A DNA stretch of 42,822 nucleotides, taken from Caldifarciminota bacterium (GTDB taxonomy: Bacteria > Hydrothermota > Hydrothermia > LBFQ01). Under the pieces are notes generated by a model that worked only from the letters and a program-made list of their open reading frames with translations, was not told the origin of the DNA and searched no databases. The position numbers and the translations under genes were made by a program. Positions 1 through 42,822 of this stretch are shown one piece after another. The stretch is from positions 1-42,822 of the forward strand of contig WFXS01000031.1 of NCBI GenBank assembly GCA_015490465.1, read 5' to 3'. The stretch's first letter is position 1; each line of letters starts with the position of its first letter.

Positions 1-258
1 TATCACCTCCTTAAACTTCCCGTAGACCTTCCAGGGCCACTCCTTTATGTACCAGGTGAAACTACCGTTTGCGTACACCTTCCCCACCTCCCCCACCCTC
101 TCAACGGGGAAGGGTACGTCCGGCATACCCTCAAAGTTTCCCGTCAGGAGGACGACCTCCTGCCCTCTACGGGTCAGATGATAGGCGAGCTCGTAGGTAA
201 ACTTCGCCACCCCCGTTTTGAGGGGAAGGAAACTCTCGGAGAATACGAGTATCCTCAT
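1..258 (-). CDS. GT4-type glycosyltransferase, N-terminal part (cut by window edge)
   Basis: 86 codons are visible; the rest lies beyond position 1. The N-terminus reads MRILVFSESFLPLKTGVAKF and continues ELAYHLTRRGQEVVLLTG. This is the N-terminal Rossmann strand and glycine loop of GT-B glycosyltransferases of the GT4 class, which transfer sugars from nucleotide donors to glycans or lipids. The ATG overlaps the TGA of the upstream HIT gene as ATGA, so translation is probably coupled. The acceptor and donor cannot be inferred because the C-terminal sugar-nucleotide domain is missing from the window. Confidence 0.8.
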   Translation of the reverse strand, partial: MRILVFSESFLPLKTGVAKFTYELAYHLTRRGQEVVLLTGNFEGMPDVPFPVERVGEVGKVYANGSFTWYIKEWPWKVYGKFKEVI

Positions 259-593
259 TCGGCGCCGGGGAACAACCTGTGGGGCAGGTTGCCGGAGAGG
301 ACGTGAATGTGGACGTGCATCACCGTCTGTCCCACCGACCTGCCGTTTTTGTTCACGACCCTGAAAGAGTCCATGTTAAACATACCTGCCACTTCCCGTA
401 TCGCTTTGAAAAGCTCGTGAGCCGTCTGCTCGTCGTCAATCTCCTCTATCTTCTCGTAATGCTCCTTCGGTATCACGAGGATGTGGACGTCGGCCTCCGG
501 TCGGATGGTGTGGAACGCTATCACCTTTTCCGACTCGTACACCACGCGGGCCTTCTCCTCACCCCTCGCTATCCTGCAGAAGACGCACTCCAT
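255..593 (-). CDS. HIT family nucleotide hydrolase/transferase
   Basis: A 112-aa protein with the histidine triad H-V-H-I-H-V at residues 93-98 and the N-terminal C-x-x-C (Cys3, Cys6) seen in Hint/PKCI-type HIT proteins. The family hydrolyses adenosine phosphoramidates and dinucleoside polyphosphates through the middle His of the triad. The length is typical. The ATG at 593 is 7 nt downstream of a TAAAAT box at 601-606, so the transcript is probably leaderless. It is the first gene of a unit that continues, by a 4-nt overlap, into the GT4 glycosyltransferase. The substrate is not predictable. Confidence 0.93.
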   Translation of the reverse strand: MECVFCRIARGEEKARVVYESEKVIAFHTIRPEADVHILVIPKEHYEKIEEIDDEQTAHELFKAIREVAGMFNMDSFRVVNKNGRSVGQTVMHVHIHVLSGNLPHRLFPGAE

Positions 594-600
594 GGCGGGA

Positions 601-606
601 ATTTTA
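601..606 (-). promoter_or_regulatory. -10 box of the HIT gene
   Basis: TAAAAT on the minus strand, followed by 7 nt and the ATG. This spacing predicts transcription starting at or next to the start codon. No clear -35 is visible. Confidence 0.6.
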
Positions 607-623
607 AGCCGGATAGGTACACC

Positions 624-1415
624 CTATGCCAGCCATAGGGCCACGAGGGCGGTGGCCGTCAGGAGTTTGAGCATCCCGGACACGAGGCCGTACTTACCGT
701 ACAGCACCGTGGGAGAAATAACGAGCGCAGGAAAGCCCACGAGAAGCAACACGGCTATCACGTAGAGGTACGAGTACCCGAAAAATACGGGTATAACGGA
801 TAGTAGCGGGAGAAGAATTAGTCCCCAGAAGACTATCCGGCGCGTGGTGACCTCTCCGAGGACTATCGCCACGGTTCTGCGGTACGGGGCGTCCCCCTCC
901 ATATCCTGAAGGCTCTTCACGAACTCCCGGAGCAGATGAAGGTACGCCCCTAAGAGTCCGGCGGGTATAACCCTGTGTAAGGCGTATCCCCCACTACCGT
1001 AGAGGAAGGCGAGAAAAACCACGAAGGAGACCGTGAGGTTGCCGATAAAGGGAAGGGCCTTAAGGTAGTAGTTGTACAGGAGGCCGAGGAACATGGCAAA
1101 CGACCCCACAGCCAGAACCCACGGTGAGTGCTTATAGGAGACGTACAGGGCGAAGAACAGCAGAACCAGGGCCAGAACCCACGCCCGATCCTCCCCCACC
1201 TTTCCGGCGGGCAGGGGCCTATCCGGGTGGTTAACGGTGTCCTCAGGGAGGTCAAAGAGGTCGTTGGTAACGTTTATGAAGGAGGTTATGAGGAAGGCCC
1301 CGAGGGCCATCAGCAGGGGCCTTTCGGCGAGACAGTACGAGAGGTGACAGGCGGTTAAAACGACGGCGGCGGAGAGGATGCCGTTAAGAGGACGTAAGAG
1401 ACGGATCAGATGCAC
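624..1415 (-). CDS. UbiA-family prenyltransferase (DGGGP-synthase-like)
   Basis: A 263-aa polytopic membrane protein. The first aspartate motif N-D-L-F-D-x3-D is at residues 51-59, followed by NHPDRPLPAGKV. The second, LREFVKSLQDMEGD, is at about 162-175. The latter resembles the REIVKDIEDVEGD block of archaeal digeranylgeranylglyceryl-phosphate synthases more than UbiA or MenA proper. The family transfers a prenyl chain onto an acceptor inside the membrane, with Mg2+ held by the Asp motifs. The start is GTG at 1415, because a TAGAAT box lies 7 nt upstream; an extended frame to 1559 would run through the divergent ilvE promoter. The real acceptor (G1P-lipid, quinone or other) is uncertain. 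Confidence 0.8.
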   Translation of the reverse strand: MHLIRLLRPLNGILSAAVVLTACHLSYCLAERPLLMALGAFLITSFINVTNDLFDLPEDTVNHPDRPLPAGKVGEDRAWVLALVLLFFALYVSYKHSPWVLAVGSFAMFLGLLYNYYLKALPFIGNLTVSFVVFLAFLYGSGGYALHRVIPAGLLGAYLHLLREFVKSLQDMEGDAPYRRTVAIVLGEVTTRRIVFWGLILLPLLSVIPVFFGYSYLYVIAVLLLVGFPALVISPTVLYGKYGLVSGMLKLLTATALVALWLA

Positions 1416-1422
1416 GCCCTCT

Positions 1423-1428
1423 ATTCTA
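1423..1428 (-). promoter_or_regulatory. -10 box of the UbiA-family gene
   Basis: TAGAAT on the minus strand, 7 nt before the GTG at 1415. It decides the start of this gene. It is divergent to the ilvE promoter within an 80-bp intergenic region. Confidence 0.6.
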
Positions 1429-1480
1429 CGTACGAAACGTTTGCAACCTTCGGGTTGGGAATCGCCGGAGTATGCGACCT

Positions 1481-1486
1481 TAGAAT
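1481..1486 (+). promoter_or_regulatory. -10 box of ilvE
   Basis: TAGAAT, 9 nt before the ATG at 1496. It predicts a near-leaderless mRNA for the four-gene ilvE unit. Confidence 0.6.
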
Positions 1487-1495
1487 ATAAAACAG

Positions 1496-2641
1496 ATGTC
1501 CGGATACATATACATGCACCGCAGCGAAAAGGGAAAGATCGTAGCCGGGTACGTTCCATGGGATGATGCGAAGATACACGTGCTATCCCACGTCATACAC
1601 TACAGCAGCGGAGTCTTTGAGGGGATACGCGGCTACGTGACCGATAGGGGCGTGGCCATATTCAGGGGCCGTGATCACTACCGCAGGCTCGTAAGGTCCG
1701 CCAAGATATACCGTATGTTCCCGGAGGACTACGCACCGAAGGAGATCTTCAGGAACGGAAAGGTCTACATGGAGGATCTGGTCTCCTACTTCATGGACCT
1801 GACGAAGGAGCTCATAAGGAAGAACGACCTCTACAGGAGGGCGAAGGAGGTGAAGGAGGAGGACAAGATGGCCAACCCCTTCGTGTACATACGTCCGGTC
1901 GTCTACCGCGGGTACGACGTTACGGAGGATCCCATACTCAAGCCACCTCTCGGTGTGAACCCCCTGAACAACCCCGTGGAGTGGTTCATAGCCACCTTCC
2001 TGTGGGACGACTACCTCGGCACCATGGCCATAGAGCAGGGTGCGGACGTCATAACCTCGGCCTGGGCCAAGAACGCCCCCAGCACCACGCCCTTCATGGC
2101 CAAAGGGGCGTCCAACTACGCCACCGGGCAGCTCGCCAAGATGGAGTCCGTCCTGTCCGCTATGTTCAAGACCCCGGATATCGCCAAGCGGGTGAAAGAG
2201 GGGGGAAGCGTTAAGGCGGACGACCTCTACCTCCCCGTTGAGAGTGTACAGTTGACCGTATCCGGTCATGTGGCCGAAGGGACGGGAGAGAACATCTTCG
2301 TCGTCATGTACGAGGACGGTGATCCCGGTAAGGCTACCATATACACCCCGCCTCTCTCCGCTTCTATACTACCCGGAATAACCCGCGACTCCGTAATAAG
2401 GATAGCGAAGGACCTCGGATACCCCGTAATAGAGACCATGATACCGAGGGAGATGTTGTACATAGCAGATGAGGTCTTCTTCACCGGAACGGCGGCCGAA
2501 GTTACACCCATAAGGAGCGTGGACGGGATCCCGGTGGGAGAGGGTAAACCCGGACCCGTCACCCTGCGCATCCGTGAGCAGTACACGGGAATAGCGCGAG
2601 GGCAGATAGAGGACCCTTACGGCTGGGTGGAGTACGTATGA
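1496..2641 (+). CDS. ilvE: Branched-chain amino acid aminotransferase
   Basis: A 381-aa fold-type IV PLP aminotransferase that catalyses the last step of Val/Leu/Ile synthesis (2-oxoacid plus glutamate). The PLP lysine is K203 in [16 protein letters not shown] at 261-268 and [10 protein letters not shown] at 330-339 are the usual phosphate- and substrate-binding blocks. The protein is about 75 residues longer than typical bacterial IlvE, with extra sequence near residues 80-130 and 222-250, so it may belong to a distinct long subfamily. It leads an operon: its TGA overlaps the next ATG. A wider aminotransferase specificity cannot be excluded. Confidence 0.92.
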
Positions 2642-3051
2642 AGACCTACACGAAGTACCTCTGGTTCAACACGCCCACTCGTAGGGCCGTGGTTCACATC
2701 ACGGAGCAGGTCAGGGAGGCCGTGAGGGAGTCGGGAGTAAAGGAGGGGCTGTGTCTGGTGTCGGCCATGCACCTCACGGCCTCCGTCCTCATACAGGACA
2801 ACGAGTCCGGCCTCCACGAGGACATGTGGGAGTGGCTGGAGAGGCTGGCCCCCTACCGCCCCGATTACAAACACCACCGCACGGGCGAAGACAACGCCGA
2901 CGCTCACCTCAAGAACCTCCTTACGCACCTTCAGGTCGTCCTGCCCATAACCAACGGAGACCTTGACCTCGGCCCGTGGCAGGAAATTTTTTACTTTGAG
3001 TACGATGGCCAGCGTCCCAAACGGGTCGTGATTAAAATCATCGGTGAATGA
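2638..3051 (+). CDS. YjbQ/UPF0047 family protein (secondary thiamine-phosphate synthase type)
   Basis: A 137-aa protein with the family's conserved blocks: [14 protein letters not shown] near residues 44-57 and [15 protein letters not shown] near 79-93, then a Gly/Trp-rich C-terminal half ([16 protein letters not shown]). Its His and Asp/Glu residues form the putative metal site of YjbQ proteins. Members of the family show weak thiamine-phosphate synthase activity, but the physiological role is unknown. It overlaps ilvE by ATGA and the next gene by ATGA, so all three are probably translated in a coupled way. Assignment to the family is firm; the function is not. Confidence 0.88.
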
Positions 3052-4148
3052 AAAAGGTAGGGAATTTTGACTCGCTTTTGACGGCAATACGGGCGAGCGC
3101 CAACATAGGGGGGGATTTCGTGTGGGAGTTCAAGATAAAGGCTGGCCCCAGGGAAGGCAGGCTCCTCACCCGCGGGGACACGATCCTCTACGCCGAATAC
3201 GGGGATCAGAAGGGTATGGACGCCATAAAGTCCTTAGAGAACTTTGATGTACTCACGTACGAGGTGCAGATCTACGAGGGAGAGGTTCCGGAGTACCACG
3301 CCATAAAGCTCAGGGACCTTGAGAAGGTGGAGTTAAAGGCCGAATACGACGGCCTTGAGCCGGAGGTCGTGGAGAAGAACTTTTACGATCTCTTAGTGGA
3401 GATGGAGGAGAAGAGAAGTACCTCTCTTGTGCTTTTCCCCTCAAAGGAGAAGAGGGTCACCCTGATGGCCTTCGTGGACGGTTACCTCGTGGGTCTGAGG
3501 CCCATAGATGAGGACTTTTCGGTCAGAGAACTTCTGGAGGAGTTCAGGCGGTACAAAACGTACTTCCACATACTTGAGGGGGATTTCGTTCCGTACATGT
3601 CGGGTTACTTCGCTCTCGCCAAGACGGCCGTGGATACGCCTGCTGGAAGCTGGACTCAGGAGAGGATAGTTAACCACGAAGGTACGCTTGAATCCTTCGG
3701 TGCCGGAGATCGTATACTCACCGTATCCGACGGTGAAAAGCTGCTCCTCGTTATGAGGCCCGCCGTACCCCCCACCATAACCTCAAAACTTTTAAAGGAG
3801 TTTCAAAAGAAAGGACGTCTCGTTGACGCCTACCCGGTCATAGACGCGACGCCGCTGTTTAACTACACTTTTGAGGATATTGAGCTGATAAAGGAGGTCT
3901 TTGAAAACCTCATTAAGGAATCCCGGAAGCTCGTCGGGGAGATAATATTCAAGATGGCCAGCGATAAGGTCCTGAACTACGCCCATCCCACAGACGCTTA
4001 TCCCGACGAGTACGCGGAGTTCATCCTGAACGTTTACAAACAGTACGAAACCGAGATAGCGACCTTTACGGGCAAGCGGTGGAAAGAGATAAAGGCCAAC
4101 GTCCTCAGGGACGTGCCGGAGCATATAGCGAAGATCTTCGGAGGTTGA
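3048..4148 (+). CDS. Conserved hypothetical protein, PATAN/DUF4388-like N-terminus
   Basis: A 366-aa soluble protein that I do not recognise with confidence. Residues 1-75 (short alpha segment, beta hairpin with [20 protein letters not shown], then a helix) look like the small N-terminal domain of PATAN/DUF4388 proteins, where a substrate-independent scaffold precedes signalling modules. Residues 110-300 carry two similar alpha/beta segments ([16 protein letters not shown] and [15 protein letters not shown]), suggesting an internal repeat. The C-terminus is helical. No catalytic motif, membrane segment or signal peptide is seen. It is coupled by ATGA to the YjbQ gene and by TTGA to the DUF374 gene. 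Confidence 0.7.
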
Positions 4149-4714
4149 CGCTTTACAGGATTTACGACCTCCTGGTCGGCACCCTGCGGATCAGGATAGT
4201 AGGGGAAGTTTTCAGGAAGGGTAAGCCCACACTCTTCTTCTTCTGGCACCGCAACCTGTTTCCCCTTCCCCACGCCTTCCGAAGCACACCCATAAGGGTG
4301 ATGGTTTCACCGAGCAGGGACGGGAGGAGGATAGGGGAACTCGTCCTCCGTAAAGGCCTGGGGGTCATCTGGTCCTCCCAGCACAAGTCACCGTACCGTG
4401 GTGTGGTTGAGGTGGTGCGCAGCCTGAGGGAAGGCTGGAACGTGGCCATCACGCCCGACGGCCCCAAAGGTCCCCCGAAGGTCTTCAAGGAGAACACCCT
4501 GATGCTCGCCCGGAGGTTGAACGTACGGATGGTCTTCGCGGGGGTGGCCTTCTCGTCCGCCTACGTCCTCCCCTCGTGGGACTCCTTCAGGGTTCCCATG
4601 CCTTTCTCCTCCGTTGCCGTTCTCCTGAGGGAGGCGTACCCGGAGACACCGGAGGAGGCCTCCTCTCTTCTTACATCTCTGGACGTTGAGGCCTTCAACT
4701 ATCTTGAGATCTGA
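4145..4714 (+). CDS. DUF374 lysophospholipid acyltransferase-like protein
   Basis: About 189 aa, matching the DUF374 branch of the LPLAT superfamily: FFFWHRNLFPLPHAFR with the active-site His, VSPSRDGRRIGELVLRKGLG, the ITPDGPKGPPKVFKE block and a C-terminal WDSFRVPMPFS. These enzymes are thought to acylate lipid intermediates at the inner membrane; their substrate is often unassigned. The family H-x4-D motif is not intact (the residues after His are R-N-L), as is common in DUF374. The start is the TTG at 4145, overlapping the upstream TGA; a longer frame from 4079 would run through the end of the preceding gene. It is the last gene of the ilvE operon. Confidence 0.78.
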   Translation: MTLYRIYDLLVGTLRIRIVGEVFRKGKPTLFFFWHRNLFPLPHAFRSTPIRVMVSPSRDGRRIGELVLRKGLGVIWSSQHKSPYRGVVEVVRSLREGWNVAITPDGPKGPPKVFKENTLMLARRLNVRMVFAGVAFSSAYVLPSWDSFRVPMPFSSVAVLLREAYPETPEEASSLLTSLDVEAFNYLEI

Positions 4715-4755
4715 TCCGTACGTTCACAGTGCGAACCGTAGTTTATGAAGGGGCG

Positions 4756-4761
4756 TAGAAT
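4756..4761 (+). promoter_or_regulatory. -10 box of the TauE/SafE gene
   Basis: TAGAAT, 9 nt before the GTG at 4771. Predicts a near-leaderless transcript. Confidence 0.55.
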
Positions 4762-4770
4762 ATCCTCTCC

Positions 4771-5505
4771 GTGTTGCTGCTCTCTCTCATAGGTCTCGCC
4801 GCAGGTCTGGTCGGCTCTCTCCTTGGCCTTGGCGGGGGGGTTATAGTCGTCCCGTCCCTGATACTCATCGGGTTCCCCGTGAAGTCTGCCGTAATGCTGA
4901 GCATATTCGTAACTATAGCCACGTGGTCCATGGCCTCCGAGAAGTACCTCAGGTCCGGCCTCGTTGACTTTCGCGTCGCCTTCCTCCTCGGCCTCGGCAC
5001 GTCCATGGGCGCACTTATCGGGTCTCGCGTCCTGACCTTCCTGCCCGACAGGGTGATCCTCGTCCTCTTCCTGATGATGCTGGCCTTCATAGGGGTCTCC
5101 AACCTCCTGGCCAGAGACTTCGGTCGGGAGGACTTTCGGTTAACCCCCGTCAGGATGGTTGGGGCGTTCTCATTTATGCTCATCGCCGGGATGATGTCGG
5201 CCCTCCTCGGTATAGGGGCGGGGGTGTTCAAGGTATTCGCCATGGACAGGATACTACGTATGCCCTACCGTATGGCCACGGCCACGAGTATGTTTCTCAT
5301 AGGCATAACCTCCTCCACGTCCGCTCTGTACTACGGGAGCCTTCCCGACTTCTCCCCCCGTACCGTGGCGGTAGTGTCCGTCGGAACCCTCACAGGGGCC
5401 TTCATAGGTTCCCGTCTGATGCTCCGCCTCCCGGTTAGAACCCTACGTATCATATTCACTGCCGTGGTCATACTCCTCGGCATATCCCTCCTCTGGCGTG
5501 TATAG
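4771..5505 (+). CDS. TauE/SafE (DUF81) family membrane permease
   Basis: A 244-aa integral membrane protein with about eight hydrophobic segments and the two-fold internal repeat of the family: GLVGSLLGLGGGVIVVPSL near residues 12-30 and MSALLGIGAGVFKVFAMD near 135-152. The family exports or imports sulfite, sulfoacetate and other small anions across the inner membrane. It starts with GTG 9 nt after a TAGAAT box. It stands alone between the DUF374 gene and the porin, so neighbours do not narrow the substrate. Confidence 0.88.
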   Translation: MLLLSLIGLAAGLVGSLLGLGGGVIVVPSLILIGFPVKSAVMLSIFVTIATWSMASEKYLRSGLVDFRVAFLLGLGTSMGALIGSRVLTFLPDRVILVLFLMMLAFIGVSNLLARDFGREDFRLTPVRMVGAFSFMLIAGMMSALLGIGAGVFKVFAMDRILRMPYRMATATSMFLIGITSSTSALYYGSLPDFSPRTVAVVSVGTLTGAFIGSRLMLRLPVRTLRIIFTAVVILLGISLLWRV

Positions 5506-5512
5506 AAGGTAG

Positions 5513-5558
5513 CCTTCCCGGTATCGGGGGTATAATCCCCCCCTGACCTCCCGGAAGG
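5513..5558 (+). promoter_or_regulatory. Promoter of the FadL-like gene inside a nested inverted repeat
   Basis: The -10 TATAAT at 5531-5536 is flanked by a perfect 5-bp inverted repeat (GGGGG at 5526-5530, CCCCC at 5537-5541). Outer arms CCTTCCCGG (5513-5521) and CCGGAAGG (5551-5558) are also complementary apart from one bulge. The predicted start near 5543 leaves a leader of about 40 nt. The symmetry suggests an operator or an RNA/DNA hairpin control element. Confidence 0.5.
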
Positions 5559-5571
5559 GCAGGTATTAACA

Positions 5572-5580
5572 AAGGAGGAG
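5572..5580 (+). promoter_or_regulatory. Strong Shine-Dalgarno site of the FadL-like gene
   Basis: AAGGAGGAG ends 3 nt before ATG 5584, with the GGAGG core 5 nt or more away. This is one of the few lead genes in the window that has a leader and a ribosome-binding site. Confidence 0.7.
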
Positions 5581-5583
5581 AAA

Positions 5584-6954
5584 ATGATTGGACTGTTAAT
5601 AGCATCCGGTTTCAGGCTCTCTTTCGGTACCCAGAGTTTTGCCATAGGGGGAGTGAACTACACCCTCGTGGAGGATTACAGCGCAATATACTGGAACCCG
5701 GCCCGTCTCGCCGATCAGAGGAACTCTTTCGGTATGGACCTGCTCACCATAGCCCCCATAGCTAAATACCAGATGAACACCAACCTCCTCGGATACGACG
5801 GCGGGTATCCACGGCTCAAAGATAACACGGCCTACAGTGAATCTCCACCTTTCTACATTCCGTCCTTCGGCCTGGTAAGGTACGGCGAGACCTTCACGTG
5901 GGGATTCGCGGCCTTTGCCCCCTTCGGTATGGGTACGAGGTGGGATCTGTACGATCCTCCGATAAACTACTACAACGCCTACGATAGCACGTGGGAGAAA
6001 CCCTCCTACCCAAAGTACGACTGGGAGTCGGACTTCAAGTCCCTCGCCCTATGGTTGGGGTTCGGTAAGGAGTTCGGACCCTTCCGTATAGGTCTCTCCG
6101 GTGGCCCCGTCCTGATGTCCATCCTCATAAGGAAGGTCAACCTTCTGGATCCTGCTACCATAAATCCTGATGCTGCTTCCGCTCCCATAGAGTACCGCCT
6201 CTGGCCCATAGACACCAAGTTGAAGGCCTACGGCCTCTCTCTCGGAGGTAGCCTCGGAATAACTTCCCATATCGGCGAGATGTTTACCTTCGCCCTGACG
6301 GGCAGGTACTATACCCCCGCCAACATGTACGGGAATATAAAGCTCCAGCTTTTCACTCCCCGGAACGACTACATAGTTGAGAACGCTCCCGACCTCGCCA
6401 TGCTATTCAGCGGGTACATCTTTCAGGGACAGGGTGAGGGGAGTACGAAGGTTCCTCTGCCTCCGGATATAGGTCTTGGAGTGGCCTTCCGTCCGGTAAA
6501 GATGTTTACCCTTTCCTTCGGTCTGAACTACGTCTTCTGGAGCGTTCTGGACGAAATATCTATGGAATTTGATGACCTCACTCTGCTGTACAACCAGATA
6601 AAGAGCGACACCTTCCACTTCAACTGGAGCAACGTCATAGAGGTGGGGGTCGGGGCCAAACTCAACGTGACCGACTGGCTCTCCCTCAGGGCGGGGTTCG
6701 CATACGACCAGTCACCCATACCGGATAGCACGTTCAACCCCCTGATACCGGACGTCGGTAACCGCATAGGGGTATCCGGCGGTCTCAGCTGGAGCGTTGG
6801 GGACTTCTGGACCTACCATCTCTCCTACACCTACACCCAGACGCCGGAGAGGGAGATATCCAACGAGGGCTACTCCTACGACGCCACCTACATGCCCGGC
6901 ACGTACCGTTTTCAGGGGCATCTGATAAGTCTAGGGCTTACCTACCGCTGGTAG
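5584..6954 (+). CDS. FadL/OmpP1-type outer membrane protein
   Basis: A 456-aa predicted beta-barrel. After a very short hydrophobic N-terminus (MIGLLIASG) comes GTQSFAIGGVNYTLVEDYSA then IYWNPARLA, the N-terminal hatch signature of FadL/OmpP1/TodX transporters of hydrophobic compounds. The rest is alternating aromatic beta strands with Gly/Tyr turns, ending in LISLGLTYRW, a typical terminal barrel strand with a C-terminal aromatic. The family takes up long-chain fatty acids or aromatics across the outer membrane; a general PorV-like role is possible. It has its own promoter and Shine-Dalgarno site, and a secreted T9SS-tailed protein follows 17 nt later. Confidence 0.82.
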   Translation: MIGLLIASGFRLSFGTQSFAIGGVNYTLVEDYSAIYWNPARLADQRNSFGMDLLTIAPIAKYQMNTNLLGYDGGYPRLKDNTAYSESPPFYIPSFGLVRYGETFTWGFAAFAPFGMGTRWDLYDPPINYYNAYDSTWEKPSYPKYDWESDFKSLALWLGFGKEFGPFRIGLSGGPVLMSILIRKVNLLDPATINPDAASAPIEYRLWPIDTKLKAYGLSLGGSLGITSHIGEMFTFALTGRYYTPANMYGNIKLQLFTPRNDYIVENAPDLAMLFSGYIFQGQGEGSTKVPLPPDIGLGVAFRPVKMFTLSFGLNYVFWSVLDEISMEFDDLTLLYNQIKSDTFHFNWSNVIEVGVGAKLNVTDWLSLRAGFAYDQSPIPDSTFNPLIPDVGNRIGVSGGLSWSVGDFWTYHLSYTYTQTPEREISNEGYSYDATYMPGTYRFQGHLISLGLTYRW

Positions 6955-6972
6955 CACCCTTAAAATAGGGTG
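6955..6972 (+). promoter_or_regulatory. -10 box flanked by a perfect 6-bp inverted repeat
   Basis: CACCCT (6955-6960), TAAAAT (6961-6966) and AGGGTG (6967-6972): the hexamer sits exactly at the centre of an inverted repeat, directly after the porin stop codon. The GTG of the next gene overlaps the last base of the repeat. It may be an operator or a hairpin that separates the two genes. Confidence 0.5.
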
Positions 6973-8516
6973 TGTACCTTTTACTCACCCTTACGGGTGT
7001 TGAGTACTTCTACGAGGAGTTCAACTCGCTGAACGGGTGGAGGACGACGGGGGGAGGATGGAGGATTGACAGCTCGGCTCCCCTCCCCCCTCCCGGTGAT
7101 GGAATTTTTACCATAACTCGGGGAGATAATTCCCCCGTTCGGGATACCCTCATATCTCCGTCCGTAGCCCTCGTACCCTCTCCCACGTCCCTATATCTGA
7201 CATTTTCTTACTCCTTAGGTTCAATCGGCGGGGACAGTGGCATAGTTCTCGTCCGCTACTTTTCCTCCGGCTCGTGGGGGGGGTGGACGGTCGTGAGGGT
7301 GTACGATAGTACCTCCTCGGGCAGGGATACGGTACCGTTATCCGCGGCGGCCGACAGCGTTGCTCTGGCCTTCCTGTACGTCTCGTCTGGATCGGGCCTC
7401 TACTTCGCCGTGGACGACGTCCTCCTCTACGGCGAGGTGGACTTCGGAAGGGACTGGGAGGCAGCCGGTATAGAGACCCCCGAGTACTGGTACGAGGACA
7501 GTACCTTCACGGTAGTGTACAGGGTGAGGAACAACGGGAGTACCACGGACACGGCTACCGTCATATACGGTGTCCTTACCTACGTGTCGGATACGCTCAG
7601 CCTCATCCTCCCTCCGGGCGGGGATACCCTTATACCCCTTACGCTGAGTGTCCATACCGCGGGCTATACGAACCTTTACCTGATAGTCGCATCTCCCTAT
7701 GACACCTTCGGAAGGAACGACACCCTCGTCAGGTCCGTAAGGATATATCCACGGCCCGTACGGGATCTGGTCTCTTTTCCCGTCTCCCTCGCCCCCTTAG
7801 TGGACGGACTGGTACACTCCGGCACCTCCTACCTTTCCCCGTGGGACTCTGCCGGAAAGGTGCCGGCGTCGGCATGGATGGATGGCGCACCCGTGGGGTC
7901 CTGCACATTACTCACGGTCAACACCTTAACGGCCGTTTACTTCGCCCTCGTCCTTTCGGCCGACCCCGATCCCGACCCTCAGGACCTGATACTGATGGCC
8001 GTGGACGACGACGGGGACGGAACCTGGGCCTCCGACTCCTCCGAGGGCTGGAACCTTATATACCCCAACGGATGGTACACCACCCCCATGCCCGGCTCCG
8101 TACCTCCCTCCCTCAGGACCGATCTGGGAACCGCCCTCTCCTTCCACTACGACCCGACGATAGCCTACAGGATACAGGCGGAGTGGAGACTCAACTGTGG
8201 GAACGAACCTGATCCCGCCTCTCTACCCTGTGATGGGGACACGATTCGTATTTCCATCCTCTACAGGAGTGGGGAGGATAACAGGGTGGTGTGCCGCTGG
8301 CCTCAGGATTCGGATCCCTCTTCCCCGTCCACCTTTGGCAGACTCGTACTCAGGAGGCCCGTGGGTGTGGAGGAGAGGGTTGAGAGGGTAGATAAGGGGA
8401 AGGCGAAGGTGTACGACGTATCCGGAAGGTTCGTGGGATACACTTTAAGGGAACTACCGACTGGCGTTTACTTCCTCGTGGAAGGGCGGAAGGTCAGGCG
8501 GGTGGTGGTGAGGTAA
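6972..8516 (+). CDS. Secreted protein with jelly-roll and CARDB-like domains and Por-type C-terminal tail
   Basis: 514 aa. A short hydrophobic start (YLLLTLTG) leads directly into FYEEFNSLNGWRTTGGGWRI, the opening of a choice-of-anchor-J/MAM-like jelly roll (to about residue 160). A CARDB-like beta domain (about 170-260, FTVVYRVRNNGSTTDTATV) and a beta-rich region with Asp-rich segments (DPDPDPQD, DDDGDGTW; possible Ca2+ sites) follow. The C-terminus has VYDVSGRFVGYTLRELPTGV then YFLVEGRKVRRVVVR, the typical type A T9SS sorting domain. It is probably exported and cell-surface attached. GTG at 6972 is chosen because of the TAAAAT box 5 nt upstream. No enzymatic motif is seen. Confidence 0.8.
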   Translation: MYLLLTLTGVEYFYEEFNSLNGWRTTGGGWRIDSSAPLPPPGDGIFTITRGDNSPVRDTLISPSVALVPSPTSLYLTFSYSLGSIGGDSGIVLVRYFSSGSWGGWTVVRVYDSTSSGRDTVPLSAAADSVALAFLYVSSGSGLYFAVDDVLLYGEVDFGRDWEAAGIETPEYWYEDSTFTVVYRVRNNGSTTDTATVIYGVLTYVSDTLSLILPPGGDTLIPLTLSVHTAGYTNLYLIVASPYDTFGRNDTLVRSVRIYPRPVRDLVSFPVSLAPLVDGLVHSGTSYLSPWDSAGKVPASAWMDGAPVGSCTLLTVNTLTAVYFALVLSADPDPDPQDLILMAVDDDGDGTWASDSSEGWNLIYPNGWYTTPMPGSVPPSLRTDLGTALSFHYDPTIAYRIQAEWRLNCGNEPDPASLPCDGDTIRISILYRSGEDNRVVCRWPQDSDPSSPSTFGRLVLRRPVGVEERVERVDKGKAKVYDVSGRFVGYTLRELPTGVYFLVEGRKVRRVVVR

Positions 8517-8588
8517 CCAGCGTTTTCACACAGTCTCCTTTCTTCGGGAATAGGGGTATGATGATGAAAAACGAAGGTAAAGATTTGC

Positions 8589-8683
8589 GGTATTCAGTAA
8601 ATAGAGGGATCGTCGGATACGAAGTTGTGAGGCGAGATTACTCTATTAGCGGCAATATGTGTACCCGGGTATTCAGTGAATAG
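8589..8683 (+). repeat. 16-bp direct repeat pair
   Basis: GGTATTCAGTAAATAG at 8589-8604 and GGTATTCAGTGAATAG at 8668-8683, one mismatch, 79 bp apart start to start. They lie in non-coding DNA; the role is unknown. Confidence 0.6.
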
Positions 8684-8983
8684 GATGATACAAGCAGTAG
8701 GATGGAAATGTTTCTTGATGATAAAAGACCTGTGTGGTTTATCAGATGGAGGTATCCCGGGATGGATAAGCCGTACCTTCGGTGAATTGTCATCCTTCTA
8801 TCAATGCCAGCACTTTCGCAGTTCTGGTATTGAGACTCAGAATTGAGAGATTTATACTGATTAGGTTAACTTGAGATTGAAAATTCCCACCCAAAATTTT
8901 ACACCCTGCAGGATATAGGCATAAGTCTTAAACGTCCTTATGGTAGCGAAAAGGGTAGTAGAGTTTCTTGGCATCGGGCAGAA

Positions 8984-9040
8984 ATCTTGCCTGCGTAGGC
9001 GCAGCAGGGGAGCCGTAAGTGGAGCGCACACTTATGTCTG
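8984..9040 (+). ncRNA. Possible structured RNA element (two hairpins)
   Basis: CTGCG-TAGG-CGCAG within 8991-9004 makes a tetraloop stem. CGTAAGTG (about 9014-9021), loop GAGCGCA, CACTTATG makes an 8-bp stem with one G-U pair. The segment is more GC-rich than the sequence before it and lies about 60 nt upstream of the SDR promoter. It does not match the SRP, RNase P or tmRNA cores I know. Confidence 0.25.
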
Positions 9041-9094
9041 GCCTCCTGGTACTTCACATCACCAACATAACGCCGTTAACTTATCCTGCACACT

Positions 9095-9100
9095 TAAAAT
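9095..9100 (+). promoter_or_regulatory. -10 box of the SDR gene
   Basis: TAAAAT, 6 nt before the ATG at 9107. Predicts a leaderless mRNA. Confidence 0.6.
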
Positions 9101-9106
9101 CTCTGC

Positions 9107-9847
9107 ATGAGGACCCTGATACTCGGAGCCAACTCCGCCATAGCAAGGGCTGTGGCCGAAATCCTTGCCGGAAAGGGGGACGAGCTCTATCTGGCCAGCC
9201 GGAATTACAAGGAGACGAAAAGGCTCGCTTCCCACCTGAACGTAAAGTACGGTGTTAAGACCCACGCCGCCCGGTTTGATGCCACGGACTACGACTCCCA
9301 CGGCCCCTTCTTCGGCCAGGTCCTGAAGGATATGGGAGAGGTGGACAGGGTTCTTATAGCCTTCGGCTACCTCGGGGATCAGGAGAGGGCCATAAGGGAC
9401 TTCTCAGAGGCACGAAAGATAATAGAGATAAACTACATGGGGGCTGTCTCCATCCTGACCCACATAGTTCCGTACATGGAGGAGAGGGGAAGGGGAGTGA
9501 TAACCGCCATATCCTCCGTCGCCGGAGACAGGGGAAGGGGAAGTAACTTCCCATACGGGAGCGCCAAGGGGGCGCTGAGCATATACCTGAGCGGACTCCG
9601 GAACAGGCTACACAAGAAGGGGGTGAAAGTAATAACCATAAAACCCGGATTCGTGGACACACCTATGACCGCACACCTGGACCTCCCGAAGAGGCTCGTT
9701 TCCAGACCGGAGAGGGTGGCCAGAGATATAGTTAAGGCCATGGAGAGGGGTGGGGACGAGGTTTATACCCCCGGATACTGGCGCCTCATAATGGCGGTGA
9801 TAAAGGCCATACCGGAGCCGATATTCAAGCGCCTGAACCTCCGTTAG
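9107..9847 (+). CDS. SDR-family oxidoreductase, DprE2-like
   Basis: A 246-aa short-chain dehydrogenase. The NAD(P) loop GANSAIA is at residues 7-13, Ser136/Ser137 in ISSVAGDRGRGSNF, and the catalytic YGSAK (Tyr150, Lys154). The phrases RVLIAFGYLGDQ and SSVAGDRGRGSNFPYGSAKG resemble DprE2-type decaprenylphosphoryl-2-keto-ribose reductases, which work with the FAD oxidase DprE1 to epimerise a prenyl-linked sugar. No DprE1 is in the window, so the substrate is inference. Its stop overlaps the convergent holB stop by 4 bp. Confidence 0.85.
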   Translation: MRTLILGANSAIARAVAEILAGKGDELYLASRNYKETKRLASHLNVKYGVKTHAARFDATDYDSHGPFFGQVLKDMGEVDRVLIAFGYLGDQERAIRDFSEARKIIEINYMGAVSILTHIVPYMEERGRGVITAISSVAGDRGRGSNFPYGSAKGALSIYLSGLRNRLHKKGVKVITIKPGFVDTPMTAHLDLPKRLVSRPERVARDIVKAMERGGDEVYTPGYWRLIMAVIKAIPEPIFKRLNLR

Positions 9848-10746
9848 ACGTCAACCGTAGAGTAATCTGGGGTCCACGCTGCAAGCAGATGCAGGAAAGG
9901 CGTGGGTAGGTGTCTCCTGTAACCCTCCTCCACGTCCCTTATCGCACCGTATATCCTCTTAAACCGCCTGTAATCCACCGCCCCATCCCTGTACATCTCC
10001 CTCAGGGCGTAGTACCCAAGGCGCAGGCCTATAAGACCCGTCTCCTCCAGGACGTTCAGAAGTTCGTGCGTGGCAACCTTGCTACCCAACACGTACTCCT
10101 TCCACAACTTGATCACCCTGCCGTAGTCCTTAACCTTAGATAGGATACGGAGGGCAACTCCGGGGCTGTGGCCGGACACCTCGTACAGTACCGGATCCTC
10201 CTTCCCTACCACCTTAACGAAGTCCCCGTACCTCAACGGAGAGAACCTGACCTTAAGCGCCCTTGAGCGGATGGTCGGAAGTACCCTGTGAGGGTTAGAT
10301 GTTATCAGGAGAAAGAGCGTCCTCTTCCAGCCCTCCTCAAGGAGTTTCAACATGGAGTTCTGGGCCTCGGGGGTGGCGTTCTCAACGTTCATTATGACCA
10401 CTACCTTGAAGGGCAGGGCAACGGGCGATTTGACCACCCAGCGTTTTACGTCCCGCACCCGGTTTATACCGATGGTAGAGCGGGTTTCGTAGAAGTCGTC
10501 CGGTCGCGGCTTTCCGGGTACGGGCGGAACCGGGGACAGGAACTCCACGTCCTGACATGCGAGGGCGCTGACCTTCTTCCCAAGGCCGTACCGGTCGGCC
10601 AGGGCCATAACGAACTCGTGAGCGAGTGTGGCCTTACCCACACCCTCCGGACCCACGAACATCACCGTGGGAACGTTGAGGTCGGATAGCAACCTCCCCA
10701 GTATCCTCTTTGCCACCTCCTGACCGACCGTCCTCTTAAACGTCAT
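9844..10746 (-). CDS. holB: DNA polymerase III delta-prime subunit (clamp loader)
   Basis: A 300-aa AAA+ protein. The Walker A motif is GPEGVGKAT near residues 33-41. The Walker B/sensor region VVIMNVENATPEAQNSMLKL then LEE lacks the usual acidic DE pair. LITSNPHRVLPTIRSRALKV holds sensor 1 and the SRx arginine finger. This fits a delta-prime (or DnaX-like) clamp-loader subunit, which helps load the beta clamp at replication forks; the lack of a long C-terminus argues against DnaX. The zinc-binding cysteines common in DnaX/HolB are absent. It overlaps the upstream isomerase by ATGA and the SDR stop by 4 bp. Confidence 0.8.
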   Translation of the reverse strand: MTFKRTVGQEVAKRILGRLLSDLNVPTVMFVGPEGVGKATLAHEFVMALADRYGLGKKVSALACQDVEFLSPVPPVPGKPRPDDFYETRSTIGINRVRDVKRWVVKSPVALPFKVVVIMNVENATPEAQNSMLKLLEEGWKRTLFLLITSNPHRVLPTIRSRALKVRFSPLRYGDFVKVVGKEDPVLYEVSGHSPGVALRILSKVKDYGRVIKLWKEYVLGSKVATHELLNVLEETGLIGLRLGYYALREMYRDGAVDYRRFKRIYGAIRDVEEGYRRHLPTPFLHLLAAWTPDYSTVDV

Positions 10747-11717
10747 CTCCGGGAGAGGATCCCTTTCAGAGCCTTTATGCGGTCAATCCGGTAGGGATCT
10801 CCACCGTACTCCACCGTGAGCCAGTAGGATACGAAGTCCCCGAACCAGACCAGATAGAGCATCTGTTCCAGTTTGCTCTCGCCCTTAGCGTTTACGCTGG
10901 AGGCTCCGAGGACGAAATCCCTCAGTATATCCTCCACTATCTCCATGCGCATCTTCACCCTCGGATGGTCGTAATCCGTCTTCAGGAAGATTAACCACGC
11001 TCTCGTATCGAGGAACTCCGGGTGGTCAAACCCCTCTATCTCGTTGTGGTTATGCTCCGGGAAGGGCATAACGTGGGCGAAGGCGTTGGCGTTCTCGTTT
11101 ATCTGATTCTTCCACCTAACGACCACGGACAGGATGGCGCCGTCGGAGTATATCAGGGGAAGGCGGCGGTACATGTGGCTCGCTATCTCGTACGTCGGGG
11201 AGTCCATACCGTCCAGTTCCTCCCTGTACCTCTCAAGGTTTTCGGCCGCTTTAATGAAACTCTCGTACATGACGGAGTCTATCATACCCATACCCTTCGC
11301 CCCGTACACGAGGGCTTTGAGAAGGAACCCGAAGGCCTCACGAGGCTGATAACCCTCCGGAACGAGTACCACCGGTACACCGTCCGCTTCTGCCATTTCC
11401 CTCAGTTTTCCGCCCGTCGTTATTACGAACCCCTTCATACCCCTCTCCACGGCCTGAGAGTAGGCCGAAAGGGTCTCCTCCGTATTGCCCGAATAACTAA
11501 TAGCCACGAAGGTATCCCCCTCACCGTAGAAGGGGGGGAGGTCGTAATGCCTTACCGTCCTTACGTCAAGACCTGACCAATCGGCGAAGAAGTCGCCTGC
11601 GGCTGCCGACCCTCCCATTCCCATTATGGCTATCCTCCCAGTATAATTCCCAAACTCCCCTATTACCTCAGGCTCGTATAGGAGCATATCGGGAAACTTC
11701 CTGATGTTCTCTATCAT
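10743..11717 (-). CDS. Bifunctional phosphoglucose/phosphomannose isomerase
   Basis: A 324-aa double-SIS protein that interconverts fructose-6-P with glucose-6-P and mannose-6-P. The first SIS domain has IMGMGGSAAAGDFFADW and SYSGNTEETLSAY, the phosphate-binding Ser/Thr loops. The C-terminal half has VRWKNQINENANAFAHVMPF then PEHNHNEIEG, the active-site Glu/His region typical of the archaeal and thermophile PGI/PMI group. The length is normal. It has its own TAAAAT box 7 nt before ATG 11717, inside the end of rfbD, and also overlaps rfbD by ATGA. It could feed rfbD-type surface-sugar synthesis and glycolysis. Confidence 0.93.
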   Translation of the reverse strand: MIENIRKFPDMLLYEPEVIGEFGNYTGRIAIMGMGGSAAAGDFFADWSGLDVRTVRHYDLPPFYGEGDTFVAISYSGNTEETLSAYSQAVERGMKGFVITTGGKLREMAEADGVPVVLVPEGYQPREAFGFLLKALVYGAKGMGMIDSVMYESFIKAAENLERYREELDGMDSPTYEIASHMYRRLPLIYSDGAILSVVVRWKNQINENANAFAHVMPFPEHNHNEIEGFDHPEFLDTRAWLIFLKTDYDHPRVKMRMEIVEDILRDFVLGASSVNAKGESKLEQMLYLVWFGDFVSYWLTVEYGGDPYRIDRIKALKGILSRR

Positions 11718-12538
11718 GGAAGGGATTTTAAGCGGGTTGTGTACTCCAACATACTTCCGATAAAGGACGGGGCTTCGTACCTGTAACGGGAGGAGAGGAG
11801 GACGGAGACTTCGGGACGGATGTCCATGGAGGGGCCGGGGTCGTACAGGACTATCCGGGAGGTGGAGTTCAGGGTATCGGCGAGGAGTACGGCGGCCTGA
11901 TAGGGGGTTATGGGTGTCCTTCCGGTTACGTGGTATATCCCACCCGGCACGTTCTTCTCCACCATCTTCAGTATGGTACGGGCGAGAAAGGGGGCGTACG
12001 TGGGTGAGGAAACCTGTCTGTCGTGGGCCTTTATTTCTCTCCCCTCAAGGAGCATCAGGGGTAGGCGGCTGAAGAAGTTCCTCCCTCCGGGGCCGTAGAG
12101 CCATGACGTCCTTATGACTACGGCGTCCGGGTTCTCCTCCAATACGTACCTCTCACCGAGCAGTTTGCTCTTCCCGTAAACGCCAAGGGGCTGGGGATAG
12201 TCGTCCTCGTAGTAGAAGCCTACCTGCCCATCAAAAACGTAGTCAGTGGACACGTGAAAGAGCCTTACACCCATCTCCCTGCACACCTGTGCCAGCACCT
12301 TTGGGAAGTCGGCGTTCACGAGGGTGGCGCTGACCGGATCCCTCTCCGCTCCGTCCACGTCCGTATACGCTGCGGCGTTTATGACCACCTTCAGTCCATT
12401 AAGGAACCTACTGAGAAAAGGGCGTGCTTCTTTCACGTTCCTGAGGTCAAAATCACGTCTGCTGTGGACTCTGGCATTCGGCATAAGCTCCATGAGCGCC
12501 CTTCCGAGGGTACCGGTTGATCCTATTACGCCGACCAC
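11714..12538 (-). CDS. rfbD: dTDP-4-dehydrorhamnose reductase
   Basis: A 274-aa RmlD-type extended SDR. The NAD(P) loop GSTGTLG is at residues 6-12, INAAAYTDVDGAE near 53-65, Thr98 in HVSTDYVFDG, and YGKSK with Tyr121 and Lys125. It reduces dTDP-4-keto-rhamnose to dTDP-L-rhamnose for surface polysaccharides. No rfbA, rfbB or rfbC is nearby, so a different dTDP- or UDP-4-keto sugar remains possible. GTG start at 12538, 9 nt after a TAGAAT box. Confidence 0.88.
   Translation of the reverse strand: MVGVIGSTGTLGRALMELMPNARVHSRRDFDLRNVKEARPFLSRFLNGLKVVINAAAYTDVDGAERDPVSATLVNADFPKVLAQVCREMGVRLFHVSTDYVFDGQVGFYYEDDYPQPLGVYGKSKLLGERYVLEENPDAVVIRTSWLYGPGGRNFFSRLPLMLLEGREIKAHDRQVSSPTYAPFLARTILKMVEKNVPGGIYHVTGRTPITPYQAAVLLADTLNSTSRIVLYDPGPSMDIRPEVSVLLSSRYRYEAPSFIGSMLEYTTRLKSLP
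11725..11730 (-). promoter_or_regulatory. Internal -10 box for the PGI/PMI gene
   Basis: TAAAAT on the minus strand within the last codons of rfbD, 7 nt before ATG 11717. It would allow the isomerase and holB to be transcribed without rfbD. Confidence 0.5.
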
Positions 12539-12547
12539 GACCTTCCT

Positions 12548-12553
12548 ATTCTA
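12548..12553 (-). promoter_or_regulatory. -10 box of rfbD
   Basis: TAGAAT on the minus strand, 9 nt before GTG 12538. Confidence 0.5.
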
Positions 12554-12572
12554 TGCCGGAGAGGGGAAAACC

Positions 12573-14264
12573 CTATCTCCTGCCAAAGGAGAACCTGCCG
12601 TAAAGGTCACTGTATATCCAGTAACTCCGCATCACCCGGCGTACGTAGTTCCGGGTTTCGGTGTACGGTATTATGTCCACAAAGTGGGGAAACTCCAGAA
12701 GCTCGTACCCGTACCTGCAGAGCCACCTGTCCACCGCCCCCCTTCCGGCGTTGTAGGATGCCGCCACTATGTGGGGGGAGGAGTAAAAGGCGAAGGCTTC
12801 CCGAAGTAGAAACGCCCCCATCCGGAGGTTAGTAAGGGCATCGTAGGGGTTCCTCACCCTCTCCTTCATCTCCCTGCGGAACCTCTTCACGTTGAAGGGC
12901 ATGATCTGGGCCAGTCCCATAGCCCCCGCCCTTGACCTCGCCTTCCTCTTAAAACGGGACTCCTCCCTGACTATAGCCCTTAAAAAGAGCGGATCTATGC
13001 CGAACTCTCTGGCTGCCGAGTCTATTTCCTCACCGTAAAGGTGTACCGGGAAGGCCATCTTTCCCCACCACTCCGGCACCCCCTTGCTCTTGTCCGCCAC
13101 CTTATATACTCTCGCAAGAAGGTAGGAGGCCTTCAGGAAGTTGCCCTCATCAAGGAGTTCACGCGATTTCCTGTACCCCGATGGGACGTCCTTAGAGTAC
13201 CACTCAAAGGCGAGACCCCATCCCCCTATCTCCTCCATTATCCTGCCTATACGGTAGTTCCGGAGGCTGCCCGTCGTATCCCATACGTCCTCTTTCCTCC
13301 ATGGCACGGGCAGACCGAGGTCAAGGTAATAGTAACTTACCGGGTTGTACCTGCGGAGATCCTGCAGATAAGATCCGTCACGGGTCAGAAGATAGAGCCA
13401 GTACGTGGCCTGAGTCCATATAAAGGACCCCGTTTCCGCCCTCTCACGGGCCTCGTAGAACCAGTTGTAAGCGTCCTCAATATAGCGTATACCGTAGGCC
13501 GAAAGGCCGAGCCATACGAGACTCTCGGCGTCAAGGCCGTCGTGGGCGGTTGCGGATATCCGGGCGTACAGGTCGGAGGCCTCATAACGGAGGAAGGGTT
13601 TAGCCACCTCCGATGCCATAACCCTGTAGGCCCTTTTATAATCTCCTAACTTTATCAGTTCCATCAGGGCGAGGGTTATGGAGTCGTAGTCCTCGGAGTT
13701 TAGAAAGCGGACGAGGTGTTTTATCAGGGGCCTCTTCCTGTACTCCGGAGGCATTTTGAGGACTTCGGAGAAGGATGTTCCCTCCTTTCTCCACTTCGCA
13801 ACGAGGTAGAGGCCGTATTCCTCGGGATCCGTAGTATCTGCCGTAGAGAGGACACGGTCGTACATCTTATGGGCAAGCATTACGCGGAGCTTGAGTTTTT
13901 TTGAAACGTCCTTCTTGAGCAGGAGTTTAGCCTCCCTGGTACGGGGATATAACCTGCCTATCTCAACTAAGTACGAGAGCTTGTGCGTCTTTTTGTAAAG
14001 ATACTTCAGGACGGGGTACGTCTTCGGACAGGGGGGGACCTTCACGATGGATGAGCCTTTGGAGGCAAGGCGGTTGCAAGCCATCCTGCAGGGACGCTTA
14101 TCCTTAAGGGAGCATATTTTTCTCAGGATCCTTCTGCCTTCGGACGGTGGAGTAGTGGGCAGGGTAACCTTGACCACCATCAGGTAAGGTTCTATCTCAG
14201 GGTAGAGCCGGGCGAGGGAATCAACCGTGTGGGCGTTCCAGACTATGCCAACGAGAAGGGGCAT
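12573..14264 (-). CDS. Soluble lytic murein transglycosylase (Slt70-like)
   Basis: A 563-aa protein. Residues about 80-400 are helical repeats like the superhelical ring of Slt70. The C-terminal LT domain has FLRAIVREESRFKRKARSRA with catalytic Glu435 in EESRF, then GAMGLAQIMPFNVKRF and VAASYNAGRGAVDRWL. It cleaves peptidoglycan glycan strands to 1,6-anhydromuropeptides in the periplasm. Export relies on a very short N-terminus (MPLLVGIVWNA). The start is fixed by a TATAAT box 7 nt upstream. Four cysteines (51, 59, 63, 79) follow, possibly forming disulfides. Confidence 0.9.
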   Translation of the reverse strand: MPLLVGIVWNAHTVDSLARLYPEIEPYLMVVKVTLPTTPPSEGRRILRKICSLKDKRPCRMACNRLASKGSSIVKVPPCPKTYPVLKYLYKKTHKLSYLVEIGRLYPRTREAKLLLKKDVSKKLKLRVMLAHKMYDRVLSTADTTDPEEYGLYLVAKWRKEGTSFSEVLKMPPEYRKRPLIKHLVRFLNSEDYDSITLALMELIKLGDYKRAYRVMASEVAKPFLRYEASDLYARISATAHDGLDAESLVWLGLSAYGIRYIEDAYNWFYEARERAETGSFIWTQATYWLYLLTRDGSYLQDLRRYNPVSYYYLDLGLPVPWRKEDVWDTTGSLRNYRIGRIMEEIGGWGLAFEWYSKDVPSGYRKSRELLDEGNFLKASYLLARVYKVADKSKGVPEWWGKMAFPVHLYGEEIDSAAREFGIDPLFLRAIVREESRFKRKARSRAGAMGLAQIMPFNVKRFRREMKERVRNPYDALTNLRMGAFLLREAFAFYSSPHIVAASYNAGRGAVDRWLCRYGYELLEFPHFVDIIPYTETRNYVRRVMRSYWIYSDLYGRFSFGRR

Positions 14265-14271
14265 GGTGGCG

Positions 14272-14277
14272 ATTATA
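14272..14277 (-). promoter_or_regulatory. -10 box of the transglycosylase gene
   Basis: A perfect TATAAT on the minus strand, 7 nt before ATG 14264. It faces away from a second TATAAT at 14303-14308 on the plus strand. Confidence 0.65.
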
Positions 14278-14302
14278 AACGTGTACTTCTCTTTCCCGTC
14301 CC

Positions 14303-14308
14303 TATAAT
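14303..14308 (+). promoter_or_regulatory. -10 box of the frameshifted coiled-coil gene
   Basis: A perfect TATAAT, 10 nt before ATG 14319. The promoter is intact although the gene is broken. Confidence 0.5.
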
Positions 14309-14318
14309 AGGCGTTGGA

Positions 14319-14587
14319 ATGGGTAAACTCTCCGCTTTGAACACTTTAAAGGAGAAACTCGGCGAGGACGGTGTAAACGCCCTGCTTGAGGTAATTGAGA
14401 AGGGAGAAAGGACGAGAGATAACCTCTTTCACCTCCTTGAGGAGAGGTCGCCCGTAGGCTTGCGGAGGAGATGGGAAAGCTACGCTCTGAGATGTACGAG
14501 CAGATGGGTAAGTTAAAGGTCAATATCATGATTCATTTTTTTGGTCTCCCAGACGATAGCAATAATAAGCCTCATCGGTTACGATAA
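14319..14587 (+). pseudogene. Frameshifted small coiled-coil protein gene
   Basis: The first frame reads MGKLSALNTLKEKLGEDGV and continues NALLEVIEKGE...NLFHLLEER. At about 14447 the sense moves to the next frame, which reads ARRLAEEMGKLRSEMYEQMG then KLK. Inserting one T (GGTCG to GGTTCG) would restore EERFARRLAEE, so a single-base deletion is the simplest explanation. The intact version would be a short coiled-coil protein ending in one membrane segment (the LA_3696/DUF1640-like type, from memory). Here the C-terminus is also lost after KLKVNI. A sequencing error could explain the shift but not the missing tail. Confidence 0.6.
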
Positions 14588-14870
14588 CGAGTCTTTGAGA
14601 TGAGGCCATAACTCCCCAACTAAACCCCAGAGCGGTAAGTATGAACCGCATCAGCATCGGCAGTGGAAGGGTGAAACCAGATATGCGCGTTGAAGATTTA
14701 GAGTTGAAGGGTAGCATAAAGGCGACCTCAGAGTTTCTTTGGCATAAGAAACAGATGGCAGGGGTACGTTTATCTCTCCACCAACTTCGGCGGCGATTAC
14801 ACTGGCTCGGTAGAGCCGCCCTTCAGTTTCAACGTAATCCCCTCTTCTCTATTTAAGCGCGAAACTACTG
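14588..14870. other. Degenerate region without an intact gene
   Basis: No convincing gene. The plus-strand stretch 14731-14769 (GAGTTTCTTTGGCATAAGAA then ACAGATGGCAGGGGTACG) closely matches the end of the 28-codon ORF near 30184-30219. Just downstream one frame reads GYVYLSTNFGGDYTGSVEPP then FSFNVIPSS, which looks like a piece of a secreted beta protein with no start. Both suggest remains of lost genes. Confidence 0.5.
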
Positions 14871-14876
14871 TAAAAT
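14871..14876 (+). promoter_or_regulatory. -10 box of the lipoprotein at 14886
   Basis: TAAAAT, 9 nt before ATG 14886. Confidence 0.5.
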
Positions 14877-14885
14877 TCTTGCGGT

Positions 14886-15680
14886 ATGAGGGGAAGCGTA
14901 TGGGTGGTATTTGTGGGTGTCCTTATCGTTTCAGCATGTAAGAGAAACGCGCCAACGGAGACGATTTTACCCCCCGCTAAACCGCAGTTAATGGCCAGAG
15001 CCATAAACGACGGCGCCGATCTGGAGTTGACGTGGACGGATTCCGAAAACGCCGAGGAGTACGTGGTGTACGGGGACGGATCGTTTCTGGTCCGCACAAC
15101 CTACCCGGCGGTCATACTAAACGGAACGGATGGGGTCTACTCTACCGTTAAGGTATGTGCTAAGAACGAGCTGTACAGATCCTGCAGTACACTGGACCTC
15201 ACACCCCGACATGATAGCTTAAAAGACGTTGTCTCCTCCAACTTACCCGGCAGTTCCTGGGTGAGGATAGTTTTCAGGGATACAATCTCCGTAGAGGTTA
15301 TCCCGCAGAGCGAGGTGGATCCTTTCGCCAGGAGAACGGCGTACTTCGTCCTTTATTATAACGAAGGCGCTCCCGAGCTGAGGGACATCAGCGCCACGAG
15401 CCTTTCATGGGCGAGTATAGAGCTCGCCTTTAATATCAACGCCAGAGGGAACCTCGCACCCGGATACGGAGCCTACTCCAACGTACGGGAGATCACGGAG
15501 GGCGGATTTTACTTCTTCTGGGCGGACTACAACGGTACGGGCAACGGCGTAATAGACACCAACGACTACTTCGGTGCTGTGGAGGTCACCCGGCTGGATA
15601 CCTCCGGCATAGGCTACGAGGCCGACTTCGTGATCCACGTCCAGCACAACGTACCCGGTCTCCGCTGGCTGAAGATGTAG
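14886..15680 (+). CDS. Lipoprotein with a fibronectin-type-III-like domain
   Basis: 264 aa. The type II signal peptide MRGSVWVVFVGVLIVSAC has its lipobox Cys at residue 18. Residues about 33-110 (ELTWTDSENAEEYVVYGDG, then a strand-rich part) resemble an FN3 fold. The remainder is beta-rich with an Asp/Asn segment YNGTGNGVIDTNDYFGAVEV, close to an EF-hand/dockerin-like Ca2+ loop. Por-type proteins in FCB bacteria often carry such modules. Probably periplasmic or outer-membrane anchored; no enzymatic function recognised. It is followed 31 nt later by the rpsT promoter region. Confidence 0.75.
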   Translation: MRGSVWVVFVGVLIVSACKRNAPTETILPPAKPQLMARAINDGADLELTWTDSENAEEYVVYGDGSFLVRTTYPAVILNGTDGVYSTVKVCAKNELYRSCSTLDLTPRHDSLKDVVSSNLPGSSWVRIVFRDTISVEVIPQSEVDPFARRTAYFVLYYNEGAPELRDISATSLSWASIELAFNINARGNLAPGYGAYSNVREITEGGFYFFWADYNGTGNGVIDTNDYFGAVEVTRLDTSGIGYEADFVIHVQHNVPGLRWLKM

Positions 15681-15697
15681 GACGAATAAAACGGCGA

Positions 15698-15703
15698 TAT
15701 AAT
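15698..15703 (+). promoter_or_regulatory. -10 box of rpsT
   Basis: A perfect TATAAT, 8 nt before ATG 15712. A ribosomal protein gene with an almost leaderless mRNA. Confidence 0.65.
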
Positions 15704-15711
15704 ACCCGCTT

Positions 15712-15984
15712 ATGGCGAGCAAGAAGAAACTTTCGGTGTTGAGAACGCAGAGGAGACAGGAGCGCAGGCGTATAAGGAACCTCCGCTGGAAGAACCTCTA
15801 CCGCATGTTACGTAAACGCTTCAGGAAGGCCACCACCGTTGAGGAGAAGGAACAGCTACTCCGCGATCTCTACTCCACCCTTGACAAGATGGCCCGCAGG
15901 AGGATCTTCCATCCCAACAAGGCCGCCCGTCTCAAGTCCAAGTTCACCCGTTACTTCAAGGAGTTCGTGCAGTCTCAAGCCTGA
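15712..15984 (+). CDS. rpsT: 30S ribosomal protein S20
   Basis: A 90-aa, highly basic, helical protein that binds 16S rRNA early in 30S assembly. The C-terminal block RRRIFHPNKAARLKSKFTRY is the S20 hallmark, and the N-terminal KKKLSVLRTQRRQERRRIRN is typical. Length is normal. It is the first gene of a unit: its TGA overlaps the ATG of sufU by one base (TGATG), then the ZnuA-like gene follows 4 nt later. The coupling of S20 to Fe-S and metal genes is unusual. Confidence 0.95.
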   Translation: MASKKKLSVLRTQRRQERRRIRNLRWKNLYRMLRKRFRKATTVEEKEQLLRDLYSTLDKMARRRIFHPNKAARLKSKFTRYFKEFVQSQA

Positions 15985-16349
15985 TGCAGGAGTTTCTGGA
16001 TTACATACTTGACCATTACCACCGTCCCCGCAGGAAGGGGGAGATGGAGGGGGCGGAGGTCGTCCTGAAGGGAGGCAACCCCGGATGCGGCGACGTGGTC
16101 GTTATATACCTCAGGCGTGAGGGGGACGGAACACTGAAGGTGTCCTTTACGGGGGAGGGGTGTACGGTCTCTCAGGCCTGTGCCTCCATAGTGTGCGAAG
16201 CGGCCGATGGGAAGACACCGGATGAGATTCTTAACATGGATTACACATTCCTTGAGGAGAGGGTGGGGCCGGATATAATGCGGGGCAGGTTCAAATGCGC
16301 CACCCTTGCCCTTGATACATTAAAGGCCGCAGTTCAGAGCCTCAAGTGA
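15984..16349 (+). CDS. sufU: SufU/NifU-like iron-sulfur cluster scaffold protein
   Basis: A 121-aa IscU-fold protein. The three conserved cysteine sites are present: NPGCGD near residues 33-38, GEGCTVSQACASIVCE near 58-73, and RFKCATLAL near 104-112. The second site fits the SufU pattern (GxGCxxSxAS). It assembles or relays Fe-S clusters or transfers sulfur with a cysteine desulfurase (SufS), which is not in the window. Start ATG overlaps the rpsT stop by one base. Confidence 0.9.
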   Translation: MQEFLDYILDHYHRPRRKGEMEGAEVVLKGGNPGCGDVVVIYLRREGDGTLKVSFTGEGCTVSQACASIVCEAADGKTPDEILNMDYTFLEERVGPDIMRGRFKCATLALDTLKAAVQSLK

Positions 16350-16353
16350 TGAG

Positions 16354-17082
16354 ATGAGGAGGCTCCTGATCCTTTTTCCCGTACTTCTATCGGCCTGTGG
16401 GACCGACAAAAGGGAGGGTATAGCACTCTCAAACGTCCCCCTCTACTCTGTGGCCTTAGACCTGTGCGATGGGTGCCGTTATCACGTTATCGTCAGGGGA
16501 ACGGGGCATATGCACTCCTACGAGCCGTCGCCAAAGGATCAGGTCGTCGCCACCTCCTCATGCGCCTTCGTACGGATTAAGGAACTGGACGAGTGGGCGA
16601 GGGGATGGAAGGGTGCGGTTATAGCGACACCTGACCCCCACTTCTGGCTTTTCAGGGATGGGGTTGAGGCCGTGGCAGATAGTCTTGACGCCGTTCTCCG
16701 CAGGTGTGAGCCGAAACGTTACGATCCCGAAAACCTGGTCCGGTTCAAGGAAGTCGTGGATTCCCTTTTCTCCGTGAGGTTGGATAGGAAGGTATGCGCC
16801 TCGTCCGTTCTCGTTCAAAGGTTCCTGTCCGAATTTGGGGTAGAGGTGCCGTGCGTCCTTCGGAGCGACGAGTTTCGGGAGCCTTCGCCGGCGGAGGTAC
16901 AGGAGTTTATGAAAAAAGCCCGGGAAGTGGGAATAGTGGTCAAAGACACTTCGGACGCCTTGCCCGCTCTCTCTGAGGGAGTAAGCTTAATAACGCTCAA
17001 CCTTCATCCCGCGCATGGGGAAAAATATACGGAATTTCTTAAAAGAAACGTGGAAAGGCTGGTGCGCGGTTTGGACTACTAA
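16354..17082 (+). CDS. ZnuA/TroA-like metal-binding lipoprotein, short and atypical
   Basis: 242 aa. Type II signal MRRLLILFPVLLSAC with lipobox Cys15. Residues about 49-62, RGTGHMHSYEPSPKD, match the first metal-binding His block of ZnuA-type solute-binding proteins, and TPDPHFWLFRDGV matches the second (DPHxWL). The third His block, normally in a HxxFxYL segment, is replaced by ASSVLVQRFLSEFGVEV, and the late Glu/Asp site by KDTSD. The protein is about 50 residues shorter than usual. It probably binds Zn2+ or Mn2+ with an altered site, or is a metallochaperone. No ABC permease or ATPase gene is nearby. Confidence 0.72.
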   Translation: MRRLLILFPVLLSACGTDKREGIALSNVPLYSVALDLCDGCRYHVIVRGTGHMHSYEPSPKDQVVATSSCAFVRIKELDEWARGWKGAVIATPDPHFWLFRDGVEAVADSLDAVLRRCEPKRYDPENLVRFKEVVDSLFSVRLDRKVCASSVLVQRFLSEFGVEVPCVLRSDEFREPSPAEVQEFMKKAREVGIVVKDTSDALPALSEGVSLITLNLHPAHGEKYTEFLKRNVERLVRGLDY

Positions 17083-17110
17083 CCAGCATTCTGCATTAGT
17101 TTTACGATAG

Positions 17111-17137
17111 TAAAAAAGCGGGGGCGAAAGCCCCCGC
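17111..17137 (-). terminator. Rho-independent terminator of the vWA gene
   Basis: Perfect 8-bp stem GCGGGGGC/GCCCCCGC with a tetraloop at 17118-17137. On the minus strand it is followed by six T residues (17117-17112). It lies 7 nt after the vWA stop and could also block plus-strand read-through. Confidence 0.85.
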
Positions 17138-17143
17138 CGGTCC

Positions 17144-18427
17144 TTACCTCACGATCACCTTGAACTTTACCGTCCTCACCCCTTCGGCCACGCCGAGATA
17201 CACACCGGGTTTGAGCATACCTTTAAGGTCGTACTTTCCGCTCTTCAGTTCCAGCAACTTCTTTCCATCAACGGAATATACGCTGACCGTATAGTTAGCG
17301 GGTACGTTCATGACGTTCCCTGCTACGTAGAGCGAGTTCTCCTTGCGCTCAGCGACGGACGTGGGGTCGTCCCATCCGGTGGTGCAGCTGAACACCCAGA
17401 GGTTCACCAGCTGGGTGTCCACACGTATAGCGTCCCTGTAGTAGTCTATGTGGAAGGTGTACAGGCCGGGGGATGTGGATGAGGGTACGTTGAAGTTTAT
17501 GTTGAAGGAGAAGGTATCTTCCGGAGGAGTAAGGGTTATTCCGGTGTAGTAGGGAGGTGTAAAGGTTACCCACGGCCTGTAGGTGGGTTCCCTTACCATG
17601 GGCCACAGGGAGTCTATGACAAGAGAGGTGGCGCCCACGATAGAGTCTATCTGGCGGGCTATACCGCTTCCCCGTATAGTTGCTATGCCGTTGGCGAGGG
17701 TATCGCTCATCCAGTACCTCCACCACGACAGGTAAGTCGTATAGGAAGCACTTACCATTATGATAGGACGTATACCGGACATGCGGAGTTCCCTTAAGAG
17801 GGGGTACCAGAGTATATCGTCGGCCGTTCCCGCCGTTGCGTCCCGTCCGGGTGAGACACCGGTGTTGGCGTAGTACGGACGACTGGGGTCGTTCAGGTCG
17901 CAGGCGTGGGGAATGTTGTCCAGCCAGTGAATAACAAAGCGGGCACATCCCGTTCTCCACCCTATGGCCGTATCGTGGATCATCTCCCATAGAGCGCGGG
18001 CGTAGCTCTCTGGACCGTCAGATCCGTACCCTATGGAGAGAGAATAAATGGCTGAGCGTACGGATGCCGTGTCGTGGGTGAGGGGACGATCAAGCCTGTA
18101 AGGATAATCGCCAGACGAACCGTACGTTGCGGAGTATCCACAGTAGTTGTAAGCCCGAGGGTAGTCCATGTGCGATGCCACACCGAACCGCACGTCCGGT
18201 ATTGAGGACCTCAGGGAATCCATTATAGCATGTGCGTTGGCCTGAGCGTAGGACAGTTCCCCGGACATGGATCCTGTAAGGTCAAAGAGGAACATCACGT
18301 CCGCGCAGGCGTAAGCCGAAGGCACGCCGAGCAAGGCGCTATCCACAGCCGTTCCGGGACACGTATCCCCCACGTAAACCGTATCGTTTATCACAGGTTG
18401 CACTACCCATCCTATAATTCCCAGCAT
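17144..18427 (-). CDS. Secreted von Willebrand factor A domain protein with Por-type C-terminal tail
   Basis: 427 aa. A short hydrophobic N-terminus (MLGIIGWVV), then a vWA domain: VMFLFDLTGSMSGELSYAQA at about residue 44 holds the MIDAS DxTGSMS motif. VRFGVASHMDYP is the next strand, and RFVIHWLDNIPHACDLND carries the later MIDAS acidic residues, an integrin-beta-like arrangement. A beta domain (about 285-345) follows. The C-terminal segment VSVYSVDGKKLLELKSGKYD then LKPGVYLGV...VKFKVIVR is a T9SS-type sorting domain. Likely surface adhesion or protein binding, metal-dependent. TATAAT lies 10 nt before ATG; a strong terminator follows. Confidence 0.85.
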   Translation of the reverse strand: MLGIIGWVVQPVINDTVYVGDTCPGTAVDSALLGVPSAYACADVMFLFDLTGSMSGELSYAQANAHAIMDSLRSSIPDVRFGVASHMDYPRAYNYCGYSATYGSSGDYPYRLDRPLTHDTASVRSAIYSLSIGYGSDGPESYARALWEMIHDTAIGWRTGCARFVIHWLDNIPHACDLNDPSRPYYANTGVSPGRDATAGTADDILWYPLLRELRMSGIRPIIMVSASYTTYLSWWRYWMSDTLANGIATIRGSGIARQIDSIVGATSLVIDSLWPMVREPTYRPWVTFTPPYYTGITLTPPEDTFSFNINFNVPSSTSPGLYTFHIDYYRDAIRVDTQLVNLWVFSCTTGWDDPTSVAERKENSLYVAGNVMNVPANYTVSVYSVDGKKLLELKSGKYDLKGMLKPGVYLGVAEGVRTVKFKVIVR

Positions 18428-18437
18428 ACTGAAGATG

Positions 18438-18443
18438 ATTATA
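18438..18443 (-). promoter_or_regulatory. -10 box of the vWA gene
   Basis: TATAAT on the minus strand, 10 nt before ATG 18427. Confidence 0.55.
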
Positions 18444-18469
18444 CGGCTGTAAAACGGGAAGTTCCATTT

Positions 18470-18494
18470 CGGTTTGCAGCGTTAGATCAAACCG
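18470..18494 (-). terminator. Hairpin after the usp gene, possible terminator
   Basis: CGGTTTG (18470-18476) and CAAACCG (18488-18494) form a perfect 7-bp stem, 18 nt after the usp stop on the minus strand. No clear T-tract follows, so termination is doubtful. Confidence 0.3.
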
Positions 18495-18511
18495 TACGCT
18501 ACGCCTCTTTG

Positions 18512-18937
18512 TTACTTCTCCTCTATAGTCGCGACGAGGAAGGATATCCCCCTGTCCGGGTATATGTTGGTAAGTTTTGCGTGTAGTGGTTCTCCCCGCC
18601 CGAAGAAGGCCCTGCTGGTTGTGTACAGGAGGGGAAGGACGACCAGATCCGGATGTTCGGCGTCTATAGTCTTAACCAAGGCATCCTCGGGAGAACCGAA
18701 GAGGATACGACTCTCCACATCAATCCCGGATTCCTGTGCGTCTTCCATTAGGGACTTCAGCCCCTTCTCTATATCCTCTTCGTAGTCCAGAAAACCCGTA
18801 TCCAGCTCGTCTATAGGGTTTATTGAGGATATTATCAGCAGATCCGTGCCGGTAATCCCGGCCAGATATATGGCCAGCTTCACGGCCCTCCTACCGGTCG
18901 GAGAGCCGTCAAAGTAGGCGAGGATCTTCCGGAACAC
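18512..18937 (-). CDS. Universal stress protein (UspA family)
   Basis: A 141-aa single Usp domain: KILAYFDGSPTGRRAVKLAI at the N-terminus and HPDLVVLPL near residue 94. The ATP-binding glycine block G-x2-G-x9-G-[ST] of ATP-binding Usp proteins is not clearly present (the segment reads SRAFFGRGEPLHAKL), so this may be the non-nucleotide-binding class. The start is GTG, sharing one base with the icd stop codon (TAGTG), so it is co-transcribed with icd. The pairing suggests a link to metabolic state; its target is unknown. Confidence 0.85.
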   Translation of the reverse strand: MFRKILAYFDGSPTGRRAVKLAIYLAGITGTDLLIISSINPIDELDTGFLDYEEDIEKGLKSLMEDAQESGIDVESRILFGSPEDALVKTIDAEHPDLVVLPLLYTTSRAFFGRGEPLHAKLTNIYPDRGISFLVATIEEK

Positions 18938-20130
18938 TACAGGTTCTCTATGAGGGCTTCGGTGTACTCCGTCGTGGAGAGGGGTTCAACACCCATGTGG
19001 CGGGCGAGGTCGTAGGTTACCTTCTTCTCCCCTATGGTCTTTGCCACCGCCTTATCTATCAGTTCCGCGGCCTCCTTCCATCCTATATGCTCCAACATGA
19101 GCTTCGCAGCAAGGATCCCGGCAGTGGGGTTTATAACGTTCTTACCGGCGTACTTGGGGGCGGACCCATGAACCGGCTCAAATAGGGCATGGTGGTCCCC
19201 TATGTTGGCACCGGGCGCCATACCTAAGCCACCGACCAGAGCGGCGAGGGCGTCGGAGATGTAATCACCGTTGAGGTTGGTCGTTGCTATAACACCGTAT
19301 TCGCCGGGCCTCAGGAGGATCTGCTGGAACATGTTATCTGCTATCCTGTCGTTCACGAGGACCTTACCCTCTGTGCGCTCCCCCTCGCCCTCAAAGACGA
19401 CGTGGTCGGCGTATTCGTTCCGTATAAGCTCGTATCCCCAGTCCCTGAAGGCCCCTTCGGTGTACTTCATTATGTTGCCCTTGTGCATAAGGGTAAGGAC
19501 CGGGTAACCGTTCGCTATGGCGTACTCTATGGCCTTCCTGACCAGCCTCTGGCTCCGGAAACGGGATATGGGCTTTACGCCTATTCCAGCGTCCTCGGGG
19601 ATGCTGGCTCCCATCTCCCCGTTCAGGAAACGGCGGACCTTTTCACACTCCGGAGTCCCCATCTTCCACTCTATTCCGGCGTACACGTCCTCCGTGTTCT
19701 CACGGAACACCACCATGTTCACCTTCTCCGGATAACGGAGCGGACTGGGGACACCGGGGTAGTACTTTGCGGGTCGGACGTTGGCGTACAGGTCCAGCAT
19801 CTGACGGAGAGCGACGTTCAGGCTCCTGTACCCTCCACCCACGGGGGTGGTCAGGGGTCCCTTTATGGCCACGTGGTGTTCCCTTATGGCCTCAACCGTC
19901 TCTTCCGGAAGCGGGTTTCCCGCTTCTCTTATGGCCTTCTCACCGGCCAGAAGTTCCTTCCAGACTATACCCCTCTTCCCACCGTAGGCCTTTTGAACCG
20001 CGGCGTCCACGACCTTCCGTACGGAGGCCATAATCTCAGGCCCCGTTCCGTCCCCCTCTATGAAGGGGATTATGGGATGGTCCGGAACCAGAAGTTTCCC
20101 GTTCTCCACATGAATCTTTTCTCCGTTCAT
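18937..20130 (-). CDS. icd: NADP-type isocitrate dehydrogenase
   Basis: A 397-aa dimeric-type IDH that decarboxylates isocitrate to 2-oxoglutarate in the TCA cycle. Substrate residues are in the segment [32 protein letters not shown] and [17 protein letters not shown] are the metal-binding blocks. HGSAPKYAG near residue 340 resembles the E. coli HGTAPKYAG loop, whose Lys-Tyr read the 2'-phosphate of NADP. The length is slightly below E. coli (416). The start follows a TAAAAT box by 9 nt, with a CTGACA -35-like hexamer at 16-bp spacing. Confidence 0.93.
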
Positions 20131-20139
20131 AAAGCCAGC

Positions 20140-20167
20140 ATTTTAAGGTCGGAAACTTCCCTGTCAG
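20140..20167 (-). promoter_or_regulatory. Promoter of icd-usp
   Basis: -10 TAAAAT at 20140-20145 and a -35-like CTGACA at 20162-20167 on the minus strand, spacer 16 bp. The -35 lies inside a small palindrome (CTTCC...GGAAG). Confidence 0.55.
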
Positions 20168-20206
20168 GAAGGGGAACGCATCCCGGGTTTGACTGAAAAT
20201 TGACGC

Positions 20207-20989
20207 CTAAAGCCACCCGTGGCGCACGATTCTTACGTCGGGGTAGTACTTAAAGAGAACCTTCACAAACCGATCGTATATCCCCGGAGTTTTTATGAGG
20301 CGTATCCATTCCGGGAACCTATCAAGACTCCTGAGTCCGGGATTTTTGAAAGGTGATAAAAGCTCCACATGTACCACAGGTATCCCGTTATCCTTTAACT
20401 CCGAAATGATCTTTCGGAACTCGTCAAGGGCATCGGGAAATACGGGAGCCACGAAGGCGCCTGTCCTCACCCCCATATCCCTCAACCTCTTCAGGACGTT
20501 AAGGCGCACCTTCACCGGTGGGGAAATCGGCTCAACTTCCCTGAAGTACTCCTCTCCCATGACCGAAACGCTGACGTTCACCACAACACCGAGAGACCGA
20601 AAGAGGTCGGCATCCCTTAGAACCAGCGGTGATCGGGTAAGGATCTCAAGTTTTATCGCGGGAGCCAGTTTCATGAGGATCTCCAGAATGCCCCTGGTCA
20701 GTTTCCTGCGGGCCTCTACCGGCTGGTACGGATCGGTTACGGAACCTATAAGTACGGTTTTTCCATAGAACTTCTGAGGTCTACGAAGCTGCCGGACCAG
20801 AGCCGACAGCATCCCCTCTTTGGGGGATACGAACGTTCCCCACTCCCCCTTCCCTCTCTCAACGAACCTGCCCATGAAACTGGCATAACAGAATTTACAC
20901 CCAAAATGACAGCCAACGTAAGGGTTTATGACGTAGTCCACACCGGGAATCCGTGAGGGGACCAGAGCATTCTTCACAGCGCCGGGCAT
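20207..20989 (-). CDS. Radical SAM protein, SplB-like family
   Basis: 260 aa. The 4Fe-4S/SAM motif CHFGCKFCYA is near residues 27-36, preceded by INPYVGC. LIGSVTDPYQPVEARRKLTR is typical of the SPL-like (Rv2578c-type) radical SAM group. True spore photoproduct lyases are longer and act on spore DNA lesions; this shorter form has no known substrate. It starts 1 nt after the gpsA stop, so it is the last gene of the rpmA unit. Confidence 0.85.
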   Translation of the reverse strand: MPGAVKNALVPSRIPGVDYVINPYVGCHFGCKFCYASFMGRFVERGKGEWGTFVSPKEGMLSALVRQLRRPQKFYGKTVLIGSVTDPYQPVEARRKLTRGILEILMKLAPAIKLEILTRSPLVLRDADLFRSLGVVVNVSVSVMGEEYFREVEPISPPVKVRLNVLKRLRDMGVRTGAFVAPVFPDALDEFRKIISELKDNGIPVVHVELLSPFKNPGLRSLDRFPEWIRLIKTPGIYDRFVKVLFKYYPDVRIVRHGWL

Positions 20990-20990
20990 A

Positions 20991-21998
20991 TCACGTGTAG
21001 AACTCCCGCTTCAGTGGTCGGCTCATGAGCCTCTCAAGGGCATCAGGGGGTGAGACCTTTCCCTCTATTATGTCGCACACTACCTCGGTTATGGGTACGT
21101 CTATCCCCTTCGCTCTGGCCTCCTCCCTCACTATAAAGGCCGTGCGTACTCCCTCCGCCACCATGCTCATACCCCCAAGCACCTCGTCTATGCTTTTACC
21201 CTTTCCCAGCTGCTCTCCGACGTACCGATTACGGGAGTTAGGGGAAAAACTCGTCGTTATCATGTCTCCCATACCGGCGAGGCCGAAGAAGGTTTCCCTT
21301 CTCGCTCCGAGGGAAGTGCCGAACCTTATCATCTCGTAAAGTCCCCTCGTCAGGAGCGCCCCCTTGGAGTTGGTCCCAAAGCCGAGGCCGTCGCTTATAC
21401 CTGCGGCTATGGCGATTATATTCTTCAAGGCTCCCCCAAGCTCAACGCCGAGGACGTCGTCCTGCCTGTACACCCGGAAGGTTCTCCCTGAGAAGGCGTG
21501 CTGAACCTCCTGAGCGAAGTCGTCGTCCCTGCTGGCCACCACGACGGACGTGGGTACCCCCTTCACCACCTCAAGGGCTATGGAGGGACCGCTGAGTACG
21601 GCGTACGTAACCTCCGGCATCACCTCCGCAACGGCCTGTGAGACCGTCTTTATCCGATCTCCCACAAAGCCCTTTACGGCACTCACCACTCTTTTCGGCT
21701 CCACTTCCTCCATCACACGGGGAAGGACCTCGGAAACGGCAGCCGACTTGACTACCAGAACGTGGAAGTCCTTGCCCCTCAGATCCTCAAGGGTAGCCGT
21801 GTACCCTATCTTCGGATTCAGGGTGACCCCCGGAAGGCGGGTGTCGTCCCGGTGTTCTCTCCTGAGCCTGTCTATCCTCCCCGGATTCCTGTCCCAGACG
21901 AGGACCTCGTGGCCGTTCTCGGCGAGGAGGTGGGCCAGAGCCAGACCCCAGGCCCCGCCCCCTATTACGCCTACTGTCCTCTTCGGAAGTCCTGCCAT
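20991..21998 (-). CDS. gpsA: Glycerol-3-phosphate dehydrogenase [NAD(P)+]
   Basis: 335 aa. Rossmann loop [20 protein letters not shown], then VKGFVGDRIKTVS, VLSGPSIALEVVKGVPT, and the catalytic lysine region ELGGALKNIIAIAAGISDGL, then LLTRGLYEMIRFG and FFGLAGMGDMITTSFSPNSR. It makes sn-glycerol-3-phosphate from DHAP, the bacterial-type backbone for phospholipids. It overlaps the upstream lipoprotein by 28 nt; no later ATG fits the N-terminus. Confidence 0.96.
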   Translation of the reverse strand: MAGLPKRTVGVIGGGAWGLALAHLLAENGHEVLVWDRNPGRIDRLRREHRDDTRLPGVTLNPKIGYTATLEDLRGKDFHVLVVKSAAVSEVLPRVMEEVEPKRVVSAVKGFVGDRIKTVSQAVAEVMPEVTYAVLSGPSIALEVVKGVPTSVVVASRDDDFAQEVQHAFSGRTFRVYRQDDVLGVELGGALKNIIAIAAGISDGLGFGTNSKGALLTRGLYEMIRFGTSLGARRETFFGLAGMGDMITTSFSPNSRNRYVGEQLGKGKSIDEVLGGMSMVAEGVRTAFIVREEARAKGIDVPITEVVCDIIEGKVSPPDALERLMSRPLKREFYT

Positions 21999-22492
21999 GT
22001 CCGTATGTACCAGTATTCCCCCTTCTTAACGAAGGTAAATACCGCCCTGCCCACGGCTTCTCCCCCTCCCTCGTAGGGTGGCTCTATACGGAGGTAGTAG
22101 TCCCACACCCACGTGGCCCGGTTGCTATCCTCCATTATGGGAGCGCCGTTGGTAAGGTTGAGAATGATCTCGTCGGCGTAATCAAATATCTGCTGGGCGG
22201 AGAGTATCTCCTCGTTGTACCCCCATGAGAGGCTGTCTATACCCCATCTGTCCCGGAGGATGTCGCGGATGTCGCTCTGCGAGGGGTCAAAGTAGAATAC
22301 GAAGCTGTCCGGATCAAGGCAGTTCCTGTACCCTTCCAGATCTCTGGAAGTATAGGCTACCTCCAGATTCTTAACTACGTACTCCGGCTTTACAGGGGGG
22401 TAGTACCTCCCCCTGTCGTCGTAAGTCTTCGGTAAAAAGACGTTCTTACAGCCGAAAAGGGCGAGGGCCAGGATTACTCCGGTATAACGGAT
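21971..22492 (-). CDS. Small lipoprotein with probable non-AUG (ATC) start
   Basis: The frame encodes [16 protein letters not shown], a lipoprotein signal with its Cys about residue 15, followed by about 160 residues ([20 protein letters not shown] and a C-terminal [14 protein letters not shown]) resembling NTF2/SnoaL-like cone folds. No ATG, GTG or TTG precedes the signal closely: the only ATG (22582) would put it 30 residues inside the protein. The ATC at 22492 has AGGGAGG ending 8 nt upstream and overlaps the end of rpmA. So initiation at ATC, or an error in the sequence, is inferred. Confidence 0.65.
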
Positions 22493-22725
22493 ACGTACTT
22501 CCTCCCTTTCCTCTCGTGGAACTTTACCACTCCGTCCACCGTAGCGTAGATGGTGAAGTCGGATCCCATCGCCACTCCCCATCCGGGATGGATACGGGTT
22601 CCCCTCTGGCGGACTATTATCTGACCCTTCTGAACGAACTGGCCCCCGTACCTCTTTACGCCGAGATATTTGGGGTTGCTATCCCTTCCGTTCTTCGTGC
22701 TTCCACCGGCCTTCTTGCTTGCCAT
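22474..22725 (-). CDS. rpmA: 50S ribosomal protein L27
   Basis: 83 aa: [20 protein letters not shown] then [20 protein letters not shown] and [20 protein letters not shown] are diagnostic. The N-terminal tail reaches the peptidyl-transferase centre. It begins at its mature residue, with no Firmicutes-type cleavable extension. ATG 22725 is chosen over an earlier one because a TAAAAT box ends 8 nt upstream. The usual partner rplU (L21) is absent; the unit continues into a lipoprotein, gpsA and a radical SAM gene. Confidence 0.96.
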
Positions 22726-22733
22726 AGTCGTAT

Positions 22734-22739
22734 ATTTTA
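22734..22739 (-). promoter_or_regulatory. -10 box of the rpmA unit
   Basis: TAAAAT on the minus strand, 8 nt before ATG 22725. Confidence 0.6.
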
Positions 22740-23107
22740 CGGTGGATAAACGGGGGATGTCCACGAAAAGGGGTGGGGAATATAAAGGATCGTTCGGAGG
22801 GAAGGGTAGGTGTGTGGTTTAAAGAAATTAGAGTGGTTAACGAGTCTCCGTAATCTACCCCGTATTCGTGATGCCGTCCCTCATAAAAAGGCGTTTTCAC
22901 CGTGCCGTTAAGGTGATATGCGTACAGGGTTGGGCTATAGCACAGAAGTTCGTAATCAGATCAGCATATAGGTGCAATACCTGTAATCTCATCGTATACC
23001 GCATACACGATACGCGATAAAGCCGGATAATTCACCCCTTGGGAGATAAAGGGTATAATAGACGTAAGTCCAAAAATTATCCCACTATTGGGGGTGGGAA
23101 GCGCCCT
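22740..23107. other. Divergent intergenic region rpmA/dnaE
   Basis: About 370 bp without a supportable gene. It holds a second TATAAT at 23054-23059 (+), which could start a dnaE transcript with a leader of about 55 nt. The leader segment CCCACTATTGGGGGTGGG near 23081-23098 may form a short hairpin. Imperfect dyad symmetry ATCGTATACCGCATACACGAT is near 22991-23011. No known riboswitch recognised. Confidence 0.45.
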
Positions 23108-23113
23108 TAGAAT
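23108..23113 (+). promoter_or_regulatory. -10 box of dnaE
   Basis: TAGAAT, 6 nt before GTG 23120: a leaderless replication gene. Confidence 0.6.
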
Positions 23114-23119
23114 TCGTCC

Positions 23120-26100
23120 GTGGCCGACTTCGTACACCTCCACGTGCATAGCGAGTACAGTCTATTGGACGGCGCCGCCCGGATAAAAGACCTCGTGAGG
23201 AAGGCGAAAGAACTGGGCTTCCCCGCCCTTGCTCTCACGGATCACGGCAACCTGTACGGCTCAATAGAGTTCTACAAGGCGGCAAAGGAGGAGGGCATAA
23301 AACCCATCCTTGGCATGGAGGCCTACATCGTTGAGGATCACTCCAAAAAGGGGAAGGAGCATAAGGAGTACAACCACCTGACCCTCCTCGCCGCAGATAA
23401 CGAGGGATGGAGGAACCTCATGAGGCTGTCCTCCCTCGGATTCCTTGAGGGATTCTACGGCAAACCCCGTATAGACTGGGAGCAACTTGAGAAACACTCC
23501 AGCGGGTTGATCGTCCTTTCGGGATGTCCCAAGGGTACGATAGCCGAGAACATCGTAAAGGGCCGATACGACGAGGCGAAGAGGTGGGTGGAGTGGTTTA
23601 AGGACGTCTTCGGTGAGAGGTTCTTCCTTGAGGTGCAGGACGTGGGAATACCGGAGAACGAGGCCATAAACAAGACCCTGCTTGAGTTTTCAAAGTACTT
23701 TAAGATACCCCTGGTAGCGACGAACGACGTCCACTACGTAAACCCCGGCGACCACGAGCTTCAGGAGATCCTGATGGCCATCGCCCAGAACAAGAAGATA
23801 AACGACAGGAGTCGCTTCATGCTCAGCACGAAACAGCTCTACATGCGGAGCGAGGAGGAGATGCTCCGCCTCTTCTCGTGGATGCCGGAGGCCGTAAGGA
23901 ACACCATGATAGTGGCCGAGATGGTGAACGTTGATATAGAGCTGGACGCCACAAAACTCAAACTCCCCCACTTCCTCCTGCCCGAAGGGTACTCCTCGGA
24001 CGTTGAGTACCTGAAGGATCTGGCAAGGAAGGGACTTGAGGAGAGGATAAGTGATCTACCCGAAAGCGAAAGGCAGAAGTACAGGGAGAGGTTGGAGTAC
24101 GAGCTTTCCGTAATAGAGGGAACGGGATTCGCGGGGTACTTCCTGATAATATGGGATCTCGTCAACGCGTCCCGTAAGATGGGCGTAAAGGTAGGTCCGG
24201 GCAGGGGATCGGCTGCCGGTTCCCTTGTTCTCTACTCCCTCGGTATCACTCAGATAGACCCTCTGAAGTACGATCTCCTCTTTGAGCGTTTCCTGAACCC
24301 GGAGCGTATATCTCCCCCCGACGTGGACATTGACTTTCAGGATAACCGCAGGGAGGACGTTATAAACTACCTGAGAGATAGGTACGGAGACGACAGGGTC
24401 GCCCAGATCATAACTTTCTCCAAACTCAAGGCCAGAGCCGCTTTTAAGGACGTCGCCCGGTACTACGACACCCCCTTTGAGCAGGCCAACCAGATCTCCC
24501 AGCTCATACCTAACGTCCCGACCGACCCCATAACTCTGGCCGAGGCCTACGAGAGCGTTGAGGACTTCCGAAAGGCGGTTGAAAAGGAACCGTGGAAGAC
24601 GGTGGTTGAGAAGGCCATAAAACTTGAGGGCTTTACCCGTGGAACCAGCGTACACGCGGCGGGGGTGGTCGTATCTCCCGACGAGCTCACGAACCACGTT
24701 CCCCTGGCCAAAAGCAAGGACGGACAGGTAATAACCCAGTACGACATGGGAACGCTGGAACTCCTCGGTATGCTCAAAATAGACGTCCTCGGTCTGCGTA
24801 CCCTCTCCATGCTTGACCACGCCGAGAGGCTCGTCCGCCAGCACTACGACCCCCACTTCACTCTGGAGTCCATCCCGATTGACGACCCCGGAACCTTCCG
24901 ACTCCTTCAGGAGGGTAAGACCATGGGAGTCTTCCAGCTGGAAGGGACCAACATGCGCAAGATACTGATAAGACTCAGACCCACAGCCCTTGAAGACATA
25001 ATCGCCCTGAACGCCCTGTACCGTCCTGGTCCCATACAGAGCGGGATGGTGGACGAGTACATAGAGCGAAAACACGGCAAACCCTTTGAGTACGAGTTCC
25101 CGGAATTAGAACCCATCCTCAAGAACACTTACGGACTATTCGTCTATCAGGAGCAGATAATGCTCATGTCCCGCGTGCTGGCCGGCTTTACCCCCGGAGA
25201 GGCAGATACCCTGCGTAAGGCCATAGGAAAGAAGAAGAAGGCCCTGATGGAGAAGATGAAGGACAAGTTCATAAAGGGAGCCGTAGAGAGAGGGTACGAC
25301 GAGAAGAAGATCGTAAAGCTCTGGGAGGATATAGAGAAGTTCGCCTCCTACTCCTTCAACAAATCTCACTCCGCAGCCTACGGCCTCATGGCCTACTGGA
25401 CGGCCTACCTGAAGGCCCATTATCCTCTGGCATTTTATACGGCCGCCCTCTCGTCCTTCAAAGGGTCCCAGCAGCAGAGGTTCTTCAAGAACGCTCCCCT
25501 CTTCATAGCAGAGATGCGTGAGATGGGCATAAGGGTGGTGCCGCCCGACGTGAACCGCAGCGACGTTGACTTCACTCTGGACAAAGAGGAAAACGCCGTC
25601 GTGTGGGGTCTCGGGTTCCTTAAGGACGTGGGCCTTGAAATGGCCGAAAGGATAGTCAGGGAAAGGGAAAGGGGAGGGGAGTACAGGAGCGTATCCGACT
25701 TCGCCCGCCGCACGAAGGCTAACAAGAAGGTCCTTGAGGCCCTGACCAGAGCGGGAGCGCTTGATTCCATATCGGGGATGACCAGATCCCAGCTCCTGCA
25801 GGATATCCGCTCCGGAAGGGTGAGCAAGAGGGCTACGGGTAGCCTTTTCGGAAGCATAATGGACAGCAAGGTGGAGGAAGCGAGGGAGGATCTGAATACT
25901 CTCCTGAACATGGAGAGGCAATCTCTGGGCCTTTACATCTCCGGAAAGCCCTACGACGCCTACAGGGACGTCGCGAAAGCCTACGGTTTCCCGAAAATAG
26001 AGGAACTGGAGAACTACGTTAACCGGGAGGTCGTATTCGTGGCATCCCTCCTCTATTACGACAAGCGCAAGTTCAGGAGCGGAACTAAACTATCGCTCCT

Positions 26101-26626
26101 CTTTGAGGACGACACCGGAACCGTGGACGCCACGATGTTCATATCCGAAGGCCTCACGGAGCTCCTTGAGAAACTGGAGAACGACCTCGTATTCGTGGTA
26201 AAGGGAACCGTAAGGGGTGTATCCGACGACAACGAGGAGGAGGAACGCATAGAGGTCAGAATAAAGGACGCTTCATCCATAATCCCGATCAGGGACTTCG
26301 TCACCCAGAACAGGATACTGCGGAACGGAGACCCGGGGAAGGTCCTTGAGGCCGCCCTGAAGAAGTTTGAGATAATGGCACCGAACGGGTTTAAGAGCAA
26401 AGAGGAGGGCAAGATCGCCTTCGTGAGGTTCTGGATAAGGGATCTGTCCGGTGAGGAGTTCGCCGAAGAGGTACCCTACGGTGTCGGCCTCAGGATCCTT
26501 AAAAGGCTGGTCGTTAAGGACTCAGGTCTTTTCCTTGAGAGGAGGGACGCTTACGATGAGGCGGCCTATGCCCTACTGATTCGGGACGTTGAGAGGTGGT
26601 TGAGGGCGCTGAAGAAGGTGAAGTAG
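23120..26626 (+). CDS. dnaE: DNA polymerase III alpha subunit
   Basis: 1168-aa C-family replicative polymerase. The N-terminal PHP domain has VHLHVHSEYSLLDG (His6, His8, His10) and LTDHGNLYG. Palm aspartates are D401 and D403 in PDVDIDF and D555 in KIDVLGL, by codon count the same numbers as in E. coli DnaE. VGPGRGSAAGSLV is the nucleotide-binding block, and NKSHSAAYGLMAYWTAYLKA lies at the end of the fingers. A helix-hairpin-helix (about 840-900) and an OB fold (about 965-1050) follow. GTG start directly after a TAGAAT box gives a predicted leaderless mRNA. The PHP metal residues look largely intact, so proofreading by this domain is possible. Confidence 0.97.
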   Translation: MADFVHLHVHSEYSLLDGAARIKDLVRKAKELGFPALALTDHGNLYGSIEFYKAAKEEGIKPILGMEAYIVEDHSKKGKEHKEYNHLTLLAADNEGWRNLMRLSSLGFLEGFYGKPRIDWEQLEKHSSGLIVLSGCPKGTIAENIVKGRYDEAKRWVEWFKDVFGERFFLEVQDVGIPENEAINKTLLEFSKYFKIPLVATNDVHYVNPGDHELQEILMAIAQNKKINDRSRFMLSTKQLYMRSEEEMLRLFSWMPEAVRNTMIVAEMVNVDIELDATKLKLPHFLLPEGYSSDVEYLKDLARKGLEERISDLPESERQKYRERLEYELSVIEGTGFAGYFLIIWDLVNASRKMGVKVGPGRGSAAGSLVLYSLGITQIDPLKYDLLFERFLNPERISPPDVDIDFQDNRREDVINYLRDRYGDDRVAQIITFSKLKARAAFKDVARYYDTPFEQANQISQLIPNVPTDPITLAEAYESVEDFRKAVEKEPWKTVVEKAIKLEGFTRGTSVHAAGVVVSPDELTNHVPLAKSKDGQVITQYDMGTLELLGMLKIDVLGLRTLSMLDHAERLVRQHYDPHFTLESIPIDDPGTFRLLQEGKTMGVFQLEGTNMRKILIRLRPTALEDIIALNALYRPGPIQSGMVDEYIERKHGKPFEYEFPELEPILKNTYGLFVYQEQIMLMSRVLAGFTPGEADTLRKAIGKKKKALMEKMKDKFIKGAVERGYDEKKIVKLWEDIEKFASYSFNKSHSAAYGLMAYWTAYLKAHYPLAFYTAALSSFKGSQQQRFFKNAPLFIAEMREMGIRVVPPDVNRSDVDFTLDKEENAVVWGLGFLKDVGLEMAERIVRERERGGEYRSVSDFARRTKANKKVLEALTRAGALDSISGMTRSQLLQDIRSGRVSKRATGSLFGSIMDSKVEEAREDLNTLLNMERQSLGLYISGKPYDAYRDVAKAYGFPKIEELENYVNREVVFVASLLYYDKRKFRSGTKLSLLFEDDTGTVDATMFISEGLTELLEKLENDLVFVVKGTVRGVSDDNEEEERIEVRIKDASSIIPIRDFVTQNRILRNGDPGKVLEAALKKFEIMAPNGFKSKEEGKIAFVRFWIRDLSGEEFAEEVPYGVGLRILKRLVVKDSGLFLERRDAYDEAAYALLIRDVERWLRALKKVK

Positions 26627-26688
26627 TCACGATTATAGAGACGTGATTCATGTGCAGTTCCTGAGTGTTGTTGAAGTACGTACCGCCC

Positions 26689-26694
26689 TACAAT
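26689..26694 (+). promoter_or_regulatory. Possible -10 box of the 26703 gene
   Basis: TACAAT, 8 nt before TTG 26703 and 14 nt before ATG 26709. It supports the shorter start over a GTG at 26643. Confidence 0.4.
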
Positions 26695-26702
26695 ATCCAG
26701 CG

Positions 26703-27032
26703 TTGTGCATGGGAAACGAAGGGGGTAGTATTTTGGAGTTCGTTGAGAGTCTATCCCGGAAGATGAAGGAGTACATGTACACCCACGGTTTACCATCCCC
26801 CATCTTTCGGGTGTACGTGGACGGAGGATCAAGGGTTATCATGGAATCGGAGAGATCCGGGAGGTTTCCCAGATCGCTGAAGTGCGTCTTTACCCCTCCG
26901 ACCTACACGGTCATGGTTGAGGGACGGGTTATAACTTACGACACCCTCCTATCTCACGATGGGTTCAGGGTTGAGGAGAGGATACTGAACACGCTCTTTG
27001 AGGTGATGCTTGAATACGTGATTGAAGATTGA
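26703..27032 (+). CDS. Hypothetical small protein
   Basis: About 109 aa (127-130 if the GTG at 26643 is used). I do not recognise it. Sequence: a helix (ILEFVESLSRKMKEYMYTHG), a beta region (FRVYVDGGSRVIMESE, YTVMVEGRVITYDTL) and a C-terminal helix (EERILNTLFEVMLEYVIED). No cysteine cluster, signal or membrane segment. The alpha-beta-alpha order hints at a small binding protein. The start could be TTG 26703, ATG 26709 or GTG 26643; the TACAAT box favours the first two. It ends just before the promoter of the next gene. Confidence 0.6.
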   Translation: MCMGNEGGSILEFVESLSRKMKEYMYTHGLPSPIFRVYVDGGSRVIMESERSGRFPRSLKCVFTPPTYTVMVEGRVITYDTLLSHDGFRVEERILNTLFEVMLEYVIED

Positions 27033-27036
27033 GGCT

Positions 27037-27042
27037 TAGAAT
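27037..27042 (+). promoter_or_regulatory. -10 box of the lipoprotein at 27050
   Basis: TAGAAT, 7 nt before ATG 27050; it begins 5 nt after the previous stop. Confidence 0.6.
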
Positions 27043-27049
27043 ACCGACT

Positions 27050-27427
27050 ATGCGTAAGTTTGTTCTGCTGATACTGACCGTGTTATTTCTCTCGTGTTCG
27101 GGGGAAGCCTCAAAGTCGGAAGAGGGAACTGACCTCGCGACCGGGGTAACGGAACAGGTAAAGGTTCCCGAAGATCTGAGGAGGTTTTTGTATCCGGGAT
27201 CGGCCGTTGAGAAGGTACTCGTCGGCGAGAGATCTGTAGGCGTGGTTATGCGAACCAAAGACGATATAAAGAAAGTTGCCGAATTCTACCTTAAGGAGCT
27301 CGGGAAGCCCGAAGATAAGGTCGTAAACTCGTGGGCAATCTCTTACCTTTACAGTCGGGAGAACGCCATGATCCACATAGAGAGGGAGGACGGAGGAAGC
27401 GTAATATCCGTCTCGCTTGTAAAATAA
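27050..27427 (+). CDS. Small lipoprotein
   Basis: 125 aa. Type II signal MRKFVLLILTVLFLSC with lipobox Cys16, then an acidic linker (SGEASKSEEGTDLATG) and a compact domain of about 90 residues: VPEDLRRFLYPGSAVEKVLV, MRTKDDIKKVAEFYLKELGK and a last strand MIHIEREDGGSVISVSLVK. This helix plus beta layout resembles small periplasmic lipoproteins that pair residues over a sheet; no specific family is recognised. The start is ATG 27050 (not the GTG/TTG codons upstream) because of the TAGAAT box. The stop lies in the A-rich arm of the tRNA terminator. Confidence 0.72.
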   Translation: MRKFVLLILTVLFLSCSGEASKSEEGTDLATGVTEQVKVPEDLRRFLYPGSAVEKVLVGERSVGVVMRTKDDIKKVAEFYLKELGKPEDKVVNSWAISYLYSRENAMIHIEREDGGSVISVSLVK

Positions 27428-27446
27428 AAAATGGGCCTTTCGGCCC
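27419..27446 (-). terminator. Terminator of tRNA-Val
   Basis: Stem GGGCC/GGCCC at 27433-27446 with a small loop, followed on the minus strand by a T-rich run (27432 down to 27419). It overlaps the stop codon of the plus-strand lipoprotein gene. Confidence 0.8.
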
Positions 27447-27449
27447 AAG

Positions 27450-27523
27450 TGGGCGCGGGAGGAGTTGAACCTCCGACCTCTCGCATGTCAAACGAGCGCT
27501 CTAACCACCTGAGCTACGCGCCC
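27450..27523 (-). tRNA. tRNA-Val (anticodon GAC)
   Basis: A 74-nt cloverleaf on the minus strand. The acceptor arm is GGGCGCG/CGCGCCC with discriminator A. The D arm is GCTC...GAGC, the anticodon stem CTCGT/GCGAG (one G-U) with loop TTGACAT and anticodon GAC, and the T arm GGAGG-TTCAACT-CCTCC. It reads GUC and GUU valine codons. CCA is not encoded. Confidence 0.97.
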
Positions 27524-27536
27524 GGATGAGGATGAT

Positions 27537-27542
27537 ATTATA
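27537..27542 (-). promoter_or_regulatory. -10 box of tRNA-Val
   Basis: A perfect TATAAT, 13 nt upstream of the tRNA 5' end, giving a short 5' leader. Confidence 0.65.
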
Positions 27543-27568
27543 CTGTGGAACGGTGTGCGTGTGGGGTT

Positions 27569-27574
27569 TAGAAT
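27569..27574 (+). promoter_or_regulatory. -10 box of the UPF0104 gene
   Basis: TAGAAT, 6 nt before TTG 27581. A leaderless TTG start is predicted. Confidence 0.55.
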
Positions 27575-27580
27575 TCCCGC

Positions 27581-28423
27581 TTGAAGAGGATACTCCGCTA
27601 CGCCGTCGCCTTTCTCGGAATACTGTTCGCCGTTTATCCCATGCTAAGGGACATTCACCGCCTGCGGGAGATAAGGTTTGACCCTATCCTGTTTCTGGCA
27701 GCCGTAATCATCATGTTACTGTCTTACAGCCTCCTTCCCCTTATCTGGCTATACGTGGGCAGGGCCTTCGGTATACCTCTAAACATAAGGGAGGCCGTAA
27801 ACTCGTGGTTCGTATCGTCGGTCGGCAGGTACATACCGGGGAAGGTGTGGCAGTTCGTGGGGCGGGCCTCCCTCCTGCCCTACCCCGCATCCGTGGTGAT
27901 ATCGGCCATGTTTTACGAACATCTCATCCTTATGACGGGGGCATCCCTGTTCTCCTTCGTACTTCCCCGTTTTCCCCTCCTGCAGGTCCTGATAACCTTA
28001 ACCCTCGCGACCGCTCTTCTGATGTGGAGGTACTTTATCCTCCTTATTCGCAGATGGTTCCCGAAGGTACATCACTATCCCCGTAGATGGAAGGACGTGG
28101 TTGTGGCCGTACTCCTGTCAACCCTCTACTGGGCGATATCGGGGTTTGCGGCTTACCTCATAGCGAAAAGCACCTTCTGGGGTAAGGGCTATCCGGAGAT
28201 AGCCTTCGTCTATTCCTTCTCCTTTGTGGCCTCTTACGTGCTTCCCCTCACTCCGGCAGGCCTCGGTATAAGGGAGGCCATCATATCGGGGATAATGGGG
28301 TACAACCTCCAGTCCTCGGTATTCGCCCTTTTGACCCGTCTGGCCATACTGGCGGTGGACCTTATAACCCTCGGAATAGGGGTTCTGGCCGGCGTTAGAG
28401 GTAATAGGAGAGGAGACTCATAG
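27581..28423 (+). CDS. UPF0104/LPG-synthase-like membrane protein
   Basis: A 280-aa integral membrane protein with about seven helices. The signature segments SSVGRYIPGKVWQFVGRASL near residues 75-93 and LPLTPAGLGIREAIISG near 222-238 identify the lysylphosphatidylglycerol-synthase transmembrane (DUF2156-less) family, which flips or transfers lipids. The cytosolic aminoacyl-transferase domain of MprF is absent, so lysyl transfer is unlikely; a lipid flippase or glycolipid role is more plausible. Start is TTG at 27581, 6 nt after TAGAAT. It converges on the phosphoesterase with a 29-bp 3' overlap. Confidence 0.82.
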   Translation: MKRILRYAVAFLGILFAVYPMLRDIHRLREIRFDPILFLAAVIIMLLSYSLLPLIWLYVGRAFGIPLNIREAVNSWFVSSVGRYIPGKVWQFVGRASLLPYPASVVISAMFYEHLILMTGASLFSFVLPRFPLLQVLITLTLATALLMWRYFILLIRRWFPKVHHYPRRWKDVVVAVLLSTLYWAISGFAAYLIAKSTFWGKGYPEIAFVYSFSFVASYVLPLTPAGLGIREAIISGIMGYNLQSSVFALLTRLAILAVDLITLGIGVLAGVRGNRRGDS

Positions 28424-29126
28424 GCAGACCCGCCTCCCCGATCTCCTTTTTCAGGTTGGATAGGTCGTAATTCACCCTGTACCAGGTGAACGACGGCTCC
28501 TCATCGTCGTATATACCGAAGGAGGCCCCACCGAGACCGTCCCGTGGTTGTCCCACGGAGCCGGGATTCACTATGTACCGTACGGAGGGCAGGAACTTCA
28601 TCTTCATACGGTCGCTTACCACCTGTCCCCCAACGACTACCGTCCTGTATCGGGCAAAGTAGGAGGGTACGTGGGTATGACCCACGAAGATCAGACGGGC
28701 GTCGGTACTCCTGAAGGAAATGGTGGCATCCGACGGGTCAAATATGTACTTCCATATCGGATCGTCCGGTGCCGCATGGACGTACAGGATATCTCCCTCG
28801 CGGGCAAGTGGTCTCAAATGGCGAATAAAGTTGAGATTTTCCGGCTTGATCACCTTCTCCGTCCATACGCTACACGTGTAAGCCAGATCGGAGAAGTAGT
28901 TTCGCTCCTCATGGTTTACGAGTGCGGCATCGTGGTTTCCAAGAAGACAAATATCGCACCTCTCCCTGAACCACTCTATAACCTCGTTGGGCCTCGTACC
29001 GTAGTCCACGTAATCGCCGAGGGATACTACGCGGTCGTATCCGATCTTCTCCCTCTCAAGGAAATCCAGAACGGCCCTCAACGCCCACCAGTTAGCGTGG
29101 ACATCGGACAGTATGAGCGTTTTCAC
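28395..29126 (-). CDS. Calcineurin-like metallophosphoesterase
   Basis: 243 aa with all the metal blocks of the family: LILSDVHANWWAL (Asp, His), SLGDYVDYG, LLGNHDAAL, YVHAAPDD and VGHTHVPS (GHxH). Two divalent metal ions hydrolyse phosphodiesters or monoesters. The short length and domain order fit the YfcE/MJ0936-type group. GTG start at 29126, because the sequence matches the usual N-terminus (M-K-x-L-I-L-S-D). A TAGGTT sequence 6 nt upstream may be the -10. It overlaps the convergent UPF0104 gene. Substrate unknown. Confidence 0.87.
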   Translation of the reverse strand: MKTLILSDVHANWWALRAVLDFLEREKIGYDRVVSLGDYVDYGTRPNEVIEWFRERCDICLLGNHDAALVNHEERNYFSDLAYTCSVWTEKVIKPENLNFIRHLRPLAREGDILYVHAAPDDPIWKYIFDPSDATISFRSTDARLIFVGHTHVPSYFARYRTVVVGGQVVSDRMKMKFLPSVRYIVNPGSVGQPRDGLGGASFGIYDDEEPSFTWYRVNYDLSNLKKEIGEAGLPMSLLSYYL

Positions 29127-29132
29127 ATTTTA

Positions 29133-29138
29133 AACCTA
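29133..29138 (-). promoter_or_regulatory. Weak -10-like box of the phosphoesterase
   Basis: TAGGTT on the minus strand, 6 nt before GTG 29126; a TAAAAT abuts the GTG and is too close to act as its -10. A TANNNT match only. Confidence 0.3.
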
Positions 29139-29156
29139 CCCTTTAGCATCCTCCGG

Positions 29157-29450
29157 TCAGGAGAGATACTCCTCAAGTCTGTCTAACATCTCGTCAACCC
29201 TCTTCCTCATGGCTTCCAGTTTCTCCGCGGCCTCGCCCCTGAGCTTTCCGGACTTTTCACTGAACTCCCTCTCAATCTGCGCCCTCAACTCCCTCAACTT
29301 CTCACGGGCCATCCTGCCACGATCCACCAGCTTGCCACGTACCTCTTTCCCTGTGTACGGGGTCGTGAGGAGCGTCGCCAGCGCTCCTATGGTCATTCCG
29401 GTCAAAAGTCCCATTACGAACAGCAGTGCATCTTCGCTTTTCCTTGCCAT
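29157..29450 (-). CDS. YtxH-domain membrane protein
   Basis: 97 aa. One N-terminal membrane helix (LLFVMGLLTGMTIGALATLL) followed by the YtxH hallmark TTPYTGKEVRGKL, then a charged coiled coil to the end (LRELRAQIEREFSEKSGKL, EKLEAMRKRVDEMLDRLEEY). YtxH proteins are short membrane-anchored proteins linked to general stress in Bacillus; their function is not known. ATG 29450 is 8 nt after a TAGAAT box; a longer frame to 29597 runs across the neighbouring promoter region. Confidence 0.82.
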   Translation of the reverse strand: MARKSEDALLFVMGLLTGMTIGALATLLTTPYTGKEVRGKLVDRGRMAREKLRELRAQIEREFSEKSGKLRGEAAEKLEAMRKRVDEMLDRLEEYLS

Positions 29451-29458
29451 AGGGTAAA

Positions 29459-29464
29459 ATTCTA
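29459..29464 (-). promoter_or_regulatory. -10 box of the YtxH gene
   Basis: TAGAAT on the minus strand, 8 nt before ATG 29450. Confidence 0.55.
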
Positions 29465-29491
29465 AAGGAGAACGGATACTCTGGACGGGAT

Positions 29492-29497
29492 TAGAAT
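29492..29497 (+). promoter_or_regulatory. -10 box of the 29509 gene
   Basis: TAGAAT, 11 nt before GTG 29509 and 14 nt before ATG 29512. Confidence 0.5.
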
Positions 29498-29508
29498 AGC
29501 AACGTCTG

Positions 29509-30153
29509 GTGATGGGAGATACTCTTCTCGTACTTACCCTGCTCTCCCTTGGAGATGGGGATGCAGCACAGGTTGAAGCCCTTCGGGTGAAGTCCAATTA
29601 CCTATACGCGAAGGCTCTGGCACTCTCCGGAGACACCCTGAGGGCCATTAACGTACTATTACAGGAGGAGGGGTGCAGGGCAAAGAGGTACAGGCTCGTC
29701 CTTATGCTGGGGAAATTCTACCTTGACGGTGCCACGGAACTCCTTGAAGACACGGTATGTTTCGGGCATAGGGACATCATCCTGTACAACGCCTACGTCC
29801 TGAATTTCCTTGACGATCCCCTTTCCGACAGTCTCCGTTCCATGCTCCCCCCCCTTCTGGATCCGGGGAAGGCCATACTTTACAACCTCGTACCGGGTAT
29901 GGGTCTCGTATATGCCGGAAGGCCGTGGCAGGGTATTAAGACCTTTCTGGCCAACGTCGTGGGTATAGCGGGTATAACCTACTCCATAAAGAACAAGAGG
30001 TACGTGGATGCGGCCGTGTGGTACGTTTTCTGGGAGGGGAGGTTCCTTACCGGAAGCTTTCAGAATTCAATAAGCGCAGTCTGGAACGAGAATCGTCGGC
30101 GACTAAAACCCTACTTCCGGAAGATTCTGCATATGATAGAGGAAGGAGGATAA
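29509..30153 (+). CDS. Small membrane protein of the PGxGxxYAGR type (DUF5683-like)
   Basis: 214 aa. Short hydrophobic N-terminus (TLLVLTLLSL) likely a signal; a helical part (TPR-like, NYLYAKALALSGDTLRAINV) up to about residue 110; then YNLVPGMGLVYAGRPWQGIK, TFLANVVGIAGI and WYVFWEGRFLTGSFQNSISA. The PGxGxxYAGR block with C-terminal hydrophobic helices is common in FCB bacteria (DUF5683/TM2-like membrane proteins). No function is known. The true start may be ATG 29512. Confidence 0.65.
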   Translation: MMGDTLLVLTLLSLGDGDAAQVEALRVKSNYLYAKALALSGDTLRAINVLLQEEGCRAKRYRLVLMLGKFYLDGATELLEDTVCFGHRDIILYNAYVLNFLDDPLSDSLRSMLPPLLDPGKAILYNLVPGMGLVYAGRPWQGIKTFLANVVGIAGITYSIKNKRYVDAAVWYVFWEGRFLTGSFQNSISAVWNENRRRLKPYFRKILHMIEEGG

Positions 30154-30172
30154 AAACGTTTCCCTTACCTCG

Positions 30173-30259
30173 CTAAACTTTAGCCCCTGCCATCTGATTC
30201 CCATGCCAAAAAACTCTCCAGACTTTCTCCTTCGCTCTCTCAAGAACGGCCTCCTTCAT
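30173..30259 (-). CDS. 28-codon ORF overlapping the Uma2 stop
   Basis: MKEAVLERAKEKVWRVFWHG then NQMAGAKV. The ATG overlaps the TGA of the Uma2 gene (ATGA). The preceding GGAGG lies 8 nt before it (GAGGAGGTGATAAG), a good ribosome-binding site. The C-terminal sequence and DNA are similar to degraded pieces at 14731-14769 and 8961-8986, which suggests a mobile or repeatedly acquired small gene. It may be a small partner or a remnant tail of a Uma2-linked gene. Confidence 0.45.
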   Translation of the reverse strand: MKEAVLERAKEKVWRVFWHGNQMAGAKV

Positions 30260-30810
30260 CTTATCACCTCCTCAATCTTGAGCTTGAAACCTTTAAGGAC
30301 GCACGACTCAACATCCCCCTTCTCAACAGCAACCGAGTGTAGGACATATCTACCATCCTTCAAACACCAAACCTCTATTACTTTTTCACGCGGGAGAACT
30401 ATCCAGTACTCCCTGACGCCGTGCTTCTCATAGAGCTTGAACTTCTCATACCTATCGCGATGATAACTACCCGGTGAAACTATCTCAACTACAAGGTCGG
30501 GAGGTCCGAATACGCGATCTTTCACAATATCCATCCTTTCTCTAAAAACGAAGAGGAGATCAGGCTGTACGACCACCGTATCCGATAGGATAACATCAAC
30601 AGGTGATATGAGGATATCACCCCTTCCCTTTAAGCTGACCCTAAGGATGTAGTACAGATCACCCAGGACCCTTTGATGTAAAACTGTGGGCGCGGGCATC
30701 TCGTACAACCTCCCGTTTATGACCTCATAGCGTTTGTCGTCCGTGAGGCGAAGGTAATCCTCGTAGGTCCAAATCTTCTCCTTTGGTCTCTCCTTAACCG
30801 CAACAGCCAT
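30256..30810 (-). CDS. Uma2 family (DUF820) endonuclease
   Basis: A 184-aa PD-(D/E)xK-fold protein. DKRYEVINGRLYEMPAP carries the conserved Glu/Asn/Gly block, PDLLFVFRER and PDLVVEIVSPGSYHRDRYEK hold the catalytic P-D...E-x-V motif, then KHGVREYWIVLPREKVIEVW. Uma2 proteins are putative nucleases, often in many copies per genome, with unproven targets. ATG 30810 has GGAGG 6 nt upstream. It shares about 60% of its N-terminal residues with the next gene upstream, so the pair arose by tandem duplication. Confidence 0.85.
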   Translation of the reverse strand: MAVAVKERPKEKIWTYEDYLRLTDDKRYEVINGRLYEMPAPTVLHQRVLGDLYYILRVSLKGRGDILISPVDVILSDTVVVQPDLLFVFRERMDIVKDRVFGPPDLVVEIVSPGSYHRDRYEKFKLYEKHGVREYWIVLPREKVIEVWCLKDGRYVLHSVAVEKGDVESCVLKGFKLKIEEVIR

Positions 30811-30824
30811 ATTCAACCTCCTTT

Positions 30825-30840
30825 GTCTTCATTTGAAGAC
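30825..30840 (-). repeat. Perfect palindrome between the two Uma2 genes
   Basis: GTCTTCA-TT-TGAAGAC, 7-bp perfect arms, spanning the stop codon of the upstream Uma2 gene (30829-30831). A possible RNA processing or attenuation hairpin. Confidence 0.55.
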
Positions 30841-31395
30841 CTCCTTAAGGTCTATCTCCAGTCCCTCCAACACCTTGCTCTTAACCTTACCCTCCCCTTC
30901 GGCTACGCTGAAGAGGTCGTACTTACCCTTATCGTTCAGGACCCACACCTCAATAGCCTTCTCATCGGGATAAACGATCCAGTACTCCCTAACTCCAAAC
31001 TTCTCGTATATCTCTTTCTTAACGACCGTATCTCTCCGCACTGTAGCAGGTGATATTATCTCAACGACCAGATCCGGAGGCCCCATTATGGCCTTCTCGC
31101 CTATTATCCCAAGCCTATCCTTGGAGATGAAGATTATGTCCGGCTGAAGGACGTACTTATCCCCTAAAACCACGTCTATGGGAGAGGGGAGAACCTCACC
31201 AGGATCCTTTCTTTCAACGAAGTATATCATAAACTTGGCGATCCTTATAAGTATCCTCTGATGCAAAGGTGTAGGTGCAGGCATCTCGTACAACCTCCCG
31301 TTTATGACTTCATACCGTTTGTCATCCGCAAGGCGGAGGTAGTCTTCGTAGGTCCAAACCTCCTTCTCCGGCCTCTCCTTAACTGCTACAGCCAT
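30829..31395 (-). CDS. Uma2 family (DUF820) endonuclease
   Basis: 188 aa, paralogue of the gene at 30256. It shares MAVAVKERP, TYEDYLRL, DDKRYEVINGRLYEMPAPT and the C-terminal block PDLVVEIISPATVRR then YEKFGVREYWIVYPDEKAIEVW. The putative active-site residues (D/E and K of the PD-(D/E)xK fold) are kept, so both copies look functional. ATG 31395 has a GGAGG site 6 nt upstream; the TATAAT at 31418-31423 would give a leader of about 16 nt, with SD-type rather than leaderless translation. Confidence 0.87.
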   Translation of the reverse strand: MAVAVKERPEKEVWTYEDYLRLADDKRYEVINGRLYEMPAPTPLHQRILIRIAKFMIYFVERKDPGEVLPSPIDVVLGDKYVLQPDIIFISKDRLGIIGEKAIMGPPDLVVEIISPATVRRDTVVKKEIYEKFGVREYWIVYPDEKAIEVWVLNDKGKYDLFSVAEGEGKVKSKVLEGLEIDLKEVFK

Positions 31396-31417
31396 TTTCA
31401 ACCTCCTTCAATTCAAA

Positions 31418-31423
31418 ATTATA
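31418..31423 (-). promoter_or_regulatory. -10 box of the Uma2 pair
   Basis: TATAAT on the minus strand, 22 nt before ATG 31395, with an AAGGAGG site in between. Confidence 0.6.
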
Positions 31424-31451
31424 CCCCCGAAGCGCCGCCGTGTGGTCTAAA

Positions 31452-33386
31452 CTACCCCCTGCCCTTCCTCCTTATCTCCTCCAACACCTCCGGATTAACG
31501 AGAGCCGAAGTGTCTCCGAGGTCTTCGCCGAGGTAGGCCGCCCTTATGAGCCTACGCATCACCTTGGCGTTCCTCGTCTTGGGTAGGCCGCTTACGAAGA
31601 CCACGTCCTTGGGGGCGAGGGCCTTACCCATCTTCCTTACGACGTTCTCCATTATCTGGCGCTTTATCTCCTCCGAAGGCTCGTACCCCTCCTTGAGTAC
31701 GACAAATAGGACGGCCACCTGGCCCTTCACCTCGTCCGGTACGCCGACGGCGGCACTCTCAACCACGGCCGGATGCTCATTCGCGAGGGCCTCAAGCTCG
31801 GAGGGGCCGACCCTCTTGCCGGCGATCTTCAGGGTGTCGTCCGCCCTGCCAAGGATGTACCAGAAGTCGTCCTCATCTATATAAACGAGGTCCCCGTGGT
31901 ACCAGAGACCCTCCCAGCGGCTCCAGTAGGTCCGGATGTACCTCTCGTCGTCTTTCCAGAAGGACCGGGTCATTCCGGGGTTGACGTTGGCGATGGCCAG
32001 ATAGCCTATCTCCCCTTTAACCGGCTTCCCCTCCTCGTTTACGGCCAGAGCCTCCACGCCGGGTACGGGGGTGTTGAAGGAGGTCGGTTTTATAGGCCTT
32101 ACGACCACGCATCCGAGGATTCCGCCGGAGATCTCCGTCCCTCCGGAGTAGTTTATTATGGGTTTCTTGCCCTTCAGGACATTAGTGTAGGTCCAGTACC
32201 ACGACTTCGGGTCCCACGGCTCACCCGTTGATCCCACCATACGCAGATGCTCCATCGCGTACTTCTTGACCCACTCGTCCCCTTCCTTCATGAGCGCCCT
32301 TATGAGGGTGGGGGTTATGCCGAGGATGGTAATGCCGTGCCTCTCAACCATCTCCCAGAGGCGGTCGGGCCTGGGATAGGAGGGGAGACCCTCGTACATG
32401 AAGACGGTGGCGCCGCTCACCAGTCCGCCCCCTATCAGCCACGGCCCCATCATCCAGCCTATGTCCGTCACCCACGTTATGACATCATTGGGCTTTATGT
32501 CAAAGAGGTGATACATGTCCTGGGCGCCCTTTATCATGAAACCGCCGTGGACGTGCCTGGCCCCCTTGGGTTTCCCGGTCGTTCCGGAGGTGTATATGAC
32601 CATAAAGAGGTGATCGGGGTCGTAGGCCTTCACCTCAAGGTCGCTGGACTCACACCTGACGAACTCCTCGTAGTCCAGCTCGTTGCACATCAGGGAGGTG
32701 TTTTTGTCCCGGCGTACGACTATTACCCTGTCAAGGGAGGGGATGTCCTTGTAGGTCTGGCGGAGGGTGTTGAGCATGGGGATGCGGTTGCCCTTGCGCC
32801 AGGCGTAATCCGTCGTTATAACGACTTTGGCGTTGGCGTCCGAGAGCCTAACCCTTATAGGCTCCGGACCGAAACCGGAGAAGAGGGGTACCACCACCGC
32901 CCCGATACGGGATATGGCCAGGAGGGATATGGCGGTCTCCGGTACGAAGGGCAGGTATATGCCGACGGCGTCCCCCTCCTTTACGCCGAGTTGCTTGAGG
33001 GCATTAGCGAGGCGGTTCACCTCCGCCTTCAGCTGGCCGTAGGTGTAGGTACGCACCTCTCCGTTCTCCCCCTCCCATATCAGGGCGCGCTTACTCTGGG
33101 GGTGGCGGTCAAGGGCGTTGTAGGTCCAGTTGAGTTTGCCCCCCACCCACCACTTCGCCCAGGGCTTGCCGCGGGAGAGGTCTACGGTCTGATTGTAAGG
33201 CTCGTGCCAGTAGAAGCCGGTGTCCTCAAAGTAGGCCCGCCAGAACCAATCGTAGTCGCTGAAGGAGCGTTTCAGGAACTCCTCGTAGGAGTCTATGCCG
33301 TACTTCTTCATCTGGTGGTAGATGTTGGAGTTCTCAATCCACTCGTTTGTGGGCTTCCATTCAACGGGGAAACTCAGCACCTTCAT
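31452..33386 (-). CDS. AMP-forming acyl-CoA synthetase (acetyl/acetoacetyl-CoA synthetase-like)
   Basis: 644 aa. The ANL superfamily P-loop YTSGTTGKPKG is near residue 270, then WVTDIGWMMGPW, GSTGEPWDPKSW, YSGGTEISGG, and the A8 hinge region GRADDTLKIAGKRVGPSELE. The catalytic lysine of KTRNAKVMRR is near the C-terminus. The N-terminal segment W-W-VGGKLNWTYNALDRH is characteristic of ACS/acetoacetyl-CoA ligase relatives. It activates a carboxylate to acyl-AMP and then the CoA thioester. ATG 33386 is chosen on the TAAAAT box 7 nt upstream; a 51-residue longer frame is not supported. The exact acyl group (acetate, propionate or acetoacetate) is undecided. Confidence 0.88.
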   Translation of the reverse strand: MKVLSFPVEWKPTNEWIENSNIYHQMKKYGIDSYEEFLKRSFSDYDWFWRAYFEDTGFYWHEPYNQTVDLSRGKPWAKWWVGGKLNWTYNALDRHPQSKRALIWEGENGEVRTYTYGQLKAEVNRLANALKQLGVKEGDAVGIYLPFVPETAISLLAISRIGAVVVPLFSGFGPEPIRVRLSDANAKVVITTDYAWRKGNRIPMLNTLRQTYKDIPSLDRVIVVRRDKNTSLMCNELDYEEFVRCESSDLEVKAYDPDHLFMVIYTSGTTGKPKGARHVHGGFMIKGAQDMYHLFDIKPNDVITWVTDIGWMMGPWLIGGGLVSGATVFMYEGLPSYPRPDRLWEMVERHGITILGITPTLIRALMKEGDEWVKKYAMEHLRMVGSTGEPWDPKSWYWTYTNVLKGKKPIINYSGGTEISGGILGCVVVRPIKPTSFNTPVPGVEALAVNEEGKPVKGEIGYLAIANVNPGMTRSFWKDDERYIRTYWSRWEGLWYHGDLVYIDEDDFWYILGRADDTLKIAGKRVGPSELEALANEHPAVVESAAVGVPDEVKGQVAVLFVVLKEGYEPSEEIKRQIMENVVRKMGKALAPKDVVFVSGLPKTRNAKVMRRLIRAAYLGEDLGDTSALVNPEVLEEIRRKGRG

Positions 33387-33393
33387 AGGGGAT

Positions 33394-33399
33394 ATTTTA
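33394..33399 (-). promoter_or_regulatory. -10 box of the acyl-CoA synthetase gene
   Basis: TAAAAT on the minus strand, 7 nt before ATG 33386. Confidence 0.6.
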
Positions 33400-33501
33400 A
33401 GCCGGGAGCGGCCGTGTTTAGGAACGGCTCTTGAGGATATGGCCAGAGATTTATCTGAAGTCGTACCGGTACAGGTGTTGTACCCCTTCAGGTCGGGATA
33501 T

Positions 33502-33535
33502 TTACACTTATGCGAAATTTGACCACATAGTGTAA
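33502..33535 (+). promoter_or_regulatory. Inverted repeat upstream of the zinc-ribbon gene (candidate operator)
   Basis: TTACACT (33502-33508) and AGTGTAA (33529-33535) are perfect complements; with one bulge the match extends to TTACACTTATG/CATAGTGTAA. It ends 14 bp before the TAAAAT box, where an activator or repressor would bind. Confidence 0.5.
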
Positions 33536-33549
33536 GCATATGAACGGTG

Positions 33550-33555
33550 TAAAAT
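33550..33555 (+). promoter_or_regulatory. -10 box of the zinc-ribbon/HTH gene
   Basis: TAAAAT, 8 nt before ATG 33564. It supports this start over ATG 33540. Confidence 0.55.
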
Positions 33556-33563
33556 TTCAGGTT

Positions 33564-34439
33564 ATGTATAGCATTAGGACGATCTTAAGGTGCAAAGTGT
33601 GCGGTAGCTACGACATCATCAAGCACGCTGGCATACCCCTGCGCTTCAAGTGCAGGACCTGTGGTAACACCTTCTCCTTCAACGTCCAGCACCCACTCTA
33701 CAAGAAGCACGGGAAGAGGTTGAGCGACAGGGAGAAGGCCAGCATAGCGGCCGACTACAGGGTAGGTATACCCGTTTCCCATATCATGAAGGATCACTCC
33801 GTCTCCTACGGGACCGTGATGAGGGCGGTAAGGTACTTTGAGAGGGGGAGAAGGATCTACCTGTGGAATATCATGTACATGCCCCGGACGAGACCCAGAG
33901 ATTGGGAAGTGGTTGACATGGACATTATATTGCCGGAGATTGAGGCGGGTAGGTTGAGACAGGGGTGGGGAATAGAAGATCTGCGCGAGGGACCGGATGC
34001 GTTCTACAGGGCGGTGGCGCGGATGTATCCGGAGGAGATAGATCCAGAATATCCCCGTCAACGAAGCAGTATAATTAAGAGCAGATACGATGCCTTAAAA
34101 CTTATGCTCCTTATGAAGCCGGGGGATTATGTAATAGTGCCGAGGTTAGGTAGGTGGAGGGAGAGATTTCTCGTTATAGCCGAGGTATCGGGAGGATACG
34201 AGTTTGACGGCCCGTACTTCTTTGGCCATCACGTCAGGATAGGTCGCACGAAGGTATTCGCTCTGGAGAGTCGGACAAATGACCCCGAGGAGATAGCCGA
34301 AGGCTACGACCACGACTTCCAGGTTCTCTGGCATTTCCTCAGATCGTGGAGGCTCTACAGACCGTTAGAGAGAGGGGCTTCGGTCGTGGACAGGCGAAAC
34401 CGGGAGTTGTACAGGGTGGTCAACCGGATAATGGGGTAG
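33564..34439 (+). CDS. Zinc-ribbon, HTH and PUA/EVE-like domain protein
   Basis: 291 aa. Residues 8-36: a zinc ribbon with C10-x2-C13 and C30-x2-C33 (RCKVCGSYD...FKCRTCGNTF). Residues about 53-90: a helix-turn-helix (LSDREKASIAADYRVGIPVS, SYGTVMRAVRYFERG). This resembles the N-terminal module of some transposases but no catalytic domain follows. Residues 125-235: LRQGWGIEDLREGP, then MKPGDYVIVPRLGRWRER and VIAEVSGGYEFDGPYFFGHH resemble the PUA/EVE-like readers seen in modification-dependent restriction and related proteins. So it may bind DNA, possibly modified. The function is not known. Start as argued for the promoter. Confidence 0.7.
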   Translation: MYSIRTILRCKVCGSYDIIKHAGIPLRFKCRTCGNTFSFNVQHPLYKKHGKRLSDREKASIAADYRVGIPVSHIMKDHSVSYGTVMRAVRYFERGRRIYLWNIMYMPRTRPRDWEVVDMDIILPEIEAGRLRQGWGIEDLREGPDAFYRAVARMYPEEIDPEYPRQRSSIIKSRYDALKLMLLMKPGDYVIVPRLGRWRERFLVIAEVSGGYEFDGPYFFGHHVRIGRTKVFALESRTNDPEEIAEGYDHDFQVLWHFLRSWRLYRPLERGASVVDRRNRELYRVVNRIMG

Positions 34440-34448
34440 TTTCGTCCT

Positions 34449-34454
34449 TAAAAT
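34449..34454 (+). promoter_or_regulatory. -10 box of the HTH/repeat protein gene
   Basis: TAAAAT, 6 nt before GTG 34461. It starts 10 nt after the previous stop, so the gene may also be transcribed from the upstream unit. Confidence 0.5.
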
Positions 34455-34460
34455 GGGCAA

Positions 34461-35852
34461 GTGGATATTCGCAGGAGGGTTATAGATCGCTTTCGGGTAA
34501 TCGTCCTGCACCATAAAGGGCTTGACGTAAAGGAAATTTCGGAGAGAACGGGAATACATCCGAGAACGGTCAGGAGGATCCTCGACACCGGAAAGGTGTT
34601 CCCGGCGGCGTACGAGAAGGTAATACGGGATATTGAAAAGTTCCCCTTTGCGAGCGTGGAGGAGAGGGCCTCAAGGTTAGGGATAAGTAAAGGGTACGTA
34701 TCGCGGATGTACGGCCTCGTGTTCTTTTCGGACAGATCGGAAGGGGAAGAGTGGATGGCCGAATACCTCGTAAGGGTCGGGTTGTACGATCTATCAGCCG
34801 GACTCCTGAGGATCCTCCCGTTTTCGTACAGAACCTACAGCCTCATAAGTTCGCTCCCGGAGGAGTACCTGACGCCCCACCTCAGGATCCTCAAACTCTA
34901 CGGGGACGTAAGGTTCAATCCGTCGGGATACGGGCGGGACTACTACGATAGAGCCTTCAGAAGCCTCATGGAAAGGCTGAGAAGGGACGGATATCACCTG
35001 TCGTATTACCACGCCCTCTACACGTACATGAACGTCCTCATGCTCCAGAGTCGCTGGAGAGATGCCTACGACCTCGCCTTAAGCGTTGAGAGGGATCCCA
35101 TCCTCCTGCCTCCCCCCCTTTCCCTGAACCTCTACGCCCTGATAGGCAAACTGGCCATCACTCTGGGTTATTCAGAGAAATTCAGGGAGCTACTCTCCAG
35201 GCTCAGGCACAAATTGAGGAAGAAGAAGACCTTCGTTCACCTCAGAAAGAAGGTCACCCTTGACCTCATCATAGCGGACGGTAAGTACTCCCAGGCAGCG
35301 CGGTATTCGTTAAGGGACGTTCACGAACCTGATGCCACACTTTTCCGGTGTATATTGCTCTTACAGACGGGGAGATTCAGGGAGGTTATACGGGAGGACG
35401 TTTCCCACGTTGAAGTTCCACTGTACCGTTTTTACACGTCCGTGTTGAAAGGGTACGCCCGGCTGGTCCTCGGATACGTTTCAAACGCCCTTAACGACGT
35501 GGGAAAGTCCTACAGGAAGGTTGAGGGTTTCGGGGCGGCTGAGAGTCTTTACTGCCAGTTCATGGCTTTCTACGAGGCCAGAACGGACAGGTACGAGAGA
35601 TCCGAAGGGTACCTGCGGAGGATAGTTGAGATAAGCGGCGGGTACGGTGTCATGGGCAGGGTATCCAGAGCGCTCATAAACCGTAATACGTCTTTCCTGT
35701 CGGATTTCAGCAGGGAGAACCTCTTGAGGCTCGTGATGGACGGCCGGACGGAAAACGCCCTTGACATGGCGAGGAGGTACGGGATGCTCTTTGACCTGAT
35801 CTATCTCTCAACCCTTGCGGGAAAGCCTTTACGGGTAAACTTCGCCCGCTAA
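34461..35852 (+). CDS. Two-HTH protein with C-terminal helical repeats (regulator-like)
   Basis: 463 aa. Two DNA-binding helix-turn-helix segments: GLDVKEISERTGIHPRTVRR (about 20-39) and SVEERASRLGISKGYVSRMY (about 66-85). The rest (about 95-460) is all-helical, about ten TPR/SEL-like helix pairs (for example YHALYTYMNVLMLQSRWRDA, ARLVLGYVSNALNDVGKSYR), as in RRNPP- or MalT-type regulators where the repeats bind peptides or ligands. No signal peptide, membrane segment or enzyme motif is seen. GTG start by promoter spacing. It sits directly after the zinc-ribbon gene, which suggests a shared system. Confidence 0.65.
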   Translation: MDIRRRVIDRFRVIVLHHKGLDVKEISERTGIHPRTVRRILDTGKVFPAAYEKVIRDIEKFPFASVEERASRLGISKGYVSRMYGLVFFSDRSEGEEWMAEYLVRVGLYDLSAGLLRILPFSYRTYSLISSLPEEYLTPHLRILKLYGDVRFNPSGYGRDYYDRAFRSLMERLRRDGYHLSYYHALYTYMNVLMLQSRWRDAYDLALSVERDPILLPPPLSLNLYALIGKLAITLGYSEKFRELLSRLRHKLRKKKTFVHLRKKVTLDLIIADGKYSQAARYSLRDVHEPDATLFRCILLLQTGRFREVIREDVSHVEVPLYRFYTSVLKGYARLVLGYVSNALNDVGKSYRKVEGFGAAESLYCQFMAFYEARTDRYERSEGYLRRIVEISGGYGVMGRVSRALINRNTSFLSDFSRENLLRLVMDGRTENALDMARRYGMLFDLIYLSTLAGKPLRVNFAR

Positions 35853-35937
35853 ATCTGAACTTCACGCGCTCCGGACGAGTGAAAAAGGGATTATTTTCCC
35901 ACTTTCAGGCGAATAGATTCCGCGTCCATCCGGGTGA

Positions 35938-35957
35938 TAAAATCCGGTCGCAGGAGG
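35938..35957 (+). promoter_or_regulatory. Promoter and Shine-Dalgarno site of the 35964 gene
   Basis: TAAAAT at 35938-35943, then AGGAGG at 35952-35957, 6 nt before ATG 35964. A short-leader, SD-led gene, unlike most lead genes here. Confidence 0.55.
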
Positions 35958-35963
35958 TAAAGT

Positions 35964-37433
35964 ATGATAGTGCTTCTAACCGCAACAGCAACCAGCCCTG
36001 TGGTAGGTGCAATCGCCCCCGACGAAAAGGGGGTGAGGGTAGTACTACCCGGCTCAACCGATGAGGAGTACCTGAGGGACATCGTCCGCGCAAGAGGAGG
36101 CGAAAGGGACCGGGCCCCCTTTACACCCCTATGGGGAACGGACGTCCTCGTGAGCGATGAGACTCAGGGGTACCCCATAGCCCTCGCCATGGACGTGGCG
36201 GACGACGGAGACATATTCGTGGCCATCGTACGTGAGGTCAGCGGGGCCGAGGACGTAATTCAAATAATGCGTTCAAGCGACGGCCACACCTGGTCCCAGT
36301 GGAGGAGGTTTGAGACGAGGGAGGTCGGAACGAGGGGCGTGGACATAGCCGTGGGACCTGGGGCAGATCCGTGGGTCTATCTCCTCGTAGACGTTCAGGG
36401 GTCGTCGGGTGAGGATCTCTCCCTCTTCCGGGTAAGGGCGAGCGGATCGTCCCCCTCGTGGATACCCGTGGTCTCAGGTTCAACGGATACGGTCCTTCTC
36501 CCTTCAATCTCCGTCAACAACGACGGCGTTCTTGCTCTGTCCTACGTGAGTACCAGCGGGGAGGTGTACAGAGGTCTATCCACAGACGAAGGCTCAACGT
36601 GGGACGTCCTCGCCGCCAACTCGGGTGTTTCGTACGCGAGCATATTCATGTCAGAGAACGGTAGGGGGTACCACGCCTACGTTCAGAACGATACGCTGAT
36701 ATGGATCGTAACGTTTGATTCTCCAGACCTCTTCGCGACCTACGTCAGAAGCATCAGGATCGGCGGGGATACGGCTTACAGTGTAAGCGTGACGGCCTCG
36801 GACGGGACCCCCTCGGCCCAGAAGGTGGTCGTCGTTTACAGTAACAGGCATAGCAGCGGAAACTACACGGATGTACACTGGACCTACTCAACGGACGGAG
36901 GAGAGAACTTCCAGCCCGACGATGTATTTCCACCCGATTTTGGGCCCTCTTATCCCTCCGGAAGTGAAGCCCTGTACCCCTACGTACACCGGGACAGGAA
37001 CGCCATATCTTTCCGTTTCGTATTCACGTACTACGACGGTGGGGCGTGGGACACGGTCTTTTACTCCTACTCGTCCAGCGGAACGTCGGGGTGGGGCAAC
37101 TACCTCCCCATTAACGAGTACAGGGGAACGGGTGCGTTCGGGCCCCGCGCGGATCAGTGCCAGCCCACCGGAGGAGGGTGCGTTGTGTACAGGGGATACG
37201 CTTCGGATAGCGTATGGTTTGACGGGTACACGTTTACGGCGGTAGAGGAGACCTACAACGGCAACCTTCCCTTGATCAGCGTGGTAAACGGAGGGATAAA
37301 GACCACGGGTAAGGTCCTCGTGTACTCCACAGACGGCAGGCTAATCGCATCCGGAAGCGGGTACATAGAGTTGAGATCGGGCCTGTACTTCGTGAGATCC
37401 GGTAAAACGACCCTGAAGGTGATCGTCCGCTGA
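35964..37433 (+). CDS. Secreted BNR/sialidase-like repeat protein with Por-type tail
   Basis: 489 aa. A short hydrophobic N-terminus (MIVLLTATATSPVVGA), then beta-propeller-type repeats: three Asp-box-like blocks S-x-D-G-x-T-W: SSDGHTWSQW near residue 109, STDEGSTWDVL near 206 and STDGGENFQPD near 308. Such BNR repeats occur in sialidases and other surface proteins; catalytic arginines of GH33 sialidases are not evident. The C-terminal segment (KVLVYSTDGRLIASGSGYIE then LRSGLYFVRSGKTTLKVIVR) is a Por-type sorting domain. Probably surface-bound. A strong terminator follows. Confidence 0.75.
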   Translation: MIVLLTATATSPVVGAIAPDEKGVRVVLPGSTDEEYLRDIVRARGGERDRAPFTPLWGTDVLVSDETQGYPIALAMDVADDGDIFVAIVREVSGAEDVIQIMRSSDGHTWSQWRRFETREVGTRGVDIAVGPGADPWVYLLVDVQGSSGEDLSLFRVRASGSSPSWIPVVSGSTDTVLLPSISVNNDGVLALSYVSTSGEVYRGLSTDEGSTWDVLAANSGVSYASIFMSENGRGYHAYVQNDTLIWIVTFDSPDLFATYVRSIRIGGDTAYSVSVTASDGTPSAQKVVVVYSNRHSSGNYTDVHWTYSTDGGENFQPDDVFPPDFGPSYPSGSEALYPYVHRDRNAISFRFVFTYYDGGAWDTVFYSYSSSGTSGWGNYLPINEYRGTGAFGPRADQCQPTGGGCVVYRGYASDSVWFDGYTFTAVEETYNGNLPLISVVNGGIKTTGKVLVYSTDGRLIASGSGYIELRSGLYFVRSGKTTLKVIVR

Positions 37434-37453
37434 GGGGTTTACACTCGCGCTTC

Positions 37454-37478
37454 AGGGGGGCGAAGCCCCCCTTCTTTG
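37454..37478 (+). terminator. Rho-independent terminator of the BNR-type gene
   Basis: AGGGGGGC-GAA-GCCCCCCT, an 8-bp stem at 37454-37472, followed by a T-rich tail, 20 nt after the stop codon. Confidence 0.7.
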
Positions 37479-37500
37479 ATACGACGGGCCATTTCAACCT

Positions 37501-37506
37501 TAAAAT
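37501..37506 (+). promoter_or_regulatory. -10 box of the BFN-xer unit
   Basis: TAAAAT, 5 nt before ATG 37512. Confidence 0.55.
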
Positions 37507-37511
37507 ACGGA

Positions 37512-37964
37512 ATGTTGTTCCTTTTCGGTGCGCTCGTGGAGGTGTCCGGTGTGAGGGTTTTCGGGAACCTCCTCGTACTGGAGGGCTCCCCGGGGAAAGG
37601 CCTGGTGGTCATGGAGATAGGGACGAGCGAGGCCCTCTCAATAAACCTCGCCCTCAGGGGTGAGAGGTTCTGGAGACCCCTGAGCCACGACCTCATGTTC
37701 CACATCGTACGGGTGGCGAACCTGAAGCCTATAAAGGTGGAGATCTACGACCTTCGGGACGGAGCCTACCTGGCCCGTATATACCTTGAGAAACCCGCTT
37801 TCCTGTGGTTCAAACAGAGGGTAGTCCTTGACAGTCGCCCTTCGGACGCCGTAGCCTTCGCCCTGCGTGCCGGGATACCCATATACGTCTCGGATCACCT
37901 TTTCAAGACACCGGAAGAGATGATAGATCCCCCCGAGGTTCCCTCCGGAGGTATAGAGGGATGA
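37512..37964 (+). CDS. Bifunctional nuclease domain protein (DUF151/BFN)
   Basis: A 150-aa BFN-fold protein: VVMEIGTSEALSINLALRG near the start, then the signature VLDSRPSDAVAFALRAGIPI then YVSDHLF. Plant and bacterial BFN-type proteins show DNase/RNase activity in vitro; biological targets are not known. ATG 37512 is 5 nt after the TAAAAT box; a frame from 37476 would start upstream of the promoter. It is coupled to the recombinase by ATGA. Confidence 0.88.
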   Translation: MLFLFGALVEVSGVRVFGNLLVLEGSPGKGLVVMEIGTSEALSINLALRGERFWRPLSHDLMFHIVRVANLKPIKVEIYDLRDGAYLARIYLEKPAFLWFKQRVVLDSRPSDAVAFALRAGIPIYVSDHLFKTPEEMIDPPEVPSGGIEG

Positions 37965-38803
37965 GCCTTCCCTATCTGGAGGAGTTCCTTACCCACCTGA
38001 GGGTACGGGGACGGTCGGAGAATACGATAAACTCTTACAGGCGGGACCTGGCTCAGTTCGCCGACTTCTGTGAAACCCTGAAGGTTGACCCCCTCACCGT
38101 CTCCCGCGACGTTATGCGGCGTTTTCCCCTCTACCTGAAGGATTCGGGCCTGGCCCCCTCCTCCATAGCCCGGAAGATAACGGCCGTAAGGGCGTTTTAC
38201 CGCTTCCTGTTGCAGCGTGGATACATCAAAAAGGATCCGTCGGTTATACTGACGTCCCCGAAGCTCCCGAAGAGGCTCCCCAGACCCGTTAACCTATCCG
38301 CCATAATGAAGATGGTCAGGGAGTGGGAACCCGAAAACGAGCAGGAGCAACTGGCTAAGGATATGGTACTCGTCCTGTACGGTACGGGCCTCCGTATAAG
38401 CGAACTCCTGTCTCTCACCCCGGCGGACATAGACCTGAACTCCGGTATCCTGAGAGTAAAGGGAAAGGGGGGGAAGTACAGGGCGGTTCCCGTACATCCA
38501 AAGCTCTATCCCGTATTTGAGAGGAGAATGGGAGGGGAGAGGCTGTTCCCTATAGACCGCTTTAAGGCTTACCGGTTGATACGCAGGGCTTTTGAGAAGG
38601 TCGCCGGGGTGTACGGCGTCCATCCCCACGTTCTAAGGCACACCTTTGCAACCCACCTCCTTGAGGGGGGTGCGGATCTGAAAACGGTTCAGGAGATCCT
38701 CGGCCACGCCTCCATAGGCACGACCCAGATATACACGAAGGTGTCCCTCAGGAGGATGAGGGAGATGTACAACCGGGTATGGGGTGACGAAGAGGAGGGT
38801 TAA
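37961..38803 (+). CDS. xerD: Tyrosine recombinase XerC/XerD
   Basis: A 280-aa integrase-fold recombinase that resolves chromosome dimers. A core-binding domain (residues 1-90) precedes the catalytic domain with Arg145 (GTGLRISELL), the beta-hairpin lysine in KGKGGKYR near 169, His223/Arg226 (HPHVLRH), His249 (LGHAS) and the nucleophile Tyr258 (TQIYTKV), all present. With only one such gene visible, whether it acts as a homodimer or with a second Xer is unknown. No dif site was identified. The last 4 bp overlap the convergent cdsA stop. Confidence 0.92.
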   Translation: MSLPYLEEFLTHLRVRGRSENTINSYRRDLAQFADFCETLKVDPLTVSRDVMRRFPLYLKDSGLAPSSIARKITAVRAFYRFLLQRGYIKKDPSVILTSPKLPKRLPRPVNLSAIMKMVREWEPENEQEQLAKDMVLVLYGTGLRISELLSLTPADIDLNSGILRVKGKGGKYRAVPVHPKLYPVFERRMGGERLFPIDRFKAYRLIRRAFEKVAGVYGVHPHVLRHTFATHLLEGGADLKTVQEILGHASIGTTQIYTKVSLRRMREMYNRVWGDEEEG

Positions 38804-39564
38804 AAGAAGAGGTCCTTCACCACCCAGAAGGCCGGTAGCGAGAGGAGGAGGCTGTCCACCCGATCCAGAAGGCCCCCGTGTCCCGGAAGGAGCTTACCCG
38901 AATCCTTTACCCCCTTCTCCCTCTTCAGGGCGGATTCCACGAGGTCCCCTATCTGGGCAAAGAGGCCTATGTACGCCCCCACGAGGGTGGAAATTAAAAC
39001 GTTGTATCCGAGGAGGTAGCCAACGATCCCGCCCACGAGGGCGCTCCCAAGGATCGCCCCGACGTACCCTTCAAGGGTCTTACCCCGGCTGATCTGGGGA
39101 AATATACGGTGCCTCCCGAACAGTTTGCCGGAGAAGTAGGCGAAGGTGTCGGAGGACCAGTTACACGTCATAACGTAAATGAGGAGCCAGACGGATTCGT
39201 CCCGGAGCTTCACGGCGACGTAGGCCGGTATGAGAATGAACACGGCTACGGATATGAGCATAAAGGCTTCCTTAACCGAGAAGCCCATGAGGTAGTTGGC
39301 GAGGCCAAAGACGGCGAGGAGGAGGACGGTAAGGGCGAAGTTCTCCGTCCAGAAGGCCACCGTTATGGCGACGGCGCCGGCAAGGAAACTGACCACACTG
39401 AACTTAAAGGCGACGAGGCGGTAAAGTTCGTAGTATACTATGAGGACGGCAGCGTAGGCCACCAGACGGAAGGCGAACCCACCGAGGTAGAGACCTACCC
39501 CCAGGATGGCGATCAGTACGACCGCCACGACCACCCTGGGAAGCAGATCAGAGAACTTTCCCAA
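38800..39564 (-). CDS. cdsA: Phosphatidate cytidylyltransferase
   Basis: About 254 aa, with roughly eight hydrophobic segments and the CDP-diglyceride synthetase signature near the C-terminus: SSDTFAYFSGKLFGRHRIFP then QISRGKTLEGYVGAILGSAL, and LPGHGGLLDRVDSLLLSLPA. It makes CDP-diacylglycerol (or CDP-archaeol in archaea) from phosphatidate and CTP. The likely start is TTG 39564 (AGGAAGT just upstream), inside the end of uppS; an ATG at 39594 gives 10 more residues. It belongs to the frr-uppS-cdsA block. Confidence 0.9.
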   Translation of the reverse strand: MGKFSDLLPRVVVAVVLIAILGVGLYLGGFAFRLVAYAAVLIVYYELYRLVAFKFSVVSFLAGAVAITVAFWTENFALTVLLLAVFGLANYLMGFSVKEAFMLISVAVFILIPAYVAVKLRDESVWLLIYVMTCNWSSDTFAYFSGKLFGRHRIFPQISRGKTLEGYVGAILGSALVGGIVGYLLGYNVLISTLVGAYIGLFAQIGDLVESALKREKGVKDSGKLLPGHGGLLDRVDSLLLSLPAFWVVKDLFF

Positions 39565-40237
39565 ACTTCCTGACCCTCTTTGAGTAGTCCTCAAGCGCCC
39601 GGAAGAAGTCCTCCTCCCGGAAGTCCGGCCAGAGGGTGCTGGTAAAGTAAAGCTCTGCGTAGGCCGACTGCCACAGGAGGAAGTTGGAAAGCCTGTACTC
39701 CCCGGCTGTCCGTATTATGAGGTCAACGTCCGGGAGGTCGGGGTCGTAGAGGTACCTGCGGAAGCTCTCCTCGTCCACCTCCTTAACACCCTCCCGGATT
39801 ATCTTATTCACGGCGCTGACGATCTCCCTCCTTCCCCCGTAGGAGAGGGCGAGGGTCAGAACTAACCTGTCGTTTTTGGAAGTCTCCTCTACGGTGTGGT
39901 TCAGGATGTTCAGGACGTCGGGCGGGAGGAGGTGTAGCTCCCCTATAGCCCTGACCTGAACACCGAGATGGTTCAGGTTCTTTATCTCCCTCCTCAGGAG
40001 TATCCTGAGCATGTACATGAGCGCCCCCACCTCCTCCGCCGGCCTCTGCCAGTTCTCCGAAGAGAAGGTGTACAGGGTCAGGTACTTGACCCCCACCTTC
40101 CTCGCGGCCCTTATAACGGAACGGACGGACTCCACGCCGACCTTATGCCCCATCACGCGCGGCAGGCCCCTCTGCTGGGCCCACCGCCCGTTCCCGTCCA
40201 TTATTATCCCGACGTGGGTGGGGACCTTACTCTTCAA
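39548..40237 (-). CDS. uppS: Isoprenyl (undecaprenyl) diphosphate synthase
   Basis: 229 aa. HVGIIMDGNGRWAQQRGLPR contains Asp14, and later blocks TFSSENWQRP, LALSYGGRREIV and IRTAGEYRLSNFLLWQSAYA. It condenses IPP onto FPP in cis to give the C55 lipid carrier of cell-wall synthesis. The usual RTSGEQR loop reads RTAGEYR here. TTG start at 40237 overlaps the end of frr, with AAGGA upstream. Confidence 0.94.
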   Translation of the reverse strand: MKSKVPTHVGIIMDGNGRWAQQRGLPRVMGHKVGVESVRSVIRAARKVGVKYLTLYTFSSENWQRPAEEVGALMYMLRILLRREIKNLNHLGVQVRAIGELHLLPPDVLNILNHTVEETSKNDRLVLTLALSYGGRREIVSAVNKIIREGVKEVDEESFRRYLYDPDLPDVDLIIRTAGEYRLSNFLLWQSAYAELYFTSTLWPDFREEDFFRALEDYSKRVRKFGKVL

Positions 40238-40784
40238 GAATTTCCTTTTCCTTCTTCTGGAGTATCTCGTTAACCTGCTCTATGTACTTATCGGTTATCT
40301 TCTGGATCTCCTTCTCAGCGCGGAAGCGGTCGTCCTCCGTTATCTCCTTGGCCTTCTCCATCTCCCTCACCTTCTCTATGGCTTCACGTCGGGCGTTCCT
40401 TATGTGGATGCGGGTCTCCTCCGCCAGCTGTTTGGCCAGTTTCAAGAGCTCCTTCCTCCTCTCCTCCGAGGGTTTCGGTATGGGTACCTTCAGGACCTTG
40501 CCCTCCCGTATGGGGTTGAGGCCGAGGTTGGCGGCCCTTATGGCGTTCTCAACGCTGGATATGGCGGAAGGGTCCCACGGCTGGACGATGAGGGCGCTCT
40601 CCTGCGGATGAACGTTTATGCCGGCTATCTGCCTTATGGGGACCTTCTGGCCGTAGTAGTCCACCTTCACACCTTCCAGTATGGCGGGATTCGGCCTCCC
40701 TATCTGGATTCTGGAAAGCTCCTTTTTGAGGTACTCCACGGCCTTCTTCATGGAGTCCTCCATTTCACGGTAGATCTCGTTCAT
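40227..40784 (-). CDS. frr: Ribosome recycling factor
   Basis: A 185-aa RRF: an N-terminal segment MKKAVEYLKKELSRIQIGRP with the helix start, NPAILEGVKVDYYGQKVPI, VQPWDPSAISSVENAIRAAN and PIPKPSEERRKELLKLAKQL, as in all bacterial RRFs. It splits post-termination ribosomes together with EF-G. It leads the unit: TAGAAT ends 7 nt before ATG 40784. The common partner pyrH is not present; uppS and cdsA follow as in many bacteria. Confidence 0.97.
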   Translation of the reverse strand: MNEIYREMEDSMKKAVEYLKKELSRIQIGRPNPAILEGVKVDYYGQKVPIRQIAGINVHPQESALIVQPWDPSAISSVENAIRAANLGLNPIREGKVLKVPIPKPSEERRKELLKLAKQLAEETRIHIRNARREAIEKVREMEKAKEITEDDRFRAEKEIQKITDKYIEQVNEILQKKEKEILEE

Positions 40785-40791
40785 AGCGTAT

Positions 40792-40797
40792 ATTCTA
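40792..40797 (-). promoter_or_regulatory. -10 box of frr
   Basis: TAGAAT on the minus strand, 7 nt before ATG 40784. A leaderless translation-factor gene. Confidence 0.6.
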
Positions 40798-40813
40798 ACG
40801 CCGCATAATTAAC

Positions 40814-41590
40814 TTAAGTTGCGGATAGGACTATTGATAGTTCCCTCATCAGGATCGCCCCGACGCTCCCGCACCTATGGGAATGGTCAAGGGTAGGCAG
40901 GTACTCCACGATCTCCGCACCCAATAGTTTCCCCTTAAGGGCGTAGAGCAGTTTCAGGAGTTTTACGAACCTGACGCCCATAGGCTCCGGGTTGCTCACG
41001 CACGGGAACTCCGAAGGGTCTAAAACGTCCACATCCAGAGAGAGGTAGACCTTACCGTGGACCTTTACGAAGTCCAGCGCACCGGAGAGGTCGTACATGT
41101 TGCCGTACTTCGGTACGTACTCCTGAGAGCCGACGGTCCGGTACCCGAAGGTCCCGACGGTAAAACCCTCCTCCTCCAACCTCCTCATTACCGTGGCGTG
41201 GGAAAACCTCCCTCCGTAATCGTCCCACCTGTCCAGATGGGCGTCTAAATGTAATATGGCGAAGTTCCCTATCCAGTCCCTCAACGCCCTGACCGTAGCC
41301 CACGTGATGGTGTGGTCCCCTCCGAGGAACAGGTACGGAGCCTTACGCGGGTCGTTGCGGGCGAACAGGGACTTTATGCGCACGGCTATGCGGTCAAGCC
41401 TCTCTTCCGGCTTCAGGTCAAAGTTGACCCAGAGGTCACCGGCGTCGTGAAGGGAAGGCATCCGGGCCTTCTGGAGTGGGCTGTACTCGTCTATACCCCA
41501 GAGGTGCCACCTGAGGTGGGCAGGTCCCAACGCCGCCCCGCGCAGGAAGTTGGCCTCCGTCTCAAAGGGTACGCCCACTAAGTTTATCAT
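40814..41590 (-). CDS. Agmatinase/arginase family ureohydrolase
   Basis: 258 aa. All Mn2+ ligands of the ureohydrolase family are present: GGDHT (His93), DAHLD (Asp116, His118, Asp120) and SLDVDVLDP (Asp186, Asp188, with Asp191). It hydrolyses a guanidino group of agmatine, arginine or similar compounds to urea. Agmatinase (polyamine route) fits best, but guanidinobutyrase- or formiminoglutamase-type activities cannot be excluded. It overlaps the upstream nucleotidyltransferase by ATGA. Confidence 0.88.
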   Translation of the reverse strand: MINLVGVPFETEANFLRGAALGPAHLRWHLWGIDEYSPLQKARMPSLHDAGDLWVNFDLKPEERLDRIAVRIKSLFARNDPRKAPYLFLGGDHTITWATVRALRDWIGNFAILHLDAHLDRWDDYGGRFSHATVMRRLEEEGFTVGTFGYRTVGSQEYVPKYGNMYDLSGALDFVKVHGKVYLSLDVDVLDPSEFPCVSNPEPMGVRFVKLLKLLYALKGKLLGAEIVEYLPTLDHSHRCGSVGAILMRELSIVLSAT

Positions 41591-42516
41591 AGGAGAACCG
41601 TCCCGTCGGGTACTCTCTCGTCCTTCAGGACGCGCCCCGGCCCTATAACGCAGTCCTCACCTATCACCGTATCCCCGAGCAGGGAAACGCCCGGATATAT
41701 CACCGTATCTCGTCCTATCTTAACGGAGTACTCCACGTAAACGGTCTCCGGCAGGACGAAGGTTACCCCCTCGTCCATCCATCCCTCTTTGATCCTCCTC
41801 TGCATGATCCTCTCCACCTCCGCGAGCTGGCGGCGGGTGTTTACACCGAGGATCTCCTCCCAGTCGTCCGTCCTATGAACGAGGACCCTCTCCATGAAGT
41901 TGAAAACGTCCGTCAGGTAGTACTCACCCTGTGCGTTCTCCGGAGTTATCCTTTTAAGGGCTTCAAAGAGCCTGTCGGCCCGGAACATGTAGAATCCGGC
42001 GTTTACCTCCCTTACCTTCCTCTCCTCCTCCGTGGCGTCCCGATGTTCAACTATGCGCAGGAAACGGTCCCCCTCCCTTATCACCCTTCCGTACCCTTCG
42101 GGGTTGGGTACCTCGGCCGTGAGTACGACCGCGTCGGCATCGCTGGAGAGGAGTTTCTCGTACATCTCCCTCAGGGTACCGCCCCTTATGAGGGGGGCGT
42201 CCCCGCTTCCGACGTACACTACGGCTCCCTTCGGGATCTCGCTTTCGGCGTACCTGACCGCGTCCCCCGTCCCCCTCGGAACCTCCTGAACTATGACCGA
42301 GACCTTTTCGTACCGTGACGTTACCTCTCTCAGGAGGGCGTGGTTCGTTGAGTTTCCCACCACGATTATTTTCACGGGGTCAAGGGTCTTCGCACTCTCT
42401 ATAACCCATTCAATCATCGTCCTCCCGGATATCCTGTGGAAAACCTTCGGAAGCTTTGACTTTATCCGTCTGGATTGACCACCGGCCAGTATAACGGCGT
42501 AGAGGTTTGAAGCCAT
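41587..42516 (-). CDS. GlmU-like sugar-phosphate nucleotidyltransferase lacking the acetyltransferase domain
   Basis: 309 aa. The N-terminal pyrophosphorylase domain has VILAGGQSRRIKSKLPKVFH at residues 8-27 (consensus LAAGxGTRMxSxxPKVLH), VQEVPRGTGDAVRYAESEIP, VVYVGSGDAPLIRGGTL and EVNAGFYMFRADRLFEALKR. A short left-handed beta-helix tail (about 258-300: VEYSVKIGRDTVIYPGVSLL) follows, but only a few turns; full GlmU is about 450 aa with a long acetyltransferase helix. It probably makes UDP-GlcNAc or another NDP-sugar only. The first-loop residues deviate from the GxGTRM consensus. Confidence 0.8.
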   Translation of the reverse strand: MASNLYAVILAGGQSRRIKSKLPKVFHRISGRTMIEWVIESAKTLDPVKIIVVGNSTNHALLREVTSRYEKVSVIVQEVPRGTGDAVRYAESEIPKGAVVYVGSGDAPLIRGGTLREMYEKLLSSDADAVVLTAEVPNPEGYGRVIREGDRFLRIVEHRDATEEERKVREVNAGFYMFRADRLFEALKRITPENAQGEYYLTDVFNFMERVLVHRTDDWEEILGVNTRRQLAEVERIMQRRIKEGWMDEGVTFVLPETVYVEYSVKIGRDTVIYPGVSLLGDTVIGEDCVIGPGRVLKDERVPDGTVLL

Positions 42517-42525
42517 GGGGAGGGT

Positions 42526-42531
42526 ATTTTA
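42526..42531 (-). promoter_or_regulatory. -10 box of the GlmU-like gene
   Basis: TAAAAT on the minus strand, 9 nt before ATG 42516. Confidence 0.5.
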
Positions 42532-42670
42532 AGACGGAGAGGCGCGGATATGCCAGCGGGGGAGGGGTGAACCTTCAACTGAAATTACGTTTTCCCCTGC
42601 CCTGAAACACCTCTTCACGCGTTTGCGGGTGATCCCCTCCGAATTCCGTCCACGTAATACGTTTCATCCG

Positions 42671-42676
42671 TAGAAT
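42671..42676 (+). promoter_or_regulatory. -10 box of the CcmE-like gene
   Basis: TAGAAT, 7 nt before ATG 42684. Confidence 0.55.
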
Positions 42677-42683
42677 AGGCGAA

Positions 42684-42822
42684 ATGAGGAAGGTGGTTCT
42701 GTTCTTTCTGTCCCTTATCCTGGTGGTGGGGTACATCCTGTTTGCGGCTTCCCGTAACTACGTCTACTACCTTACGGCGGACGAACTCGTTGTGCAGGCT
42801 CAGAAGTACGACGGCAGAAAGG
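42684..42822 (+). CDS. ccmE: CcmE-like heme chaperone, N-terminal part (cut by window edge)
   Basis: 46 codons are visible: MRKVVLFFLSLILVVGYILF then AASRNYVYYLTADELVVQAQ. The N-terminal membrane anchor followed by a Y-L-T-x-x-E-L segment is the start of CcmE, the periplasmic heme chaperone of cytochrome c maturation system I. The heme-binding His lies beyond the window, so the call rests on the N-terminus only. Confidence 0.6.
   Translation, partial: MRKVVLFFLSLILVVGYILFAASRNYVYYLTADELVVQAQKYDGRK

Follow-up and report, generated by a model that had tools for sequence, protein, structure and literature searches.

The window, the whole stretch of 42,822 nucleotides analysed here, corresponds to contig C31 in an assembly of 2.05 Mb (G000, the window genome), and the nearest named relatives of this genome are MAGs of candidate division WOR-3. 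Two genes of the forward strand, P1 (33564..34439) and P2 (34461..35852), lie 21 nt apart; an earlier note, made from the sequence alone, had described them as adjacent on one strand, and the open reading frame coordinates agree. P1 is oriented divergently from acs (31452..33386, reverse strand), which is acyl-CoA/acetate-CoA ligase-like by its own sequence rather than by a family search, and P2 is followed by its conserved neighbour, a gene for a secreted BNR-like propeller (35964..37433, forward strand). P2 (463 aa) consists of two HTH segments (residues 3-43 and 51-87) and a TPR-like helical solenoid. Its AlphaFold model (pLDDT 88.6) places about 20 helices, MalT-domain-III/TPR-like, beyond the HTH segments, and so confirms the two HTH and helical repeats of the earlier description.

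P1 encodes 291 aa from position 33564 or 299 aa from an alternative start at 33540; the former is likelier, because homologues begin at its equivalent. The protein comprises a CxxC...CxxC zinc ribbon (33591..33662; Cys10, Cys13, Cys30 and Cys33 in the homologue alignment), an HTH (33726..33842; residues 55-93, PF13384 E 1e-4 and AlphaFold model) and a domain that we call the reader (33849..34268; residues 96-235), whose homologue is the N-terminal domain of the COG4127/PDC-S02 restriction endonucleases. The zinc ribbon/HTH region gave weak matches in Pfam and a match below cut-off to the IS1/IS1595 zinc domain of NCBIfam, and other transposase N-termini were also weakly matched. Neither a catalytic domain (Pfam, NCBIfam, PADLOC or PHROGs) nor a WYL domain (Pfam, NCBIfam or PADLOC) was found in P1, in line with the note's picture of a transposase-like zinc ribbon and HTH lacking catalytic parts. 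The Mrr_cat nuclease (PF04471) is absent from P1 and its homologues, and P1 is thus not a restriction enzyme. None of the viral contigs searched contained a P1 relative.

The P1 family profile was searched against 147 genomes of the phylum. Full-length members are confined to one order, and elsewhere we saw weaker matches to the zinc ribbon only. A single match covered the C-terminal half (positions 78-212, E 3.8e-7); it was to the N-terminal part of an Mrr_cat protein, found in another genome of the phylum, that corresponds to PADLOC PDC-S02 (E 2e-147). Plasmid relatives of the PDC-S02 N-domain sit in annotated restriction endonucleases or AAA ATPases. When the P1 reader was aligned with the COG4127 N-domain by hhalign, the score was 97.1% (E 5.2e-11, 105 columns), as against 2.6% for an unrelated control alignment, and the aligned columns include the KxGDxVxVP...GYxFxxxxxxGHxVxV core. 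COG4127 has been described as having an N-domain of unknown function, which sometimes occurs alone, and as tied to type I/III R-M loci (PMC1189080), and it serves as an McrB 'alias' in a census of McrBC systems (PMC11090510). By these alignments, P1 shares its reader half with type IV-like restriction proteins, in which the related half provides specificity. P1 has a zinc ribbon and HTH instead of a nuclease, and carries at its C-terminus the reader that COG4127 has at its N-terminus.

The earlier note had likened this half of P1 to EVE/PUA-type readers of modified bases. The reader-like character stands, through the homology to the COG4127 N-domain, but an assignment to the PUA/EVE fold proper is tentative. 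An EVE alignment compared profile against profile scored 41.6% with the COG4127 N-domain and 7.1% with P1, and there was no Pfam match to EVE or PUA in P1. The AlphaFold model of P1, made with 11 homologues, is of medium confidence (pLDDT 79) with a C-terminal half of helices and strands; in its Foldseek top 50, PUA-like structures appeared at E 0.17-1.5, none below 0.001 (VcaM4I, E 0.17; YTHDF2, 0.32; EVE Q88CH6, 0.58; Mmi1 YTH, 1.3). The EVE/YTH/SRA readers of the PUA superfamily, such as VcaM4I (PMC7897488), and EVE/ASCH fusions including HTH-ASCH (PMC7641849), resemble P1 in this weak structural similarity and in the role of specificity modules of restriction systems; P1 differs in having no significant EVE profile match, and its putative pocket residues are not assignable.

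Comparison of P1 alleles of close relatives revealed two constant parts, the DNA-binding half and a C-terminal stretch of 16 codons (34389..34436; residues 276-291), with divergent reader modules between them. The hypervariable, apparently exchangeable module extends over residues 96-275 (33849..34388), and its upstream break, at residue 95/96, falls where the HTH finishes (the helix ends at residue 93 in the AlphaFold model). Against G005, P1 identity is 90-98% over residues 1-95 (60-nt bins), 57% at residue 96, 38% at residue 156 and again 85% at residue 276; against G004 it returns to 93% at residue 276. G004 is an overall relative at 92-97%, with flanks mostly 90-100% identical to the window, and dS is 0.72 for P1 and 0.08 for P2, values and profile alike being limited in precision by short bins and saturated dS. 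This pattern makes it appear that the reader cassette has been exchanged between constant arms across strains. The gene acs is a conserved neighbour of P1 in both G004 and G005. As a separate observation, a block of G005 made up of acs and the beginning of P1 (L028, 1-1250) is far closer to the window than is the rest of that genome: acs is 88-100% identical (about 97%), and the rest 72-78% (about 75%). Mis-binning of contig G005:C106 is disfavoured, since its other genes match the window genome at the usual 73-82% and the contig looks native; the acs/P1 block looks like a recent transfer, or possibly an assembly join.

Promoters of diverged P1 genes, when compared, share the signal CCACANAGTG-N17-TAWAAT about 41 nt upstream of the start codon. 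In the window it is formed by the box CCACATAGTG (33523..33532, forward strand), which has a CAC-N3-GTG core and lies at the -35 position, 41 nt before the P1 start codon, and by a -10-like hexamer, TAAAAT (33550..33555, forward strand), 17 nt after the box and 8 nt before the start codon; in the comparison of diverged P1 promoters, the TAAAAT hexamer stands about 14 nt before the start codon. This spacing points to a promoter of the leaderless type, and a sigma-70 promoter scan returned none for P1. The box is absent before P1 of G000:C20, G008 and G010, and the P1 promoters of G001 and G003 have weak versions only. The same box is found before P1 paralogues whose recognition helices are clearly different, and its user could therefore be some other common regulator or an alternative sigma factor. 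The CACNNNGTG core is the recognition sequence of DraIII (PMC3996161); we rejected it as an avoided R-M target, as 210 occurrences were found in the genome and 236 expected. The right arm of a TTACACT/AGTGTAA dyad (33502..33535; arms 33502-33508 and 33529-33535, 20-nt spacer) overlaps the box. This dyad, to which the earlier note had drawn attention, is present, but when the P1 intergenic region was shuffled, 20% of the shuffles contained a perfect inverted repeat of 7 bp, as did 203 of 853 tiles of the window, and one arm is altered in the G005 orthologue; as an operator it was rejected, such repeats being at chance level.

We scanned the 12 genomes of the order for exact CCACANAGTGT-N16-TANNAT. 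Seven sites were found: before P1 in three cases (G000, G004 and G004:C60), before two orthologous cas3 genes (G000:C6 and G005:C81), before a GmrSD gene identified by GmrSD_N (G004:C31), and before a gene for a small zinc protein that is divergent from a TaqI-like methylase (G000:C20). The genes downstream of the boxed cas promoter encode Cas3b, Cas8b and Cas7 of type I-B. The reversed motif gave one match in the same 12 genomes, in G009, which belongs to another family. Across 1.31 Mb of the window's own genome, box and hexamer occurred together at four sites, one of them, in L199, probably by chance, whereas 60 permuted motifs averaged 0.05 sites. With a start codon also demanded, there were 10 sites, and 299 permutations averaged 0.023 and never exceeded 1, in a set partly ascertained, as it includes loci chosen for P1 or for the box. 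The 12-genome and 1.31-Mb scans are the less biased tests, with a motif that was itself derived from P1 promoters. When one mismatch was allowed in the box, the 10 sites found were not above permuted controls (0-13), and we therefore used exact sites alone. Exact boxes are few across the genomes scanned, and there were no exact boxed promoters in three P1-less genomes of the order (one 57% complete). Boxes also precede a gene for a 216-aa protein and the DUF805 genes of G006:C36 and G004:C60; the DUF805 gene of G004:C60 is directly followed by one for an AAA_5/McrB-like ATPase. P1 and DUF805 of G002 have a common box variant, GCCTCCAAGTGATACCG, in surroundings that differ; here the putative operators vary together.

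P1 paralogues adjoin R-M genes in three loci. TaqI-like methylase and restriction genes precede the paralogue in G000:C20 and G002:C10; in G002 there is another R-M pair after it, and in G004:C60 a methyltransferase gene is divergent from it. Two of the three TaqI-like restriction genes of the order have P1 within 1.5 kb; the system of G006 has no adjacent P1. No R-M gene lies next to P1 in the window, G001, G003, G006, G008 or G010.

In G000:C20 (L035, 11606-14737), the TaqI-like methylase and restriction enzyme genes are found together with the P1 paralogue and, on the opposite strand, the boxed small zinc-protein gene. G004:C60 (L041, 1-10590) is an accessory defence island of a P1 paralogue, a DNA methylase, a PIN-like gene, an MNT/HepT pair, the boxed DUF805 gene and the AAA_5/McrB-like ATPase with its 168-aa partner, which recurs near P1 in G008 (L039, 3818-4318). 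Most of the island has no counterpart in that part of G000 which was scanned.

Three options had been offered for the locus: a regulatory pair, a restriction- or defence-related sensor, and domesticated transposon parts. The sensor is the best of them. We give an even chance to the interpretation that P1 is a sensor-type one-component transcription regulator of a small anti-virus defence regulon. The starting points are what the sequences themselves display, namely the architecture, the reader homology, the shared box with its spacing and the modular divergence. The zinc ribbon/HTH half would bind DNA in promoters, its likeliest site being the CCACANAGTG box at the -35 position, and the targets would be P1's own promoter, the type I-B cas operon, the GmrSD-type nuclease, the DUF805 genes and the gene beside the TaqI-like R-M system. 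The reader half would be the sensor; a modified base, or DNA without the host's own mark, is what it most likely senses, and sensing would change expression of the boxed genes. Strains would exchange the sensor half as a module and keep the DNA-binding half. Since the box is at -35 of apparently leaderless promoters, P1 could either repress by occlusion or activate; we lean towards a repressor with autoregulation. A more specific version, which we put forward tentatively, is that P1 reads the modification state of DNA and switches CRISPR-Cas I-B, GmrSD and R-M-linked genes on foreign or wrongly marked DNA, strains adjusting the sensed signal through replacement of the reader cassette alone, the arms on either side remaining constant.

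Somewhat more doubtful, though still to be reckoned with, is the explanation that the box is the target of another regulator or of an alternative sigma factor, and that P1 is merely one of the controlled defence effectors, for example a nuclease-less binder of modified DNA that blocks replication or transcription of the invader. Several diverged P1 paralogues, cas3 and GmrSD having the same box at the same distance would fit this, as would the effector proteins of restriction systems among the relatives of the reader; against it, the layout of P1, with its own HTH and zinc ribbon, is classical for regulators, the P1-less genomes have no exact boxed promoters, incomplete as one of them is, and the box variant of G002 is common to P1 and DUF805. 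That P1 is instead an accessory (specificity or control) subunit of neighbouring R-M systems, and not a general regulator, seems unlikely. The TaqI-like pairs before its paralogues in G000:C20 and G002:C10, the second system in G002 and the divergent methyltransferase in G004:C60 favour such a role, but the P1 of the window and the P1 genes of five other genomes stand apart from R-M genes, and the TaqI-like system of G006 does without an adjacent P1.

That P1 and P2 form a regulatory operon, along the lines of the regulatory pair considered in the earlier note, is very improbable. The 21-nt spacing on one strand suggests it, in the window and in G004, but these are the only genomes with P1 and P2 adjacent: in G005, P1 remains beside acs and P2 is on a different contig, and the two are also apart in G001 and G006. 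Their divergence between the window and G004 is likewise unequal. P2 relatives, moreover, adjoin the secreted 'PLWGTDV' propeller in every lineage seen (the window, G005, G001 and G006). The neighbourhoods thus largely refute a functional pair, although the genes could share a transcript in the window strain. Least probable is that P1 is a decaying, domesticated transposase fragment with no regulatory role; its zinc ribbon/HTH weakly matches IS1/IS1595 and other transposase N-termini, but the transposase catalytic domain is absent from all 11 P1 homologues, the reading frames are intact and under purifying selection (pN well below pS), and the promoter box is conserved. P2 and the propeller (34461-37433 in the window; L029, L031 and L033) form a conserved pair in four lineages, in which P2 is probably a local regulator and the propeller the surface protein that belongs to it.

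Regulators of comparable layout are known. The C proteins of R-M systems are small HTH regulators of about 80 aa, lacking a sensor domain, with boxes in their own promoters. P1, as the regulator we prefer to see in it, shares with them the HTH, the own-promoter box and a place beside some R-M genes, but it is 291 aa long, has a sensor domain and is not tied to R-M genes. Others are BrxR and CapW, wHTH-WYL regulators of defence systems (PMC9122601, PMC9122588), which also combine an HTH with a sensor domain, lie in or near defence loci and have a conserved element in their own and in defence gene promoters, as the P1 box is found at cas3 and GmrSD. The P1 sensor, in contrast, is a restriction-type reader and not WYL, the DNA-binding part includes a zinc ribbon, and the box is short and at -35, whereas theirs are long inverted repeats. 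Our reading of P1 bears on the question of how bacteria restrain several defence systems and when they turn them on; for few of the known WYL-type regulators is the ligand known. If the reading is true, a restriction-type sensor would translate the arrival of foreign DNA straight into altered transcription of CRISPR and other systems.

Two further features of the window were noted. Two tandem Uma2-like genes of about 190 aa each (30256-31401) belong to a group with numerous scattered copies in every genome compared, and a short intergenic sequence (about 27447-27542) is a dispersed repeat, of which each of the five relatives has many copies at 72-98% identity.
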